From positions 124,001 to 188,000 of the forward strand of contig NZ_CP093366.1 of assembly GCF_023380265.1 (NCBI RefSeq): 64,000 nt of DNA, written 5' to 3'. Made by a program: the position numbers and the translations under genes. Numbering within the stretch: the first letter of the stretch is position 1; each line of letters opens with the position of its first letter. The stretch comes from Bombilactobacillus folatiphilus. GTDB lineage: Bacteria > Bacillota > Bacilli > Lactobacillales > Lactobacillaceae. A model generated the notes under the pieces. That model was not told the origin of the DNA. It saw only the letters and a program-made list of their open reading frames with translations, and made no database searches. Positions 1 to 64,000 of this stretch are shown here, piece after piece.

Positions 1-20
1 TTTGACAACTTATTTAAAAC

Positions 21-1454
21 TTAAGCTAATTTGTGAATCAAACGCTTAACCTCACTTAAATCATAAGCTGAATTGACTTCGGTGATTTGATAAATTGGTG
101 CGTCTAACTGTAATTGCGTGTTAGTGATAACCAGATCATATTGATGTTTGGCGTTAAAAGTTTCTACTTGCACACCGTTGAGATTCTTTAATTGGAGCGC
201 CAAGATTTGTGCGGCCTCTTCTTGAAAGGCACCTTCTAGATTCAACGCAACACCGAGGCGAATCGTATGGCGAATTGCCAAATCAACTATCATGATAATG
301 CTGGCGTAGCGCACGAGTGTCATTTTTTGTACACTAGAACTCGTTTGCAGTTGTAATTCAGATTGCATTATGGCTGACAAATATTGCGCATGCTGTTTAA
401 TGCCATTGAGATAGAGATTGTGGTCCAGTTGGTCGACAATTTTTAAATTATAAATTTCAAAATCACCTTGAAAAAAATAGAGTTTCATATGCATTTGAGT
501 TAAGTAATAAAGACATTTGGTTTGTAAGTCTGGTTCAATATGCGGCTGGTCATAAAATTGTGCAATTTGGTGAAATAAACGTTCGTTGCAATGATCAACC
601 AGTGTTTTTGCACCGGTAGTCGCTTGATGTTGAACAAAATCAGTTTGCTCCAAAATCCCCATACTCTGGAAAAAAGCAAAGTGAAGCATAGTTTCTTCAG
701 GGCGCAATTCCAACGCATAAAAACTGTTAATTCGTTGCATGAGCGGGCGCAATTTTTGGTATAAAGGTTCTTTTTGAAAAGGTTGAAATTGCTGAGCAAA
801 GGCGCCAAAGTTGATTTGAGGATTATTGATGCGTTTTTTGGTAATCCGCAACCAAAGTAATAATTTTCGGCGGGTTGTTTCGGTCAAAGTGAGTTGTAAT
901 CCTCGGGTTAAATCTTGGATAATATGCTGTTCTGAAGGTGTTATCTGGTCGAATCCTTGTTCTAAGCCCCAAAATAAATTGAAGTAAAAATAACGAATTT
1001 GACTTTCATCGCCGCATAATTTGCCTTGCCAAATCCGCAAACTAAATTCTTGCAGTGACACATTTAACTCTTTGATTTTGCGAGAGATTGAAGACTCACT
1101 CATGGACAAATCTTGCGCTAAAACAATCAAATTCAGTTCTTGCTTTTTAAATAGTGTCAGGAGAATTTGATATTTACTAGAGCTTAGATAAATTTTTTGT
1201 TCTAATGCTTTTAACGACAATTCGGGCGGCTTTTGAAAAGTTAAGGTCACGCCGTTATAAGTCAGTTGGCAAGCAGGTGCAAAATCCTGCAAAGTTTGCG
1301 CCGTTTCTTCAATATAGTTTTCCAAAGATTTTTTGGATAAATGTAATTGTTGATACATAGCCTTAGCGTCCATCGTGCCCCCAGCATTAATAAGCAATTT
1401 GACGAGTGTCACTTCTTTGGCTTCTTTAGTTTTAAGCAAATCCTCATAACGCAT
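21..1454 (-). CDS. Mga/PRD-type transcriptional regulator
   Basis: This is a 477-residue regulator of the Mga/virulence-regulator type, predicted to act on DNA in the cytoplasm. The N-terminal third carries two helix-turn-helix regions (about residues 10-60 and 85-135, including LSMSESSISRKIKEL). The middle resembles a PRD-like helical domain, and the C-terminus (YDLVITNTQL) resembles the EIIB-like fold seen in Mga proteins. I chose the ATG at 1454 because a GGAAG box lies about 11 nt upstream; an in-frame GTG at 1466 sits almost on top of that box. The start lies inside the end of the upstream flavoprotein gene, so the two are probably translationally coupled. It is the last gene of a permease-flavoprotein-regulator operon and probably regulates that operon. 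The effector is unknown. Confidence 0.75.
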   Translation of the reverse strand: MRYEDLLKTKEAKEVTLVKLLINAGGTMDAKAMYQQLHLSKKSLENYIEETAQTLQDFAPACQLTYNGVTLTFQKPPELSLKALEQKIYLSSSKYQILLTLFKKQELNLIVLAQDLSMSESSISRKIKELNVSLQEFSLRIWQGKLCGDESQIRYFYFNLFWGLEQGFDQITPSEQHIIQDLTRGLQLTLTETTRRKLLLWLRITKKRINNPQINFGAFAQQFQPFQKEPLYQKLRPLMQRINSFYALELRPEETMLHFAFFQSMGILEQTDFVQHQATTGAKTLVDHCNERLFHQIAQFYDQPHIEPDLQTKCLYYLTQMHMKLYFFQGDFEIYNLKIVDQLDHNLYLNGIKQHAQYLSAIMQSELQLQTSSSVQKMTLVRYASIIMIVDLAIRHTIRLGVALNLEGAFQEEAAQILALQLKNLNGVQVETFNAKHQYDLVITNTQLQLDAPIYQITEVNSAYDLSEVKRLIHKLA

Positions 1455-2760
1455 CGCTACGGTCACTTCCTAACGATAATCTATTTAGTGGTTCGCTGAG
1501 ATTCGTGAATTCTGGTTGAAAAAAATAGTCGCTTTGCATTAATGCTTCTAAAGTCAACCCTTGTTGAATCGCTAAAGCGGCAGGATTAATTTTGGCGAGG
1601 CAATTGACTTTGGACATGATTTGCAAGCCTAATAATTGATGGGTATCTTTGGTATAAATCGCTTTGTAATACATTGGTTGAGGATTCAACAAGGAATAAT
1701 TTTGGCAGAAAATGTGACTGTCAATGTCTGATTGAACACTAAAAGCATTCGCTTCCAACAGACCGCTACTAGCCAAATACCAATCAAACATTTGCGTGCC
1801 CACAGTTTTAACGCCACTGTTGCACGGAATTTTTGCCTGTTGCAAATTATAGGCCGCCACTTGTCCTGATCTGAGTGCATGAGTCACTTGGGCCAAGTAT
1901 GGTCCCAGCTCGTTTGGTTGTTGTGCAGGTGCGTGAATCAAGTCACCGATCGCAAAAATATCGGGAATGGAAGTTTCTAGATATTGATTGGTTTGTAAAG
2001 TGTTATCCACGTTCAAGGCAAATTGCTGAGTGAGCTGATTTTTGGGTGGATGCACATTCACCGTTCCAAAAATGTAATCACTTTGGATATCATTTCCATT
2101 GACTTGCACGGCAAAACCGTCATGTTGTTTGATCTGTTTGATGGTTGTATCAAAATAAAGTTGCAATTGTTGTTGAGTTTGTAAATCCCTAATAAAGGGT
2201 TGCAAAAAATCTTGATCGAAGTATTTGAACAACGGATAACTGGCAGTTTCAATTAGATTGACTGCCTTCTGGTTGGCAATTAAAGCGCTAGCGAGCTCCA
2301 TCCCGGATTGGCCTGCACCAATAATTGTTAATGTTTGAGCTTTTTGAATGATTTTCAGAGCTTTTTGGGCTCCCAGATAGGTTTTGAAACTAGAATTCCA
2401 GTCGGTACCGTCTAGATTAATATTTAACGATTGTTGTTCAGAACCCATGGCCAAAACTAATTTGTCATAAGAGTATTGTCGTTGATCAGTCGTAATTTGA
2501 TGATGTTTGGGATCAATAGCAATTAATTGTTCCTGCAAATGTAAATCAATTTGGGCTGCTGCTAATTGTGTGGGCGTGACAAACACGGCATCTTCTAAAT
2601 GCTCGACCTTATGTCTGAGATAAAGCACCAAGCCACCGGGAATAAAGCCGAGCGTGGGGCTACGTTCAATTACGGTGATTTGTGCGTGAGGATATAGCTG
2701 TCGAGCTTGGCGGGCACAACTGATACCTGCAAACGAACCACCAATAATAAATAATCGCAT
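1444..2760 (-). CDS. NADH oxidase/peroxidase-fold flavoprotein lacking the catalytic Cys
   Basis: A 438-residue FAD/NAD(P)-dependent oxidoreductase of the Nox/Npr/CoA-disulfide-reductase family. It has an N-terminal FAD site (IIGGSFAGISCA), an internal NAD-binding site (TIIGAGQSGMELASAL), an FAD motif near IFAIGDL, and the family C-terminal stretch DYFFQPEF. Aligned by eye with the E. faecalis-type peroxidase, the active-site His10 is Phe10 and Cys42 (SFLSCG) is Gly42 (GFIPGG). Without the redox cysteine it cannot run the usual sulfenic-acid cycle; related Cys-less variants are expected to give hydrogen peroxide or use another acceptor (inference). The start has an AGGAG box 9 nt upstream. 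The gene lies 26 nt after the permease gene and overlaps the regulator gene, so it belongs to that operon. Confidence 0.8.
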   Translation of the reverse strand: MRLFIIGGSFAGISCARQARQLYPHAQITVIERSPTLGFIPGGLVLYLRHKVEHLEDAVFVTPTQLAAAQIDLHLQEQLIAIDPKHHQITTDQRQYSYDKLVLAMGSEQQSLNINLDGTDWNSSFKTYLGAQKALKIIQKAQTLTIIGAGQSGMELASALIANQKAVNLIETASYPLFKYFDQDFLQPFIRDLQTQQQLQLYFDTTIKQIKQHDGFAVQVNGNDIQSDYIFGTVNVHPPKNQLTQQFALNVDNTLQTNQYLETSIPDIFAIGDLIHAPAQQPNELGPYLAQVTHALRSGQVAAYNLQQAKIPCNSGVKTVGTQMFDWYLASSGLLEANAFSVQSDIDSHIFCQNYSLLNPQPMYYKAIYTKDTHQLLGLQIMSKVNCLAKINPAALAIQQGLTLEALMQSDYFFQPEFTNLSEPLNRLSLGSDRSDAL

Positions 2761-2786
2761 CTCTTTTGAACTCCTATTTCAAATAG

Positions 2787-4124
2787 CTAACGCTTGACTA
2801 CTTTGAAACTAAGCAAATAAATCAATACAAACCAGATTAAAGTTAAGACTGTGGTGCTAGTTGTTTCAGGAGTAAATAAAAGAATCAAGAAAATTAAAAA
2901 CATAAAGATAATCGTTAAATAATCAGTTACGGGAGCGCCAGGCATTAAAAATTGTTTCGAGTTGGCGCTCAGAAAATTATTTGAGGAACGGTATTTTGCA
3001 TGTGTGAGCATTAAAAACATGTAAATTACCAAAAAGCCCGCTGAAGCAATGGATGTGATAAGTTTGAACGCACCCTGCGGGGATAAATAATTGATGATGA
3101 CGACTAATGCAACTAAGAGCGTGGACAAGGAAATGGCGCGCATGGGAATCTGATTGCGATTCAATTTGCCCAACCAACTGGTGGAAGGACACATTGAATA
3201 TAACATGCGTCCAGTCGTGAAGAGGGAACTATTCAGAGATGAAGCCGCGGCCGTCAGCACGACAAAATTAATGATGCCAGCAGCTGCCTTGATGCCGATT
3301 CCCCCAAAAACTTGGACGAAAGGAGAATGACCAGCACTATAATTAGGCCATGGTTGAATGATCATAATCGCTGCCAAGGCGCCAATGTAAAAAATTAAAA
3401 TTCGCATGATCACAGAATTAATGGCATGTGGAATATTGGTGAATGGATCTTTAGTTTCCGCCGCTGAAACACCCACGAATTCTACGCCTAAGAAGGAAAA
3501 GAAGGCCATCTGAAAGGCTGAAATAATTTCTTTAGGGTGACCGGAAGAACTGCCAAAGCGCCATAAATTGCTGAATTGAACATAGCCGTGATTTGTTTTG
3601 GTATGCAGACAAACCATAATCACAGCGACGGCAATAATTGCCAAAATCGCGACAATTTTAATAAGTGCGAACCAAAATTCTGTTTCTCCGAACGCTTTGA
3701 CGGCAATAATATTAATTAAATAAAGAATTGCCAAAAAGGCTAATTCCCAAATCCAAGTGGGAATATGGGAAAACCAAAACTGCATATACGTTCCGACTGC
3801 AGTTAGTTCAGACATGGCAATGACCAACCAGCCTAACCAGTAAGTCCAGCCCATGATGAAACCCGTACGATCACCTAAGTATTCTTTGATAAAATCAACA
3901 AAAATAATTTTTTTCGTGTCAGATAGTAATAATTCGCCTAAAGCACGCATCATTAAAAAGACGAACAATCCAGTAATTAAGTAAATGACCAAAATCAATG
4001 GTCCTGCTTTATGAATTGATTCTCCCGATCCTAAGAATAGTCCGGTACCGATTGTGCCGCCTAAAGCAATCATGCTCACATGACGTGAGGATAAAGTTCG
4101 TGCTAATTCATCTTTTTGTGCCAT
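2787..4124 (-). CDS. amino-acid permease, AAT/APC family
   Basis: A 445-residue membrane transporter with about 12 hydrophobic segments and the amino-acid/proton symporter signature near the N-terminus (SMIALGGTIGTGLFLGSG, then MMRALGELL). These features place it in the AAT family of the APC superfamily, which takes up amino acids such as D-Ala/Gly, Lys or aromatic residues; the substrate cannot be read from sequence. The start ATG follows an AGGGGAG box at 8 nt spacing. It is the first gene of a minus-strand operon with the Cys-less flavoprotein and the Mga-type regulator, and is transcribed divergently from the gene at 4304. The promoter must lie in the 179-nt intergenic region, which contains TATAAT-like elements. 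Confidence 0.85.
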   Translation of the reverse strand: MAQKDELARTLSSRHVSMIALGGTIGTGLFLGSGESIHKAGPLILVIYLITGLFVFLMMRALGELLLSDTKKIIFVDFIKEYLGDRTGFIMGWTYWLGWLVIAMSELTAVGTYMQFWFSHIPTWIWELAFLAILYLINIIAVKAFGETEFWFALIKIVAILAIIAVAVIMVCLHTKTNHGYVQFSNLWRFGSSSGHPKEIISAFQMAFFSFLGVEFVGVSAAETKDPFTNIPHAINSVIMRILIFYIGALAAIMIIQPWPNYSAGHSPFVQVFGGIGIKAAAGIINFVVLTAAASSLNSSLFTTGRMLYSMCPSTSWLGKLNRNQIPMRAISLSTLLVALVVIINYLSPQGAFKLITSIASAGFLVIYMFLMLTHAKYRSSNNFLSANSKQFLMPGAPVTDYLTIIFMFLIFLILLFTPETTSTTVLTLIWFVLIYLLSFKVVKR

Positions 4125-4303
4125 TACGGTTCTCCCCTTACTGTAAAAGCTCTCATTTATGTCTAATTATTTTAAGCTGTAATAATACCATAAAAATTAT
4201 AACTTGTTAAAAAAGTTTGAAGCAAATCAGTCACGCATTGATAGATAATTGAATCCACTAAGGTGCAGTAGTATGATAATTTTATTAATAGAAGGGTCTT
4301 ATT

Positions 4304-4789
4304 ATGGAAATTACAACGAAACAATTTCAAGATAAAATTCAAAATCAAGATTACCAAAGTTTTACACAAACAGTTAAAATGACCAAAAGTTTAGCCCAAA
4401 GTAAAATTGCCGCTGCGGTACAAACAAGTTGTGAACAGTTGAGTGAAGCTTGTGATAGTGGCTATTTGGCACAAGGAATTTTAGATTTTCAAGGCTTAAA
4501 CTTCCCGGTGACTTGTTCCATTCAAATGAGTCTGATTAATTTGCCGTGGGTCGATAGTGCGAAGGTGAGTCACTTTTTGGATGCTGACGAGAAGCGGACA
4601 TTGCACGCCTATCTTGTAACAGATTGTGAATGGATTAATGTTTCACATTTGCGTATTGATGAGGTGGCGCAAGATCCCAGTAATCTCATGGATTGTCAGC
4701 AGTCAATTGTGGAGATGATTACCGCTAACTTAAAGCAAGCGATGGACAATCAAGAACAAGCTGCCCAAGCTTCTGAGGATCAAAAATGA
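4304..4789 (+). CDS. hypothetical protein of unknown function
   Basis: A 161-residue soluble, acidic protein that I do not recognise. There is no signal peptide or membrane segment. The C-terminal 30 residues are rich in Gln, Glu and Ala and probably helical. Three cysteines occur between residues 44 and 72 but form no obvious metal motif. The start has a GAAGGG box at 7 nt. Its stop codon overlaps the start of the TauE-type exporter gene as ATGA, so the two are co-translated, and a functional link with export of the TauE substrate is plausible but unproven. Confidence 0.7.
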   Translation: MEITTKQFQDKIQNQDYQSFTQTVKMTKSLAQSKIAAAVQTSCEQLSEACDSGYLAQGILDFQGLNFPVTCSIQMSLINLPWVDSAKVSHFLDADEKRTLHAYLVTDCEWINVSHLRIDEVAQDPSNLMDCQQSIVEMITANLKQAMDNQEQAAQASEDQK

Positions 4790-5637
4790 TTGCAAATTTG
4801 TTGTTGATGTTAGTAACGGGTCTCTTTGCAGGTATTTTAGGCTCGATTTTAGGTATTGGTGGTGGCATGATTGTCACGCCGATTTTGACGATTGCCATGG
4901 GCTTGGATATTAAATACGCCATTGGAACCAGCATTATCGTGGTCATTGCGACAAGTTCGGGGGCGACGATTTCGTTTTTGAAAGATGACATGCTGAATTT
5001 GCGTGTGGCGATGTTTTTGGAAATTGCGACGACAGTTGGTGCCGTTACAGGTGCGGCGTTGAATGGTTGGATTCCCAAATCAGTCTTGTATGTGTTGTTT
5101 AGTCTGTTGTTGTTGCAATCCTGTTATAACATGGTCAAAAAGTTGTTGAATAAGCCAGCTACTGCGGAGCAAGCTGTGATTCAGCCGGACTATCTTTCGC
5201 AAAAATTGCGCTTGAACGGTAGCTATTATGATAAAGCGCTCAAGCAAAAGGTCGATTATCAAGTTAAAAATGTACCGGGTGGCTTTTTGATGATGCTGGC
5301 AGCCGGGCTTGCGAGTGGCTTGTTGGGAATCGGGAGTGGCGCGTTCAAGGTAATTGCGATGGATAACATCATGCGCATGCCGCTCAAGCCGTCCAGTGCG
5401 ACGAGTAATTTGATGATGGGCGTGACAGCGGCGGCCAGTGCGACGGTATATTTCTTTAATGGGACTATTTTGCCAAATATTGCAGTGCCATTAGCGTTGG
5501 GCGTGGTGTTTGGCGCCACGATTGGCAGTCGAATTATGCAACATCTGCACCCGAAAGTGATTCGGATCATCTTTATTCCCATTCTGCTGTATTTAGGTTT
5601 ACAAATGTTTTTGAAGGGATTCGGGGTCAACATTTGA
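4786..5637 (+). CDS. TauE/SafE family membrane exporter
   Basis: A 283-residue integral membrane protein with about eight hydrophobic segments in two repeated halves. Each half opens with a Gly-rich stretch (GILGSILGIGGGMIVTPIL near residue 20 and GLASGLLGIGSGAFKV near residue 180), the hallmark of the sulfite exporter TauE/SafE (DUF81) family. Family members move small anions such as sulfite or sulfoacetate across the membrane; the substrate here is unknown. The start overlaps the previous stop (ATGA) and the end overlaps the DUF1634 gene, so the three genes form one operon that ends at the hairpin at 6025-6056. Confidence 0.85.
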   Translation: MIANLLLMLVTGLFAGILGSILGIGGGMIVTPILTIAMGLDIKYAIGTSIIVVIATSSGATISFLKDDMLNLRVAMFLEIATTVGAVTGAALNGWIPKSVLYVLFSLLLLQSCYNMVKKLLNKPATAEQAVIQPDYLSQKLRLNGSYYDKALKQKVDYQVKNVPGGFLMMLAAGLASGLLGIGSGAFKVIAMDNIMRMPLKPSSATSNLMMGVTAAASATVYFFNGTILPNIAVPLALGVVFGATIGSRIMQHLHPKVIRIIFIPILLYLGLQMFLKGFGVNI

Positions 5638-6002
5638 TGAAAAAAGATGAAATGTGCGATATTGAATTATTAATCGGTAAAATTTTACGTGTGGGCGTCA
5701 TTGTATCCGTTGTCGTCATGGTTTTAGGGATAGTTTTGATGCTGGTACAAGGTCAAGGCGGTTATGCGGCTAAGACTTATCCTACGACTTTTGCGGCCAT
5801 TTTCCGCGGCGTTGTGCAATTAAAACCATATGCGGTGATGATGTTGGGAGCGTTCTTGTTAATCTTGACGCCAGTTTTACGGGTGGTTGTTTCCATTTAT
5901 GCTTTTTTGAAAGAAAAAGACTACTTATATGTAGCGATCACCACCATTGTTTTAATTATTTTAGCCATTGCGATGATCGGTGGTTATTTTGCCGGACACT
6001 AG
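5637..6002 (+). CDS. DUF1634 family membrane protein
   Basis: A 121-residue protein with three hydrophobic segments (about residues 15-40, 60-85 and 95-120). It belongs to the DUF1634 family, which is repeatedly found next to TauE/SafE exporters and is probably an accessory subunit; no activity is established. The start ATG overlaps the TauE stop by one base (TGATG); an in-frame TTG one codon earlier is possible. It is the last gene of the operon and is followed by a bidirectional terminator. Confidence 0.75.
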   Translation: MKKDEMCDIELLIGKILRVGVIVSVVVMVLGIVLMLVQGQGGYAAKTYPTTFAAIFRGVVQLKPYAVMMLGAFLLILTPVLRVVVSIYAFLKEKDYLYVAITTIVLIILAIAMIGGYFAGH

Positions 6003-6024
6003 AATTTTCTTAATTTAAGCACAA

Positions 6025-6056
6025 AAATAGTCCTCAAATTCGAGGACTATTTATTT
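6025..6056. terminator. bidirectional intrinsic terminator
   Basis: An 11-bp stem, AAATAGTCCTC with GAGGACTATTT, around a 6-nt loop, with T-rich flanks on both strands. It separates the convergent TauE operon and the EIIC gene. Confidence 0.85.
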
Positions 6057-6062
6057 TGCTAT

Positions 6063-7448
6063 TTAAGCCTTTAACGGATTGTTCTTTTTCATCATTTTGA
6101 GGTACCAGATGAAGACGAGTGCGTAAACCACGATGGCAACCACGGAAATAATCAGTAACTTGACATCCCAAGTTTTGACCGTTTTTCCAAACAAAATCGC
6201 CAAGAACTTCTCAATCGGATCGGAATCAATGGAACTGAACGTTTGCCCCTTAGAGAGACCCTTGGGGAAATTACCCATGGAAATCGAAGTGGCGGTAATA
6301 AACTTGGAAATTGCGGTAGCTCCCCAAAGGTATAGCGGAACTAAAACGGTGCCAATAATGGTCATTCGAATCACTCGCCCGCGCGTCACCAGCAATAAAG
6401 CCGGTGTTAAGACGGTCAATATGATGCCACCGAGTGGCAAAACTTTATTACCAGGTAAAATCATGGCAATCACTAACATAATGGGCGCTAAAATATTGGC
6501 TACCGCCCAAATTTCGGCCCGTGAAGCCAGAATCGGCCAATCAATGGCGACGAACAGTTTGCGCCCGCGCAGACGTGAACTCATGAATTGTTGAATTCCC
6601 CCGGATAAGGGTTCAATGGCGGGACCAAACCAGTCGCCCACGGCACCAAATAATTCTAGCGCTACCCCGGCGGTAAAGGCTAATGAACAAATATTAGCAG
6701 CACTTTGTTTGCCTAGAAGACCAATGAAAATCCCTAAATAAGCGCCAATGGCGAATTTGCTACCCCAAAAGCCGATTTTTTCGTTTAAAGTATCCGCATT
6801 AAAATCGAATTTATCCACAAAAGGAATTAACCAATCAATTAATTTATTCACAATCATGGCAGTCGGCATAATTAGTAACGATGGATGCGCCGTGGTCGTG
6901 ATGTTATTGTCGTCATATTTCAACAGATAATTAATGGTGGGTTTGATAGCATCAGCATTAAAGAGCATCAACATCACAATCACCACGACGAACAATGAGG
7001 TGATCCACAGATTATTGCCCGAATAATGGTGAATTAACAGCCCTAGAATCGACACGTTCCAGATATTGAACATATCAACATTTAATGTATTGGTGCATTT
7101 TAAAAAGAGCATCACCAAATTGGTTAAAATTTCTAGAAAAGCAAAATAAAGCGTATAGACGGATCCCCAAGTGATGACAGCCAATGGTGCCCAACCTAAG
7201 TCAGTGATCGTCAGGTTAACGCCGGTCGATTTGACAAAAGCATTGAGCGCCGGACCAAAGGAAGTCGTCAGTAATGAAATGACGGCGCTCATTCCGGTTA
7301 ATGCGGTGGCCATACGCAAACCACCCTCGACCGCCTTGGAGAATTTTACCCGAAAACATAGTGATAGCAGCGTAATGATGAAAAACATCATTGCCGCGCC
7401 ACCTAAACCGATAAAGAAGTTAAAACCAGCACGAATTGTATCAAGCAT
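6063..7448 (-). CDS. galactitol-type PTS EIIC membrane component (orphan)
   Basis: A 461-residue polytopic membrane protein of the galactitol PTS EIIC (GatC) family, recognisable from the N-terminal FFIGLGGAAMMFFIITL region and the conserved FGAVGDWFGPAIEPLSGGIQQFM segment. Classical members translocate a polyol together with EIIA and EIIB partners. No EIIA or EIIB gene lies nearby. Instead it is divergent from a ribose repressor, epimerase and ribokinase and shares their operators, so it may be a phosphorylation-independent ribose or pentose carrier feeding the kinase (inference). An alternative is that EIIA and EIIB are supplied from elsewhere. The end abuts the bidirectional terminator. 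Confidence 0.8.
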   Translation of the reverse strand: MLDTIRAGFNFFIGLGGAAMMFFIITLLSLCFRVKFSKAVEGGLRMATALTGMSAVISLLTTSFGPALNAFVKSTGVNLTITDLGWAPLAVITWGSVYTLYFAFLEILTNLVMLFLKCTNTLNVDMFNIWNVSILGLLIHHYSGNNLWITSLFVVVIVMLMLFNADAIKPTINYLLKYDDNNITTTAHPSLLIMPTAMIVNKLIDWLIPFVDKFDFNADTLNEKIGFWGSKFAIGAYLGIFIGLLGKQSAANICSLAFTAGVALELFGAVGDWFGPAIEPLSGGIQQFMSSRLRGRKLFVAIDWPILASRAEIWAVANILAPIMLVIAMILPGNKVLPLGGIILTVLTPALLLVTRGRVIRMTIIGTVLVPLYLWGATAISKFITATSISMGNFPKGLSKGQTFSSIDSDPIEKFLAILFGKTVKTWDVKLLIISVVAIVVYALVFIWYLKMMKKNNPLKA

Positions 7449-7478
7449 GACATTACTCCTATTCTTTGAGAATTAAGA

Positions 7479-7490
7479 GTAACCGATTAC
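7479..7490. promoter_or_regulatory. RbsR operator candidate, EIIC side
   Basis: A quasi-palindrome, GTAACCGATTAC, typical of LacI-family operators. The identical 12 bases recur at 7592-7603 in front of rbsR. It lies 31 nt upstream of the EIIC start. Confidence 0.7.
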
Positions 7491-7511
7491 GTAAAATTGA
7501 AAACATCTAAA

Positions 7512-7525
7512 ATATAGCGCTTTCT
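7512..7525 (-). promoter_or_regulatory. cre-like CcpA site, EIIC side
   Basis: Read on the minus strand, AGAAAGCGCTATAT matches 12 of 14 positions of the cre consensus TGWAARCGYTWNCW. It sits upstream of the EIIC gene, suggesting carbon catabolite control. Confidence 0.55.
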
Positions 7526-7567
7526 TTAATGGAAAGCAAGGGCGGTGAGCAATTTGACAAAATAAAT

Positions 7568-7581
7568 TGGAAACGCTATAT
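7568..7581 (+). promoter_or_regulatory. cre-like CcpA site, rbsR side
   Basis: TGGAAACGCTATAT matches 12 of 14 positions of the cre consensus. It lies upstream of rbsR and roughly mirrors the site at 7512, so both divergent units may be CcpA targets. Confidence 0.6.
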
Positions 7582-7590
7582 TTATATTTA

Positions 7591-7604
7591 CGTAACCGAT
7601 TACG
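7591..7604. promoter_or_regulatory. RbsR operator candidate, rbsR side
   Basis: CGTAACCGATTACG contains the same 12-base core as 7479-7490. It lies just upstream of rbsR, consistent with autoregulation. Confidence 0.7.
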
Positions 7605-7624
7605 AGAACAATTGAGGACTATAA

Positions 7625-8611
7625 ATGACAACGTTAAAAGATATCGCCCAACTAGCGGGTGTTTCCACGGCGACGGTATCGCGCGTGATGAATGGCAAGG
7701 GGGAAGCGAGCCTACAAACGATTCAAAAGATTCAAAAAATTATTGAACAAGTTAATTATCATCCGAATCGGACAGCAAAAATATTGTCCGCGCAGAAGTC
7801 GAATTTGATTGCTTTGTTGATTCCTAATTTTAGCAATCCGTTTTTTAGTGAATTAGTTCAAAAAATTGAGCAAGCCGCTAATCGGCAAGGATACCAGATT
7901 TATTTGTGCAACAGTGAAGATAATCGGCAAAAAGTTGAATATTATTTGGAAACGATGCAGGATAATTATGTAGCAGGCGCAATTATTGATTCACTATTTG
8001 TCAAGCAGGCTGATTTAGATCGGTTGGAGCAACGCCAGATTCCGACGGTCACGATTGATCGGACGCATTTAAAACATCCGTATGCGGCTTTGAATGTCGA
8101 TCATGTGCAAGGTGAGTATTTGGCGACGAAAAATATTTTGCAACAGCAACCGCAAGCAAAGCTTGTCTTTCTGTCAGGACCTGCTGGTGAACAAAGTTCC
8201 AAAGATCGTTACCAAGGTTATTGCAAAGCGCTTCGGGAAGTAGGCGCAACGTCGTTAGCCGTCTTGTACGGTGATTTTACTTACGAAAGTGGTTATCAAC
8301 AAGTCGACCAATTTTTACAGTCCAGGACTGATTTACAAGGGATTGTTTGTTCCAATGACGCGATGGCTGTGGGTGCACTGCGAGCATGTCAGGATCATCA
8401 ATTAAGGGTTCCGCAAGATGTCCAGCTGGTGGGCTATGATAATACGCGCTTGGGTAAATTTATGAATCCGCGCTTGAGTACGGTGCAACAGTTTGCGCCA
8501 AATTATTTTGATTTAATGATTGATGAATTAACGCAAAAACAGAAACAGCAATATTGCTTAACACCGCAATTTATTGCGCGAGAATCAACTTATGGAGGAA
8601 AAAATGACTAA
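7625..8611 (+). CDS. rbsR: LacI-family ribose operon repressor
   Basis: A 328-residue LacI/GalR regulator. The N-terminal HTH reads LKDIAQLAGVSTATVSRVMNG (residues 4-24), followed by a hinge helix and a periplasmic-binding-protein-like effector domain (from about residue 60, starting IALLIPNFSNPFF). Context with rpe and rbsK indicates that ribose or a derivative is the inducer. Two identical operator cores and two cre-like sites lie in the divergent promoter region. The last bases overlap the epimerase start, so the genes are co-transcribed. The rbsR name rests on neighbours, since LacI sequences alone do not fix the ligand. Confidence 0.85.
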   Translation: MTTLKDIAQLAGVSTATVSRVMNGKGEASLQTIQKIQKIIEQVNYHPNRTAKILSAQKSNLIALLIPNFSNPFFSELVQKIEQAANRQGYQIYLCNSEDNRQKVEYYLETMQDNYVAGAIIDSLFVKQADLDRLEQRQIPTVTIDRTHLKHPYAALNVDHVQGEYLATKNILQQQPQAKLVFLSGPAGEQSSKDRYQGYCKALREVGATSLAVLYGDFTYESGYQQVDQFLQSRTDLQGIVCSNDAMAVGALRACQDHQLRVPQDVQLVGYDNTRLGKFMNPRLSTVQQFAPNYFDLMIDELTQKQKQQYCLTPQFIARESTYGGKND

Positions 8612-9272
8612 AAAAATTGCACCATCATTAATGTGTACGGATTTAGGACATGTCGCCCGTGACGTGCAGGCTTTAGATGCTGCGGGCGTGGATTATTATC
8701 ATATTGATATCATGGACGGTAGTTTTGTGCCAAATTTCACTTTGGGACCAGATTTCATTCAGGCGGTTCGCAAGTTAACCAACAAACCGTTGGATATTCA
8801 TACTATGGTGCAGCAACCGGAGCGTTTTGTGGACTTATTTCAGCAAGCAGGTGCCGATATGATGTCCATTCACGCGGAAGCAACGATGAATTTGCAAGGT
8901 ACACTCACGCAAATTAAAGCTTGTGGCATGCAAGCAGGGGTGGCGATTAATCCCGCCACACCGTTAAGTGTTTTGGATTATGTTTTACCAGTAGCGGATT
9001 ATGTCGTGTTGATGACTGTGAATCCGGGCTTTGCGGGTCAAAAGTTTATCCCCGAAATGTATCAAAAAATTGCACAGCTGAAACAAAAAATTACTGATTT
9101 ACATTTAACGACTAAAATTGAGGTTGACGGTAATTTGGGTGCCCAAACCATTCCACAGTGTGTCAAAGCCGGTGCCGATTGGTTCGTTGGTGGCACCAGT
9201 TCGGTTTATCGCGCAAGAGCTTCGTTGGCGGACAATGTTGCCCAAACCCGGCAATGGTTGGAGGTTAAATAA
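8604..9272 (+). CDS. rpe: ribulose-phosphate 3-epimerase
   Basis: A 222-residue TIM-barrel enzyme that interconverts ribulose 5-phosphate and xylulose 5-phosphate in the pentose phosphate pathway. Signatures are IAPSLMCTDLGH at the N-terminus, HIDIMDGSFVPNFTLGPD (metal and catalytic Asp), VNPGFAGQKFIP and EVDGNLG. I chose the ATG at 8604 because a GGAGG box lies 5 nt upstream; a longer frame opens at 8574 without a good box. It overlaps the rbsR end by 8 nt and abuts rbsK. Its place in the ribose operon suggests it channels ribose carbon towards phosphoketolase (inference). Confidence 0.9.
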   Translation: MTKKIAPSLMCTDLGHVARDVQALDAAGVDYYHIDIMDGSFVPNFTLGPDFIQAVRKLTNKPLDIHTMVQQPERFVDLFQQAGADMMSIHAEATMNLQGTLTQIKACGMQAGVAINPATPLSVLDYVLPVADYVVLMTVNPGFAGQKFIPEMYQKIAQLKQKITDLHLTTKIEVDGNLGAQTIPQCVKAGADWFVGGTSSVYRARASLADNVAQTRQWLEVK

Positions 9273-10172
9273 ATGAAATATGATGTGGCAGTTTTAGGCA
9301 GTATCAATGTTGATATTAAAGCACAAATCAGTCAATATCCCGAATATGGTGCGACGGCGACCGCTAAAAGTGTGGTTACCTTACCTGGCGGCAAGGGCGC
9401 GAATCAAGCAATTGGGGTGGCGCGGCTCGGGGGCAAACTTGCTTTCATGGGTTCCGTCGGTCAAGATGCCAGCGGTCAACAAATGTTACAAAATTTAACT
9501 AATTTTAGAATTGACACCAAGTATATCAAGCAAAGTCCAGATGCAGGCACCGGCAGTTTTATCGTGTGGTTGGATGATGACGGTGAGAATACGATGGTGG
9601 GTACACTGGGAGCGAATGCCAGTTTAACGGCGGCCGATATCGACAGGGCGATGCAGGAAATTGAAGCCCCCGTCTTATTACTACAAATGGAAACCAGTCG
9701 CGAATCAATCATGGCGGCTCTGAAACAGGCGCAACAAAAAGGCATGTTTGTCATTTTGGATCCCGCACCCGCTGATAATTATTTTGAGGAAGCTTTGCAA
9801 TACGCTGATTGTGTGACGCCCAATGCGCAGGAAACACAAAAAATTAGTGGTGTGCAGGTGACTGATCAACAAAGTGCGTTGCAAGCAGCGAAAGTGATTG
9901 CCGCTAAAGGTGTGCCCAATGTGATTGTTAAAATGGGCAGTCAAGGTAATTTAGTTTATCAAAATGGCAAGGTGGATTATGTGGCTGCTCACAAGGTTCA
10001 AGCGGTGGATACTTTGGGCGCGGGCGATACCTTTGCTGCTGGCATGGCGGTCAGTTATGCGAAAAATCAAGACTTGTTGGCGGCAGTGGAATATGGCAAC
10101 AAGGCGGCGGCCATTAAAGTCAGTCGCACCGGTGGTCAAAAGTCGATGCCGACCGCTGCAGAAATGCAATAA
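9273..10172 (+). CDS. rbsK: ribokinase
   Basis: A 299-residue PfkB-family sugar kinase that phosphorylates ribose to ribose 5-phosphate with ATP. The N-terminal NVDIKAQI and LPGGKGANQAIGVARLGG motifs bind the sugar, and the C-terminal VDTLGAGDTFAAGMAV motif carries the catalytic Asp and the anion hole. The length is normal for the family. The ATG follows the epimerase stop directly (TAA then ATG). There is no rbsD pyranase and no ribose ABC or RbsU transporter here, so uptake may rest on the divergent EIIC-like protein. Confidence 0.92.
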   Translation: MKYDVAVLGSINVDIKAQISQYPEYGATATAKSVVTLPGGKGANQAIGVARLGGKLAFMGSVGQDASGQQMLQNLTNFRIDTKYIKQSPDAGTGSFIVWLDDDGENTMVGTLGANASLTAADIDRAMQEIEAPVLLLQMETSRESIMAALKQAQQKGMFVILDPAPADNYFEEALQYADCVTPNAQETQKISGVQVTDQQSALQAAKVIAAKGVPNVIVKMGSQGNLVYQNGKVDYVAAHKVQAVDTLGAGDTFAAGMAVSYAKNQDLLAAVEYGNKAAAIKVSRTGGQKSMPTAAEMQ

Positions 10173-10193
10173 AACTTAATCATTAATTCGAGA

Positions 10194-10222
10194 GCAGGGT
10201 CGTGATGGCGATCCTGTTTTTT
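10194..10222 (+). terminator. intrinsic terminator after rbsK
   Basis: A stem, CAGGGTCG with CGATCCTG (one G-U pair), followed by six T residues, 22 nt after the rbsK stop. Confidence 0.75.
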
Positions 10223-10311
10223 GAGTTGCGGCAGAAAATTATGTATACATTTTGAGTAAAGACTAAGTAACGTCGAAAGGCGGGCGCGGTCTTTTTTTGT
10301 TCAATTGCAGA

Positions 10312-10635
10312 TTAAGCATATTTGTCAGCCCAAATGTTCATATCTGTAAAAATACACTTCAAACTCTTCCCCTTTTCAGTCAAATTATATGTACTTTGTT
10401 GAGAGAGAGAATTTGTTTCTTTAATTATTATATTTTCTTTTTCTAGTGTTTTCAGACTATGCGCCAAAGATCTTGGATTCAGCCCCGGTAAAGATCTGAG
10501 CAATGTTCCGAAATGGTTATTACCGTTAGAAATTTCTATCCAGATGTTGAATATCCATTTGCCCTTTAAAATATGGATTACATGGATAACACTTGCTAGA
10601 TTACATTTGATAGTATTTTTTTTATTTTCCCCCAT
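10312..10635 (-). CDS. HxlR-family transcriptional regulator
   Basis: A 107-residue winged-helix protein of the HxlR family: an N-terminal Cys (residue 12), then a LKGKWIFNIW helix, a recognition region with LPGLNPRSLAHSLKTLEKENII, and a wing ending YNLTEKGKSL. Family members sense redox, electrophile or aromatic signals and often repress a divergent gene. Here the divergent gene is a 14-TM efflux transporter, and a 16-bp perfect inverted repeat lies between them. The start has an AGAGG box. Local base composition is more AT-rich than in the ribose genes. Confidence 0.8.
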   Translation of the reverse strand: MGENKKNTIKCNLASVIHVIHILKGKWIFNIWIEISNGNNHFGTLLRSLPGLNPRSLAHSLKTLEKENIIIKETNSLSQQSTYNLTEKGKSLKCIFTDMNIWADKYA

Positions 10636-10731
10636 TTGATACCTCTTCTTCCTACTATAAAAAAATTCCGTACTTTAATTATATTTTGTTTGCATTAATA
10701 TTAAAACATGCATTGTGTTGATATTTTAATC

Positions 10732-10770
10732 ATATTATTTATTTATTGTCAATTAATAAATAAATAATAT
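10732..10770. promoter_or_regulatory. perfect AT-rich 16-bp inverted repeat, operator candidate
   Basis: The left arm ATATTATTTATTTATT (10732-10747) and its exact reverse complement (10755-10770) flank a 7-nt centre. It lies between the divergent HxlR and MFS genes, where a shared operator is expected. It could also simply be an AT-rich cruciform. Confidence 0.5.
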
Positions 10771-10849
10771 TGCAAAAAATGTAGATACACAAATTTTGAT
10801 AGGAACAATTTTCTGAAGTGTTGAATAAAGTGATTTTGGGGGAATAGAG

Positions 10850-12310
10850 ATGCAAACTAAGCATAAGTCAATTATTATGGTAGCCATTTTTATAGCAACA
10901 TTTATGACTTCCATTGAAACAACTATTATTACAACGGCAATGCCGACGATTGTTAGTGATTTGCATGGTCTAGCACTGCAAAGCTGGATTTTTACCATAT
11001 ATTTATTAACAACTTCCGTTACCACGCCCATTTATGGAAAATTATCGGATCAAATTGGTCGAAAACCCATTTTTTTGACAGGGATTGCTTTATTTGCGCT
11101 GGGTTCATTATTGAGTGGTTTGTCGCCGAATATGATCATTTTAACAGCTGCCCGTTTTATTCAAGGTTTAGGGGCTGGAGCAGTTCTTCCAATAACTAAC
11201 ACGATTATTGCTGATCTATTTGAATTCGAGAAAAGATCCACGGGTTTAGCATTTAACAATACTGCGTGGGGCATATCGGCTTTGGCGGGTCCTGTAGTGG
11301 GGGGCTTTATAGTTGATAAATTGAGCTGGCATTGGGTATTTTTCATCAATGTTCCCTTAGGAGTTATTGTCTTCATTATTATTGCGACGATGTACACTGA
11401 AAAATTAAATAGTAATATAAAGCACATCAATATTGATTATATCGGGATTGTGACTTTGTCTTTGGCAATTTTAAGTCTCTTATTTATTTTTCAGGATTTA
11501 CAAAATAGTTCCATTAAAATGTTTTTGATTATTATCTTGTTTCTTGTTTTTATATTGTCCACCATCATGTTTATTTACCGGGAAAAGAAAACCAATGATC
11601 CATTAATTAATTTAACCATTTTCAAGAATAGAACTTTTTCAGCACAAATTGCCACAGCATTTTTGCTCAGTGGAGCACAATTTGGCTTTCAGATATACTT
11701 TCCAACTTGGCTACAATCAATTTATCGAGCACCCGCTTCACTAGCTGGTCTGGTTGTCTCGCCTAGTCCGATTATGTGGTTGGTTGCTTCATTTTTTGTA
11801 GGGTCATTAGTCAAGCGTTTGGCACCTAAATATATTAATTTAATCTTTGTCAGTATTATGGCGCTTGGTTTTGTAGTTATTTTGCGTACTAGTGTGGATA
11901 GCAAGATGATTTTGTTTTATGTAATTTCTGGAATTTCAGGTGTTTGTTTGGGGACAGTCATTACGACAAATACAGTTGTCTCGCAGCAAGTAATTGATCA
12001 ATCGCAATTGGGAACGGCCTCTTCAATGTTGACACTAGGCCGAACTATGGGGCAAACAATTATGACCGGCATTTATGGTCTGGTGTTTAATTATGCCTTA
12101 GACAAAGGAATTCAAAATAAGTCGGGTGTTTCACAAACAGTATTGAATAAATTTATTGATAACTCGGCTCAGATAGCAGCATCAACCAGACATGCTTTGA
12201 ACCAAATTATGTTAAATGCGCAACATCAAGTGTTTTATATTGTTATTTTTGTTTTAATAATTGCGCTCGTTATTAATGTTTTTGATAATCAGAAAACTAA
12301 ATTAATTTAA
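10850..12310 (+). CDS. DHA2-family multidrug MFS transporter
   Basis: A 486-residue protein with about 14 membrane segments, the DHA2 (EmrB/QacA) drug:proton antiporter pattern. Motif A is GKLSDQIGRKPIFLTG after segment 2, and motif C is visible in WGISALAGPVVGGF in segment 5. The N-terminus carries the MTSIETTIITTAMPTI sequence typical of the family. A GGGGGAA box precedes the ATG. It is divergent from the HxlR regulator, its likely controller. The substrate is unknown; cationic drugs or toxic metabolites are plausible. Confidence 0.88.
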   Translation: MQTKHKSIIMVAIFIATFMTSIETTIITTAMPTIVSDLHGLALQSWIFTIYLLTTSVTTPIYGKLSDQIGRKPIFLTGIALFALGSLLSGLSPNMIILTAARFIQGLGAGAVLPITNTIIADLFEFEKRSTGLAFNNTAWGISALAGPVVGGFIVDKLSWHWVFFINVPLGVIVFIIIATMYTEKLNSNIKHINIDYIGIVTLSLAILSLLFIFQDLQNSSIKMFLIIILFLVFILSTIMFIYREKKTNDPLINLTIFKNRTFSAQIATAFLLSGAQFGFQIYFPTWLQSIYRAPASLAGLVVSPSPIMWLVASFFVGSLVKRLAPKYINLIFVSIMALGFVVILRTSVDSKMILFYVISGISGVCLGTVITTNTVVSQQVIDQSQLGTASSMLTLGRTMGQTIMTGIYGLVFNYALDKGIQNKSGVSQTVLNKFIDNSAQIAASTRHALNQIMLNAQHQVFYIVIFVLIIALVINVFDNQKTKLI

Positions 12311-12390
12311 ATTGAAACGTTTATAATTTAAATTGACTGGGGAATGGGAAACATGTATTGAAGATATATTTGATCTTATGTAAACTAAAA

Positions 12391-12430
12391 AAAGCTCCAT
12401 TTCGACTTCAAATCGAAATGAAGTTTTTTA
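12391..12430. terminator. bidirectional terminator between MFS gene and nrdF
   Basis: A stem, CTCCATTTCGA with TCGAAATGAAG (one mismatch), with T-runs on both strands. It overlaps the last codon of nrdF. Confidence 0.7.
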
Positions 12431-13402
12431 ATTATTATTACGGCCAATGTCGTAATCAGACTCTTTCATGGCCGACACGCGTCCTAATAAATAACCATTG
12501 CCGACTTGCGAGAAAAAGTCGTGATTATTCGTTCCTGTCGAAATGCCGTTCATCACGATCGGATTAACGTTTTCGGCTGTGCCATCAGGAAACAAGGGAT
12601 TTTGTCCGAGATTCATGAGCGCTTTGTTAGCGTTATAACGCAAGAATCGGTTCACATCATCGGTCCAGCCAATCTCATCGTACAATTGCGCGGTATATTT
12701 TTCCTCATTGTCATACAGCTCATATAATAAATTATACATCCAATCTTGGAATTTTTCTTGTTCCGCGTGAGAGAGTTCTTGGAAGCCGAGCTGAAATTTG
12801 TAACCAATATAAGTGCCGTGGACAGATTCATCACGAATAATTAACTTGATGATTTCTGCGACATTTGTCAATTTATTATTGCCGAGATAATACAGTGGCG
12901 TATAAAAACCTGAGTAGAACAGGAAAGTTTCCAAGAAGACAGAAGCAACTTTCTTTTCGAGGGGTTGCCCAGTTTGATAGATTTGATTGACCACTTCTGC
13001 TTTCTTTTGTAGAAATTCATTGTGATTCGTCCAATCAAAGATTTCGTTGATTTCTTCGGCTGTATTGAGCGTGCTAAAAATTGATGAATAACTTTTGGCA
13101 TGGACGGATTCCATGAATTGAATATTATTAAATACGGCGATTTCTTCAGGTGTGCGGGCATCTTTGCGTAAGACTTCCGCGCCATCTTGGGATTGCAAAG
13201 TATCGAGTAAAGTTAAGCCGCCAAATACGTGTCCCACCACGGTGTGCTCAATTTCACTTAATCCACGCCAATCGTCGCGATCGTTGGATAGTGGAATCCG
13301 TGTGTCCAGCCAGAATTGTTCCGTCAATTTTTCCCAGGTGGCTTTATCAACTTGATCTTCAATTTGATTCCAATTAATTGCTTCGTAGTACGTTTTAACC
13401 AT
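12428..13402 (-). CDS. nrdF: ribonucleotide reductase class Ib, beta subunit
   Basis: A 324-residue small subunit that carries the dimetal-tyrosyl radical cofactor. Metal-ligand motifs are visible: QFMESVHAKSYS (Glu/His pair next to the radical region) and IRDESVHGTYIGY (second Glu/His pair). The N-terminus YYEAINWNQIEDQVDKATWE is typical of NrdF. It is the last gene of nrdH-I-E-F, 18 nt after nrdE, and provides the radical to NrdE for deoxynucleotide synthesis, with NrdI helping assemble a manganese cofactor (family knowledge). The length is normal. Confidence 0.95.
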   Translation of the reverse strand: MVKTYYEAINWNQIEDQVDKATWEKLTEQFWLDTRIPLSNDRDDWRGLSEIEHTVVGHVFGGLTLLDTLQSQDGAEVLRKDARTPEEIAVFNNIQFMESVHAKSYSSIFSTLNTAEEINEIFDWTNHNEFLQKKAEVVNQIYQTGQPLEKKVASVFLETFLFYSGFYTPLYYLGNNKLTNVAEIIKLIIRDESVHGTYIGYKFQLGFQELSHAEQEKFQDWMYNLLYELYDNEEKYTAQLYDEIGWTDDVNRFLRYNANKALMNLGQNPLFPDGTAENVNPIVMNGISTGTNNHDFFSQVGNGYLLGRVSAMKESDYDIGRNNN

Positions 13403-13420
13403 TTGGCTCTCCTTTTTTGC

Positions 13421-15595
13421 TTAAATTGAACAGCTTTCACATTCGTTGACACCTACTTCGGAACTATCATCGGTAAAAGTGCGCACATAATATAAGGACT
13501 TAATTCCTTTGTAATAAGCGTAATTGCGCAGAATTGTCAAGTCACGCGTTGTTTGCTTATTTTCCTCATCAGGTGTCTTCCATTCATACATGCCCTCAGG
13601 AATGGTGGAGCGAATGAATAAAGTCAAGCTCAAGCCTTGATCGACATGTTCTTGCGCGGCAGCATAGGTGTTAATCACTTTACGCATGTCGGTGTCATAA
13701 GCTGAACGATAGTAAGGAATCGTATCATTAGCCATTTTTGGTGCGGGGAAATATAATTTGCCATTCTTTTTTTCTTGGCGTTCTTCCACCAACCATGTAA
13801 TCGGCTGTAAACTGGCGCTGGTGTCGTCAATATAAGAAATCGATCCCGTGGGCGCGACTGCTAAGCGATTTTGATTGTATAAGCCAGTGGCTTGCACTTT
13901 GTGTTGTAATAGTTCCCAATCTTTGGGCGTTGGTACAAAAATGTCCGCGAATAATTGTTGAACCACAGGATCTTTGGGGGCAAAGCTGTGTTGTGTATAT
14001 TTAGTGAAATATTGACCATTAGCGTATTGTGATTTGGCAAAATTATGAAACATTGTATGTCGTTCACGGGCAAGCTGATTGCTTTCAACCAGGGTCCAAT
14101 AATTCAATAACATAAAATAAACATTCGTGAATTCTAGCGCTTGTGGTGAACCATATTCGATGTGCTGGGTGGCTAAATAGGTGTGCAAACCCATAGCGCC
14201 CAAGCCGATTGAATGACTAAGCTTATTGCCCTTGCGAATGGAAGGCACAGCATCAATTTGGGAATGATCCGACACAAAAGTCAACGCCCGTGTCATGGCT
14301 CGCACCGATTGACCCAAATCAGGACTAGCCATCAATTGGGGAATATTAGTGGAACCGAGGTTGCAACTCACATCGGTCCCCATTTTGACGTATTCTTGCT
14401 TGTCGTTGAGAATTGACGGCGTTTGGACTTGCTGAATTTCGGAGCATAAATTGCTCATGATAATTTTGCCATCAATTGGATTATCACGGTTGACGGTATC
14501 AATATTAAGAATGTAGGGATAACCTGATTCTTGTTGCAATTTGCTGATTTCTAATTCCAAATCCCGTGCCTTGATTTTATATTTCTTGATTTGCGGATTG
14601 GCCACCAAATGATCATATTCTTTAGTGATATCTACGTAGGAAAAAGGCGTTTGGTACACGCGTTCAACACTGTATGGACTGAACAAATACATATCAGCAT
14701 CTTGACGCACGAGTTCATAATATTTATCCGGCACAATGATGCCAAGTGATAAAGTTTTTACCCGAATTTTCTCATCGGCGTTTTCTTTTTTAGCAGACAA
14801 AAAATCAATAATATCGGGATGAAAGACGTTCAAATAAACAGCGCCGGCACCTTGGCGTTGCCCCAGTTGGTTACTGTAACTGAAACTATCTTCTAATAGT
14901 TTCATCACTGGCAAAACGCCGCTAGATAAGTTCTCCACGCCCTTAATCGGCGCCCCCGCTTCACGTAAATTGGACAGAGTAATCCCCACACCGCCACCAA
15001 TGCGGGAAAGTTGCAACGCACTATTAATAGCGCGGCCAATTGAATTCATATCGTCAGTCGTTTGAATCAAAAAGCATGACACGAATTCACCACGTCGCTT
15101 TTTACCAGCATTCAAAAAGGTTGGCGTTGCCGGCTGATAGCGTTGATGAATCATTTCGTCGGCTAATTGCTGGGCCAATTGTTCGTTGCCATCTGCGAAA
15201 TACAAGGCATTATTGAGAACCCGCAGTTCATAATTTTCTAAATAATAGTTACCATCGTTGGTTTTTAAAGCATACTGATTATAAAATTTGTAAGCTGCCA
15301 TGAAAGATTTAAATTGAAAATGTTGATCTAATAGATATTGGTAAAGCTGTTGGATAAAAGCTTTCGAATATTTTTTAAAAAAAGCACCTTCCAAATAATC
15401 GTTTTGAACCAGATTGGTTAAATGATCAAGCACATCAGGCAAAATCTTGGTGTTCGGTGTCACATTTTCTTGCCAAAATGCGGTCAGGGCTTCTTGATCT
15501 TTGGCTAAGGGAATGTGACCATCGACGGGGATATTTAATTCATTGTTTAGCTTGAAATAGTGAACTTTAGCGATATCAATGTTGTTTAGACTCAA
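13421..15595 (-). CDS. nrdE: ribonucleotide reductase class Ib, alpha subunit
   Basis: The catalytic subunit that reduces ribonucleoside diphosphates. It shows GEFVSCFLIQTTDDMNSI (substrate Cys), NLCSEIQQVQTPS (active-site Cys), and the C-terminal redoxin-reactive tail ECESCSI. The start is ambiguous. The TTG at 15595 gives an N-terminus (SLNNIDIAKVHYFKLNNE) that lines up with usual NrdE starts, whereas an in-frame ATG at 15628 would add 11 residues read from the nrdI region; neither has a clear ribosome site. In both cases it overlaps the end of nrdI, pointing to translational coupling. NrdH reduces the tail cysteines. Confidence 0.93.
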   Translation of the reverse strand: MSLNNIDIAKVHYFKLNNELNIPVDGHIPLAKDQEALTAFWQENVTPNTKILPDVLDHLTNLVQNDYLEGAFFKKYSKAFIQQLYQYLLDQHFQFKSFMAAYKFYNQYALKTNDGNYYLENYELRVLNNALYFADGNEQLAQQLADEMIHQRYQPATPTFLNAGKKRRGEFVSCFLIQTTDDMNSIGRAINSALQLSRIGGGVGITLSNLREAGAPIKGVENLSSGVLPVMKLLEDSFSYSNQLGQRQGAGAVYLNVFHPDIIDFLSAKKENADEKIRVKTLSLGIIVPDKYYELVRQDADMYLFSPYSVERVYQTPFSYVDITKEYDHLVANPQIKKYKIKARDLELEISKLQQESGYPYILNIDTVNRDNPIDGKIIMSNLCSEIQQVQTPSILNDKQEYVKMGTDVSCNLGSTNIPQLMASPDLGQSVRAMTRALTFVSDHSQIDAVPSIRKGNKLSHSIGLGAMGLHTYLATQHIEYGSPQALEFTNVYFMLLNYWTLVESNQLARERHTMFHNFAKSQYANGQYFTKYTQHSFAPKDPVVQQLFADIFVPTPKDWELLQHKVQATGLYNQNRLAVAPTGSISYIDDTSASLQPITWLVEERQEKKNGKLYFPAPKMANDTIPYYRSAYDTDMRKVINTYAAAQEHVDQGLSLTLFIRSTIPEGMYEWKTPDEENKQTTRDLTILRNYAYYKGIKSLYYVRTFTDDSSEVGVNECESCSI

Positions 15596-15953
15596 GTTGT
15601 TCAACCACTTTCTGAAAATTTGCGACATCTGTCAGCGTTCCATTGAATTCATAATCGAAGACCACAGGAACACCCAGCCCTCTGGCGATGTCTTTAGCCG
15701 TGTGAATATACAACTCATTAAAGTTGCGATTACCACTGCCGACAACGCCTACTAGACGTTGAGCATTAGTTTGATACCCCAAAAAATCAATGACAGCGTC
15801 CATCATTTCGTCATCATAGGCGGGCACTGCTAGCAAATATGGGGCACTCATTTGGTGAAAAGGATCCGTATCGTTGATTTCATAGGCGGACAGTTGCGTT
15901 TTTTCGATAAAACGCCGCGTCTGACCGGTGATCGTGTAATAAGCAATCAGCAT
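15576..15953 (-). CDS. nrdI: NrdI flavodoxin-like RNR maturation protein
   Basis: A 125-residue flavodoxin-like protein (LIAYYTITGQTRRFIEK at the FMN phosphate loop, then GVVGSGNRNFNELY). NrdI supplies superoxide or peroxide to build the manganese-tyrosyl cofactor of NrdF (family knowledge). It sits 2 nt after nrdH and overlaps nrdE, within nrdHIEF. Confidence 0.93.
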   Translation of the reverse strand: MLIAYYTITGQTRRFIEKTQLSAYEINDTDPFHQMSAPYLLAVPAYDDEMMDAVIDFLGYQTNAQRLVGVVGSGNRNFNELYIHTAKDIARGLGVPVVFDYEFNGTLTDVANFQKVVEQLESKQH

Positions 15954-15955
15954 GA

Positions 15956-16186
15956 TTACACCAGAGCTTTCAGTTCATCTGGACGAAAACCGACAATGGG
16001 TTGGACGCCATCGGCTATCACGATAGGCACACTTTGAAAGCCTTGCTGTTTTAAAGTTGCTAAAGATTCCGGCTGTTGATTAATGTTCACTTCTTGAAAA
16101 TCAATTTGATGTTCAGTTAAAAAGCGCTTTGTCATCTTGCATTGCATGCAACCATTTTTGGTGTAAATCAATGCTGTTTTTTTCAT
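15956..16186 (-). CDS. nrdH: NrdH glutaredoxin-like redoxin
   Basis: A 76-residue thioredoxin-fold electron donor for class Ib ribonucleotide reductase. The redox motif is CMQCKMTKRFL near residue 14, followed by the NrdH-type stretch FQSVPIVIADG and a C-terminal VGFRPDEL. The start follows a strong AGGAGG box. It is the first gene of the operon; its promoter overlaps an NrdR-like box. Confidence 0.94.
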   Translation of the reverse strand: MKKTALIYTKNGCMQCKMTKRFLTEHQIDFQEVNINQQPESLATLKQQGFQSVPIVIADGVQPIVGFRPDELKALV

Positions 16187-16215
16187 TGCGACGACCTCCT
16201 ATTTGATTAGCACTC

Positions 16216-16284
16216 ATTATAAAACCCAAAATAGGCAAATACAATATATTGTATTTAGTACGATGTCGAACTACATGATAGTGT
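16216..16284 (-). promoter_or_regulatory. nrdHIEF promoter with tandem NrdR-like boxes
   Basis: On the minus strand a -10 TATAAT (16216-16221) and -35 TTGTAT (16239-16244) are spaced 17 nt. A perfect palindrome ACAATATATTGT (16241-16252) overlaps the -35. A second related element ACATGATAGTGT (16273-16284) lies 32 bp further, about three helical turns, the arrangement known for NrdR boxes. NrdR itself is not in this window. Confidence 0.65.
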
Positions 16285-16470
16285 GGTTGATGTACTAGGC
16301 GTTTGTACAATTTAAAAAAATGTCGAACGTTAGTTCTTATATATTTCGAGCAATTTGTCAAGTAAAAAAGCTCTTTTTCTAATGTTAAAATCCGGTTTTC
16401 ATTAATGCGACCCAGACCGAAGTGAGCTATAATAGAACTAATAAATTTATGATGAATTTGGAGAATGTTG

Positions 16471-17091
16471 ATGCATCTTAATTGGAATATTTTGGGAGTA
16501 TTGTGTTGGATCGTGGTTATTTGTCTTGTGGCTGGGATTATTTTTCATACACGGCAACGCCATTTAAAGATGATTGTGGTGCAAAAAAAACATCATTCAC
16601 AGATGAATTGGTTTTTGGATATCATAGAATTTTTAATTGCGTTGATCGCGGTTGGTGGCATGCTTTACGTTACCGTTTTGGATAGAGCGAATGCTAAAGA
16701 TAGTCAACGCATAACACTTAATTACGAAGTTCAACCATTGGTGATGCAGACTAAGAGCAGTCAAGGATACTATGTCCAAGCTAAAGGGGCTGCCGACAAA
16801 AATATAATTCAGTATTATACTTATTGGACTCATGGGGCTAAGTACAGTGTTCCCAGTAATAACGCTTCAGTTGTGGATGGTGACCAATCGATTAGTTTGA
16901 ATGCGAAGAATTATCCGTGGCCGCATACGCGAAAATATGATCAAAAATATCAAAAGGCTTATGTAATTACGATGGTGGCCCATTACAAAAATAATTGGCG
17001 TAACGGTTTGGGGATGCATGTAGGTAGTGTGGCAACTGATTACACATTGATTCGTATTCCATCGAATACTTTCTTACAAATGCTTCCATAA
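16471..17091 (+). CDS. two-TM membrane protein, LVIS_2131-like
   Basis: A 206-residue protein with two N-terminal membrane segments (about residues 6-27 and 50-70) separated by a basic linker, then a 135-residue domain predicted outside the membrane with many Tyr and Asn residues and a WPHTRKYDQKYQKAY motif. It resembles a small lactobacillar family annotated as LVIS_2131-type, function unknown. The ATG at 16471 has TTGGAG at 7 nt, which I prefer over the ATG two codons earlier. It is monocistronic, followed by a terminator. Confidence 0.65.
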   Translation: MHLNWNILGVLCWIVVICLVAGIIFHTRQRHLKMIVVQKKHHSQMNWFLDIIEFLIALIAVGGMLYVTVLDRANAKDSQRITLNYEVQPLVMQTKSSQGYYVQAKGAADKNIIQYYTYWTHGAKYSVPSNNASVVDGDQSISLNAKNYPWPHTRKYDQKYQKAYVITMVAHYKNNWRNGLGMHVGSVATDYTLIRIPSNTFLQMLP

Positions 17092-17136
17092 AAAAGGCTT
17101 CTTAGTCGTTCAAAAGAAGGACCGAGAAGCTTTTTT
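17091..17136. terminator. bidirectional terminator
   Basis: An imperfect stem, AAAAGGCTTCTTAGTC with GACCGAGAAGCTTTTTT, with A-rich and T-rich flanks. It lies between the convergent membrane protein and DUF2187 genes. Confidence 0.75.
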
Positions 17137-17146
17137 ATACTGTTAT

Positions 17147-17362
17147 TTATTTTTTAGCTGGTTTTTTCAGATTTTGTGCATTGACGACAATTTTATGATT
17201 CAATTCAATGACATTATCGTTATCTTGTGGATCATATTGTTCAATATCAATTAAAACGGAATTGGTGTAAAGTTTTTCAACGGTGCCCGTAAAGGGTTGT
17301 TCCATATCTTCTTCAACATGACCTTGTAATTTATCGCCAACTTTAATGTTATCCATCTTCAT
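17147..17362 (-). CDS. DUF2187 family small protein
   Basis: A 71-residue soluble protein of the DUF2187 type, a small beta-barrel (KOW-like) fold: IKVGDKLQGHVEEDMEQPF, then GTVEKLYTNSVLIDIE and a basic tail KKPAKK. The function is unknown; nucleic-acid binding has been suggested for the fold. The ATG at 17362 has a GGGAG box at 9 nt; a TTG further upstream is unlikely. Confidence 0.7.
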   Translation of the reverse strand: MKMDNIKVGDKLQGHVEEDMEQPFTGTVEKLYTNSVLIDIEQYDPQDNDNVIELNHKIVVNAQNLKKPAKK

Positions 17363-17440
17363 AATGCGCAACTCCCTTCACTAAAACAATCTTTATCATA
17401 AGCGATAAAGCCTAATTTGACAATTATTTGGAGTAAATCA

Positions 17441-17989
17441 ATGCAAAAAGTTATCATTATTACTGGCGCGAGCGGTGTTGGCAAAACGACGGTGAGCACT
17501 TATTTAAAGCAGCAATATCAGATTCCGGCAGTTGTGACGCATACGACTAGACCCAAACGGAAGCATGAAGTTGATGGTGTAGATTATTATTTTGAAACGC
17601 CGTCAACTTTTCGTCAAAATGAGTATCTGGAATCAGTGACTTATAGTGGACATCTGTATGGTTCCTCCAAAGAGGGCTTGACCAAGGCTTGGGCCAAATC
17701 CGACGTGGTGAGTATTGTCTTAGATACTAAAGGCGCTGTTAGTTATGTTCAAGCTTATTCTCAACAAGCCATGGTGTGGTTTTTAACGGTGGATGAGCAC
17801 TTGTTGATGCAACGTTTAAAAATGCGCGGAGATACGCCAGATTTGTTGGCGCAGCGCTTGCATAGCAAAGAGTTTCGACGTGATTTGCTGGTGCCGCAAG
17901 TCTTGCAAACATGCGCTCACATCTTGCGAAATGATTCATGGCCGCAGTTAAAAACTGAAGTGGATTTGTTGATGAAATCAGTCAAGTAA
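17441..17989 (+). CDS. guanylate kinase-like P-loop kinase
   Basis: A 182-residue protein of the guanylate kinase family. It has the P-loop ITGASGVGKTTV (residues 6-17), the GMP-binding signature TTRPKRKHEVDGVDYYF, and YSGHLYGSSKEGL matching the canonical YGTS region. Unlike housekeeping Gmk it lacks the long lid sequence typical of about 205-residue enzymes and sits alone rather than next to rpoZ or coaBC. It is probably a paralogue with a modified role, possibly still a nucleotide kinase. Start chosen at the ATG with TTGGAG 8 nt upstream. Confidence 0.7.
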   Translation: MQKVIIITGASGVGKTTVSTYLKQQYQIPAVVTHTTRPKRKHEVDGVDYYFETPSTFRQNEYLESVTYSGHLYGSSKEGLTKAWAKSDVVSIVLDTKGAVSYVQAYSQQAMVWFLTVDEHLLMQRLKMRGDTPDLLAQRLHSKEFRRDLLVPQVLQTCAHILRNDSWPQLKTEVDLLMKSVK

Positions 17990-18150
17990 TCGTTTCACAT
18001 AAAATCACTTTTTGTAATTAGATATTTTTCTGTCTGTAACATGTTTGACATATAAAAAGGGTATTATTCGTATTGTTAAGTTAATTAAGAAAAATAATTG
18101 CAATTTAAAAATAAGTTTTACCGATTTTATGTTGGAGGTAGATTAATTCA

Positions 18151-18819
18151 ATGATTTCTAAAAAAAGTTTACTCAGTTTTGTTGCAGCAGGTGTCGTTAG
18201 TATTTCTGCAGTAGGTGTAGTTGGTCATCATCAAGATGCTCAGGCTGCTAATGTTGGCGAAAGTGTGACTGTAACTAAGGATTCTGTAGGCTTACGGCAT
18301 CAACCATATACGAATGGTTCTTTGACAGGTCAATATGTTGATAAAAATACCACTTGGAAAGTTACCGACGTGACTTCTGATGGCCAATGGTATAACGTAG
18401 GTGCTGATGATTGGATTGCATCTGATGATGTTGCTGATACAAATTCTTTAAGAGATACTAAGGTACAACAAGTTATTAATGAAGCACAAATGCAAGGTGG
18501 CAAGCCTTACGTTTGGGGTGCTAAGGGTCCTAATTCCTTTGACTGTTCTGGTTTGATGCAATACGTGTTCAAGCAAGCTTTGGGTCAAGATATTGGTGGT
18601 TATACAGTTGCTCAAGAAAGTGCTGGTCCTAAAGTTTCGATTGATAACTTACAACCTGGCGATTTGATGTTCTGGGGTTCACAAGGTAATTCTTATCATG
18701 TTGCTTTATATATTGGTAATGGTCAATATATTGATGCACCAAAACCGGGCGAAGGCGTTGGCGTTCACAGCATTTCTAGTTACTTCTATCCATCATTCGG
18801 TGTTCGGGCAATTAACTAA
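18151..18819 (+). CDS. secreted NlpC/P60 peptidoglycan endopeptidase
   Basis: A 222-residue secreted cell-wall hydrolase. A signal peptide (residues 1-33, ending AQA) precedes an SH3-like domain (about 35-95) and a C-terminal NlpC/P60 domain (about 103-222). The catalytic Cys132 lies in FDCSGLMQYVF and His183 in SYHVALYIG. Such enzymes cut gamma-D-Glu-diamino acid bonds in stem peptides and act in growth or cell separation. A TTGGAGG box precedes the ATG, and a strong terminator follows. Codon use is smooth, as in highly expressed genes. Confidence 0.9.
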   Translation: MISKKSLLSFVAAGVVSISAVGVVGHHQDAQAANVGESVTVTKDSVGLRHQPYTNGSLTGQYVDKNTTWKVTDVTSDGQWYNVGADDWIASDDVADTNSLRDTKVQQVINEAQMQGGKPYVWGAKGPNSFDCSGLMQYVFKQALGQDIGGYTVAQESAGPKVSIDNLQPGDLMFWGSQGNSYHVALYIGNGQYIDAPKPGEGVGVHSISSYFYPSFGVRAIN

Positions 18820-18846
18820 TAAATTATTGATAATGTAATAAACGAT

Positions 18847-18877
18847 AAAGTCAGCATTAGTTAATGCTGACTTTTTA
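18847..18877 (+). terminator. intrinsic terminator after NlpC/P60 gene
   Basis: A stem, AAAGTCAGCATTA with TAATGCTGACTTTTT, and a T-run. Confidence 0.85.
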
Positions 18878-18950
18878 ATTGATCTAATGCGTTATTTACG
18901 AAAATGATGGTATCTTGGAGCTGATTTTTGAGGGGAGGGAGTGTGTTATT

Positions 18951-19103
18951 TTGAATAAAGGTGTTTTTTTAATCATAATATTTTTAACGATGATGGTGGA
19001 TACACTAGTTTACTATTTTTTTAAACCAACATCGTTAGAAATGTTTATATTAGTTATATTTTTGTTCCTGATACAAATGTTTTTATTTTTTAAGGTTAAA
19101 TAA
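18951..19103 (+). CDS. small two-TM membrane peptide (candidate)
   Basis: A 50-residue, almost entirely hydrophobic peptide beginning NKGVFLIIIFLTMMVDTLVY, with two membrane segments and a short FFKPTSLEM turn. The TTG start at 18951 follows a strong GGGGAGGGAG box at 10 nt. I do not recognise it. It lies at the edge of a decayed region and could be a remnant, a small membrane protein or a toxin-like peptide. Confidence 0.45.
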   Translation: MNKGVFLIIIFLTMMVDTLVYYFFKPTSLEMFILVIFLFLIQMFLFFKVK

Positions 19104-19146
19104 AACATTTTGGTTAGGTAAATGCTAGATTTTAAGGAAATGGAAA

Positions 19147-19248
19147 TTGAAAAATTATTTTTCTAATGGAACTAATCTCTGGACGGGGGTTAATATTAGA
19201 GCTGTTTTCATACTAAGTGTAGCCGCATGTTTAACGTATAAGAAATAA
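19147..19248 (+). CDS. 33-residue short ORF (candidate)
   Basis: A TTG start behind AAGGAA, encoding a short peptide with a polar, Asn-rich front (NYFSNGTNLWTG) and a hydrophobic back (AVFILSVAACLTYKK). It could be a secreted peptide, a leader or debris of a lost gene. There is no homology I can name. Confidence 0.25.
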   Translation: MKNYFSNGTNLWTGVNIRAVFILSVAACLTYKK

Positions 19249-19274
19249 TGCTTTATATGAGAGGACGATGTGAT

Positions 19275-19748
19275 TTGGAAATTAGAGAAATAAAAGATGA
19301 AGACGTTTATTTTTTAAAAGATATGCTTTATGAAGCCATATAATATATACCTGATGGTGATCATAAATTACCTTATTCGGCTATATATAATGATGATTTA
19401 TATACATATATAAAAAAATTTGGTTCAAGGAACGATGATGTATGTTTGGTTTCTTTGAGTAAGGGGAATTTAGTTGGTGCTGCATGGATTAGAAAAATTC
19501 GGTCGTACGGTTATGTTGATGCTGATACACCGGAGTTAAGTATAGCTCTGAAAGCAGAGTTTAGAGGTCAGGGCTATGGAACGAATTTATTGAATTCTCT
19601 CATTGATTTATTAAAAGGTAAAAAATATAAAAAAATTTCGTTGAGCGTAGATAATAGAAATATTCCTGCTTATAAACTTTATCTAAAAAATAATTTTAAG
19701 ACTGTAAGGAAGTGTGATCATACTGAAATAATGGTTGTTAATTTGTGA
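19275..19748 (+). pseudogene. GNAT acetyltransferase with in-frame stop
   Basis: A GNAT-family N-acetyltransferase frame. The N-terminus (MEIREIKDEDVYFLKDMLYEAI from a TTG) is followed by a TAA at 19341-19343, after which the same frame runs to 19748. The acetyl-CoA motif is intact (FRGQGYGTNLLNSLI), as is the C-terminal NIPAYKLYLKNNF. The stop falls within a TA repeat (ATATAATATATA) that could have gained three bases. Without readthrough only a 22-residue fragment is made from the TTG; an internal GTG or ATG could give a shortened C-terminal half. It lies in an AT-rich decayed stretch. Confidence 0.7.
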
Positions 19749-19834
19749 TATTTAGGAAAAACGTATCTTATATTATTGCCCTTTGAGGACATGAGGACAA
19801 ATAAAAAGTCATCAGCAAGCCGGTGGCAATTTTG

Positions 19835-20714
19835 TCATATTAATTTATTATAATATCCGATATATTCTGTTAGTTTTAATATTCTTGCGTTGTGAAGAAT
19901 ACGAATGTGGTTTTCCTGATATAGATAGCAAATTAATCCATTTTCGGTGGGACTTACTGAGACAAAAAATGCTGCCTGTGGTTTTTGTCCGTTTTCGATA
20001 ATTTGTTCAAGTAATTTTAGGCGTGTATCCAGCCCTTCGATTTTTTGGACAAAATAATCAGGGCTGGTATAGATTGTTTCTACCAATTTTGTGTCTTCAT
20101 CTATTAATTCAAAGGCAATTTTTTTATTGTGTCTATGAACATTAATAAGTGTACCACCTAGTGCGATTGCAGATTCGTTAACGTCTTTGGGCTGGATTTT
20201 GCCCAGGTAAGAAATATTCCATTGGAGCGCTTCTCGTTTGCATTTCAATATGATTAATGTCTGTATTATTAGATTGTTTGACCGATGGTTTTTTTAAAGT
20301 TTTATGTTGCTTTTTTGTATTCAGATCCGTTTTTGGACTTTTTGTCTGTTTATTGGAACTTTGTTTATTTGACTGAGTTAATTGGTTATTCATTTTTTTA
20401 AACAAATAATTAGCTCTTTTGTTTATATCATTATCGTCAATCAAAGAATATTCCACTATGTTAAAGGAATCAATAGATTTTCTAATACTGGGTTCATGGT
20501 AGTATATACACTCCTTGTTATGGACACGGTCACGCCAAGTACTTAAATAAGCCTTACGTTTTTAGGTTCATCGATGAAATTCAAGCTTGCACCCGCAGTA
20601 CATACATTCAATGTGATTAAGTCTTTCATCGTTTGGATCTGCTTCTTTGATATCGCTTACTTGGGAAGTATTATATATCTTCCCATCAATTATGCATTCA
20701 TTAATTAACGCCAT
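19835..20714 (-). pseudogene. broken Cys/His zinc-site protein, unrecognised family
   Basis: A degenerate gene of about 290 codons. Reading from an ATG at 20714 with a GGGAGG box, the product starts MALINECIIDGKIYNTSQ and has CMYCGCKLEFHR, then, after two in-frame stops (TGA 20568-20570, TAA 20562-20564), continues in the same frame as KAYLSTWRDRVHNKECIYYHEP. The CxxC plus HxxxC spacing resembles the zinc site at the front of CoiA-like proteins. A Lys/Gln/Asn/Ser-rich linker follows, then a frameshift in 20178-20248 leads into a C-terminal domain ending at 19835. The two stops are explained by one inserted and one deleted base close together. It is probably inactive. Confidence 0.6.
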
Positions 20715-20736
20715 TTTACAAAGATCCTCCCATTAT

Positions 20737-20849
20737 AAGAAGGAAACAAATAAGCTCTAAGTTATTTACTTAAAGTAGATACAATGGTATTATAAATACT
20801 GATATAAATTTTTATAATGTCATATTAGAGCTTACTTTTGTTTCTCTTC
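20737..20849. repeat. imperfect long inverted repeat
   Basis: The strand complementary to 20737-20760 (TTAGAGCTTATTTG followed by TTTCCTTCTT) recurs almost unchanged on the plus strand at 20826-20849 (TTAGAGCTTACTTTTG then TTTCTCTTC). The 65-nt spacer is very AT-rich. The repeat lies upstream of the broken gene and may be a promoter or structured leader, or a trace of a mobile element. Confidence 0.45.
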
Positions 20850-20864
20850 TGATTTTTATTTGAT

Positions 20865-20912
20865 AAATGATTAACGAATGATTCTGCCAAATTATTCGTT
20901 AATCATTTTTTG
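20865..20912 (+). terminator. strong terminator-like hairpin without an obvious gene
   Basis: A 15-bp stem, AAATGATTAACGAAT with ATTCGTTAATCATTT, followed by a T-run on the plus strand. No plus-strand gene ends here, so it may end a small untranslated RNA starting in the inverted-repeat region, or mark a lost gene. Confidence 0.6.
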
Positions 20913-21228
20913 TATCGAAATTGTTTAATCATATTATCATCCCCTTTAACTAAAGGATATTACAATTTAATAATTTGTCAAACTAAAACTAAAGTATATA
21001 TTGTTTGTTATTACTAAAATAATAATTGCTTGTTTTTTATTTCTTTTAGTCTACAATGAACATATGCTTTTTTAATATGTAATTTTGATTAATATTATGG
21101 ACTTTGAGTCATGTATTGTTGTTTGTTATTAGTTTCCGTACCCTTAAAGATTTAGCAATTGCAAATCTTTATGGCTTCTTTGCTTAAGACGTTAAGCATC
21201 GAACTTACTTAATGAGATAGAAAAATAA
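20913..21228. other. AT-rich non-coding stretch
   Basis: About 300 nt without a supported gene. It contains a palindrome around AAGATTTAGCAATTGC (21146-21170) and a 7-bp inverted repeat TGCTTAA...TTAAGCA (21181-21198). I see nothing more. Confidence 0.5.
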
Positions 21229-21272
21229 AAAAGTACGTTGAATTCAATTTTGAATTTCAACGTACTTTTTTG
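21229..21272 (-). terminator. opp operon terminator
   Basis: A long stem around AAGTACGTTGAA and TTCAACGTACTT, with a T-run on the minus strand, just after the oppF stop. Confidence 0.85.
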
Positions 21273-21282
21273 ATTTAATAAT

Positions 21283-22212
21283 TTAATCTTGATACTGTGT
21301 AATCTCTTCTTCACTACAAAAGACGAAGTGGTCATGCTGAACTTCCCGTAGTTGGCGCTCGTTATTGTTGCTAGCTTCGATAGAAGCATCGTAATCAATC
21401 CGAGTTCTTTGACGTTCTAATTCAGGATCGGGCGTCGGGACCGCCGACAACAAACTTTTAGTATAAGGATGCAGTGGGTGATTATAAACTTCATCAGCAT
21501 CACCTAATTCCATGAGGCGACCTTGGTGCATCACCGCAATACGATCGCTAATATATTTAACCATCGACAAATCATGTGCAATGAATAAATAAGTTAGATT
21601 ATTTTTCTTTTGAATATCTTTCATCAAGTTGACGACCTGTGCTTGAATTGATACGTCCAAAGCTGAGATTGGTTCGTCGGCAATGATGAATTGTGGATCT
21701 ACCGCCAACGCACGGGCAATACCAATCCGTTGCCGTTGTCCACCAGAAAATTCATGTGGGTAACGAGTCGCGTGATCAGGATTTAAGCCGACAATCTTCA
21801 GTAAATCGTTCACCCGTTGGTCACGGTCTTGATCGTTTTTTGCCAGACCATGCACATCTAAACCTTCAGCAATAATATCTTTAACTTTCATCCGGGGATC
21901 CAAAGAAGCATATGGATCTTGGAAAATCATCTGCATTTCACGTCGAAACTTCAGCATCTCAGGGCTATGATTTTTGATTGTGCTGATATCCTTACCATCA
22001 AAAATAATTTTACCGGACGTTGGATTATACAGACGAATGATGCTACGACCCGTGGTACTCTTACCAGAACCAGATTCGCCAACGAGGCCGAAAGTTTCAC
22101 CTTCATAAATGTCAAAACTAATATCGTCGACAGCCCGAACTTCATTTGGTTTACCGGGACTAAAATATTGTTTCAAATGTTGCACTTGAATAATTTTTTT
22201 TCTTTCACTCAT
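21283..22212 (-). CDS. oppF: oligopeptide ABC transporter ATPase OppF
   Basis: A 309-residue ATP-binding subunit. Walker A is [17 protein letters not shown], the ABC signature is [15 protein letters not shown], and Walker B is [14 protein letters not shown]-terminal oligopeptide-transporter extension includes [19 protein letters not shown]. It pairs with OppD to drive peptide import through OppB/OppC. It lies 2 nt after oppD and ends the operon before a strong terminator. Confidence 0.93.
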
Positions 22213-22214
22213 GA

Positions 22215-23291
22215 TTAAAGTGCTCCTCCTTGATTCGGGTTAATCACTTTGCCATCTTGAATTAAACGTTCATATTCTTGAGCACGTTTTTGAATGGCTA
22301 ATGGTGGTTCCACTTTGGGAGCATCAGGATGCAATAACCAAGTTGCCGCATAGTGGGTATCACTCACTTTGAAGAAGGGCGGCTGTGCCTCCAAGTCAAT
22401 TTTCATAGCGTAAGGATTGCGAGGAGCGAAAGCATCACCCTTTGGAGGATCTAACAAATCCGGCGGAGTACCAGGGATTGAGGACAGTTTGGACCCCTTA
22501 GTATCTAAGGTCGGCATAGAACTCAGTAAGCCCCAAGTATAAGGGTGTTTTGGTTGGTAAAAAATTTCATCGACGGTGCCATATTCAATGATTTTACCTG
22601 CATACATAACGGCCACCCGGTCAGCAATTCCAGCCACTACACCCAAATCATGCGTGATAAAGATAATCGAAGTTTCCAGTTTTTCCTGCAATTCACGCAT
22701 CAAATCAATAATTTGTGCTTGCACAGTCACATCCAGCGCTGTGGTTGGTTCGTCAGCAATCAAGATTTCAGGATAATTGACAATGGCAATTGCAATCACA
22801 ATCCGTTGCCGCTGTCCACCAGAGAATTGGTGCGGATAATCTTTCATCCGGGCTTTAGCATTCGGAATGCCGACCAATTCAAGTACTTCTTGGGCCCGTT
22901 TCATGGCTTTTTCTTTAGAAATTTTACTGTGAATGCGTAAAGGTTCAGCAACTTGCTTGCCGATTGGCATTGTAGGATCTAAAGAGGTCATTGGATCTTG
23001 GAAAATCATAGAAAGATCATTACCGCGATGGTGATCCATTTCTTTTTCAGATTCCTTAAGCAAGTCTTTGCCTTTATATAAAATTTCACCGTTTGCCACA
23101 ATGGCATTAGATGCTAACAAGCCCATGATACTGCGAGTTGTGACGGATTTACCAGATCCAGATTCCCCAACAATTGCTAAAGTTTCACCTTTTCGCAAAT
23201 TAAAGCTGACGTCACGAATTGCTTGGACGGTACCGGCAAAGGTTTTAAAATTGATTTCTAAATTTTTTACTTCAAGAATATTATTCGCCAT
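22215..23291 (-). CDS. oppD: oligopeptide ABC transporter ATPase OppD
   Basis: A 358-residue ATP-binding subunit with Walker [18 protein letters not shown], signature [15 protein letters not shown], Walker [13 protein letters not shown], and the C-terminal oligopeptide/dipeptide extension ([27 protein letters not shown]). It forms the heterodimeric motor with OppF. It is located between oppC and oppF in one transcription unit. Confidence 0.93.
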
Positions 23292-23302
23292 TTTAGAACC
23301 TC

Positions 23303-24322
23303 CTATTCTGATTTTGGATCGAATGCATCACGCAGACCATCAGCAAATAAGTTAAAGGCAATCATTAAGATACAAAGCACTAATGCTGGGTACCACATCT
23401 GATATGGCAAGAAACGGAAAGCTTTTTGACCGTCAGACAATAACGTACCTAAAGAAGCATTTGGTGCAGGAATCCCGATCCCAATGAAACTCAAGAAAGC
23501 TTCAAAGAAAATGGCGTTTGGAATAGAAAACATGGTTTGAATAATGATGGTTGAAGACAAATTGGGAATCAAATGCTTCATCGAAATTTTAAACGGTGAT
23601 TCACCCACAGTTAACGATGCTAGAATATATTCTTCTTCTTTTAATTGTAAGGTTTGCGCTCGAATTAGCCTGGCCATGGTGACCCAACTACTAAAGGCAA
23701 TCGCAATAATGATTGAAGATAGCCCCGGTTTTAAGACCAGCAGTAATAAGATAACGACAATTAAGTTCGGCACTGAGGAGATGACTTCAATAATCCGCTG
23801 CATGACCAGATCCACAGTGCCACCTTTCCAACCAGAAATAATCCCGTATGGTAAACCGATTAAGAGATCAACCAAAGTGGCAACAAAGGCAATAATTAAT
23901 GATAAACGAGTACCATATAAAATCCGCGAGAACAAATCGCGACCAAGATAATCCGTTCCTAAAATATAGGTACGGTTTTTAGGAACATTATTAGTGGTGT
24001 AGGAATTAACTTTAATCCCAGCAGCATTCTTGGTGAGACCACGAAAACCAGGAATATTGGTATTCGCAATTCGTGGTGGTAAGTTCGCATAGTTAGGATT
24101 TTGAGCATTGGGATCACGTGGTGACAAGATCGGTGCGCAAAAAGCAACGAGTGCAATAAAAACTAATACGAAGAATGAAACCACCGCGATTTTATCCTTT
24201 TTTAAACGGCGAACGGCATCTTGGAAAAAGGTTAGTGAAGGGGCATTAATTTTTTCTTGGTTTTGTGATTGATCACCACTAATTTTTTCAAAGCTTTCAG
24301 TAGTGATTTTGATATCAGCCAT
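23303..24322 (-). CDS. oppC: oligopeptide ABC transporter permease OppC
   Basis: A 339-residue permease with six membrane segments and a long N-terminal cytoplasmic tail, typical of OppC. A loop between segments 1 and 2 is followed by ILGTDYLGRDLFSRILYGTR, the OppC signature, and the EAA motif is near FISMKHLIPNLS. The start ATG directly follows the oppB stop, so the two are tightly coupled. Confidence 0.92.
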   Translation of the reverse strand: MADIKITTESFEKISGDQSQNQEKINAPSLTFFQDAVRRLKKDKIAVVSFFVLVFIALVAFCAPILSPRDPNAQNPNYANLPPRIANTNIPGFRGLTKNAAGIKVNSYTTNNVPKNRTYILGTDYLGRDLFSRILYGTRLSLIIAFVATLVDLLIGLPYGIISGWKGGTVDLVMQRIIEVISSVPNLIVVILLLLVLKPGLSSIIIAIAFSSWVTMARLIRAQTLQLKEEEYILASLTVGESPFKISMKHLIPNLSSTIIIQTMFSIPNAIFFEAFLSFIGIGIPAPNASLGTLLSDGQKAFRFLPYQMWYPALVLCILMIAFNLFADGLRDAFDPKSE

Positions 24323-25258
24323 CTAGTTGCCCTCCTTGTTGTTCGTTAAGCGAATCCGTGGATCAATAATACTATATAAAATATCGGTAATTAATAACAT
24401 GACCATGAACATTAACGAGTAGAAAATGGTCAAGCCCATGATGGTTGGATAATCGTTCGTCATAATGGATTTCACAAATTGTTCACCGATCCCTGGAATG
24501 GAGAAAATGTTTTCCACAACAAGTGAACCGGTTAAAATATTAGCAGTCAAAGGTCCCAAAATTGTGATGACAGGAATTAACGAATTTCGCAAAGTATGCT
24601 TCACAACTGTTTGCCAGCGGGTATTCCCCTTGGCTTTAGATAATTCAATATAATCACTATTTAAAACGTCGACCATTTCGGTCCTCATGAAACGGGCTGT
24701 TTGCGCTAACGGACTTACAGCCAAGGCTAAGGATGGTAAAATGCTGGATTGCCAACCGTTCCAGAGCGCAATTGGTAATATATGCCACTTGAAAGCGATG
24801 AAGAATTGTAATAAAACGCCTAGGACAAAACTAGGGACGGAAATGCCTACAATGGAGACAAAAGTAGCAAGACTATCAATCCAGTTATTTTTGTTAATCG
24901 CGGCAACGGCTCCCAGTAAAATTCCTAACAACGAACCAATAATCATTGCTTGTGCACCAATCAGCATGGACGGTTTTAAGCGGGTCATGATTAGTGATAG
25001 AACTGGTTGATTATTGAATTGGAAAGAAGTTCCAAAATCACCGTGCAATAAATTGCCTAAATAAATTAAATATTGTTGCCAAATCGGTTTGTTTAAGCCA
25101 TATTGTTCATTCATGATTTTTAATTGAGCGGCGGATAACTTGTCTTGATTGGAAAAAGGCGTTCCAGGCATCAATTTCATCATAAAGAATGTGACACTGG
25201 CAACGATAAATAATGTCAGAATCATATAACCAATACGCTTGAGTATATATTTGGTCAT
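24323..25258 (-). CDS. oppB: oligopeptide ABC transporter permease OppB
   Basis: A 311-residue permease beginning MTKYILKRIGYMILTLFIVASVTF, the standard OppB/DppB start, with six membrane segments and the EAA loop ELSKAKGNTRWQTVVKHTLRNSL. It forms the membrane channel with OppC. A hairpin separates it from the upstream oppA gene, consistent with lower expression than the binding protein. Confidence 0.92.
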   Translation of the reverse strand: MTKYILKRIGYMILTLFIVASVTFFMMKLMPGTPFSNQDKLSAAQLKIMNEQYGLNKPIWQQYLIYLGNLLHGDFGTSFQFNNQPVLSLIMTRLKPSMLIGAQAMIIGSLLGILLGAVAAINKNNWIDSLATFVSIVGISVPSFVLGVLLQFFIAFKWHILPIALWNGWQSSILPSLALAVSPLAQTARFMRTEMVDVLNSDYIELSKAKGNTRWQTVVKHTLRNSLIPVITILGPLTANILTGSLVVENIFSIPGIGEQFVKSIMTNDYPTIMGLTIFYSLMFMVMLLITDILYSIIDPRIRLTNNKEGN

Positions 25259-25285
25259 AAAACCAGCTCCTTTACATAAAATGAA

Positions 25286-25318
25286 AAACGGAGTCCCAGA
25301 CTTAACTGCAACTCCGCT
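25286..25318 (-). terminator. intercistronic hairpin oppA-oppB
   Basis: On the minus strand CGGAGT pairs with ACTCCG around a 16-nt loop and is followed by TTTTTC. It is probably a leaky terminator that keeps oppA transcripts in excess over oppBCDF. Confidence 0.55.
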
Positions 25319-25338
25319 TTCAACGATGATCGACGTGC

Positions 25339-26979
25339 TTATTTATGAATACGAAGTGAAACCATGTTATAGGTTCCGGATGGACCATAGTCGAGATTCT
25401 TAACCTTATTATTGGTTAAGTGGGCTTCACCGACTTGATACAGAGGAATGACGCCTTGTTGCTTATTCAAAATATCTTGCGCTTGTGTCATATCTTTCCA
25501 ACGAATAGTCGGATCGTTAGCGTCAGTACTCAAACTCTTATTAACCAGATTGTCATAATCGCTATTATTCCAGTGACCATTGTTGTTACTTGCACCATTG
25601 GTGAAGAGGGTTAAGAAGTTAGATGGATCAGGAAAATCTGCATTCCAAGCGGTAACTACAAGATCGAAGTCTCCAGATATCGATCGACTTAAACGGCTCT
25701 TGAATGGAACATTGTTCAATGTAACTTTGATGCCAGGAAGCTTTTCTAATTGACTTTGTAAGAATTCGCTTTGTTTCTTAGCAGCGTCAGTATCGTCACT
25801 TAAAAGGGTTAAATTGAATTTCTTACCCGTTTGTCCTGTTTCAGTTAAACCTGTTTTCCAAAGTTTTTGGGCTTCTTTGGTGTTATATTCAGCTGTTTTG
25901 GCACTTTGTTTGGTATCACTGACGAAATCTTTGGATTTGTTGTTTGGATCGTAGGACATATTTGATGGTGTTGTGGATAAACTAGCTGAGCTACCATCAC
26001 CTAAAATTTTATTTGCTAATTGTGTCCGATCAATAGATTTGGCTAAAGCTTGCCGAATTTTTTGATTCTTGAAGATAGGATCTTTTTCTTGATTCATTTC
26101 TAAATAGAAAGTTGAATTCATCTTCTTGACATTGAAGCCTTTAGAACCCTTCATTTGTTTGGCAGTGTCACCAGTCAAGATTACATCATCTAACTTGTTG
26201 GATTGATACAGATTCAAAGCTGTGGAAGCATCTTTGACGACTTGATATTGCAACTTCTTAACTTTGACATCTTTAGCATTCCAATAATCTTTGTTCTTAA
26301 CTTCGTTCCAAGTATTATCAGGACCGTTCCATTTTTGAAGTTTATAAGGTCCATTGAAAACTAACGTCTTTGAATTTGTTCCATATTTCTTACCCCATTT
26401 TTCTACCACTTTTTGATCTTGTGGAAAGAATGTTGAGGAAGTCATTAATTGATTAAAGTAAGGAATGGGCTTATCTAAAGTGACTTGTAAAGTATGCTTG
26501 TCTAAAGCTTTGACACCTAAAGAATCAACGGGCTTTTTATTGTCAGTAATTTCTTTGGCATTCGCAATTCCTTCGTAAATATAAGCATATTGGGACTTAG
26601 TTTTTGGATTAACGGTCCGTTGCCAAGCATAAACAAAATCATTGGCAGTAACAGGATCACCATTGGACCATTTAGCATTTTTACGTAATGGGAAAGTGTA
26701 AGTTAAACCGTTATTGGTTGGTTTAACAACTTTGGTCGCAATGGCCGGCTTGACAGTTTTGCCTTGATAACGATACAAACCATCCATTGTATCGCTCAGA
26801 GCTTGAGTACCAATAATATCCGTGTTGAGGGATGAATCCATGGTAGCAATAACATCTTTTCGCATAATCCGGACGGTATTTTTAGGACCTTGTGCTGACT
26901 TGGATGAACTGCAACCAGCCAGCACGCCTAGACTCACTAATGCACTCGCACTAGCAACTAACATGCGTTTAAACTTCAT
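25339..26979 (-). CDS. oppA: oligopeptide-binding lipoprotein OppA (copy 1)
   Basis: A 546-residue extracellular solute-binding protein (family 5). A lipoprotein signal peptide ends in the lipobox LAGC (Cys23), so it is anchored to the outer face of the membrane. Peptide-binding landmarks include the AKWSNGDPVTANDFVYAWQR segment and the WNADFPDPSNFLTLF region. An AAGGAG box lies before the ATG. Hairpins separate it from both the second oppA upstream and oppB downstream. Confidence 0.93.
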   Translation of the reverse strand: MKFKRMLVASASALVSLGVLAGCSSSKSAQGPKNTVRIMRKDVIATMDSSLNTDIIGTQALSDTMDGLYRYQGKTVKPAIATKVVKPTNNGLTYTFPLRKNAKWSNGDPVTANDFVYAWQRTVNPKTKSQYAYIYEGIANAKEITDNKKPVDSLGVKALDKHTLQVTLDKPIPYFNQLMTSSTFFPQDQKVVEKWGKKYGTNSKTLVFNGPYKLQKWNGPDNTWNEVKNKDYWNAKDVKVKKLQYQVVKDASTALNLYQSNKLDDVILTGDTAKQMKGSKGFNVKKMNSTFYLEMNQEKDPIFKNQKIRQALAKSIDRTQLANKILGDGSSASLSTTPSNMSYDPNNKSKDFVSDTKQSAKTAEYNTKEAQKLWKTGLTETGQTGKKFNLTLLSDDTDAAKKQSEFLQSQLEKLPGIKVTLNNVPFKSRLSRSISGDFDLVVTAWNADFPDPSNFLTLFTNGASNNNGHWNNSDYDNLVNKSLSTDANDPTIRWKDMTQAQDILNKQQGVIPLYQVGEAHLTNNKVKNLDYGPSGTYNMVSLRIHK

Positions 26980-27112
26980 TTGAACTTCTCCTTAGTTTCC
27001 AGTGTTGAGTTAATTTTACAATGTTTAATATTAAAAGTAAACTGATAAATTAAAAAATGCTCATGAGGTAATTGACAAGCCGATCAAATGGATTAAAATC
27101 AGCGTGCTCAAA

Positions 27113-27146
27113 GAAAAAGAATATCTAAAATCGACATTCTTTTTCC
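27113..27146 (-). terminator. intercistronic hairpin oppA2-oppA
   Basis: A stem AAAAAGAAT with ATTCTTTTT around a 13-nt loop, just after the oppA2 stop. It has T residues on both strands and is a likely terminator for oppA2. Confidence 0.6.
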
Positions 27147-27161
27147 GTAAAATCTTTGAAT

Positions 27162-28805
27162 TTATTTAATCTGCACATTAATCATATTGTACTTGCCATT
27201 CGGGGTCATTTTATAGTTCTTGATCTTGGTGTTTGTGAGGTGAGCTTCACCAACTTGAAACAACGGAATGACACCTTGTTGATCATTCAAAATATCTTGA
27301 GCCTGCTTCATTTTTTGCCACCGTTCGTCGGTATTATTAGATGAGGTAGTGAGACATTCATTAACTAACTTATTGTATTCAGCATTTTGCCAGTGGCCAT
27401 CATTGTTGCTGGCACCTTTAGTAAAGAGCGTTAAGAAGTTAATGGGATCGGGATAATCGGCGCTCCAGCCAGTCACAACGAGGTCAAAGTCGCCATTATC
27501 TGTTTTGCTGAGCCGACTTTTGAAGGGCACGTTGCTCAGGTTAACTTTGACACCGGGGAGTTTTTCCAACTGATCTTGTAAAAATTCACTTTGTTTCTTA
27601 CTGGCATCAGTGTCATCACCTAAAATAGTCCAGGTGAGTTTTTTACCGGATTGTCCAGTTTCTTTCAAACCTTTCTTCCATAATTTTTTAGCTTCGGCCG
27701 GTTTATATTGTGTATATTTTTGCCCACTGTTTTTGGTTTCAGCCACAAAATCTTTGGATTTGTCGTTCGGATCATAACTCATTTTACTTGGAGTCGCGGA
27801 AGTTGCAGGATTGTCGCCACTACCTAAAATTTTATCCGTTAATTCTTTACGATTGATTGATAAAGCAATGGCTCGCCGAATATTTGCATTTTGGAATAAT
27901 TTATCTTTTTTCTGATTCATTTGTAGGTAAAATGTGGCATTTTGCTTCACCACATTGTAACCCTTGGAATCTTTCATTTGCTTGGCGTTGTTGCCGCTGA
28001 CAATGACGTCGTTTAATTTCTTTGATTGATAAAGATTTAAAGCGGTTGAAGAATCCTTGACGACTTGATACTGTAATTTTTTGACGGTCACTGCTTTAGC
28101 ATTCCAGTAATTTTTATTCTTCACTTCAGTCCACGAATTATCTGGGCCATTCCAATTTTTCATTACATAAGGACCGTTGAAAACCAAAGTTTTTGAATTA
28201 GTCCCATATTTTTTGCCCCATTTGTTGACATTTTTTTGATTTTGGGGGAAATAGGCCTCCGAAGTTAACAGTTGTAAGAAATACGGAATGGGTTGCGATA
28301 GTTTAACTTTTAAAGTGTGATCATCGAGGGCTTTCACGCCTAAAGCAGAAACGGGCTTTTTGCCGTTAGAGATATCTTTCGCATTTTCGATGCCATCAAA
28401 AATATAAGCATATTGAGACTTAGTCTTGGGATTGACGGTGCGTTGCCAGGCAAAAACGAAATCTTTCGCGGTCACGGGATCACCATTGGACCATTTAGCT
28501 TCAGGTCGTAAACTGAAAGTATAAGTCAAGCCGTCTGTAGATGGTTGGACAATTTTGGTCGCTAAAGCAGGCTTGAGCGTTTTATTATCATAGCGATACA
28601 AACCTTCCATTGTATTATTGATGTTTTGGGAACCGATCACATCGGTATTTAATGAAGAATCCATCGTAGCAATTACATCTTTAGACATAATTTTGAGTGT
28701 ATCGCTTTTGGCCGCTTGTACAGTGTGGGTAGCATGGTAGCCTCCCAGAATCCCCAAATTCAAGAGGACAGCGGTCGTAAATAATAAAGACTTATGAACT
28801 TTCAT
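27162..28805 (-). CDS. oligopeptide-binding protein OppA (copy 2), lipobox Cys lost
   Basis: A 547-residue paralogue of the neighbouring OppA, similar along its whole length (RTVNPKTKSQYAYIFDGIEN is nearly shared). The expected lipobox reads LGGY: Tyr23, codon TAC at 28737-28739, stands where the sister protein has Cys23, a one-base change from TGC. No other Cys follows. The signal peptide then continues to TVQA-AKS, a good type I signal peptidase site, so the protein would be secreted free rather than lipid-anchored (inference). The ATG at 28805 has AAGGAG at 8 nt; an upstream GTG at 28814 lies inside the ribosome site. Confidence 0.85.
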   Translation of the reverse strand: MKVHKSLLFTTAVLLNLGILGGYHATHTVQAAKSDTLKIMSKDVIATMDSSLNTDVIGSQNINNTMEGLYRYDNKTLKPALATKIVQPSTDGLTYTFSLRPEAKWSNGDPVTAKDFVFAWQRTVNPKTKSQYAYIFDGIENAKDISNGKKPVSALGVKALDDHTLKVKLSQPIPYFLQLLTSEAYFPQNQKNVNKWGKKYGTNSKTLVFNGPYVMKNWNGPDNSWTEVKNKNYWNAKAVTVKKLQYQVVKDSSTALNLYQSKKLNDVIVSGNNAKQMKDSKGYNVVKQNATFYLQMNQKKDKLFQNANIRRAIALSINRKELTDKILGSGDNPATSATPSKMSYDPNDKSKDFVAETKNSGQKYTQYKPAEAKKLWKKGLKETGQSGKKLTWTILGDDTDASKKQSEFLQDQLEKLPGVKVNLSNVPFKSRLSKTDNGDFDLVVTGWSADYPDPINFLTLFTKGASNNDGHWQNAEYNKLVNECLTTSSNNTDERWQKMKQAQDILNDQQGVIPLFQVGEAHLTNTKIKNYKMTPNGKYNMINVQIK

Positions 28806-29019
28806 GGTAAACACTCCTTAATTAAGATTGTCCATAGTCTAATATGTTTATTATTAAAAGTAAATAAATATGTTAAGAAAAATTAATTGAGGATTTTTTA
28901 GTGCAAAAACTTTGACGATGAGACGAAACTTGTATAAAATATAGGTTTTTGTTTTGATAGTTCTGAAATAATTTTAATGCTATAATAAAATCACTGCTTA
29001 ATTTGGAGGAGTAATAGAT

Positions 29020-29739
29020 ATGAAATTAAATAAAATTTTGTTTTCAGCAATGGTTTCGTTTGGAATTTTATGTACAGGCGCACAAACGGTTTCGGCAGCG
29101 CAAGTAATTAGTCCGCGGAGTAAGGTTTATTATTCCAATGGTCAAACGACAACTATTTACAGTGATCCCAATTTAACTCAGACGACGGGAAAAACTTTGG
29201 ATCGCAATGTTGATCAATGGGAGATTTTTGGTGAAGCAATTAATGATGCTGGTCAAAGAACGGCGGTCAATTTAGGCGGCAATCAGTGGATTTCAACTTG
29301 CGATGCACCAAAATATCATGATATTGCCGAGGGTTCTTACGTTTTTAATGAAGCATTTTCCAATTATCGCCCGATTCAGCTGTATAGTGATCCGCAATTG
29401 ACGCAGCCGATTGGCAAATTATCGACCCAGTATGCGGATTGGAGAATTAATCAAGTCGATTTTGTCGATCAATCGGAAGCAATTTATTCGATTGATGTCG
29501 GGAATAATCAATGGGCTTCGGTGGAAGCATTTGACTATCTCTTGCCTCAAGTTGTTTGTGTGCAACCGGGAACGCAGTTGTGTGATCAATTAGGGCATTC
29601 AACAGGCAAAATTATTCAAAATGTTACTAATATGATGTACTCCACTTATGGAGTTAAATCGATTGACGGTCAATTGTATGTGCGTTTGGGTAGTGATCAA
29701 CAGTGGGTTTTAGCACAGAAAGTGAGTCCGGTTGCTTAA
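29020..29739 (+). CDS. secreted repeat protein (SLAP/SH3-like modules)
   Basis: A 239-residue secreted protein with a signal peptide (cleavage after VSA, about residue 26). Three tandem modules of about 60 residues follow: each has a short strand, YSDPNLTQ or YSDPQLTQ, a Gly, and an end such as GGNQWIS, GNNQWAS or SDQQWVL. The pattern is like bacterial SH3 or S-layer-associated (SLAP) wall-binding repeats, so it probably binds the cell wall. No catalytic domain is visible. A GGAGG box precedes the ATG. It is divergent from oppA2 and ends at a strong terminator. Confidence 0.7.
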   Translation: MKLNKILFSAMVSFGILCTGAQTVSAAQVISPRSKVYYSNGQTTTIYSDPNLTQTTGKTLDRNVDQWEIFGEAINDAGQRTAVNLGGNQWISTCDAPKYHDIAEGSYVFNEAFSNYRPIQLYSDPQLTQPIGKLSTQYADWRINQVDFVDQSEAIYSIDVGNNQWASVEAFDYLLPQVVCVQPGTQLCDQLGHSTGKIIQNVTNMMYSTYGVKSIDGQLYVRLGSDQQWVLAQKVSPVA

Positions 29740-29751
29740 AAAGAATTTCAA

Positions 29752-29787
29752 AAAAATCAGTGCTGAATGAAAGCACTGATTTTTTTA
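29752..29787 (+). terminator. intrinsic terminator
   Basis: A stem, AAATCAGTGCT with AGCACTGATTT, then a T-run. It also lies just beyond the convergent hflX stop. Confidence 0.85.
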
Positions 29788-29800
29788 TGGGAGCAATCAA

Positions 29801-31093
29801 TTATTGATGGAACGAAGATATCGCCATAGGTTTATCGGTTAAGGCAATTTCATATGGTTGTAATTGTGCGGCTTGACTGCGAGCGACTTGCAAGCGATAA
29901 TAAGTGCCTTTAGCAGTGAAATACTGTTCTTGGATTGTCAGATTTGCTTGAATTTGATTGACAATATCACCACAAGCATACGGAATGACAACAGCAATTT
30001 GGACATAATCACGACTTAAAGTTTGTTCAATTAATTGAATCAATAATGCGATATCTTGGAGACGTTTGGCGCTGTAATAGATTGTGTTGCCTTTGATTTG
30101 TGCTGGCTCGTGGGTGACTTGGTCGGCTTTGTTATAAGCAAAAATCATGGGTTTATCGTGAATGCCAATTTCGGCTAAGGTTTGTTGTGTAACATCAATC
30201 ATTTGTTCATGATTAGCGTCAGCATAATCAACGACTTGTACCAAAAGATCAGCGTTTTGCGCTTCCGCTAAAGTGGAGCGAAAAGCAGCAATTAATTTAT
30301 GCGGTAATTTATTGATGAAACCGACCGTGTCCGAAAGCAAAAAACGCGCTTTAGCAGGTGGCTTAATGGTGCGCACTGATGTATCCAGCGTCGCAAATAA
30401 TTGATCTTTGACGCCAACTTGTTTGGCAGTGGTTTGTTTGGTGTAATCTAAAACACCGTTTAAAGTTGTTGATTTACCCGCGTTTGTATAACCAACTAAG
30501 GCGACTTGGGGCAATTGCGATTGACGGCGGCGTTTGCTTTGTGTAGTTAACGCTTTTTGTAATTGTTTAAGTTCGTGCTTGAGTTTGGTAATGCGCTGTT
30601 TGATCACTCGGCGGTCCAATTCTAATTGACTTTCGCCGGTGCCACGGTTTGCTAAGCCGCCACCACGTTGTTGATCTAATGGATTACCTGAAGGATGAAC
30701 TCGTGGTAATTGATATTGCAATTGGGCAATCGCGACTTGCAGTTGAGCCTGTCGACTATGAGCACGTTGACTGAATACTTGCAAAATTAATTCGGTGCGG
30801 TCTAGAAAATGAAGTTTAGTATCTTTTTCTAAATTACGTAATTGTGCGGGAGTTAGTTCGTCGTTGACCAAAATTAAATCGACTTGATGATATTGAGCAA
30901 GTTGCTTTAATTCCTGAACTTTGCCTTGACCAAAGTAAGTTTTATGATTCACGAGTTCAAGCATTTGGGTAAATTCTTGGACTGGTTTTAATTGATCAGC
31001 GAGCGCTAGTTGCTTTAATTCACGCATAGAATCGGTGAAATCGGTTTGTAAGTGGCTGACACCACTGACGATAACGGGGATGGGTTCGCTCAT
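29801..31093 (-). CDS. hflX: ribosome-associated GTPase HflX
   Basis: A 430-residue GTPase. The N-terminal HflX domain carries the conserved Gly-rich segment GGGLANRGTGESQLELDRR, followed by a coiled-coil linker and the G domain: G1 GYTNAGKST, G3 DTVGF, G4 AYNKAD. HflX splits stalled ribosomes, especially after heat or antibiotic stress (family knowledge). A GGAGG-type box precedes the ATG. It is read convergently to the repeat protein and is probably monocistronic. Confidence 0.93.
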   Translation of the reverse strand: MSEPIPVIVSGVSHLQTDFTDSMRELKQLALADQLKPVQEFTQMLELVNHKTYFGQGKVQELKQLAQYHQVDLILVNDELTPAQLRNLEKDTKLHFLDRTELILQVFSQRAHSRQAQLQVAIAQLQYQLPRVHPSGNPLDQQRGGGLANRGTGESQLELDRRVIKQRITKLKHELKQLQKALTTQSKRRRQSQLPQVALVGYTNAGKSTTLNGVLDYTKQTTAKQVGVKDQLFATLDTSVRTIKPPAKARFLLSDTVGFINKLPHKLIAAFRSTLAEAQNADLLVQVVDYADANHEQMIDVTQQTLAEIGIHDKPMIFAYNKADQVTHEPAQIKGNTIYYSAKRLQDIALLIQLIEQTLSRDYVQIAVVIPYACGDIVNQIQANLTIQEQYFTAKGTYYRLQVARSQAAQLQPYEIALTDKPMAISSFHQ

Positions 31094-31133
31094 AAGAAGT
31101 CCTCCTTGAAAAAATTCCTACTTTGAATATATC

Positions 31134-31160
31134 AAAAAAGCAACCGGTTGGTTGCTTTTT
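31134..31160 (-). terminator. terminator after APC permease
   Basis: AAAAAGCAACC and GGTTGCTTTTT form an 11-bp stem with a short GGTT loop, between the permease end and hflX. Confidence 0.8.
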
Positions 31161-31162
31161 GT

Positions 31163-32608
31163 TTAGTCTAATTCTTTTTGTTGTTGATGATGAGCAATCA
31201 TTGGTAAGATGGCGCCGATCACGATCATTACTAATGGCTCAATAATGTTTAAGGCTAAGACATGATAGAACGTTGATGTGCCAGGCTTTTCATCCACTGG
31301 CCAAATGCCGAGGGTAGCAAATAAGAAGGTGATGGCAAAACACCATATTCCCACGGCAACTGCCAATTTATTATTTTTAATATAGACAAAGTCTGACGGA
31401 TATTGCTTATCATGTAAGCGCACTAAGATAAATGAAGAAAATAGGAAACAGGTGGTATACGGGGAGACGATGCCGTTGAGATTCAATAATTGGTTAAAAA
31501 TAGAATTCATATTGGGCAATGTCGCACTGGCGACCATGATGAAGGTACAGATACCAGTAGTCAGCCAATAACCGTTCACAGGTAAACCGCGATTATCAAG
31601 TTTGGTTAATGACTTAGGTAAATATTTTTTAGCAGTATCAGACAAGAACATCCGTGTTCCCGCATCCAGTAAAACGGCCAATTGTGCCATCATATAAATT
31701 GCCTGCGTAATTGCAAAAGCATATAAAAAGAAATTACCGAGGCCAAACTCAGACCCCATTTTCTGAAAAGCGTAATAAGAACCGTTCATTTTGAGGTCAT
31801 TCGGCAGATGATGAGCGTTGAAGAAAATTCCCAATGAGAATGAGCCTAAAACGGTTAAGAAACCAGTCATAATTGCTAACATCCACATTGCTTTAGGAAA
31901 ATCATGCTTGCCATCTTTCATTTCAGTCACATACGGTGCGGCAAATTCACTACCGTTCATAGCAAAAATAATGAGGGCAAAAGATCCCAAATACTTCATA
32001 TCAACATGAGGCACAAAAGATTTCCATGTGAACGGCTGCGTATGCGGTGCACCGCCGTGTCCTAAGTAAACAAAGGTCATAATAACGTAAAGGACAGTCA
32101 TTATGAACATTGCACCACCACCAATGACACTGAAAACTTGCAATGAATTCTTGAAGCGATGTTCTAAAAAGATGAAAATCGTGAAAATCACAGCGGTTAA
32201 TAAAGCAAACATGGCGTTACTCATTTTGTTAGATAAAGAATTATTACCATAAATTAGCCAGCCAAACGAAATGACCATGGAATTAGCCACGTCGACAATG
32301 TACGGCAAACCGGAAACCCAGTAAGTCCAAGCGCATATGTAGCCCCATAGGTCGCCACTCGTATGACGCACCCAAGAGGTCATGCCGCCGCCATCATGGC
32401 TAAAGACAGATCCTAAATGCCCCACAATCATTTCATATGGGACAACAAAAACAAAAAGCATCAAAATCCAGGTTGTAACCACTGCCAAACCTTGGTTTTG
32501 AAAATTATAGATAATATCATCAAACCCAATCACCGTAACAAAATCCATCAGTGCCACCACGGGCCAACTAATGAATTTTTTGCGATCGGGATCCAAATCG
32601 TCCATCAT
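31163..32608 (-). CDS. APC-superfamily amino-acid permease
   Basis: A 481-residue transporter with about 12 membrane segments. It has FVTVIGFDDIIYNFQNQG in segment 1 and GGGMTSWVRHTSGDLWGYICAW in the segment 2-3 region, which points to the APC superfamily near the glutamate/GABA-antiporter or YfnA-type clusters. The substrate is unknown. The start ATGATG follows a GGAGGAAGG box. Its promoter region is shared divergently with the BceA-like gene at 32745. Confidence 0.8.
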   Translation of the reverse strand: MMDDLDPDRKKFISWPVVALMDFVTVIGFDDIIYNFQNQGLAVVTTWILMLFVFVVPYEMIVGHLGSVFSHDGGGMTSWVRHTSGDLWGYICAWTYWVSGLPYIVDVANSMVISFGWLIYGNNSLSNKMSNAMFALLTAVIFTIFIFLEHRFKNSLQVFSVIGGGAMFIMTVLYVIMTFVYLGHGGAPHTQPFTWKSFVPHVDMKYLGSFALIIFAMNGSEFAAPYVTEMKDGKHDFPKAMWMLAIMTGFLTVLGSFSLGIFFNAHHLPNDLKMNGSYYAFQKMGSEFGLGNFFLYAFAITQAIYMMAQLAVLLDAGTRMFLSDTAKKYLPKSLTKLDNRGLPVNGYWLTTGICTFIMVASATLPNMNSIFNQLLNLNGIVSPYTTCFLFSSFILVRLHDKQYPSDFVYIKNNKLAVAVGIWCFAITFLFATLGIWPVDEKPGTSTFYHVLALNIIEPLVMIVIGAILPMIAHHQQQKELD

Positions 32609-32744
32609 AATCCTTCCTCCTTCAAATCGACAAAAACCTCAATTAGTATACTGCATTTATTGTTTGACGAAAATATATAATTTATTGTACAATGCTATTC
32701 GTCATATAATATTATTCAAAATCAAATTACTCTGGAGGTTAGTC

Positions 32745-33497
32745 ATGACCAAAGTCGTAGAATTACAAGATGTCCAAAAAGTTTATGGCAAACAAAGTTC
32801 GCAGCAAGTGCAAGTTTTGAAAAATGTTAGTTTTAGTGTGGGAAAAGGTGAATTTGTCGCAATTATGGGTGCTTCAGGTTCAGGGAAGACCACATTATTA
32901 AATACAATGTCAACGCTAGATCGACCAACCAGTGGCAGTATCAAGATTGGCGGGTCTGATGTAACCAAGTTGAAAGGAAATCAGCTAGCCGATTTTCGGG
33001 CACAACAAATTGGTTTTATTTTTCAAGAATTTAATCTGTTAGAGAATCTAACCGCGTTTGAAAATATTGCTTTGCCGTTATCTTTGCAACGCGCAACACC
33101 GAAAATCATTGACCAAAAAGTGCAAGTTATGGCTGCTAAATTAGGCTTAAGCGATTATTTGAATCATTATCCCACGCAATTATCGGGTGGACAAAAACAG
33201 CGTGTGTCCGCAGCGCGAGCGCTCATTAATGAACCAGCGATTTTATTAGGTGATGAACCCACGGGTGCGCTGGATTCTAAAAGTGCGCGCGCTTTGTTGG
33301 ATACGATGACTAAGGTGAATCAGGAAGATCAAACTTCCATTTTGATGGTGACACACGATCCGTTTTCGGCTAGCTTTTGCCAACGCATCTTATTTATTAG
33401 GGATGGTCAAATTGGTTTGGAATTGCAACGTGGTGGTCTGGAGCGGCCACAGTTTTATCAACAAATACTCAATAATTTAGGAACGTTTGTAGAGTAA
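32745..33497 (+). CDS. BceA-type ABC transporter ATPase
   Basis: A 250-residue ATPase of the MacB/BceA class: Walker A IMGASGSGKTTLLN, Q-loop FIFQEFNLLENLTAFENIALPL, signature LSGGQKQRVSAARAL and Walker B ILLGDEPTGALD. BceA-like pumps remove or relieve peptide antibiotics such as bacitracin at the membrane. The ATG at 32745 has a CTGGAGG box; earlier in-frame starts lie in non-coding sequence. It is followed by the FtsX-like permease. No BceRS two-component pair is next to it. Confidence 0.88.
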   Translation: MTKVVELQDVQKVYGKQSSQQVQVLKNVSFSVGKGEFVAIMGASGSGKTTLLNTMSTLDRPTSGSIKIGGSDVTKLKGNQLADFRAQQIGFIFQEFNLLENLTAFENIALPLSLQRATPKIIDQKVQVMAAKLGLSDYLNHYPTQLSGGQKQRVSAARALINEPAILLGDEPTGALDSKSARALLDTMTKVNQEDQTSILMVTHDPFSASFCQRILFIRDGQIGLELQRGGLERPQFYQQILNNLGTFVE

Positions 33498-33517
33498 TCT
33501 AGGGAGGACAAAGGCAG

Positions 33518-35311
33518 ATGTTGAATAAATTAGCCTTAACGGGTATCAAAAAACGCTGGAAAGATTATTTAGTCTTGTTTTCTGGCTTACTGATTGCGGC
33601 AGCCATTTTTTATATGTTTCAAGCTTTGGCTTTAAATCAGCGCTTTTTAAAATCTAATTCGCCAGTGGCGGTGACACCGATTGTTTTTCAAATGGGAACG
33701 ATTTTCCTCGTGTTGATTACGATTGTCTATGTTTTGTATGCAAATAATTTTTTGATGAGTATGCGTCAACAAGAATACGGTATGTTCTTGATGTTGGGAG
33801 CCAAAGAACGAACTCTTCGGCGCTTAGTAATGACCGAAACGTTGGTGATTGGCCTCAGTAGCACCGCCGTCGGCGTCATCTTAGGCTTGGGACTAACGCA
33901 GTTGATTGCACCAGCCTTAGCTCATCAATTACAGACGTCATTAGTTGGTTTTCACGTATTTTATTGGCCCGCAGTGTTGTCCACGGTCCTCATTTTAAGC
34001 ATCATTTTTTTATTTGCTGCGTTCAAAAATAGTTGGACAATTAGTCATCGTCCGTTATTGAATCTTTTAAAAGATTCAGCACCAAAAGCTGGTTCCAAAA
34101 TGCGCGTTGGCTTTGTCCAAGTTGGACAATTAGTCATGAGTTTGGTTTTGTTGGCTATCGGTTATTGGTCTATGACGCAAGTTCAACAAATGCAGCTATT
34201 GGCGGTAGGACTGGCATTAGTGACTGTTAGCTTAGGTACCTATGGTGTCATTAATACTCTTTTTAGGTTCCTAATTCAGTTACTACGGCGGCGAAAATTT
34301 GCACAGCGTGATCTGCATAGTTTTACTTTGGGCCAATTGAACTTTCGTATTGCCGATTATACTAAAATTTTGACGATCGTCACATTGTTATTCTCGTTAG
34401 CTTTAGGAGCCTTAAGCGTCGGTGTTGGCTTTGCCCAAAGTGTTCAAAAAACGACGGATCGTTCGGAATATTATGATGTGACGGTGAATAATCCCAATCG
34501 TCGGGAACAAAAATTATTGACGCAATTAAAAGCAGCCAAGAAAACGGTATATCAGTATAAAGTGCAACACCAGACGGTTTATTTTGCGCAAGAGCAGATG
34601 CACCGACAACCGTTTCATTATTTATTGACCAATCAAGAGCAGGTGGCAACGATCACGCCGACGATCCAACAAATGCAACGGCGTGAGTCACAAACTGGTG
34701 ATCACTTGCAGTTGATGTTGATACCGCAAGCCTTAGATCATCAACGGCAATGGGTCGATTCAGCAGCTTTTCAGCAGATTTCAGCACCCACAAATCAGAT
34801 AATTTTAGTCAAAACAGCCGACTTTTATCAAAATATTTCCGTGATTAAAAGTTTGGTTCAAGAACAACAAGCGCGTTATCCAACTTTAAAAATTCGAGGT
34901 ACAACACCCAAAGTATCCACATATCAGATGATTAACGAATTATTTAGTGGTTTGGAGTTTATGGGCTTCTTCTTAGGCTTTGCTTTTTTGGCGATGTTGG
35001 CTAGCTGTTTAATGTTTAAGGTGCTGTCTAGTGCTAATAGTGACCGATTACGGTATCAAATGTTACAAAAAATTGGCGCACGAACTAGCTTATTGAAACG
35101 TTCGCTACGCCAAGAATTAGGCGTGTTGTTTGGGATTCCCGCGGTGATGGGAATTGTGAATATGTTGTTTGGTTTACAATTATTCACATCACTCATTTCC
35201 CAGCCATACCAACGAGTTTGGCTACCAATTGTCGTGTTTTTAGTATTATATTTCTTCTATTATGTATTGACCATATCTTTATATCAGCTGATCGTGCTCA
35301 AACGTCGATAG
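33518..35311 (+). CDS. BceB-type ABC transporter permease
   Basis: A 597-residue FtsX-like permease with about ten membrane segments. A roughly 180-residue extracellular domain lies between segments 7 and 8 (about residues 310-490), the ligand-sensing region of BceB proteins. Cytoplasmic loops (YGMFLMLGAKERTLRRL, YQMLQKIGARTSLLKRSL) match the family's coupling helices. It is somewhat shorter than typical BceB of about 650 residues. It lies 20 nt after the ATPase, with AGGGAGG before the ATG. Confidence 0.87.
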   Translation: MLNKLALTGIKKRWKDYLVLFSGLLIAAAIFYMFQALALNQRFLKSNSPVAVTPIVFQMGTIFLVLITIVYVLYANNFLMSMRQQEYGMFLMLGAKERTLRRLVMTETLVIGLSSTAVGVILGLGLTQLIAPALAHQLQTSLVGFHVFYWPAVLSTVLILSIIFLFAAFKNSWTISHRPLLNLLKDSAPKAGSKMRVGFVQVGQLVMSLVLLAIGYWSMTQVQQMQLLAVGLALVTVSLGTYGVINTLFRFLIQLLRRRKFAQRDLHSFTLGQLNFRIADYTKILTIVTLLFSLALGALSVGVGFAQSVQKTTDRSEYYDVTVNNPNRREQKLLTQLKAAKKTVYQYKVQHQTVYFAQEQMHRQPFHYLLTNQEQVATITPTIQQMQRRESQTGDHLQLMLIPQALDHQRQWVDSAAFQQISAPTNQIILVKTADFYQNISVIKSLVQEQQARYPTLKIRGTTPKVSTYQMINELFSGLEFMGFFLGFAFLAMLASCLMFKVLSSANSDRLRYQMLQKIGARTSLLKRSLRQELGVLFGIPAVMGIVNMLFGLQLFTSLISQPYQRVWLPIVVFLVLYFFYYVLTISLYQLIVLKRR

Positions 35312-35320
35312 CTTTTCAGA

Positions 35321-35350
35321 GGGAGTTTAGTGAAAACTAAGCTCCTTTTT
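35321..35350 (+). terminator. intrinsic terminator after bceAB-like operon
   Basis: A stem, GGAGTTTAGT with ACTAAGCTCC, a GAAA-type loop, then TTTTT. Confidence 0.8.
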
Positions 35351-35651
35351 GAATTGTTGTACGTTTACGATGTAACTGGGGTTTTCGCATAATTAGTCAT
35401 CATATTTATTTAAACGAAAATGAACTTAATCCTTGGACAATGCTAGCAAGGCAACAATTATCTGCCACTTAGGTCTAGGGGGTTGTTTTTTTATGATAAA
35501 ATACCGTAAAATTGATTTTTGCTTATTTTACGATTTGATATTAATAATAATTAATTAAATTAAATCTCAGATTTACTCTCACAATACGGTCTACCGATCG
35601 TAGTCTGCAGAACCCCTAAAAATAAAACTCTTTTCATTATGTTAGTACATA
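35351..35651. other. non-coding stretch before gln operon
   Basis: About 300 nt without a supported gene. A GGGGGTTGTTTTTTT stretch near 35475-35495 could belong to a weak terminator pairing with CAAC upstream. I see nothing else definable. Confidence 0.4.
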
Positions 35652-35681
35652 TTGTCTAATTTCTTTAATTTAGAGTATAAT
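35652..35681 (+). promoter_or_regulatory. glnQHPP promoter candidate
   Basis: TTGTCT (35652-35657) and TATAAT (35676-35681) are spaced 18 nt, 46 nt upstream of the first start codon. Confidence 0.6.
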
Positions 35682-35727
35682 TATTTCAAATCATGATACT
35701 GGTAAGAAGAATAAAGAGGCGATGAAA

Positions 35728-36465
35728 ATGTCAATGATTGAATTTCATGATGTACAAAAATATTACGGCCAATTTCATGCACTACACGATATTAACTTAG
35801 AAATTGATCAAGGTGAGACGGTCGTTCTCATCGGGCCTTCAGGATCCGGTAAAAGTACTTTGGCGCGGACAGTGAACGGCTTGGAATCAATCCAAAGCGG
35901 ACAGCTCATTGTTAATAATCATGATTTATCAGCTAAAAAAACCGATCTGAATATCTTACGGCGTGACGTTGGGATGGTGTTTCAGCATTTTAATTTGTAT
36001 GCTAATAAAACGGTTTTAGAAAATATTATGTTAGCACCGCGCATTGTCGGTCACGTGCCAGAAGAGGAAAATCGTAAAAGCGCATTGAAGTTGTTACAAA
36101 TGGTAGGTTTGGAGAGTAAGGCTCAAAATAAACCATCTCAGATATCTGGCGGACAGCAACAACGCGTAGCGATTGCCCGTTCATTGGCCATGAAACCCAA
36201 GTTATTGTTATTCGATGAGCCGACTTCGGCGCTGGATCCGGAAATGATTGATGATGTTTTGCAAGTTATCAAAAAAATCACGTCCGACAGTGATATGACG
36301 TCGTTAATTGTGACACACGAAATGGGTTTCGCTAAAGAAGTCGCTAACCGAGTTGTTTTTATGGATGAAGGTCGAATTGTGGAAGATGATAAAACGAACA
36401 GTTTCTTTGAGCGTCCACAGACTGAACGTGCTCAGCAATTTTTAAGCAAGATTATTACGCATTAG
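35728..36465 (+). CDS. glnQ: amino-acid ABC transporter ATPase (GlnQ type)
   Basis: A 245-residue polar-amino-acid transporter ATPase with Walker A IGPSGSGKSTLARTV, Q-loop VFQHFNLYANKTVLENI, signature ISGGQQQRVAIARSL, Walker B LLLFDEPTSALDPEM, and the family H-loop VTHEMGF. The ATG at 35728 is 8 nt after AAAGAGG; an ATG at 35722 is too close to it. It is the first gene of a four-gene importer operon, probably for glutamine or glutamate. Confidence 0.88.
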   Translation: MSMIEFHDVQKYYGQFHALHDINLEIDQGETVVLIGPSGSGKSTLARTVNGLESIQSGQLIVNNHDLSAKKTDLNILRRDVGMVFQHFNLYANKTVLENIMLAPRIVGHVPEEENRKSALKLLQMVGLESKAQNKPSQISGGQQQRVAIARSLAMKPKLLLFDEPTSALDPEMIDDVLQVIKKITSDSDMTSLIVTHEMGFAKEVANRVVFMDEGRIVEDDKTNSFFERPQTERAQQFLSKIITH

Positions 36466-36476
36466 GAGGGTCCATA

Positions 36477-37292
36477 ATGAAAAAACGTTTTTGGTTATTC
36501 TCCTTATTAATTAGTTTATTGATGCTCACTGGCTGTGGAAAAAGTGTGGCTAATCAATCGGTTTTGAAGAATGCGCAGGCCACTAAAACGATCACTTGGG
36601 GGGTTAAGGGTGACGTCAAACTGTTTGGCTTAGTTGATGTGAAAGATGGTCAGCAAAAAGGGTTTGATGTCGATATGGCCAAGCACATTACTAAGCATAT
36701 TTTAGGACCCAAGGGCAAGGCTAATCTGGTTACAGTTACTTCGCAATCACGAGTACCGTTGTTGAAAAATGGCAACGTTGACGCGGTCATTGCCACGATG
36801 TCCATTACCCCTGAGCGCAAAAAAATTATTGATTTTTCGCATCATTATTTTAATGCAGGCCAATCTTTATTGGTGCCTAAAAATTCGTCCATTCAGAACG
36901 CGAAAGATTTGAATGGTAAAACGGTGATTGGGGTTGTCGGCGCAAATTCCGTGCAAAATATTAAACAGCAATCACCCAAGGCCAAGGTGGTGGAACTGCA
37001 AGATTACGCTCAAGCGATGAATGCCTTAAAATCGCATCAAGGTGACGCGTTGACGACAGATAACGGCATTTTATATGGTTTAGCTGTCGAAAATCCTGGT
37101 TTCGTTGTCCGCGGCGGGACTTTCACCAAGGAACCTTACGGAGTAGCCGTGAATAAGGGGCAAAAATCATTTACCCGTGCGGTGGATAAAGCAGTGTTGG
37201 AGATGCAACATGATGGTGAGTATAATCGCTTAGTTAAAAAATGGTTTGGTAATGTTCCGGGATTTAATTATAAGGAGTTGTATCGCAAATGA
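36477..37292 (+). CDS. glnH: amino-acid-binding lipoprotein (GlnH type)
   Basis: A 271-residue family 3 solute-binding protein. A lipoprotein signal ends LLMLTGCGKS (Cys20), followed by two lobes including FGLVDVKDGQQKGFDVDMAKHI and IATMSITPERKKIIDFSHHYF, both typical of glutamine/glutamate-type binding proteins. It lies between the ATPase and two permeases; the stop overlaps the first permease start as ATGA. Confidence 0.87.
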   Translation: MKKRFWLFSLLISLLMLTGCGKSVANQSVLKNAQATKTITWGVKGDVKLFGLVDVKDGQQKGFDVDMAKHITKHILGPKGKANLVTVTSQSRVPLLKNGNVDAVIATMSITPERKKIIDFSHHYFNAGQSLLVPKNSSIQNAKDLNGKTVIGVVGANSVQNIKQQSPKAKVVELQDYAQAMNALKSHQGDALTTDNGILYGLAVENPGFVVRGGTFTKEPYGVAVNKGQKSFTRAVDKAVLEMQHDGEYNRLVKKWFGNVPGFNYKELYRK

Positions 37293-37927
37293 TTAATATT
37301 TTTACGCATTTTGGCAGCCAACTTCTTGTCGGCTTCTGCTGGACGGTGCTTTCAAGTATCTTGGCGCTGGTCTTTAGCTTGATTATTGGCGCGTTGTTCG
37401 CAATTATGGAGGTTTTGCCGAATAAAACAGCCCGCATTGTGGCAAAAACTTATGTTGAAATTTTCCGGAATATTCCGTTGTTGGTTATCACAATGTTCTT
37501 TTATTTAGTCATTCCGATGTTTATCGTCAAAATTAATGGCTTTACGGCGGGGACCATTGGTTTGACGCTATATACCTCAGCTTTTATTGCCGAAACAGTT
37601 CGTTCTGGGATTCAGTCCGTGTCCGTGGGACAAATGGAAGGTGCCCGTTCGGTGGGGATGACTTATTGGCAGGCAATGCGCTATATTATTTTGCCGCAAG
37701 CTTTTAAAATCGTGATTCCGCCATTAGGTAATCAATTTGTGAATTTGGTCAAAAATTCATCTGTCTTAGCATTCGTGGCGGGCTTTGATTTGATGTATCA
37801 GGCTAATTCTATCGCTTCGACGACATTTGACACAATCAATAGTTATCTGGTGGTCGGCGTCTTGTATTTGGTGATTACGTTGCCGTTGAGTTACTATATG
37901 CGATATTTAGAAAAGAAACTGGCTTAG
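37289..37927 (+). CDS. amino-acid ABC transporter permease 1
   Basis: A 212-residue His/Glu/Gln-type permease with five membrane segments and the EAA loop QMEGARSVGMTYWQAMRYIILPQA. It overlaps the binding-protein gene by 4 nt. It probably forms a heterodimer with the next permease. Confidence 0.87.
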   Translation: MINIFTHFGSQLLVGFCWTVLSSILALVFSLIIGALFAIMEVLPNKTARIVAKTYVEIFRNIPLLVITMFFYLVIPMFIVKINGFTAGTIGLTLYTSAFIAETVRSGIQSVSVGQMEGARSVGMTYWQAMRYIILPQAFKIVIPPLGNQFVNLVKNSSVLAFVAGFDLMYQANSIASTTFDTINSYLVVGVLYLVITLPLSYYMRYLEKKLA

Positions 37928-37940
37928 GAGGTGGATATCA

Positions 37941-38594
37941 ATGCAGACTTGGATTCAAGCTTTTTCATGGTTAAATATCCGCTTTTTGCTGATGGGTTTA
38001 TGGGTTACGATTTATATTTCGGTGATTTCGGTCATTTTGAGTTTTATTTTAGGTTCCTTGTTGGGGATTATTCGTTATTCGAAAATTAAGTATGTGTCCG
38101 CAGTGGTCGGTTTTGTGATTGATATTATCCGCAACTTGCCGTTGCTGTTGATTATTTTCTTTACTTATTTTGGCTTACCGAATTTTGGGTTCAAACCTGA
38201 TACGATTCCGGCGGCCATTATCGCAATGACGTTGTTTGAATCAGCGATGATTGCCGAGATTGTGCGTTCTGGTTTGAATGCAGTTGATGTCGGGCAAATG
38301 GAAGGCGCCCGTTCGGTGGGCATGAGTTTTGTCCAAGCCTTGTGGCATATTATTTTACCGCAAGCATATAAGAAAATGATTCCGACATTGATTAGTCAAT
38401 TTGTTTCGTTGATCAAAGATACCTCGTTGGCCACCATTATTGTGGTGCCCGAAATGTTGCAGCATGCGCAAGTGATTTACGGACAAAATGCCAATTACAT
38501 TTTACCGATGTTTGCGGCGTTAGCAGTTTTATACTTTATTGTTTGTTTCAGTTTGTCGTTGTTAGGCAATCATATTGATAAAAAAATGGCATAA
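37941..38594 (+). CDS. amino-acid ABC transporter permease 2
   Basis: A 217-residue permease homologous to its neighbour; the EAA loop QMEGARSVGMSFVQALWHIILPQA is nearly identical, pointing to an old duplication. It has five membrane segments. A TAGGAGGTGG box precedes the ATG, and the operon ends at the terminator at 38601. Confidence 0.87.
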   Translation: MQTWIQAFSWLNIRFLLMGLWVTIYISVISVILSFILGSLLGIIRYSKIKYVSAVVGFVIDIIRNLPLLLIIFFTYFGLPNFGFKPDTIPAAIIAMTLFESAMIAEIVRSGLNAVDVGQMEGARSVGMSFVQALWHIILPQAYKKMIPTLISQFVSLIKDTSLATIIVVPEMLQHAQVIYGQNANYILPMFAALAVLYFIVCFSLSLLGNHIDKKMA

Positions 38595-38600
38595 AATATT

Positions 38601-38627
38601 AAAAAAGCATCCCACGGGATGCTTTTT
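38601..38627. terminator. bidirectional terminator
   Basis: AAAAAGCATCCC and GGGATGCTTTTT form a 12-bp stem between the gln operon and the convergent phosphatase gene. Confidence 0.88.
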
Positions 38628-38642
38628 GTGCACATAAAAAGA

Positions 38643-39314
38643 TTAGTTTGATGAATCGTTATCTAAAGTTTGATTGTAACTAGTGACGACATTTTGACCA
38701 TCTTCGCGAACTAAAGTGGTTAAACTAGAATTCTGAGGGCCGGTTGTCACTTCAAACGAACCGTCACCAAAGCGTTCGGCTAAGGAACGAATTGTGGTGC
38801 CGTGACTCACCAATAGAATTTTGGCACCATCAAAAGCCAGTTGATCTAAATCGTTGAAACCAGCTTCCAAACGTTGCCAATATTCGTGAGCATCTTCAGC
38901 ATCGTGAAACGGGTCGGCTGCTTTCATCCAATCTTTGGTTTGGTCTAAACCAACTTCTTGGGCAGCTTCGTTAAATGAACCAAAGCCATGTGGTGCTAGC
39001 ACCATATGCCAAGTTTCGGTAGAGTTCATACCCTCAAAATAACCATAAAATTCTTCACGAAAACGAGGTGATTTTTGGGGAATCAAAGTTTGATGATTGA
39101 CGTTTGCTGAGGTGATGAGTCGACAAGTATCAATGGCCCGTCTTGCATCAGAGGAAATTGCTAAGTCAAATGGCACATCTTTTAGTTGTTGAGCGGCTCT
39201 TTCAGCAACCGCTGTTCCTTCAGTGGTTAAAGGGCTGTCCGACCAGCCTTGCATTTTATCATAAGTATTGAACCAGGTTCGACCGTGACGCAGGATATAA
39301 ACTGTGTATTTCAT
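38643..39314 (-). CDS. histidine phosphatase family protein (phosphoglycerate mutase-like)
   Basis: A 223-residue enzyme of the histidine phosphatase superfamily. The catalytic motif LRHGRTWFN lies at the N-terminus, the second catalytic His in LVSHGTTIRSL, and an acidic residue in FREEFYGYFEGM. It is shorter and less conserved than glycolytic dPGM, so probably a phosphatase of small phosphometabolites. I chose the ATG at 39314 with GGGAGGT at 6 nt; the frame opens further upstream without support. Confidence 0.8.
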   Translation of the reverse strand: MKYTVYILRHGRTWFNTYDKMQGWSDSPLTTEGTAVAERAAQQLKDVPFDLAISSDARRAIDTCRLITSANVNHQTLIPQKSPRFREEFYGYFEGMNSTETWHMVLAPHGFGSFNEAAQEVGLDQTKDWMKAADPFHDAEDAHEYWQRLEAGFNDLDQLAFDGAKILLVSHGTTIRSLAERFGDGSFEVTTGPQNSSLTTLVREDGQNVVTSYNQTLDNDSSN

Positions 39315-39373
39315 AAAACTACCTCCCATCGTCATTTTACTCGTTTAATGAAAGAATGTGTATAATTTTTCAA

Positions 39374-39412
39374 ATAAAAAAACATTATGAGATTAGGATT
39401 TCTCACAATGTT
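39374..39412 (-). terminator. terminator after pepI
   Basis: A stem, AACATTATGAGA with TCTCACAATGTT (one mismatch), with a T-run on the minus strand. Confidence 0.7.
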
Positions 39413-39424
39413 CAAGAAAACGAT

Positions 39425-40330
39425 TTAATCGTTGAAATTATCACTTTCAACGTCGTTGATAAATTGCTTCAAATGTTCAAAATAAACAGGCGCATTATCA
39501 ATCATATGATGATGACCACCATTGGGTGTGGTGACTAAGCGAGCATGCGGAATTTTTTCTTGCATAATTTTGGCTGTCGCAATTGGCATGGTTTCATGTT
39601 CGCCAAAAGTTAACAGAGTAGGCACGGTGATTTCATGCAAATGCTCACGAAAATGCCATTGACCTAACTTGCCGGTGATGACGAATTCATTGTCACCTTG
39701 GAAGACGTTATAAACGTCGGTAGCCATCGTAGAAACTAAGTGGCGAATGGCTTCAGGTTGTTTGCGATCCACATATTCTGCGTTGAGAATATCGACATAA
39801 CTTTGATAAGTTGGATCAGCTAATCGATTTTCTTGTTCAATTTGTTCCATGTAAGCAACTTTGTCAGGACCTAAGCAATCCATGCGGCATTGATTAACAT
39901 GTGTAACATATTCGTCAATTTCGTCCACCATACTGGAGATAATTGCACCTTTTAAGTGTTGACCGTATTTGGCCGCGTACATTTGAACCAATAGTCCACC
40001 CCAAGATTGTCCAATTAAATAGAAATTGTCTAAGCCTAATTTTTGGCGAACTTCTTCAACTTCATTTAAGTAATAATCATAGGTGAGGTATTTGTCCGCA
40101 ATTTTGGGATCACTATAATCTGGTTGATCAGAATAAAAGGAACCTAGCTGGTCGTACATGGTGACTTCCACGCCTAAATCGGCTAACTCATCACCAAAGT
40201 TTTCCCAGTATTCATGTGTACCACCAGGACCACCGTGCAGACAGAGTAATTTGATGTCACCTTGACCCACCGTGCGCGTCCAAAGATGATAACCGTTATC
40301 TAATGTTAAAATATGGGTACCTTGTTTCAT
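39425..40330 (-). CDS. pepI: proline iminopeptidase
   Basis: A 301-residue alpha/beta-hydrolase that removes N-terminal proline from peptides. It shows the oxyanion motif LHGGPGGTHEYW, the nucleophile GQSWGG and the catalytic His in NGGHHHMIDN, with the cap region typical of lactobacillar PepI. I chose the ATG at 40330 giving MKQGTHILTLDNGYHLW, the family-length start; the frame runs 31 codons further upstream without a ribosome site. It complements the Opp system by processing imported peptides. Confidence 0.88.
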   Translation of the reverse strand: MKQGTHILTLDNGYHLWTRTVGQGDIKLLCLHGGPGGTHEYWENFGDELADLGVEVTMYDQLGSFYSDQPDYSDPKIADKYLTYDYYLNEVEEVRQKLGLDNFYLIGQSWGGLLVQMYAAKYGQHLKGAIISSMVDEIDEYVTHVNQCRMDCLGPDKVAYMEQIEQENRLADPTYQSYVDILNAEYVDRKQPEAIRHLVSTMATDVYNVFQGDNEFVITGKLGQWHFREHLHEITVPTLLTFGEHETMPIATAKIMQEKIPHARLVTTPNGGHHHMIDNAPVYFEHLKQFINDVESDNFND

Positions 40331-40422
40331 GAACTCACTCTTTTCTATCGTAATTGTCCTTATCATAGCAAATTTTGATGGGTTAGGATATATGTAACTA
40401 TGGAATAGAAACTTATTAGCCA

Positions 40423-40464
40423 TAAAAAAATTCTGAAACCATTTGACGATTTCAGAATTTTTTT
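40423..40464. terminator. terminator after npr remnant
   Basis: AAATTCTGAAA and TTTCAGAATTT form an 11-bp stem with A and T runs on either side. Confidence 0.8.
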
Positions 40465-40481
40465 GTTATTTTGTGCAGCAG

Positions 40482-41866
40482 TTATTTTCTGGTAAACTCA
40501 ATTTCACCTAACGCATGTTGTGCGGCCAGATTTAATAAACTCCATTGACGATCAAAGCCGGGCTGGAAGAAGAAATCGGCTTCAGCCAAATCTTCAAGGG
40601 TTAATTGATGTTGAATTGCCAAAGATAAAACATTACCTTGGGCGGTAATATCAGCAGTCGATAAGACGGCACCGCCCAGAAGGCGATGACTTTTTGGATC
40701 GAAGAATAATTGAACATAAACATCAGGATTGCCTTGGTTTTGAGGCACATAACTAGGACGCAAAGTGTCTTGATAAAAATCACTTGCGATAGGCACACTG
40801 GCATTTTGAGCAGTGAAACTATTCAATCCACTTTCGGCAAAATGATAGTCAAAAGCACTCAAAGCAGAAGAACCTACGACGCCACCAAATGGTTTGTTAG
40901 GTTGATCTTCAAACAAATGTTGCACGATATAGCGAGCTTCACGCCGTGCTACCGTGGCGAGGGCAATTGGCATTTTTTGACCAGCCGCCACCGAATAAGC
41001 CAAAGTCGCATCACCGATAGCATAGACATCAGGCAAGTTCGTTCTTAAATACTCATCTGTTTGAATCCAACCGCGCTCATCTAAATCAATCGTACCTTTG
41101 AGCCAATCGGTAGCAGGTTTTACACCAGTTGCTTGAATCACTAAATCGCTCGGATAAGTGCCTTGATTGCTTTTGACTGCTTTAACTTGACCATTTTGCC
41201 CGCTAAATTCTGTAATTTGGACATTCGTTTGTACGTTAACACCTTGATCCGTTAAATGTTGGCTCAAAATATCAGTCATTTCCGCGTCTAAATAAGTGCC
41301 CAGAGGTCGTGCAATAACGTCTAACAGTGTCACATGTTTGCCAGCTTTAGTAGCAGCTTCGGCAGCCTCAATACCAATATAGCCAGCACCAACAACGGTC
41401 ACATTTTTGACTTGCGGGTCGGTTAATTTCGCTTTAATTTTAGTTGCCCAATCAAAGCCCCACATTAAATCGACATTGTCTAGATCGTGGCCGGGAATGG
41501 GTAGCGATTTAGGTGTGACGCCTGACTGAGAATCAATTTGTCATAAGCAACCACTTGATTTTGACCAGTTTTGGTATCTGTCACATTAACGGTCTTTTGG
41601 TCCCCGTTAATCTTAGTGACTTGATGATTATTACAAATATGCACATTTTCCTATGGAAAACTTTCCGGGCGAAAATTGCGGACATCGTTGACATCCGTCA
41701 CGCAATCTTCCAAATACAATTCCATTCCGCAAGACATGAACGAAATAAAGTCATCCGCTTCAAATAATGTAATCTCCACATTATCATGATAACGTGTTAA
41801 TAATTCTAAAATTGATTGATGTCCACTGTGGGAAGCACCTACAATCACTACTTTTTGTTTTGCCAT
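40482..41866 (-). pseudogene. npr: NADH peroxidase, inactivated
   Basis: A gene for a flavin NADH peroxidase that reduces hydrogen peroxide to water. The N-terminus keeps the catalytic His13 (GASHSGHQ) and Cys46 (FISFMSCGMELYL), matching His10/Cys42 of the enterococcal enzyme. A TAG at 41651-41653 ends translation after RNFRPESFP; the same frame continues with ENVHICNNHQVTK. Near 41523 one base is missing, where SPGVTPKSLPIPG is restored only by adding a C. The rest of the frame (GYIGIEAAEAATKAG, IYAIGDAT-like site, DFFFQPGFD) is intact to 40482. A GGAAGGAAG box and the ATG at 41866 are still good, suggesting recent decay. Confidence 0.88.
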
Positions 41867-42142
41867 CTTTAATCTTCCTTCCAAAAATTCGACCCAACAA
41901 CCCTAGTTATAATGACATCTGGAGTGCTTGGTTACCTTTAAAATAGCACACTCAACAAGGGTGTTCAAAATCAAAATCGGTAGCTGGAAGTGGAAATAGT
42001 CTATATTCGCTAGTTTAGATCCATTATAAACTGGAAAGTTTTTTTCATGGCTGATCTAAGCATGATGTATTTTATAAGGACATTTTGCAAAGTAATGCTA
42101 ATTTTATTTACGGATTCTATGGAAAAATTATGAAATGGCTAC
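41867..42142. other. non-coding stretch upstream of npr remnant
   Basis: About 280 nt between the divergent npr remnant and the attenuated permease. It must hold the old npr promoter. I see no gene and no clear operator. Confidence 0.4.
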
Positions 42143-42171
42143 TTGCTTTCTTTTAATAATAATGATATTCT
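42143..42171 (+). promoter_or_regulatory. promoter candidate for attenuated permease
   Basis: TTGCTT (42143-42148) and TATTCT (42166-42171) are spaced 17 nt and lie 34 nt upstream of the leader ORF. The -10 is weak. Confidence 0.45.
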
Positions 42172-42204
42172 TCTAATTATTAATTGCAGAGCGGAGAAAA
42201 TGTG

Positions 42205-42294
42205 ATGGTTCTTTGTCCAGAAATTCAATTTAGTTTCGAAAATTATCTAACAACTACCACCTCAACCACCATTATGGCTGGTTGGGATGTTTAA
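42205..42294 (+). CDS. Thr-rich leader peptide (attenuator)
   Basis: A 29-residue ORF with its own GGAG box 8 nt before the ATG. Codons 16-22 read Thr-Thr-Thr-Thr-Ser-Thr-Thr (ACA ACT ACC ACC TCA ACC ACC), six Thr codons in seven, followed by IMAGWDV and TAA. A peptide with such a run just before competing RNA stems is the hallmark of a ribosome-stalling leader, as in the thr operon leader of enterobacteria. It is not expected to have a function as a protein. Confidence 0.75.
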   Translation: MVLCPEIQFSFENYLTTTTSTTIMAGWDV

Positions 42295-42374
42295 CGTGCT
42301 GCTAAAATAAACGTAAACAAAACGTCCAATCAGCTAATATCCCAATGCGATATTAAGTTGGTTGGACGTTTTTT
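42263..42374 (+). promoter_or_regulatory. transcription attenuator: protector, antiterminator and terminator stems
   Basis: Three mutually exclusive pairings are visible. Region 1:2: CAACC...CCA (42263-42271) pairs with TGG...GGTTG (42275-42284). Region 2:3: GCTGGTTGG (42277-42285) pairs with CCAATCAGC (42326-42334), extended by ATTA with TAAT. Region 3:4: AAAACGTCCAA (42319-42329) pairs with TTGGACGTTTT (42362-42372), with a continuous inner stem to AATATC/GATATT and a T-run to 42374, 26 nt before the permease start. Stalling at the Thr codons would free region 2 to form 2:3 and prevent termination. Confidence 0.8.
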
Positions 42375-42399
42375 AGTTGATTTGAGAAGGAGTTTGGTG

Positions 42400-43788
42400 A
42401 TGAAAGCTAAGCAGGAATATTCAGAACGCCAGTTAAAGCGTTCGTTATCAGGTGGGCAAATGCAGATGATTGCCTTGGGCGGAACCATTGGGGTAGGGTT
42501 ATTTATGGGTTCCACCTCGACCATTAAATGGACGGGACCCTCAGTCTTATTAGCCTATGCTTTTGTGGGAATTTTATTGTACTTAGTCATGCGGGCATTA
42601 GGGGAAATGATTTTTATTAATCCCACTACGGGCTCGTTCGCGGATTATGCCACCACTTATATTCATCCACTGGCTGGATATTTAACCAAGTGGAGCAACG
42701 TGTTTCAATATATTATTGTGGGTATTAGTGAAGTGATTGCTGTTAGTACTTATTTGAATTATTGGTGGCCTAACTTGCCCGACTGGGTTTCGGGGATTGT
42801 GGTGATTGTTACTTTAGCCCTCGCTAATTTAACCTCGGCGAAAGCTTATGGCACGTTGGAATTTTATTTTGCATTGATCAAAGTGGTCACGATTATCTTG
42901 ATGATTGTCTTAGGGTTTTTGGTGATCTTTTTGGGTTTGGGGAATCATTGGCAGGCTATTGGTCTGAGTAACTTATGGAAACACGGCGGCTTTTTTACGG
43001 GTGGCGTCAAAGGTTTTATCTTTGCATTGTCCATTGTCGTAGGCTCGTATCAAGGAATTGAAGTTTTGGGTATTACGGCGGGCGAAGCAGCTCATCCTAA
43101 GCACGCGATTGTAGCTTCGATTAAATCCATTGTGTGGCGCATCTTGATTTTTTATATTGGCGCAATTTTTGTGATTGTGACAATTTATCCGTGGAATCAA
43201 CTTGAAAGTGTCGGTTCACCTTTTGTGGAAACTTTTTCGAAAGTGGGAATTGCAGGTGCCGCGGGAATTATTAATTTTGTTGTGTTAACGGCGGCGATGT
43301 CGGGGGCTAATTCCGGAATTTACAGTTCGAGCCGGATGTTATTCAAATTATCTAAAGATGGTGAAATCTCTGAATCCATGTCGAAATTATCTACTAGACA
43401 GGTGCCATATGTGGCGATTCTAGCGATTGCAGGTGGGATTTTATTAGGCTTTATTTTGAATACAGTCTTTTCTGCGTATAGTAAATCGACTGCCAATCTG
43501 TTTGTCTTAGTTTATAGTTCCAGTGTATTGCCGGGGATGGTGCCGTGGATTGTTATTTTGTTGTCGGAACTGCGTTTTCGGGCGGATAATCAAGATTTGA
43601 TGGTTGATCACCCGTTCAAAATGCCCTTGTATCCGTGGACAAATTATCTGGCATTGGTCTCGTTGATTATTATTGTCATTTTCATGTTCATTAATCCTGA
43701 TACCCGTATTTCGGCCGCGATTGGCGCCGGATTCTTAATTCTCTTATCATTGAATTTTTGGCTCCGTCATCGAAAACAAAAGCGGTAA
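42400..43788 (+). CDS. AAT-family amino-acid permease, probably threonine/serine
   Basis: A 462-residue, roughly 12-TM proton-coupled amino-acid permease of the AAT family (MIALGGTIGVGLFMGSTSTI, then YLVMRALGEMIF and an FSKVGIAGAAGIINFVVLTAAMSGANSG segment). The upstream Thr-codon attenuator implies induction when charged tRNA-Thr is scarce, so threonine (perhaps also serine) is the likely substrate; sequence alone would not tell. The ATG at 42400 has AAGGAG 7 nt upstream; earlier in-frame starts fall inside the terminator hairpin. It ends at its own terminator before hdcA. Confidence 0.82.
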   Translation: MKAKQEYSERQLKRSLSGGQMQMIALGGTIGVGLFMGSTSTIKWTGPSVLLAYAFVGILLYLVMRALGEMIFINPTTGSFADYATTYIHPLAGYLTKWSNVFQYIIVGISEVIAVSTYLNYWWPNLPDWVSGIVVIVTLALANLTSAKAYGTLEFYFALIKVVTIILMIVLGFLVIFLGLGNHWQAIGLSNLWKHGGFFTGGVKGFIFALSIVVGSYQGIEVLGITAGEAAHPKHAIVASIKSIVWRILIFYIGAIFVIVTIYPWNQLESVGSPFVETFSKVGIAGAAGIINFVVLTAAMSGANSGIYSSSRMLFKLSKDGEISESMSKLSTRQVPYVAILAIAGGILLGFILNTVFSAYSKSTANLFVLVYSSSVLPGMVPWIVILLSELRFRADNQDLMVDHPFKMPLYPWTNYLALVSLIIIVIFMFINPDTRISAAIGAGFLILLSLNFWLRHRKQKR

Positions 43789-43800
43789 GCCTAAATTTAG

Positions 43801-43835
43801 AATAGCATTCGCCGAATGATGAATGCTATTTTTTT
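43801..43835 (+). terminator. intrinsic terminator after permease
   Basis: AATAGCATTC and GAATGCTATT form a 10-bp stem followed by TTTTTTT, separating the permease from hdcA. Confidence 0.85.
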
Positions 43836-44002
43836 GGTTTCAGAAAGTCAATTGGGCACACTTATCCATAATTAATATCATAAATATATTTAGATTCAAC
43901 TAATATGTCTTATATAGCTTATTACTTGATAAATAAAAATGTGGATTTTATGATATGCCGTATAAAGGGCTGGCAAAGTCACAAAACTTTGGAGGTAACA
44001 AA

Positions 44003-44938
44003 ATGGCAGAATTAGATTTAAGTTTGAACAAAATTGGCATTGATCGAATTGCGATCAGTCCTTATAAACAATATTCACGCGGTTACATGGAACCGGGTAA
44101 TCTGGGCAATGGCTATGTTACTGGAGTCAAAGTGGACGCGGGCGTTCGTGAAAAAACGGATGATGATGTGTTAGACGGCATTGTTTCGTATGATCGAGCC
44201 GAAACGAAAAATGCTTATATTGGGCAAATTAATATGACAACAGCGTCTAGTTTTACTGGACCACAAGGGCATTTTTTAGGGTATGACTTATTGCGCAATC
44301 CGCAAGTGGATCAAGCAAAGCCGTTATTTAGTGTGAAACAATGGGATGGCAGTGATTTGCCCATTTATGATGCCAAGCCGTTGCAGGATTCGTTAGTGGA
44401 ATATTTTGGCGTGCGGGATCAACGTCGACATTATCCAGCACCGGGGAGTTTCATTGTTTGTGCGAATAAGGGTGTCACCGCTTCGCGACCTAAAGCCGAT
44501 CAAGAGATGAAGCCGGGGCAAGGTTACGGTGTGTGGTCAGCAATTGCGATTTCGTTTGCCAAGGATCCTGAACGTAATTCGAGTATGTACATTGAAGATG
44601 CGGGTGTGTGGAATACGCCGAATGAAGAAGAATTGCTTGAATTTTTGAATCATCGGCGTCAAGCCGTTGCCAAATCCATTGCAGCGTGTGGTCAAGATGC
44701 GGATACTTCGTTTGCAAGTTCGTGGATTGGTTTTGCGCATACGATGATGGAGCCGGGACAAATTGGTAATGCGATTACCGCGGCACCCTATTTTGCGATG
44801 CCAGTTGATTCGATTCCGAATGGTTCACTCTTAACGCCAGATAAAGATATGGAAATTATGGAAAAGTTGACGTTACCACAATGGCTAGACCAGATGAATT
44901 ATGAATCACTGGTCGAAACTAAAAAGATTAAATACTAA
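44003..44938 (+). CDS. hdcA: pyruvoyl-dependent histidine decarboxylase proenzyme
   Basis: A 311-residue proenzyme that self-cleaves between Ser82 and Ser83 (NMTTASSFTG), turning Ser83 into the pyruvoyl cofactor and yielding a beta chain and an alpha chain. Active-site residues known from the Lactobacillus 30a enzyme are present: Tyr63-Asp64 and Glu198 (SMYIEDAG). Near-identity to that enzyme is recognisable in the DDDVLDGIVSYDRAETKNAY stretch and in EPGQIGNAI. It converts histidine plus a proton to histamine and CO2. The ATG at 44003 follows GGAGG; a start at 43955 would add non-family residues. First gene of hdcA-hdcP-hdcB. Confidence 0.96.
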   Translation: MAELDLSLNKIGIDRIAISPYKQYSRGYMEPGNLGNGYVTGVKVDAGVREKTDDDVLDGIVSYDRAETKNAYIGQINMTTASSFTGPQGHFLGYDLLRNPQVDQAKPLFSVKQWDGSDLPIYDAKPLQDSLVEYFGVRDQRRHYPAPGSFIVCANKGVTASRPKADQEMKPGQGYGVWSAIAISFAKDPERNSSMYIEDAGVWNTPNEEELLEFLNHRRQAVAKSIAACGQDADTSFASSWIGFAHTMMEPGQIGNAITAAPYFAMPVDSIPNGSLLTPDKDMEIMEKLTLPQWLDQMNYESLVETKKIKY

Positions 44939-44964
44939 TTATATTAATTTGAGGGGGAATTGAT

Positions 44965-46449
44965 GTGGCTGCGCAAGAAAAGCAAGCGTCAAAAAGTTCT
45001 AATACCCAAAAAGTCGGTGTTATCGGCCTGATCGCGTTTGTTTTGTCGGCAATGGTCGGGGGCGGTATTTATGATTTGCCGCAAAACATGGCGATCAAAG
45101 CTGGGATGTTAGGCCAAGTTTTGGGTTGGATTTTAACGGGAATTATTATGTGGTTTATTGTGCGCTCATTTTTGACTCTCTCCGAAATTCGTCCGCAATT
45201 CATCACCGGTTTATACAAGTACGCAGACGATGGTTTTGGCCGCTTTACAGGCTTTTTCGTGAGTTGGGGTTACTGGATTTGCGAATGTTTCGCTAATGTC
45301 ACTTATGCCGTGTTGTTGATGTCAACATTAAATACATTATGGCCGGGAACCTTTGGCAATGGAAATAATATTCCATCGTTAATTTTGAATAGTTTAATTT
45401 TGTGGGGCATGAGTCTGTTGATCCTCAACGGCATTAAGGGTGCCAGCTGGGTTGATATCACCGGTACGGTCGTGATGCTGTTATCGACGGCGGTGTTCTT
45501 AATTACGATGATTGTGGTCTTTAATTGGGATACTTTTACTACGAACATGTTCGCTAATCACGCGGTCGCCAGTCTTGGTGATAAGAATCTGGGTTCGTTG
45601 GCCAGTCAAGTCAAGAACACCATGATGACGACCTTGTGGGTCTTTGGTGGCGTTGAAGGTGCGGTCGTCTTGTCAGGGAAGGCGCGCAGTCAAAAAGATG
45701 TGCGGACCGCTACGAAATACGGCTTCTTAATCTGTTTAGTGTTGTATGCAATGGCATCATTGTTGCCGCTAGGATTGAAAAGTTATGGACAAATTGCGGC
45801 GATGCATTCACCGTCTTCGGGTGAATTAATGAATCTGGTGGTCGGACCTTGGGGGCGTTTGGTTATTACCTTTGGCGTTATCTTGGCCGTTTTATCTAGC
45901 TGGTTGACTTGGACTTTGTTATTGTCACAAATGCCAGCGGCTGCGGCTCAAGATAAGACTTTCCCTAAGGCTTTCGCCAAGATTAATAAGAATAATGTGC
46001 CATCATTTTCCGTGATTGTGTCAACCATTGTGATGCAGGTCATTATTATCGGCACGCACTTTGCCGTCAATGCATTCAATACAATGTTGACGATTGTCGG
46101 CACCATGACAGTGCCACCGTACTTGATTTCCATGATGTATCTATTCAAATCGACAAATAGCGAACAAATGTTCAATCCGCAAAAATTAACTGTGACTTCA
46201 TCACGTCAATCAGCGCGGTACATTAGTTTGTTAGCGGCCTTAGGAACATTATTCATGGGTTACGCGGCGGGCATTGAATATACGACTTTATCATTCATTA
46301 TTTACGCTTTGGGCATTCCCGTCTTCATCTATGGACGTAAGCAATATGCGCCACATGAAGCAGTGTTTACCAAATATGAAAAGATTTTTGCAGGAATCAT
46401 TGTTTTAGTGGCTGTGTTAGGATTGATCTTTGTTTTAGCTAAACATTGA
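44965..46449 (+). CDS. hdcP: histidine/histamine antiporter
   Basis: A 494-residue APC-superfamily antiporter with about 12 membrane segments (VGVIGLIAFVLSAMVGGGIY at the start, FFVSWGYWICECFANVTY later), of the type paired with HdcA. It exchanges external histidine for histamine, generating proton motive force. The start is a GTG at 44965 with GAGGGGG at 7 nt. It lies between hdcA and hdcB, an unusual position, since in many lactobacilli the transporter precedes hdcA. Confidence 0.9.
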   Translation: MAAQEKQASKSSNTQKVGVIGLIAFVLSAMVGGGIYDLPQNMAIKAGMLGQVLGWILTGIIMWFIVRSFLTLSEIRPQFITGLYKYADDGFGRFTGFFVSWGYWICECFANVTYAVLLMSTLNTLWPGTFGNGNNIPSLILNSLILWGMSLLILNGIKGASWVDITGTVVMLLSTAVFLITMIVVFNWDTFTTNMFANHAVASLGDKNLGSLASQVKNTMMTTLWVFGGVEGAVVLSGKARSQKDVRTATKYGFLICLVLYAMASLLPLGLKSYGQIAAMHSPSSGELMNLVVGPWGRLVITFGVILAVLSSWLTWTLLLSQMPAAAAQDKTFPKAFAKINKNNVPSFSVIVSTIVMQVIIIGTHFAVNAFNTMLTIVGTMTVPPYLISMMYLFKSTNSEQMFNPQKLTVTSSRQSARYISLLAALGTLFMGYAAGIEYTTLSFIIYALGIPVFIYGRKQYAPHEAVFTKYEKIFAGIIVLVAVLGLIFVLAKH

Positions 46450-46463
46450 AGGATGGTGATTGG

Positions 46464-46994
46464 ATGAGTGCCGATTTAGCCGCGAATGAACAATTTGTTC
46501 GCAAATATTTACCGGAAGTCAAAGTGAAAAAAGTTTTGCCCGCATTAGCTAATGTGTCTGAAAAGATGAATAGTATTGCGCTTAATGAAGATGGCGCTTT
46601 GGAGCAAGTGATTTTTACCGCGGGAACCAAAGTGTTCTTCTATGATTTAAAAAAGAAGGATTCCTTACGTTACCGAAGTCGCGAGGAAGTTAAGTCAGCG
46701 CAGTGTTTGAAGGGTACGCCACATGGCAAAATCAAAATTGTGTTTGAAGATTTAGAAAAATGGGAATTTGATGATATTGTGGCAGGGCGAGCGTTTGATC
46801 TGGTACAGGCCATTAAACCGCAAACGCAAAATCAAGCTGCCTATGATAATACGATTCGAGGTGGTTTTCCGCAATTGTTGGACGCCGATCACGGACCGGA
46901 AGTGGATCGCTTGCGCAATTATATGCAAGCTGGCTTTATCAGCCAATATGAATATGATGATAGTAATCCGGCTTTGCCAAAAGCTGGTAAGTAA
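46464..46994 (+). CDS. hdcB: HdcB, histidine decarboxylase maturation protein
   Basis: A 176-residue soluble protein of the HdcB family, needed for cleavage/activation of the HdcA proenzyme in lactic acid bacteria (family knowledge). It shows no catalytic motif I recognise, and has a conserved-looking core (AYDNTIRGGFPQLLDADHGPE) and an acidic tail. The ATG at 46464 has AAGGATGG at 8 nt; a TTG at 46446 overlapping hdcP is the alternative. It ends the operon. No dedicated histidyl-tRNA synthetase gene follows, unlike several known hdc clusters. Confidence 0.88.
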   Translation: MSADLAANEQFVRKYLPEVKVKKVLPALANVSEKMNSIALNEDGALEQVIFTAGTKVFFYDLKKKDSLRYRSREEVKSAQCLKGTPHGKIKIVFEDLEKWEFDDIVAGRAFDLVQAIKPQTQNQAAYDNTIRGGFPQLLDADHGPEVDRLRNYMQAGFISQYEYDDSNPALPKAGK

Positions 46995-47005
46995 GATAAA
47001 AAGGG

Positions 47006-47040
47006 AAAAGTGTTGCTTTTTAAGGGCAACACTTTTTATA
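47006..47040 (+). terminator. intrinsic terminator after hdcB
   Basis: AAAAGTGTTGC and GCAACACTTTTT form an 11-bp stem with a T-run. Confidence 0.88.
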
Positions 47041-47304
47041 TTGTTTAATATTTCACGAATAGTTTGTCAAAAAAATATTCAAAAAATAAAATATCATAAT
47101 TATTAGTTAAAAAAATAGTCTTTTTAAGATGAAAGCCATTAAATCTGAATCTTTTTAGTTAATTTAGTTTTGAAAAAGTCGTTTCAGCTAAAAATAATTC
47201 CCGTGAATCACAACTGACTTTGTTTGCTGATTTGCAAACTACGCGTAAACGTTTTAAACTGAAATCAATTTCACAAGTGTAAGTTTAGCTAAATCAGGGG
47301 AAGT
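47041..47304. other. non-coding stretch upstream of surface-protein gene
   Basis: About 260 AT-rich nt. It must hold the promoter of the following gene. No clear ORF or structured RNA seen. Confidence 0.4.
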
Positions 47305-47366
47305 GTGTTAAAACGCGACACTATTTATCATTAGCTCAAGCTAATAGTAATTATAAGAAAATCCTA

Positions 47367-47378
47367 GGGGGGGGGGGG
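47367..47378 (+). repeat. G12 homopolymer at 5' end of surface-protein gene
   Basis: Twelve consecutive G residues lie exactly where the hydrophilic front of a signal peptide meets its hydrophobic core. Such tracts are prone to slippage. With 10 or 13 G the upstream frame (ANSNYKKIL) would join the VLLFALVLSFF core; with 12 it does not. The tract could also be a sequencing or assembly artefact in length. Confidence 0.85.
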
Positions 47379-47395
47379 TACTCCTATTCGCTCTC

Positions 47396-49741
47396 GTGCT
47401 TAGTTTTTTCGTTTCCTTACATATAACGCAAGCCAGCGATACGATTGCCGGTAGCGTGGCTCAAAAATCAACAGCACCCTTTTCGTTCACATTGACCACG
47501 CAAAGCGGTTACAATGATGGGCACAAAGCTTATGTGAGTTTGAATTGGGACACCGTGCCCAATCTCCAAGACGGTTATATCTTACAAAAAGCGCAAGGTT
47601 CAGATCTAACTAGCTTGGATTTTAAGGATACAACGAGTAATTACGGTAAGAAAATTAAAGTTTTGAATGTTTATCCCGATAATTATGGCGATAATGGGAA
47701 GTATTTAGGAAGTTGGTTAAGTCAAAAAAATCCTGATGGACAAGTGATTTCGGACGGTTTAATCAGTGTTGACTATGTAGCCATGTCGGCATTTAACACT
47801 CATCCAAGTCAATATTTAGTTAAAAATAGTAGTGGCCAGTACAATTATGATGGGGTGTATTTTGGTTCACATGATGTTGGCGGTGATGATTTAAGTGCTA
47901 ATGCGCTGACTGTGACCAAAGATTTTGGTCTCACCGGTCGTTCGCTAATTTTTGGACACGATACAGTACGTTCAGCCCATTCCAATTATGGAACTTTTGC
48001 CTCCAATTTGGGACTAAAGCTAAATAAGCCAGAGGTAACATTGGGATCAACAACTGTGGCGTTTACGGATAATTCTAAAGATGGTTTTTTAGCTACTTAT
48101 CCGAATGATTTGTTGAAGTTTGAACCAAATAACAAATTTACGATTTCTTTTTCACATAATGAAGGTCAGTTTTATCCGTATCAAGGTGGAGGTCAGCGTT
48201 GGCTGCAATATGTTGGTCCACCTTTTTTTAATCCAAGTCTAGGGGCAGCTGATATGAGTTATATGAATAATGCTGGCGTGGTCAGCAAGAATTCTTCAGG
48301 TGCAGTAGCTGACAATAATTTTTATTTAGTCACTAATAATAATTACGCTCTGATTCAGACTGGTCATACAGTGGGTAGTTGTACCCCCGAAGAAGCCATG
48401 ATTATTGCCAATATGATGTACTACACCAGTACTTTGAACTTGAGTACCAAGGGCGAGGACCGTACGGTCAAAGATACCGCTAAACCTGATGCACCCACGA
48501 TTGATTTGTATTATGGTGCGGCGACTGTCGTCAAACAAAGTTTGCAAGGTCGCTTATTCAGTAACGATCAGCCATCGACTTATTATTACCGCGTCAAAGC
48601 CAAGAACAATACGGAGACTTACTATTCGGATGTGATGAAACAAGACGTTTTGAGTAAAGTGAAAGGCTATATTTGGCAGGTTGATGATAGTCCTGATACG
48701 CAAATTACACCCGTGGCGGATAATGAAGGCAATATCGACAAGACAAAGAATCCGCATTATGTAGCGGTTGACACGCCCGCTAATCACGCGGTAACGGACA
48801 TGATTTCCAAGGATTCCAAGGGTTATTTGCACGCGGTGGCAGTAGATAACGATAATAATTATTCGGCGACAACCACCAAAAAAGTTTCGTCATTGTTTAT
48901 GGGTGGTCAAGTTCAAGGCACAGCTTGGCAAGACCAGAATCAAGATGGCAAGCTGGATACCACGGAAGCTAAATTACAAGATTTAGATGTGAGTTTATTG
49001 GTGTCGGATATTAATGATAAGAAGTTATATGTCACGTCCGCAAAAACTGATGCCGACGGCAAATATGTATTTAAGAATTTGTTGCCGGGAACCTACACGG
49101 TGGCAATTGCTAAGTCAGCAATTAAAGGCAAATTGCCAACGAAAAACGGTGCTGGCTTGGATTCGGCGCTGTTATTGAATCAAGAAGAAACCGTCGATGG
49201 TGTGGATTATTGTTTGACCGATACTTTTAAAGTAGCCGCCAATGGCACGCTCCAAAAAAATCTGGGTTTGGATAGCCAATATAATTATTTGCGTTTTGAC
49301 CATTTGCCGAATCTCAATTTCGGGCGAATCAATTTGATTTTTCCAGAAAGCAAAACGTTGACCAATCAAAGCGGTGATAACCAAGTCGTAGTCGACGATC
49401 AGCGCAGTGCGCATCCGGAATTCAATGATTATTATGTACCGTATCAAATTTTGATGGGGTTGAGTGTTTTTCAAGATGGGCAAAACGCTGTGGGTTTGCA
49501 ACAAGCACAACTAGATTTACGAGAACGCGATTCTGCCACGCCAATCCAGTTGCAACCGGGCCAAGATACAATTTTGTATCAACAGCCGGTCGATAGTTAT
49601 ACCAGTAAAACTTTTAATTTTGATGATAGCGCCGGAAATTCCTTGATTAAAATGTTGGTGCCCGTGCCGTCTTCCTTGAATACGATTAAACCGACGCAAT
49701 ATACGGCCACGTTGAAATATACGATCAAAAATGCGCCGTAA
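47396..49741 (+). CDS. large secreted protein with SdrD-B-like domain, 5' end disrupted
   Basis: An open frame of 781 codons from a GTG at 47396, but this start has no ribosome site and cuts into the signal peptide. In the same frame a hydrophobic core (VLLFALVLSFFVSL, ending TQA) begins at 47378, right after the G12 tract, with a stop at 47354. A GTG at 47305 behind AGGGGAA opens as MLKRDTIYH and meets a TAG at 47332; adding one T there and one G in the tract would restore a full signal peptide. The exported part has a unique 400-residue front and an SdrD-B/Cna-B-like domain (about residues 500-575, DQNQDGKLDTTEAKLQDLDV and YVFKNLLPGTYTV). There is no LPXTG tail. Probably off or decayed. Confidence 0.7.
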   Translation: MLSFFVSLHITQASDTIAGSVAQKSTAPFSFTLTTQSGYNDGHKAYVSLNWDTVPNLQDGYILQKAQGSDLTSLDFKDTTSNYGKKIKVLNVYPDNYGDNGKYLGSWLSQKNPDGQVISDGLISVDYVAMSAFNTHPSQYLVKNSSGQYNYDGVYFGSHDVGGDDLSANALTVTKDFGLTGRSLIFGHDTVRSAHSNYGTFASNLGLKLNKPEVTLGSTTVAFTDNSKDGFLATYPNDLLKFEPNNKFTISFSHNEGQFYPYQGGGQRWLQYVGPPFFNPSLGAADMSYMNNAGVVSKNSSGAVADNNFYLVTNNNYALIQTGHTVGSCTPEEAMIIANMMYYTSTLNLSTKGEDRTVKDTAKPDAPTIDLYYGAATVVKQSLQGRLFSNDQPSTYYYRVKAKNNTETYYSDVMKQDVLSKVKGYIWQVDDSPDTQITPVADNEGNIDKTKNPHYVAVDTPANHAVTDMISKDSKGYLHAVAVDNDNNYSATTTKKVSSLFMGGQVQGTAWQDQNQDGKLDTTEAKLQDLDVSLLVSDINDKKLYVTSAKTDADGKYVFKNLLPGTYTVAIAKSAIKGKLPTKNGAGLDSALLLNQEETVDGVDYCLTDTFKVAANGTLQKNLGLDSQYNYLRFDHLPNLNFGRINLIFPESKTLTNQSGDNQVVVDDQRSAHPEFNDYYVPYQILMGLSVFQDGQNAVGLQQAQLDLRERDSATPIQLQPGQDTILYQQPVDSYTSKTFNFDDSAGNSLIKMLVPVPSSLNTIKPTQYTATLKYTIKNAP

Positions 49742-49802
49742 GAATGCGTTGCTATTGATGGGCATAAGCTAAACTTTGTCAGCAATAGTAAAACCGCAAA
49801 TT

Positions 49803-49828
49803 AAAAAGCCTAGTTAGTAGGCTTTTTT
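49803..49828 (+). terminator. intrinsic terminator after surface-protein gene
   Basis: AAAAAGCCTA and TAGGCTTTTTT form a 10-bp stem with a T-run. Confidence 0.85.
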
Positions 49829-49952
49829 GGTGTGTTAAAATATTTATTGGTGAAGCAAAAAGCTAAGATGGTGGCTATTCCCGAAGGGAAGTGGTGCTTA
49901 TGGTGTAAAAACTGTAAACGCACATTCTGAAGAAAGGAGTAGTCGGGTATCC

Positions 49953-50108
49953 ATGATGGATACTTTGAGATTAATCAACCAGCTCTTGACGAACTTAAAT
50001 TTAGTTTTAAGTCATACTCAAGATGTTCTGGCGTTAATCTTTTTGCTCATATATTTATATAAGCAAAAAAATAACCATTTTAGCCCTGCAAGGCTGATGG
50101 TTATTTGA
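49953..50108 (+). CDS. small hydrophobic peptide, type I toxin candidate
   Basis: A 51-residue peptide with a polar amphipathic front and one membrane segment (DVLALIFLLIYLYK), then a charged tail KNNHFSPARLMVI. This layout, and the hairpin formed by its last codons (AAATAACCAT with ATGGTTATTT, 50069-50106), resemble the small holin-like/type I toxins of lactobacilli. The start codon lies within a perfect inverted repeat GTATCCA-TGA-TGGATAC (49947-49963), which would block initiation. AAAGGAG lies 13 nt upstream of the first ATG. The antisense RNA is not proven. Confidence 0.55.
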   Translation: MMDTLRLINQLLTNLNLVLSHTQDVLALIFLLIYLYKQKNNHFSPARLMVI

Positions 50109-50148
50109 AATTTAAGTTTTGAATAGTCACTGTCTTAGCAACTTCACC

Positions 50149-50180
50149 AAGGAGTTAGTGTTCCCACACTAGCTCCTTTT
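50149..50180. terminator. bidirectional terminator of toxin locus
   Basis: AAGGAGTTAGTGT and ACACTAGCTCCTTTT form a stem with a TCCC loop. It can end the toxin mRNA and, on the other strand, a convergent antisense RNA. Confidence 0.65.
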
Positions 50181-50368
50181 CACTACCAATATAACACATT
50201 TTTATACGTGTTTAAACTTATGCACTCTGTTCGCTAATTAAATTTTGGTTCACGTCACTATTGTTGATAAATCTAATTAAGCTGGATGATTTTGAATAAA
50301 GAGGCTTGATTCAATCGGTCAAAAAAAGACCTATCAAGAGAATTATGACAAAAAATTGGTTTGGATAT

Positions 50369-50402
50369 CTAAAAAATGATGGATAATTTATCCATCATTT
50401 TT
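50369..50402 (-). terminator. terminator overlapping the RRNPP gene stop
   Basis: AAATGATGGATAA and its complement TATCCATCATTT flank a 2-nt centre. The upstream arm contains the last codons of the regulator gene. Confidence 0.75.
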
Positions 50403-51245
50403 ATTTAGCATAACGTCAGCAAAAACGTCATAGTGAGCTTTATATTTGGCCACTTCAGTGTTGTTGCCTAAGTGCTGATAGCAATTCATAATCATCAAAG
50501 CATATTCTGGTAACATAAAGTATGATTCGATTTGTCGAATCCGATCATAACCAGCTAGCAACACGGCCAGCGCGTCAGGATACTTTTCCAATTTATACAA
50601 GGCAAGGCCATACTGATAGTCAATCACATTTAAGTTTTCACTAGAATTATGACTCAAATCCAAGTTCTGTCGTGCTTCAGTAAACTGTCCGAGCGCTTTT
50701 TGGGTATGCCCAAGTTGCATTTCCACGACTGCAGTGGCGTTCAGAATCAAAATTTCTACTTCTGCGGGCTTCGACCGCTTCTTGCCTTGGTCATGACTAT
50801 ATAATGAAGCAATCTGAAAATAACGTTTTGCTTCCACAGCGCTATGCTTCAATTGATAAATCGCGCAACCATAATAGTAGTAATAAGTTTGCAAATCATT
50901 GGTTGTGTTTAAACTATCTAATACACTTTCTTCATTTAAATAACTTAACATTTCAGCATATTTGTGCTGTTTACATAAAGCAAAAATGTCTTTGCTAAAA
51001 GTTGCGCTACTATTCAAAATTAATTCAGATTTTAAAAAGGAATCATCCAAATGAATATTTAATCGATGACACAATTTGAGAAACAAGAGCGCATTGGGAA
51101 TATATGAACCATGTTCGATACTGCTAACCATCGATTGTGAACAAATCCCCTCGGCTAACTCATGCTGCGACATTTGCAGCTGGCAACGTTGGTCCTTAAT
51201 TAATTGTCCCAAACGTTGCTCAATTTCACTTTCATAGTTCAACAT
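50388..51245 (-). CDS. RRNPP-type regulator (XRE HTH plus TPR)
   Basis: A 285-residue regulator. It has an N-terminal XRE helix-turn-helix (about residues 9-65, QMSQHELAEGICSQSMVSSIEHG) and a helical TPR-like C-terminal domain (about 85-280), the architecture of PlcR/Rgg/ComR peptide sensors. The partner peptide would be a short secreted pheromone; none is evident adjacent. The stop codon is embedded in its own terminator. Neighbours are a type I toxin candidate and a SRPBCC protein, so its target is unclear. Confidence 0.75.
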   Translation of the reverse strand: MLNYESEIEQRLGQLIKDQRCQLQMSQHELAEGICSQSMVSSIEHGSYIPNALLFLKLCHRLNIHLDDSFLKSELILNSSATFSKDIFALCKQHKYAEMLSYLNEESVLDSLNTTNDLQTYYYYYGCAIYQLKHSAVEAKRYFQIASLYSHDQGKKRSKPAEVEILILNATAVVEMQLGHTQKALGQFTEARQNLDLSHNSSENLNVIDYQYGLALYKLEKYPDALAVLLAGYDRIRQIESYFMLPEYALMIMNCYQHLGNNTEVAKYKAHYDVFADVMLNKNDG

Positions 51246-51296
51246 TTACAAAATCACTTCACTTAATCGGTTATCACACTTATTTTACACTAAATT

Positions 51297-51734
51297 TTAA
51301 AATATTTTGGTGCCGATTTGTTGTTCGCAAACTAGTTTTAAAGTTTTTAAATTTTCATAGAAAGCTTTTTTAGTTACAGGGCGAAGTAATTCAGCTAGTG
51401 GCAAAAACAGATTCTTCTCTGTTAAAAATAAGGTTTGCGATAAATTGGTGGTATGTTCGGATATTGGTTCAATTAGCCAGTCCACCTGATATTCAATCGT
51501 ACCATTAGTCGAGACGTAACGGATAAGCTTTTCGCTGGTGATTATTTTGATTGTTTCTTGTTGATTAATGGCTGCATTTTGGCGATAAATCACAAATTGA
51601 TTTGCTTCCAGTGGTTGCAGTTCAGTTATTTCGGAATCCCATTGTAAAAGATTTTGTGGTTCACTCAGCACTCCTTGAACACGTTGAGCTGAACTTCGAA
51701 TCGTTGTTTGATTGGTGAATAAGCTGGTTTTCAT
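51297..51734 (-). CDS. SRPBCC-fold protein
   Basis: A 145-residue protein of the START/polyketide-cyclase-like SRPBCC superfamily (TIRSSAQRVQGVLSEPQNLLQWDSEITELQPLE at the front, IEYQVDWLIEPISEHTTNLSQTLFL in the middle, and a long C-terminal helix). The fold forms a hydrophobic ligand cavity; ligand and function are unknown. A GGGAGC box precedes the ATG. It lies upstream of the RRNPP gene on the same strand. Confidence 0.65.
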   Translation of the reverse strand: MKTSLFTNQTTIRSSAQRVQGVLSEPQNLLQWDSEITELQPLEANQFVIYRQNAAINQQETIKIITSEKLIRYVSTNGTIEYQVDWLIEPISEHTTNLSQTLFLTEKNLFLPLAELLRPVTKKAFYENLKTLKLVCEQQIGTKIF

Positions 51735-51930
51735 TATTTTGAGCTCCCTTGTTTTTGGTATGTTGCAAGTATGCTCTAAGTCGTAGAAAAATCCTAATTA
51801 GGATTCTGATTTTGTTTATTAGAATACTGATAAATATTTTGCTTAAAGTTATCATTGGATAATTTGGTCGCTTGCATTTTTGACAAAATGTGTTATGCTG
51901 TAATAGCACACAGATGGAGGGCATATGCAG

Positions 51931-52308
51931 ATGAAATTTAAAGATAATATTCCTATCTATCTTCAAATTAAAGATTTGATTAATCAACAAATTGTTTCAC
52001 AAAAATATCCTTTGGGAGCCAAAATACCGTCCGTGCGGGACTTATCGGTTCAACTGGAAGTTAATATCAATACGATTCAAAAGGCGCTGACGGAATTGAT
52101 CCGCGAGGGAATCATCGAAACGAAGCGCGGCCGTGGCAATTTTGTAACAGAAAATCCACAGGTAATTGATGAGATTCGTATCAAAATTATTCAACAATCT
52201 TTGAGCAAAATGTATGAATCCTTGTCCCGAATTGGATTAGATCAAGGCGAAATGTTGTATTACATCAAAACTTATTTTGGTGAGAGGATGGCGGAAGATG
52301 AAAAATGA
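51931..52308 (+). CDS. GntR-family (YtrA-like) transcriptional regulator
   Basis: A 125-residue repressor with a winged-helix GntR domain (NIPIYLQIKDLINQQIVSQKYPLGAKIPSVRDLSVQLEVNINTIQKALTEL) and only a short helical C-terminal tail, the YtrA subfamily layout. Such proteins autoregulate an ABC exporter operon. The ATG at 51931 has GGAGGG at 9 nt; one at 51925 is too close. It overlaps the downstream ATPase start by 11 nt. Confidence 0.85.
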   Translation: MKFKDNIPIYLQIKDLINQQIVSQKYPLGAKIPSVRDLSVQLEVNINTIQKALTELIREGIIETKRGRGNFVTENPQVIDEIRIKIIQQSLSKMYESLSRIGLDQGEMLYYIKTYFGERMAEDEK

Positions 52309-53020
52309 TGAACTCTTAAAAATTGTGAATTTAAGTTATAAGAAGAAGCAAAAAACAATTTTGCAACAAGTGAATCTAACTTTGACTGCGGGCCATTTTA
52401 TTGGTTTGGCAGGACTCAATGGTGCAGGTAAAACAACTTTGATGCGCTTGATTGCTGGTGTAGCAACTGATTATCAAGGGCAAATTTTCTTTCAAAAAGA
52501 GACAGATATCGTTAAACGCAAAGCGCTGGTGAGTTATTCAGACGAGTTACGTGGTTTTAAAAAGCGAACATCTCTCAAAGAAATTAATCAATTTTATCAA
52601 ATGGTCTATCCAGATTTTGACATCCAACGTTATCAGGAATTAGTGGCATTTTTGCAATTAGATAACCAACAAAAATTAGGCGCGCTATCTAAAGGCATGA
52701 AAGAACGCTTAATCATGGCCTTGACCTTAGCGAGAAAAGCTCGCTTGTACTTATTGGATGAACCATTTAGCGGGATTGATGTGTTAAGTCGCAAAAAGAT
52801 TATCCAAGGTATGTTGAGCTGGATTCCCGAAGATGCGACGATTTTAATCAGTAGTCATCATTTGGAAGAAATTGTGCAGATTTTGGATGAATTAGTGGTG
52901 ATTAAGGATCAAACCGTGTTTGCGCATCGAGCTACAGATGACATTTTAGCATCAGAACATTGCTCTGTTGAAGAATATTTTGAACAGTTATATGACGAAC
53001 GGGAGGCACAAAATGACTAA
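52298..53020 (+). CDS. ABC transporter ATPase (YtrB-like)
   Basis: A 240-residue ATPase with Walker A GLAGLNGAGKTTLMRL, a signature-like ALSKGMKERLIMALTL, Walker B LYLLDEPFSGID and H-loop ISSHHLEE. The LSKGMKER type of signature is typical of small exporter ATPases paired with GntR regulators. The ATG at 52298 overlaps the regulator gene. Together with the next gene it forms an exporter, probably for envelope stress or peptide antibiotics. Confidence 0.85.
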   Translation: MKNDELLKIVNLSYKKKQKTILQQVNLTLTAGHFIGLAGLNGAGKTTLMRLIAGVATDYQGQIFFQKETDIVKRKALVSYSDELRGFKKRTSLKEINQFYQMVYPDFDIQRYQELVAFLQLDNQQKLGALSKGMKERLIMALTLARKARLYLLDEPFSGIDVLSRKKIIQGMLSWIPEDATILISSHHLEEIVQILDELVVIKDQTVFAHRATDDILASEHCSVEEYFEQLYDEREAQND

Positions 53021-53810
53021 ATGGAGTCGGGTTTTTCATGCAATGACGCTGGAGCAATGGAAAAAAGGGTCTAAAGCTTTAGGATTAAATTTAATCTGTA
53101 TCGTTTTGACATTTGTTATCTCACTGTTTTCAAATGGCACGGTGAGTTTCAAAATGAATCATGTTCAGTTTCAATCTAAAGAATGGTTGGTCCCATTAAT
53201 GATGATCAGCGTTTTTTGGTGTTTTGTGTTTGGAATTTATTTTATAATCCAAGCCCTGATGATAAGTGGTCGACAAATTCAAACTAATCGTTATCGCTTG
53301 ATTCCACTTGCGGATTGGAAGTTATATTTAGCCCAAATTAGTAGTGTCATTGTTAATTGGTTATACGTAGCGGTGGTGTATGGCGTTTACTTCTTGGGCA
53401 TGATGCTGGCTATTTTTTTACATGAAAATGTGAATATAAATACATGGCTGGGTTCACATTATTTATCTGGATTATTGCTAATTTTTGTCGGTTTGTTTGT
53501 GGCTGTTCTTTTATTCTTAGTACTTTGCCATTTAATTGGTTTTTTAAGCGATATTTTAGTCGACCATTTACCAGGTCAGATGCCGATATTGATTCAAATC
53601 TTGGTGGATATAGTACTTTTTGTAGTTATGTATAAAGTCTTGCAATATCTGTTCCGTTTCATCCAAGCTAATCTATTACACATTCACTTTTTAGGGAATT
53701 CACTTGCGCCGGTAAATGGCGTTTGGGGGATTGTCGTTTTAATTTTACTGACGGTGATCATTTTTATCGTCAATGCGTTCTTAGTGGAACATTTGGAAAC
53801 GAATCGTTGA
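53013..53810 (+). CDS. ABC transporter membrane protein
   Basis: A 265-residue protein with about six membrane segments that I do not recognise beyond its context. It follows the ATPase with an 8-nt overlap, and GGGAGG lies before the ATG at 53013. It is the permease partner of the YtrB-like ATPase. A terminator follows at 53823. Confidence 0.75.
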   Translation: MTKWSRVFHAMTLEQWKKGSKALGLNLICIVLTFVISLFSNGTVSFKMNHVQFQSKEWLVPLMMISVFWCFVFGIYFIIQALMISGRQIQTNRYRLIPLADWKLYLAQISSVIVNWLYVAVVYGVYFLGMMLAIFLHENVNINTWLGSHYLSGLLLIFVGLFVAVLLFLVLCHLIGFLSDILVDHLPGQMPILIQILVDIVLFVVMYKVLQYLFRFIQANLLHIHFLGNSLAPVNGVWGIVVLILLTVIIFIVNAFLVEHLETNR

Positions 53811-53822
53811 ATTTTACTTTTG

Positions 53823-53854
53823 GCATAGCCCAATGCGTTGGAGCTATGCTTTTT
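53823..53854 (+). terminator. intrinsic terminator after the GntR-ABC operon
   Basis: GCATAGC and GCTATGC pair around a loop and are followed by TTTTT. Confidence 0.75.
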
Positions 53855-53938
53855 CGATGGTGTTATTTCGCTTATGGTTGTGCTAAAATATTTCACTAAT
53901 ATTTGGCGAAAATTCAATTAGTTTGGGGATTATGTTCA

Positions 53939-56239
53939 ATGACAAAACAGACAATCAAGCAACAAGAACAAGCGCATTTAGATGAAGTAGTCCAATTAAT
54001 CCAGCAATCAGAACAAAAAATGGAACACAATATGTCCACAGCTAAGGCAGATATCAAAGAAATTGATCGGACTTTTGGCGATGACGTGCATATTGGCATG
54101 GGCGACGATTCTGTTTCCATGGCTGGCGCGTTATCGATTCATCAACAGCAACAAATGTTGGCGGAGCGAAATAATTCTTGGCAACGTTCGCACCAGCAAT
54201 TGGGCGTTTTACAAAAGTTAGAAAAAACGCCCTATTTTGCGCGACTTGATTTTCAGGAATTGCCAACTGGGAAGCCCGAAACGATTTATATTGGCTTGAG
54301 TTCGTTTACGGATCAAAATAATAAATTTTGGGTTTATGATTGGCGCGCACCGATTTCGTCGATCTATTATGATGGAGATTTAGGGCGGATTAGTTATCAA
54401 ACGCCTGATGGTCAACAAGCTGTCGATGTCCATCTTAAACGGCAGTTCATTATTGCAGATGGGCAAATTCAAACGCTTTATGACACGGCAGAAACCATTG
54501 GCGATCAAATGTTGTTAGAAGTGTTAGACGAAAAAGCTAGCACGCAGATGAAGGGGATTGTTTCGACCATTCAGCGCGAACAAAATCAAATTATTCGCGA
54601 TACCGAATCGAATTTGTTATTTGTCCAAGGAGCCGCTGGTTCAGGGAAAACGTCCGCGATTATGCAACGAATTGCGTATTTGTTATATCGGTACCGCAAA
54701 AAATTGACTTCGGGTCAAGTGTTGATGTTTTCACCCAATATGTTATTTAACGATTATATCAGTCATGTTTTGCCAGAAATGGGTGAACAAAATATGGTGC
54801 AGATGACGTATTTGCAGTATGTGGCGCGTCGCTTGCCCAAAATGCGATTACAAACACTCTTTGAGCAATTTGAACAGACGCAACAACGTGTTCATGATCC
54901 AGTTGCCAATTTAATGGAAGATTTAGATTTTTTCAAACTTGAAACCAATTACGCCAAAATTTTGAATAGTGGCGGCGTGTATTTTCGCGATTTGAAGTTT
55001 AAGGGACGCGTGCTGATTACGAAAGAAAAAATTGCCCAAATTTATTATGGTTTTGGTCCGCAGTATAAGTTAATTAACCGGATTGATGGCACAAAACAGC
55101 AATTGCTAAAATTGCTGAATCAGCGTATGGGGCAAGAAATGCGCAAGAAGTGGGTGCAAGAGACCATTGAATCATTGAGTTCTGAACAATTGCGGGCCTT
55201 ATATGATTATCCCGATCAGGAGTTTACCAACGGCGATGCTGAGCAACGTTTTTTGGCGCGTAAGTTGGTTCAAAAAGCTTTTAAACCATTGATTCGTCAA
55301 ATTAAGCAGAATAATTTTTTGAATATTACCGCCACGTATCAACGTTTTTTGGAAGTTGTTCCGCAGCTTGTTAAAATATCTCACTATGAGATAAAAGGAG
55401 AACAGTGGCAAAATCATATCCAAGAATTCCAGCAAAACTTCAAGGAACACAAGATTACGATTAATGAAATTTCGCCTTATTTATACTTGTACGATTTATT
55501 GACAGGATATCATGGTGATTCAGAGATGAAATTCGTGTTCATTGATGAGATTCAAGATTATACGCCGTTTCAATTAGCGTATTTGAAATTTAATTTTCCT
55601 CGGGCTCGTTACACGATGCTGGGGGATTTGAATCAATCGATTTTGGTGCAGAACAAAACTAATTCATTATTAAAGGAAATTGCGCGTTTATTTGATGCGC
55701 CAAAAGTACGCGTGGTGCAACTAACGCATTCGTATCGTTCGACCAAGCAAATTACGGAATTTACGCGGGGCTTGTTGACTCATGGCGAAAAAATTGTGCC
55801 GTTTGACCGAAATGGCGATTTGCCTAATATTACAGTTAGTGCTGATGAACCAGCCATGAGCCAAACGGCGCTGACGCAACTGCAGCAAAATCAAGCGGAT
55901 GGTTATGTGACAGCGATTATTACCAAAGATTTGGCGCAAGCGCAGGCTGTTTACGAACGGTTCACAGCTGCAGGACAAAAATTAACCCTGATCAAATCAG
56001 AAAATCAACGTTTAGCGAATGGTAATTTGGTGATTCCCGCCTATTTGGCCAAAGGTTTGGAATTTGATGCAGTGATCATGTGGAATATGAGTGCTGGGCA
56101 ATTTAGTGAGGACGATCGCCAATTGATTTATACGATTGCATCTAGAGCGATGCATCGCTTGAGTATTTTAGCGACTGGGACGTTAGAACCCATTATTGCC
56201 CAAGTTCCAGCGCAGTTATCCACACAAAAGCACAGTTAA
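53939..56239 (+). CDS. helD: HelD-like RNA polymerase recycling helicase
   Basis: A 766-residue UvrD/Rep-type ATPase that clears stalled RNA polymerase. It has an N-terminal coiled coil (about residues 1-75, QEQAHLDEVVQLIQQSEQKMEHNM), Walker A FVQGAAGSGKTSAIMQRI (about residue 230), Walker B IDEIQDYTPFQLAYLKF and motif VI near IYTIASRAMHRLSIL. The length and the coiled coil fit HelD rather than DNA helicases. The ATG at 53939 is preceded by GGGGAT. It is monocistronic with its own terminator. Confidence 0.88.
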   Translation: MTKQTIKQQEQAHLDEVVQLIQQSEQKMEHNMSTAKADIKEIDRTFGDDVHIGMGDDSVSMAGALSIHQQQQMLAERNNSWQRSHQQLGVLQKLEKTPYFARLDFQELPTGKPETIYIGLSSFTDQNNKFWVYDWRAPISSIYYDGDLGRISYQTPDGQQAVDVHLKRQFIIADGQIQTLYDTAETIGDQMLLEVLDEKASTQMKGIVSTIQREQNQIIRDTESNLLFVQGAAGSGKTSAIMQRIAYLLYRYRKKLTSGQVLMFSPNMLFNDYISHVLPEMGEQNMVQMTYLQYVARRLPKMRLQTLFEQFEQTQQRVHDPVANLMEDLDFFKLETNYAKILNSGGVYFRDLKFKGRVLITKEKIAQIYYGFGPQYKLINRIDGTKQQLLKLLNQRMGQEMRKKWVQETIESLSSEQLRALYDYPDQEFTNGDAEQRFLARKLVQKAFKPLIRQIKQNNFLNITATYQRFLEVVPQLVKISHYEIKGEQWQNHIQEFQQNFKEHKITINEISPYLYLYDLLTGYHGDSEMKFVFIDEIQDYTPFQLAYLKFNFPRARYTMLGDLNQSILVQNKTNSLLKEIARLFDAPKVRVVQLTHSYRSTKQITEFTRGLLTHGEKIVPFDRNGDLPNITVSADEPAMSQTALTQLQQNQADGYVTAIITKDLAQAQAVYERFTAAGQKLTLIKSENQRLANGNLVIPAYLAKGLEFDAVIMWNMSAGQFSEDDRQLIYTIASRAMHRLSILATGTLEPIIAQVPAQLSTQKHS

Positions 56240-56269
56240 CTTCTGGCGAATCATACCAGAAGTTTTTTC
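56238..56269 (+). terminator. intrinsic terminator after helD
   Basis: AACTTCTGG and CCAGAAGTT form a 9-bp stem, followed by TTTTTT. Confidence 0.85.
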
Positions 56270-56362
56270 TTATTTTAGAAAAAATCAATTGCAAAAAAAG
56301 CTTATTCCTAGTAAAGTTAAATTTGCTGTGTTGAAAAAGAAGTGAAAAAAGGACTGTTATTT

Positions 56363-57541
56363 TTGAAAAAAAGAACTTTATGGAGCTTAAGTGTCGGTAT
56401 TATTTTAATTGCGGCTAACTTACGTTTACCGATTACAATGTTACCGCCGATTCTACCTTGGCTACATCATGCTTTAGGGTTAGCAACGAGTTTAAGTGGT
56501 TTATTAACGACGATCCCGTTATTGATGTTTGCGATTTTATCACCGCTGATTGCTAAATGGGGGATTCGCTTTGGCAATGCGCGTGTGTTGTTAGTGACGT
56601 TGGTAGTCTTAACGATTGGTGGCTATTTAAGAGCTTGGCCCAGCAGCTTTGTCTTGATTGCGGGCACAATTTTAGTAGGAATAGGGATTTCAGGTGGCAA
56701 TGTGTTACTGCCAGCCGTAATTCAAGAATATTTTCCACAAAAAGCCACCTTATTAACGAGTTTATACACTTTCACCATGGGCTTAGTGGCTTCGTTTGGA
56801 ACAGGCTTTGCGGCACCGTTAGTTAAGAAAACAAGTTTAAGTGCGGCGATTATGATAATGTCATCAGTAAGTTTGGTAGCGTTAATTGTCTGGTGGTTTG
56901 TAGATCATCAATTACCGGCTCACCAAAAGCTGCAACATCATCAAACGCCAGTGATAGCAATTAAGCAATATCCCTTAACTTGGCTGATGACATGTTTCTT
57001 TGGCTTGCAGTCGTTATTGTACTATTCAATGTTGACTTGGTTACCTGTATTTTGGCGGGATAACCATTTTTCAACGAATCAAGCAGGTTTGTTAGCAACA
57101 GTCTTTCAATTATGCGGGATGCCGATGTCCTTATTGATTCCGCCGCTGGCTTCTACCAAACTTGGTAAATATGTGAGTGTTGTGATTGTCGGTGGCGGTT
57201 ATGCACTAGGCACCTTTGGTTTGTTGGTGGTACCGCACACCATGGGTTGGAATTTGCTTTTAGCCGTGATTACTGGATTGGCGTCTGGTTCGGCGTTTAG
57301 TTTATGTATGGTTTTCTTTCAAGACAAAACGAGTTCATTCGCCCAAACGGCTAAATTGTCCGGAACAGCGCAATCCGTGGGTTATTTATTGGCAGCGATT
57401 GGTCCTACTTTAAGCGGCGTGATTGAAAGTCAGCAACATTCATTTGTAGGTATTTTCAGCGGTTACTGTGTTTTGGGTGTGATTTTGTTGATGAGTGGCA
57501 TCTTGATTACACGGCATGGCGCTTTACCCGATTCTAAATAA
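56363..57541 (+). CDS. MFS transporter, CynX/NimT family
   Basis: A 392-residue, 12-TM major facilitator of the cyanate-transporter-like family (LIAANLRLPITMLPPILPWL at the start is the family hallmark; GIGISGGNVLLPAVIQEYFP in the middle). Related proteins export nitroimidazoles or transport small anions; the substrate is unknown. I chose the TTG at 56363 with AAAGGA at 9 nt; a GTG at 56342 is the alternative. A long stem terminator follows. Confidence 0.8.
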   Translation: MKKRTLWSLSVGIILIAANLRLPITMLPPILPWLHHALGLATSLSGLLTTIPLLMFAILSPLIAKWGIRFGNARVLLVTLVVLTIGGYLRAWPSSFVLIAGTILVGIGISGGNVLLPAVIQEYFPQKATLLTSLYTFTMGLVASFGTGFAAPLVKKTSLSAAIMIMSSVSLVALIVWWFVDHQLPAHQKLQHHQTPVIAIKQYPLTWLMTCFFGLQSLLYYSMLTWLPVFWRDNHFSTNQAGLLATVFQLCGMPMSLLIPPLASTKLGKYVSVVIVGGGYALGTFGLLVVPHTMGWNLLLAVITGLASGSAFSLCMVFFQDKTSSFAQTAKLSGTAQSVGYLLAAIGPTLSGVIESQQHSFVGIFSGYCVLGVILLMSGILITRHGALPDSK

Positions 57542-57561
57542 GCAAATTAATATAAGCAATT

Positions 57562-57604
57562 AGTCTTTGACAGTTCAATTTGGAAACTGTTAAGGACTTT
57601 TTTT
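57562..57604 (+). terminator. intrinsic terminator after MFS gene
   Basis: AGTCTTTGACAGTT and AACTGTTAAGGACT pair (with two imperfect positions), followed by a T-run. Confidence 0.75.
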
Positions 57605-57695
57605 ATTGCCAAATGACAAATCATTTTCATAGATTAAAAAGTTTTTAATATTTTAACATTTATGACATAATGAGGGCTAAAGGTTGGTGAGCGTG

Positions 57696-58979
57696 ATGAG
57701 TTTTCGACAAACATATCAGCTTAATCAAAAACAAGTCCAAAAGTTAGTTCTTTCACAGACGATGAAGCAATCGCTGCAAATCCTGCAAGCTAATGTCTTG
57801 GATTTGAATGATTATGTGAAAGAGCAAAGCCTCGAAAATCCACTGTTTGATGTGAATCCTCGATTGTCTAAAACCGAAGTGGCGTTAAGTGCGCAAACTT
57901 GGCATGTAGATGTCGCACCACAAAATTTAGATGATTACTTATTGGAACAAGTGCAATTAACCATGCGCAAAACACACTTACAACAAATTGTGATTTTGTT
58001 AATTAATTGTTTGGATGAGCATGGCTATTTGTCGTTTTCTCAGCAGCAGTTACAGCGAGAATTACAGATACAACCGTTAGAATTCGCGGATGCCAAGGAA
58101 TTATTGGTCAATTTGGATCCACCGGGGGTGGGTGCGCAAAGTTTGCAAGAATGTTTGCAGTTACAATTATTTAATTTACCTGCAACGCCCACGAACTTGT
58201 TGGCAAGTCAGATGCTGAAACAAACGTTTGATCAAGTAGTGAGCCACGATTGGGCGGCTATTACTACACAATTGCAGGTATCTTTGCCGCAAGTACAAGC
58301 TGCTTTTGGCGTTATTCAAACTTTAAGTCCGTATCCTTATACAGCTGATCAGACGGCGCAATATGTTATTCCGGAATTAATTGTGCAGCGGCAAGGGCAA
58401 CAATTATCTTTAGAAGTGACCAAATATGGGTATCCCAATTTGATTTTTGTACAGGAAACGTATGATATGTTGAAACAAAGTACCGATCGTGCGGTTCAAC
58501 AATATGTGCAACAAAAATATCAGGCTTACCAAACTTTACAGCAAAATTTGAATCATCGTTTGACAACCTTAAGCTTGATTGGACAGTTGATTATTGAGGT
58601 GCAGGCCGATTTTTTCTTAAATGATACCGCTAGTTTGCACCCGTTGTTACTGCGGGATTTGGCACAAAAATTAGCTTTGAGTGAATCCACGGTTAGTCGG
58701 GCGTTGAATGGCAAATATTTACAATGTGAACGCGGCATTTTTCCTTTGAAGTCATTTTTGATGAAACGCAGTTCGGGTCCAGCAGATCATTCAGTGGCGG
58801 AAGTTCAAACGCAAATCAAAACGTTGGTGCAACAAGAAGACAAGGCTCATCCACTCAGTGATCAAAAATTGTGTGCGTTATTGACGCAAGCCGGTGACTA
58901 CATTTCGCGCCGCACGGTGGCCAAATATCGGCAACAGTTAGGGATCGTTGCTGCCGCCAAACGCAAGGTGCGACGCTAA
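57696..58979 (+). CDS. rpoN: RNA polymerase sigma-54 factor
   Basis: A 427-residue sigma-54. The Gln/Leu-rich region I (QKLVLSQTMKQSLQILQANVLDL) interacts with activators, the core-binding domain lies in the middle, the HTH carries LALSESTVSRALNGKYLQCERGIFPLK, and the RpoN box ISRRTVAKYRQQLGI binds the -24 element near the C-terminus. I chose the ATG at 57696 with GGTGAG before it. It is directly followed by its probable activator gene, and one -24/-12 promoter lies downstream. Confidence 0.92.
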   Translation: MSFRQTYQLNQKQVQKLVLSQTMKQSLQILQANVLDLNDYVKEQSLENPLFDVNPRLSKTEVALSAQTWHVDVAPQNLDDYLLEQVQLTMRKTHLQQIVILLINCLDEHGYLSFSQQQLQRELQIQPLEFADAKELLVNLDPPGVGAQSLQECLQLQLFNLPATPTNLLASQMLKQTFDQVVSHDWAAITTQLQVSLPQVQAAFGVIQTLSPYPYTADQTAQYVIPELIVQRQGQQLSLEVTKYGYPNLIFVQETYDMLKQSTDRAVQQYVQQKYQAYQTLQQNLNHRLTTLSLIGQLIIEVQADFFLNDTASLHPLLLRDLAQKLALSESTVSRALNGKYLQCERGIFPLKSFLMKRSSGPADHSVAEVQTQIKTLVQQEDKAHPLSDQKLCALLTQAGDYISRRTVAKYRQQLGIVAAAKRKVRR

Positions 58980-59002
58980 AATTTTGATGGTGGTGATGGC
59001 CA

Positions 59003-61753
59003 ATGTTATTGGATCAAATTGAATTATGTTTAAAAGAAGCAACAGCTGATGAACACTGGCAACAACATGAAATCAGCGCGGCATTTTTGTGTCAAAAATT
59101 TCGGGTTAAGCGTAATACTGTGAGTCATTATTTAAATTTGTTATTTAAGGACCATAAAGCGTTGAAAATTAATTCGCGACCTGTGATTTATTGGGATAAA
59201 CGGGTTTTGGAAACACATTATCAAGTGCGTTTGTTAGATATGTACCCGACCAGAGAAACATTATTGCAAGCATTGGCACAATCAGCGTCTGGTACGAATG
59301 CGTTTGATCAAGTGATTGGCAATCGTGGTTCGTTATATATTGCGATTGAGCGTTTGAAAATGGCAGCGAGCTATCCCCAAGGTTTATCGATTTTGTTGAC
59401 AGGACCTACGGGGGTCGGCAAAAGTTTCTTAGCCCAAGTTTATTATCAATATTGCTTGGATCAAGGCTATTTGGCGTCCAACGCGCAATTTGTTCATTTT
59501 AATTGTGCAGAATATGCTGACAATCCTGAATTATTGGCTAGTAATTTGTTTGGCTATAATCAAGGGGCATTTACAGGTGCTAGTACCGCGCAAACTGGTG
59601 TCTTTGATCAGGCCAATCACGGCGTTTTATTCTTGGATGAAGTACACCGGTTGGATGCTAAAGGTCAAGAAAAATTATTTAACTATCTGGATACGGGTTA
59701 TATCACCCCATTGGGTGGTTCAAGTAAACGGCATTTGGTGGACGTGCGCATTATTTGTGCGACCACGGAAAATCTTCAAAGTTATTTTTTGGATACTTTT
59801 TTGCGACGTATTCCGATTCAAATTGAAATTCCCAGCTTGCAACAACGGGAACTGCAGGAAGTCAAAGATTTAATCAAATTTTTTTATTGGCAGCAAGCTC
59901 AGCAATTACAGCGCAATTTACAAGTCCATCAAGCGGTCATTAAGGTTTTATGTTCCATTCGTTATCAAGGTAATATTGGTTCGCTGAAAAATGCGATTGT
60001 ACTTTCGGTAGCCAGTGCCATTCATCAGGCAACCACGCTTGTTCCGTTGAAAATCACTTTGCCGAATTTGCCACCAGAAATTTTAAATTTGAATAGTAGT
60101 CATGCCCAAGTGGTGGCGCTCCAAACCGGTTTTTTGGACATTACTGTGGAACAAACACTGGCGCAATTGATCACCAAAGAACCAGTGTTGACCGACGAAA
60201 TTCAGCAGACGATTCAACAAATTCTCAATGATTATCATCAGATGCAGTACGCGGATTTGTTCATTGAAAATAGTATTGCGAAGATTAATAAGTTATGCGA
60301 TTATCTAGTGTTTGAAAAGGATCAGCACGCTAATATTATCCCCCTTAATTTTTTTAAAAACTTATTTGAAAATGTTTTAGCAACGATTACCAAGGATCAA
60401 AATATTGATTTTACAGGTAATACGGCCTTGATTTTGTCATATTATTTTTACAATCGACAGGATTCCAATGGTTATTTGACCGGCAAGCAAGCACGTTTAG
60501 CCAAAAAAGTGGTGCATTATTTTCAAGCTTTGAATGCTAATTTACAGATTGTGGTGGAAACCATTGATAGTATCATCACGCAAAGTGTGGGTCTGGCTTA
60601 TGATTTGATGGATGCAGTGTTTTTGTACATTTTTTTGTATAGCATTATTCAAAAGTCGCAAACCAGTGCCTTGCGGTGTATCGTTTTGGCACATGGTTAT
60701 TCTACCGCCAGCAGTATTGTGAATGTGGTGAACGGTATGCATCATCTGCATATTTTGGATGCAATTGATATGCCGGTGGATATTCAAATTGCCACCGTTG
60801 GTCAAAAAATCAATCATTACATTCAAAATCATCAAATTGATCAAGGACTGATTTTGATGGTGGATATGGGTTCCTTAGAAGGTGTGCAAAAATATATTGC
60901 GCGAGATGTGGAATTCCCGATTGCCATTTTGAATAATGTATCCACGCAAGCTGCTTTGTTAGTGGCAACAGGTATTCAACAAAAGCAAAGTTTACCCAAA
61001 ATTATGACGAGTGTGAAAAAGCAAATTCAGCCCGAGCAACAAATGATTTATCCACAAAAAGTCAAAAAGAATTTAATCATTACTTGTTGTCTGACGGGGA
61101 TCGGAACCGCCACGAAAATTCGTAAATTAGTGTTGGATAGTTTGCCTGCCAATGCCCATTTGTCGGTGTTGGCGTTTGAAGAAAGTCAACTTAAGGACTC
61201 CCAAGAGCTTGCTTTGTTGCGTCATGTTTATAATATTGTCATGGTGATTGGTACGATGGATCCGCAGTTACCGCAGATTCCGTATTTTTCGTTAGAAAGC
61301 ATGATTTCGGGGGCAGATCTCACAGCATTAACGCACGTTTTAAGTCAATATTTGAGTGAACAGGAGTTAAACGATTTTAATGATCGCTTGATTCACAATT
61401 TTACTTTGCAACGGGTGTTAAACTCAATTACGATTTTAGATGTCAATGTTGTGATGCAAAATATTGACGAAGCTTTCAAGAATTATACTCAGCTCAGTGG
61501 ACAACGCTTGAGTAGTGGCACACGAATGACGCTATATGTCCATGTAAGTTATTTGGTTGAGCGTTTAATTCGTAATGAACCCATCACCACGTATAATTGG
61601 GACAGTTTAACCGACACAAAAAGTTTAACAATCTTTCAGAATATCCAAAAAGCGTTTAGTGTCATCGAAACTGAATATAGTGTCACGATTCCTCAAGCTG
61701 AATACGGTTATATTTATGATATTATCGCCGCTGATACCGTTAATCAGTTATAA
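59003..61753 (+). CDS. levR: LevR-type sigma-54 activator with PRD and EIIA/EIIB-like domains
   Basis: A 916-residue activator. In order: an N-terminal HTH (about 20-60, AFLCQKFRVKRNTVSHYLNLL); a AAA+ domain (about 100-345) with Walker A GPTGVGKS (134-141), the sigma-54-contact loop GAFTGA (188-193) and Walker B GVLFLDEV; PRD1; an EIIA-Man-like domain (around VLAHGYSTASSIVNVVNGM, about 555-640); an EIIB-Gat-like segment with Cys in CCLTGIGTATKIRK (about 695); and PRD2. Phosphorylation by HPr and EII components tunes it to sugar supply. Its end carries a hairpin that also bears the PTS promoter. Alternative names are manR or LevR-like. Confidence 0.9.
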   Translation: MLLDQIELCLKEATADEHWQQHEISAAFLCQKFRVKRNTVSHYLNLLFKDHKALKINSRPVIYWDKRVLETHYQVRLLDMYPTRETLLQALAQSASGTNAFDQVIGNRGSLYIAIERLKMAASYPQGLSILLTGPTGVGKSFLAQVYYQYCLDQGYLASNAQFVHFNCAEYADNPELLASNLFGYNQGAFTGASTAQTGVFDQANHGVLFLDEVHRLDAKGQEKLFNYLDTGYITPLGGSSKRHLVDVRIICATTENLQSYFLDTFLRRIPIQIEIPSLQQRELQEVKDLIKFFYWQQAQQLQRNLQVHQAVIKVLCSIRYQGNIGSLKNAIVLSVASAIHQATTLVPLKITLPNLPPEILNLNSSHAQVVALQTGFLDITVEQTLAQLITKEPVLTDEIQQTIQQILNDYHQMQYADLFIENSIAKINKLCDYLVFEKDQHANIIPLNFFKNLFENVLATITKDQNIDFTGNTALILSYYFYNRQDSNGYLTGKQARLAKKVVHYFQALNANLQIVVETIDSIITQSVGLAYDLMDAVFLYIFLYSIIQKSQTSALRCIVLAHGYSTASSIVNVVNGMHHLHILDAIDMPVDIQIATVGQKINHYIQNHQIDQGLILMVDMGSLEGVQKYIARDVEFPIAILNNVSTQAALLVATGIQQKQSLPKIMTSVKKQIQPEQQMIYPQKVKKNLIITCCLTGIGTATKIRKLVLDSLPANAHLSVLAFEESQLKDSQELALLRHVYNIVMVIGTMDPQLPQIPYFSLESMISGADLTALTHVLSQYLSEQELNDFNDRLIHNFTLQRVLNSITILDVNVVMQNIDEAFKNYTQLSGQRLSSGTRMTLYVHVSYLVERLIRNEPITTYNWDSLTDTKSLTIFQNIQKAFSVIETEYSVTIPQAEYGYIYDIIAADTVNQL

Positions 61754-61761
61754 AAATGAAC

Positions 61762-61799
61762 GCAAGAAAGCGTGCCAGATTTTGGCACGCTTTTTGCTT
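61762..61799 (+). promoter_or_regulatory. sigma-54 promoter embedded in terminator hairpin
   Basis: TGGCAC (61783-61788), five spacer bases and TTGCT (61794-61798) match the -24/-12 consensus, with the GG and GC dinucleotides 12 nt apart. The same bases form the right arm of a hairpin with GCAAGAAAGCGTGCC (61762-61776), a terminator for the activator gene. The expected start of the PTS transcript is near 61809. Confidence 0.88.
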
Positions 61800-61840
61800 G
61801 TAAATAGATGAAGTGGGCTAAAGCAAAAGAGGTGATGAGA

Positions 61841-62251
61841 ATGGAATTGATTCTAGTCAGCCATGGTCAGTTGGCCAAAGGCATGAAGGATACGCTAGAA
61901 ATGATTGTTGGCCCGCAATCGCAAGTCACAGCTTTTTCGGCTTATGGAGTGCAGGATGCAGATTTTTTGTCCTTAATCAAAGCAAAGATTGAACAAACGC
62001 AAGAGCCTGTGGTGATTTTAACGGATATTTTAGGTGGTTCGGTTAACAATAATCTCACGCAGTTAATGTTGCAAAATCATTCAATCACTTTGATTACGGG
62101 CATGAATTTGCCCCTTGTCCTAGCCTTGGCAACTTGTAGTGAGGACTTAACGAAAACGAAAATTCAGGAGCTAATTCGAGAATGTCGTCAAAGTATGGTT
62201 TGGATGAATGAGCAATTGGATGATGCTAGTGAGGAGGAAATAGATGATTAA
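61841..62251 (+). CDS. mannose-class PTS EIIA component
   Basis: A 136-residue EIIA of the mannose/fructose/sorbose PTS family. The phosphorylated His8 is in LILVSHGQLAKGM, and the DILGGSVNNNLTQL stretch is family-typical. I chose the ATG at 61841 with AGAGGTGATG before it; the ATG at 61808 coincides with the expected transcription start. It overlaps the EIIB gene by 8 nt. Confidence 0.88.
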   Translation: MELILVSHGQLAKGMKDTLEMIVGPQSQVTAFSAYGVQDADFLSLIKAKIEQTQEPVVILTDILGGSVNNNLTQLMLQNHSITLITGMNLPLVLALATCSEDLTKTKIQELIRECRQSMVWMNEQLDDASEEEIDD

Positions 62252-62714
62252 AATGATTCGGATTGATCACCGATTGTTGCACGGTCAAGTCTTGTTTGCT
62301 TGGACCAAGTCTCAAGGAATTGAGCGCATCATCGTTATTGATAATGCGACGGCACAAGATGATTTTAAAAAAATGTCGTTGAAATTATCCAAGCCGGCAG
62401 ATATTAAGTTGAGCGTTTTTAGTGACGAACAAGCATTGGCTCGCATGACAAAAATTAACGCACTGAGCGAACAAACGATGATTATTTTTGGCAATGTGAC
62501 TGAAACAGCGGCTGTGGCGCCCAGTCTGACAGGAATTAAAGCTATTAATTATGGTGGGATTCCGGAACGGTCGGAGACTAAAAAATTTAGTAAAGCGATT
62601 TATTTAACTACAGCTGAAGTGCAAGCTAGTCGACAATTGAAGGAACAGGGTTTTGAGTTATATATGCAACAAGTTCCCACATCGAAAAAAGAAAATTTGA
62701 ATCAATTAATTTGA
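62244..62714 (+). CDS. mannose-class PTS EIIB component
   Basis: A 156-residue EIIB of the mannose family. It carries the phospho-accepting His13 in IRIDHRLLHGQVLFAWTKS, with the conserved VIDNATAQDDFKKMSLKL region and INYGGIPERS. It accepts phosphate from EIIA and passes it to the sugar in EIIC/EIID. A GAGGAGG box precedes the ATG. It overlaps the EIIA gene and is followed by EIIC 27 nt later. Confidence 0.88.
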   Translation: MIKMIRIDHRLLHGQVLFAWTKSQGIERIIVIDNATAQDDFKKMSLKLSKPADIKLSVFSDEQALARMTKINALSEQTMIIFGNVTETAAVAPSLTGIKAINYGGIPERSETKKFSKAIYLTTAEVQASRQLKEQGFELYMQQVPTSKKENLNQLI

Positions 62715-62741
62715 ACCTAATCATAAAAAGGAGGGAGTTTG

Positions 62742-63521
62742 ATGTTAGTCAAAGCTATTTTACTAGGATTTGTCGGCGTTATCGGCGTGATGGATTCACG
62801 GCTATTGGGACGCAGCAATTTGGAACAACCGTTAGTCATGAGCTGTTTAGTCGGCTTGGCTTTAGGCGATTTGACCAAAGGCTTAATTGTCGGCGCTTCA
62901 TTGGAATTAGTGTTTATGGGCATGGCCAATATCGGTGCGGCAGCGCCACCAGATTTGGTTTTGGGATCAGTGATTGCGACGGCGTTTGCTATTTTGTCAC
63001 ATACGAATGCACAAACGGCTCTAACGATTGCTTTGCCCGTAGCGATTTTGGGACAAATGTTGGCAATTGTGGTGCGAATGTTTATTTCGACATTTAATCG
63101 TTGGGCCAAAACGGCGATTGATGAGGGTAAATTTGCTAAAGCTCGCCATTACCATATTTTGTGGGGATCGTTATTGTATGCTGGTTTGTATTTTATTTTA
63201 GTTTTCTTGTCGGTTTATTTAGGCACCGATTTAGTCAAGAACGTGGTTGCCATGATTCCAAAATGGGTCACGGATGCGTTAACTTTGGCCAGCAAAATCT
63301 TGCCAGCCTTTGGTTTTGCCTTGTTGATGCAAACGATGCTGACGAAAAAAACGATGGTGTATTTGTTGTTAGGTTTCTTTATCACCGCATATGCCAAGAT
63401 GTCAGTTACTGGGGTGGCCATCTTTGCGGTGCTCTTGGTTTTAGTCTTGAACGAAGTTTTGCCCAAAAAGCAAACGGCTCATACTGAACAAACAGCCGAT
63501 GACGATTTAGAAGAATTATAG
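62742..63521 (+). CDS. mannose-class PTS EIIC component
   Basis: A 259-residue membrane protein of the mannose/fructose/sorbose EIIC family (LLGFVGVIGVMDSRLLGRSNLEQPL at the start, LELVFMGMANIGAAAPPDLVLGSV in the middle). With EIID it forms the sugar channel. The ATG at 62742 follows AAGGAGGG; the frame can be read one codon earlier from a TTG. The substrate cannot be told from sequence; galactosamine, sorbose, fructose or mannose are all possible. Confidence 0.88.
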   Translation: MLVKAILLGFVGVIGVMDSRLLGRSNLEQPLVMSCLVGLALGDLTKGLIVGASLELVFMGMANIGAAAPPDLVLGSVIATAFAILSHTNAQTALTIALPVAILGQMLAIVVRMFISTFNRWAKTAIDEGKFAKARHYHILWGSLLYAGLYFILVFLSVYLGTDLVKNVVAMIPKWVTDALTLASKILPAFGFALLMQTMLTKKTMVYLLLGFFITAYAKMSVTGVAIFAVLLVLVLNEVLPKKQTAHTEQTADDDLEEL

Positions 63522-63536
63522 AAAGGAGGCTAAAAG

Positions 63537-64000
63537 ATGTCAGTTGCACAAAATGTTCCAAAATTAACGCAAAAAGAATTGAAAAAACGCTATTGGTCCT
63601 TTGTTTGGCGGTCGTACGCGATTCAGGCGTCGTGGAATTATGAAGGTCAAATGAATCTGGGTTTTATGTACGGAATTGCTCCGATTATTGATCGTATTTA
63701 TGGTGATGGACGACCAGAAACACTCGAAATGAAAAAAGAGGCTTATAAAAGACATTTAGCGTTTTATAATTGTACGCCGCAAACCAGTGCCTTTGTTTTG
63801 GGCATTACTGCTTCGATGGAAGAAGAATATGCGCGCAAGCCAGATGAGTTTGATCCCAATTCAATCAATGCTGTGAAGTCGTCACTGATGGGGCCGTTGT
63901 CAGGAGTTGGGGATTCCTTTTTCCAAGGCACAATTAAGATTTTGGCCTTTGGCTTGGGCATCACATTTGCCAAGCAAGGCAATATCTTGGGCCCCATTTT
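63537..64000 (+). CDS. mannose-class PTS EIID component (partial, runs off the window)
   Basis: The first 154 residues of an EIID subunit: TQKELKKRYWSFVWRSYAIQ, then ASWNYEGQMNLGFMYGIAPI and a GPLSGVGDSFFQGT motif, all typical of the family. The window edge cuts it at about half of its normal 270-300 residues. AAAGGAGG lies before the ATG at 63537. It is the fourth gene of the sigma-54-dependent PTS operon. Confidence 0.88.
   Translation, partial: MSVAQNVPKLTQKELKKRYWSFVWRSYAIQASWNYEGQMNLGFMYGIAPIIDRIYGDGRPETLEMKKEAYKRHLAFYNCTPQTSAFVLGITASMEEEYARKPDEFDPNSINAVKSSLMGPLSGVGDSFFQGTIKILAFGLGITFAKQGNILGPI

Follow-up and report, generated by a model that had tools for sequence, protein, structure and literature searches.

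In Escherichia coli, the thrL attenuator of the thr operon controls biosynthesis, its leader peptide containing threonine codons mixed with isoleucine codons. The locus described here, in Bombilactobacillus folatiphilus, has in common with thrL a leader peptide with threonine codons, alternative stems and an intrinsic terminator; whereas thrL controls biosynthesis, this leader precedes a predicted importer in a genome without detected thrB or thrC. In Firmicutes, branched-chain leader-peptide attenuators of biosynthesis have been shown by experiment for ilv-leu of Listeria (Rli60; PMC5864092) and for ilv of Staphylococcus aureus (PMC5794164), the latter paper also citing predicted branched-chain attenuators in Lactococcus and Streptococcus; these and the present locus are all amino-acid leader attenuators of Firmicutes, but the present one is predicted from sequence. 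Histidine leader peptides have been described for hisS*/hisZ of Bacillus (PMC2965389) and for his operons in several Firmicutes (PMC9413887); like the present leader, they replace T-boxes or other regulators of other species and were predicted by comparison, but they concern histidine and synthetase-like and biosynthesis genes. In the Bacillus cereus group, threonine T-boxes precede transporter genes (an APC-type steT orthologue and a LIVCS gene; PMC2494555); here too Thr-tRNA is sensed before an amino-acid transporter, but by direct tRNA binding and before other permeases. Leader-peptide attenuators are thus known in Firmicutes for histidine and the branched-chain amino acids, and the combination of threonine with a transporter is new as far as these sources extend: the open-access literature, among the matches listed, contains no threonine leader before a permease in lactobacilli and no described case of a threonine leader at a permease elsewhere, as the earlier note on this DNA had supposed. 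Threonine and a transporter would thereby join a short list of such attenuators in Firmicutes, across many food and gut lactobacilli.

The window, meaning the whole stretch of 64,000 nucleotides that was analysed, contains the following features at this locus:

42143 to 42171, plus strand: possible promoter (uncertain), TTGCTT, 17 nt, TATTCT, read from the sequence
42193 to 42196, plus strand: GGAG ribosome-binding site of the leader ORF, read from the sequence
42205 to 42294, plus strand: leader ORF of 29 codons and a stop (ATG at 42205, TAA at 42292-42294)
42250 to 42270, plus strand: sensor codons, six Thr and one Ser, overlapping region 1
42261 to 42271, plus strand: region 1, partner of region 2 (1:2 hairpin, -14 kcal/mol)
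42275 to 42286, plus strand: region 2, partner of region 1 or 3, with core 42277-42285
42319 to 42341, plus strand: region 3, the 5' arm of the terminator, with the 3' arm of the antiterminator at about 42320-42336
42349 to 42374, plus strand: region 4, the 3' arm of the terminator and T-run 42369-42374, from sequence, folding and covariation
42400 to 43788, plus strand: APC-family permease, nearest to ThrP, with its own SD (AAGGAG) just upstream

The predicted leader peptide, MVLCPEIQFSFENYLTTTTSTTIMAGWDV, has TTTTSTT close to its C-terminal end, so that a short, apparently translatable ORF carries a run of codons for the putative regulating amino acid. The earlier note had reported this 29-codon ORF with its own GGAG and six Thr codons in seven, a strong terminator with a T-run before the permease, and nine-base cores for regions 2 and 3 with three competing pairings; all of these hold at their exact positions, and the three pairings fold in silico. 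When the window was scanned for short ORFs in which one residue fills at least five of eight positions, 48 rows resulted, and two ORFs remain when at least six in eight and a hairpin below -12 kcal/mol before a nearby T-run are demanded: the Thr leader (-26.7) and a Leu-rich ORF on the minus strand at 61072 (-12.2). An SD-like word, from a loose motif set, precedes the leader-ORF ATG in 37 of 37 leader loci. The consensus scan gave no forward promoter at the leader, and our own pattern picked out some promoter-like site at 10 of 37 leader loci, the window not among them; the TTGCTT-17-TATTCT arrangement, considered as a promoter, is absent from both at the window, and a TTG..., 17 nt, TATTCT arrangement is present in 7 of the 37 leader loci.

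The core of region 2 (GCTGGTTGG) can pair with region 1 or with the core of region 3 at 42326-42334 (CCAATCAGC). The terminator (42319-42372) has a folding energy of -27.9 kcal/mol (z -6.35), a value that none of 200 shuffles equals, and it ends in a six-T run (42369-42374) upstream of the permease ATG at 42400; since the gene upstream lies on the opposite strand, this terminator belongs to the 5' leader RNA of the permease itself. The 2:3 antiterminator reaches -21.3 kcal/mol (z -2.84, 2 of 200 shuffles, on the piece 42245-42345; z -3.05, 0 of 200 shuffles, on the shorter piece 42264-42345), and the 1:2 hairpin -14 kcal/mol (z -2.54; 3 of 200 shuffles as good). In silico, an intrinsic terminator before the putatively regulated gene is therefore accompanied by an antiterminator that excludes it.

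From the ORF, the in silico pairings, their conservation and the kinship of the permease, all of which the analysis observed directly, we infer transcription start, stalling, the switch itself and the carriage of threonine by the permease: the leader would be a transcription attenuator of the ribosome-mediated kind, responding to charged tRNA-Thr and governing an importer of threonine, or probably of threonine and serine. When Thr-tRNA is plentiful, the ribosome would reach the leader stop codon and cover region 2, leaving the 3:4 terminator to halt RNA polymerase near 42374; a shortage of Thr-tRNA would make the ribosome stall within the Thr run, region 2 would pair with the emerging region 3, the terminator would be pre-empted and the permease transcribed. 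If the leader were not translated, 1:2 would form first and termination would be the default.

A ribosome covers about 13 nt downstream of its A-site codon. With this value assumed, folding indicates that a stalled ribosome frees region 2 and that a ribosome at the stop codon covers it: a stall at the fourth Thr codon exposes RNA from 42273 onward, which forms 2:3 at -17.9 kcal/mol when it ends at 42334 and -21.3 when it ends at 42345, and a ribosome at the stop codon exposes RNA from 42305 onward, in which nothing more than a -1.5 hairpin forms before the terminator (-27.9) does. With the ribosome at the sixth Thr codon, region 2 is already partly hidden (-13.1 at 42345), and the first four Thr codons are accordingly expected to matter most. 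In untranslated RNA the best fold holds 1:2 up to 42334, 2:3 at 42345 (-29.4) and 1:2 with the terminator at 42375 (-55.6). Because untranslated RNA ending at 42345 prefers 2:3, default termination would depend on kinetics, and because the terminator wins in all full-length folds, the switch itself must be kinetic.

The permease matches PF00324, the family of APC-type amino acid permeases, and its best NCBI family is ThrP (NF047867; 565.7 bits), followed by an E. coli 'amino acid permease' family (559 bits) and ProY (398.1). ThrP of E. coli is thus the closest named family, yet the score falls below the NCBI cut-off of 850 bits, a value exceeded in none of 198 genomes of the order and in one of 14 control genomes, and we name ThrP as nearest relative only. 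ThrP (YifK) of E. coli is a permease of threonine and, less, of serine (PMC10070963); the permease of the window is a probable threonine transporter, and the leader predicts this substrate for a gene whose annotation is no more than 'amino acid permease'. Searches of the genome (97.24% complete) yield no match to thrC, which 14 of 14 controls possess, and no match to thrB above cut-off, with three weak matches (11 of 14 controls are above it). Threonine synthesis is thus probably lacking and the organism probably a threonine auxotroph, the completeness of 97% meaning that the missing thrB and thrC are no proof of auxotrophy. Beside the permease lies an NADH oxidase/CoA-disulfide reductase-like gene (40482-41884, minus strand) that is apparently broken: a stop closes its 77-aa 5' piece, and the C-terminal part lies in an ORF of its own, of 327 aa. 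Directly downstream of the permease (43955-46994, plus strand) is a histidine decarboxylase cluster comprising a pyruvoyl-type HdcA (545.9 bits, over the cut-off), a histidine-histamine antiporter-like protein (650.4 bits, cut-off 725) and a 182-aa ORF without any NCBIfam match.

Orthologous loci were taken from a scan of genome contigs with the permease (80 loci), and 60 relatives were searched in addition. An upstream ORF that has a start codon and contains at least five Thr in eight codons is present at 37 of 81 loci (the 80 named loci and the window), and one with at least six in eight at 32; five in eight is reached by 4 of 3,240 dinucleotide shuffles and 13 of 2,994 other slices of the same loci, six in eight by none of either. 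Classification of 108 loci, some genomes being counted twice, yields 42 with a leader, 9 with a T-box and 57 with neither; leader bearers include Weissella, Pediococcus, Ligilactobacillus, Limosilactobacillus and entries labelled just Lactobacillus sp. The Thr run is kept as TTTTSTT, TSTSTTTT or variants, and the remainder of the peptide turns over, with differing length before the run. In the best eight-codon stretches of the 37 loci, ACC occurs 122 times, ACA 74, ACT 18 and ACG 6. Three Limosilactobacillus loci (L057, L060, L066) have only three or four Thr codons; in the trees they bear a manually assigned 'leader' label, whereas the classification rule makes them 'none'. Across the family, the nucleotide core ACCWCYACCTCAAYCAC, a strict pattern that the window itself escapes, occurs in 38 of 397 genomes (6 matches for the reversed control); of the 30 matches inspected, 29 adjoin the permease, and one match (L134) lies inside another ORF in a different frame. 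Upstream of the W. kandleri permease (L067), the place of the Thr run is taken by a short ORF (LTATPIRL) that has just two Thr codons; it is perhaps a decayed leader, and L055 is similar.

The earlier note had proposed looking in relatives for conserved Thr runs and for compensatory changes in the three stems. The runs are largely as it anticipated (37 loci against four shuffles at five in eight); compensatory changes are clear in the terminator, weak in 2:3 and barely assessable in 1:2, which is nearly invariant. In alignment A2 (12 sequences of the Weissella/Pediococcus type), 91.8% of terminator cells are paired and 11 of 16 pairs have two-sided changes (0 of 500 shuffles). The A2 antiterminator is paired in 96.6% of cells (1 of 500 shuffles), versions slid out of register in at most 55.6%; its covariation score is equalled by 5 of 500 shuffles, and the number of its pairs with two-sided changes, two, by 124 of 500. 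Covariation is accordingly strong for the terminator and only modest for the antiterminator. In 1:2, 84 of 84 A2 cells (100%) are paired and six of seven pairs never vary, so that covariation gives nothing for or against this hairpin. In alignment A3 (18 Limosilactobacillus sequences) the antiterminator is 98.1% paired, with no two-sided change, so that covariation is neutral on 2:3 there. From one type to the other the two arms differ together: GCTGGTTGG is matched by CCAACCAGC in Weissella and GTGGTTGAG by CTCAACCAC in most A3 rows, where regions 1 and 3 share the word CTCAACCAC, complementary to region 2. In 34 of 42 leader loci, no more than 25 of 500 shuffles equal the 2:3 duplex; the 42 include near-copies and three weak loci and leave out L002, L004 and L005, and the eight beyond the 34 are L006, L035, L039, L040, L041, L057, L060 and L080, and for L057 and L060 the script picked the wrong ORF or terminator. 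Conserved Thr runs, 2:3 duplexes and a covarying terminator together argue for the reading of the earlier note, and we regard a ribosome-mediated threonine attenuator before the permease as highly probable.

The alternative that survives best, though it is improbable, is that the leader senses serine too, or a general slowing of translation, rather than threonine alone. Serine codons do stand amid the 220 Thr codons of the 37 loci (35 TCA and 21 TCC), and ThrP of E. coli carries serine as well (PMC10070963); but TCA falls within the part that pairs with region 2, and this pairing can explain its conservation, and the T-box alignments at orthologues read the threonine codon ACU. Much less likely is that the peptide itself acts, as an arrest peptide or small functional protein sensing an antibiotic or other stress, in the manner of the leader peptides described for msrD and erm genes. 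We rejected a functional peptide because mainly the Thr run is conserved, sequence and length before it varying freely; moreover, serine inside the run is dispensable (none between the Thr codons of L080, one in L064), and the target is a Thr-type permease.

Slightly less likely again is that threonine is read directly by a T-box or other metabolite-binding riboswitch, with the Thr-rich ORF playing no part. Orthologues in other Lactobacillaceae do have T-boxes upstream: nine orthologous permease loci carry one instead of a leader, with Rfam E-values of 2e-11 or better, and three of the nine exceed the gathering score. At the window, however, no Rfam family matches at gathering score and neither the T-box core GGGTGGNACCNCG nor the T-box model matches at the leader, for which reason a T-box or other Rfam element was rejected there. 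Nor does any leader locus among 78 of the 80 named loci scanned (all except L033 and L058) contain a T-box at gathering score, the core is absent from 600 upstream bases in the 40 leader loci examined, and the Thr codons are conserved. A chance meeting of a Thr-rich ORF with an ordinary terminator, for which the shortness of the ORF alone speaks, is scarcely credible and was rejected on the shuffle counts given above, on conservation across genera and on the position of the terminator between a divergent gene and the permease to be silenced.

The T-boxes at orthologues also bear on the signal that the preferred reading, a threonine attenuator, assumes. The specifier, which we take to be the triplet immediately preceding the normally conserved A of the specifier loop in T-box alignments, is ACU (Thr) in 8 of 8 alignments inspected (L081, L082, L089, L011, L012, L014, L019 and L022), the following base being C in L089 and L022, where A is usual; the T-box locus L028 has the sequence ACTACC at the specifier place. 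These specifiers, together with ThrP as best family, independently support threonine as the signal. The Thr leader very probably turns the permease on at threonine shortage, a task for which related bacteria use a different RNA sensor. With related lineages carrying either a T-box or a leader before the same gene, the two form a natural pair for comparing sensors of tRNA charging, and allow one to ask how T-box and leader replace each other.

Phylogenetic analysis bears on the history of the leader. In an 84-row tree, which left out L078, 16 named near-copies or distant rows and 7 further loci, all 37 leader rows (the three labelled by hand included) fall within one clade of 48 rows (support 100*) near T-box-bearing groups; 11 rows of this clade have no leader and 3 more have only three or four Thr codons. 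The rows of a 38-row tree were picked by hand, and the group tested in it was defined with the identities already known; there, seven T-box rows make up a clade (94/85) adjoining the leader clade (100/100), and the permease of the window groups with those of W. thailandensis and W. fangxianensis (99/96). The permeases of the six other Bombilactobacillus genomes searched form a separate clade with neither leader nor T-box, and placing the window permease with its own genus as one group is rejected (AU p 4.3e-54; 38-row tree). From 42248 to about 43750 the DNA is about 75% identical to that of these Weissella loci, and the flanks are without a match, which makes an old transfer of leader and gene together likely. 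A plasmid search returned 32 records with related permeases; in the 15 of these listed, the match does not start until base 275 or 278 of the query, beyond the leader, and a Thr-rich leader is absent from the two plasmid upstream regions inspected (Lactococcus and Lactiplantibacillus). Replacement of one sensor by the other would look the same as independent gain, the outgroups being without either. We lean towards a joint reading in which one permease clade within Lactobacillaceae has a Thr leader and neighbouring lineages have a Thr T-box, leader and T-box being interchangeable threonine sensors at one permease gene, and in which leader and permease moved as one module from a Weissella-like donor into the lineage of B. 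folatiphilus and replaced the copy of its genus, which lacks both sensors.

The genome of B. folatiphilus itself contains 19 T-box matches, one of them directly before thrS. The cell therefore probably employs both types of sensor, controlling thrS through a T-box and the permease through a leader peptide. The thrS T-box (G000:C1:604655-604831) is short and scores 49.2 bits, below gathering; it may possibly have an unusual stem I. Three other T-box matches, on two contigs, are equal in score (82.6 bits) and length (G000:C1:806566-806804, C1:815881-816119 and C2:9371-9609), as if a T-box-bearing unit were repeated.
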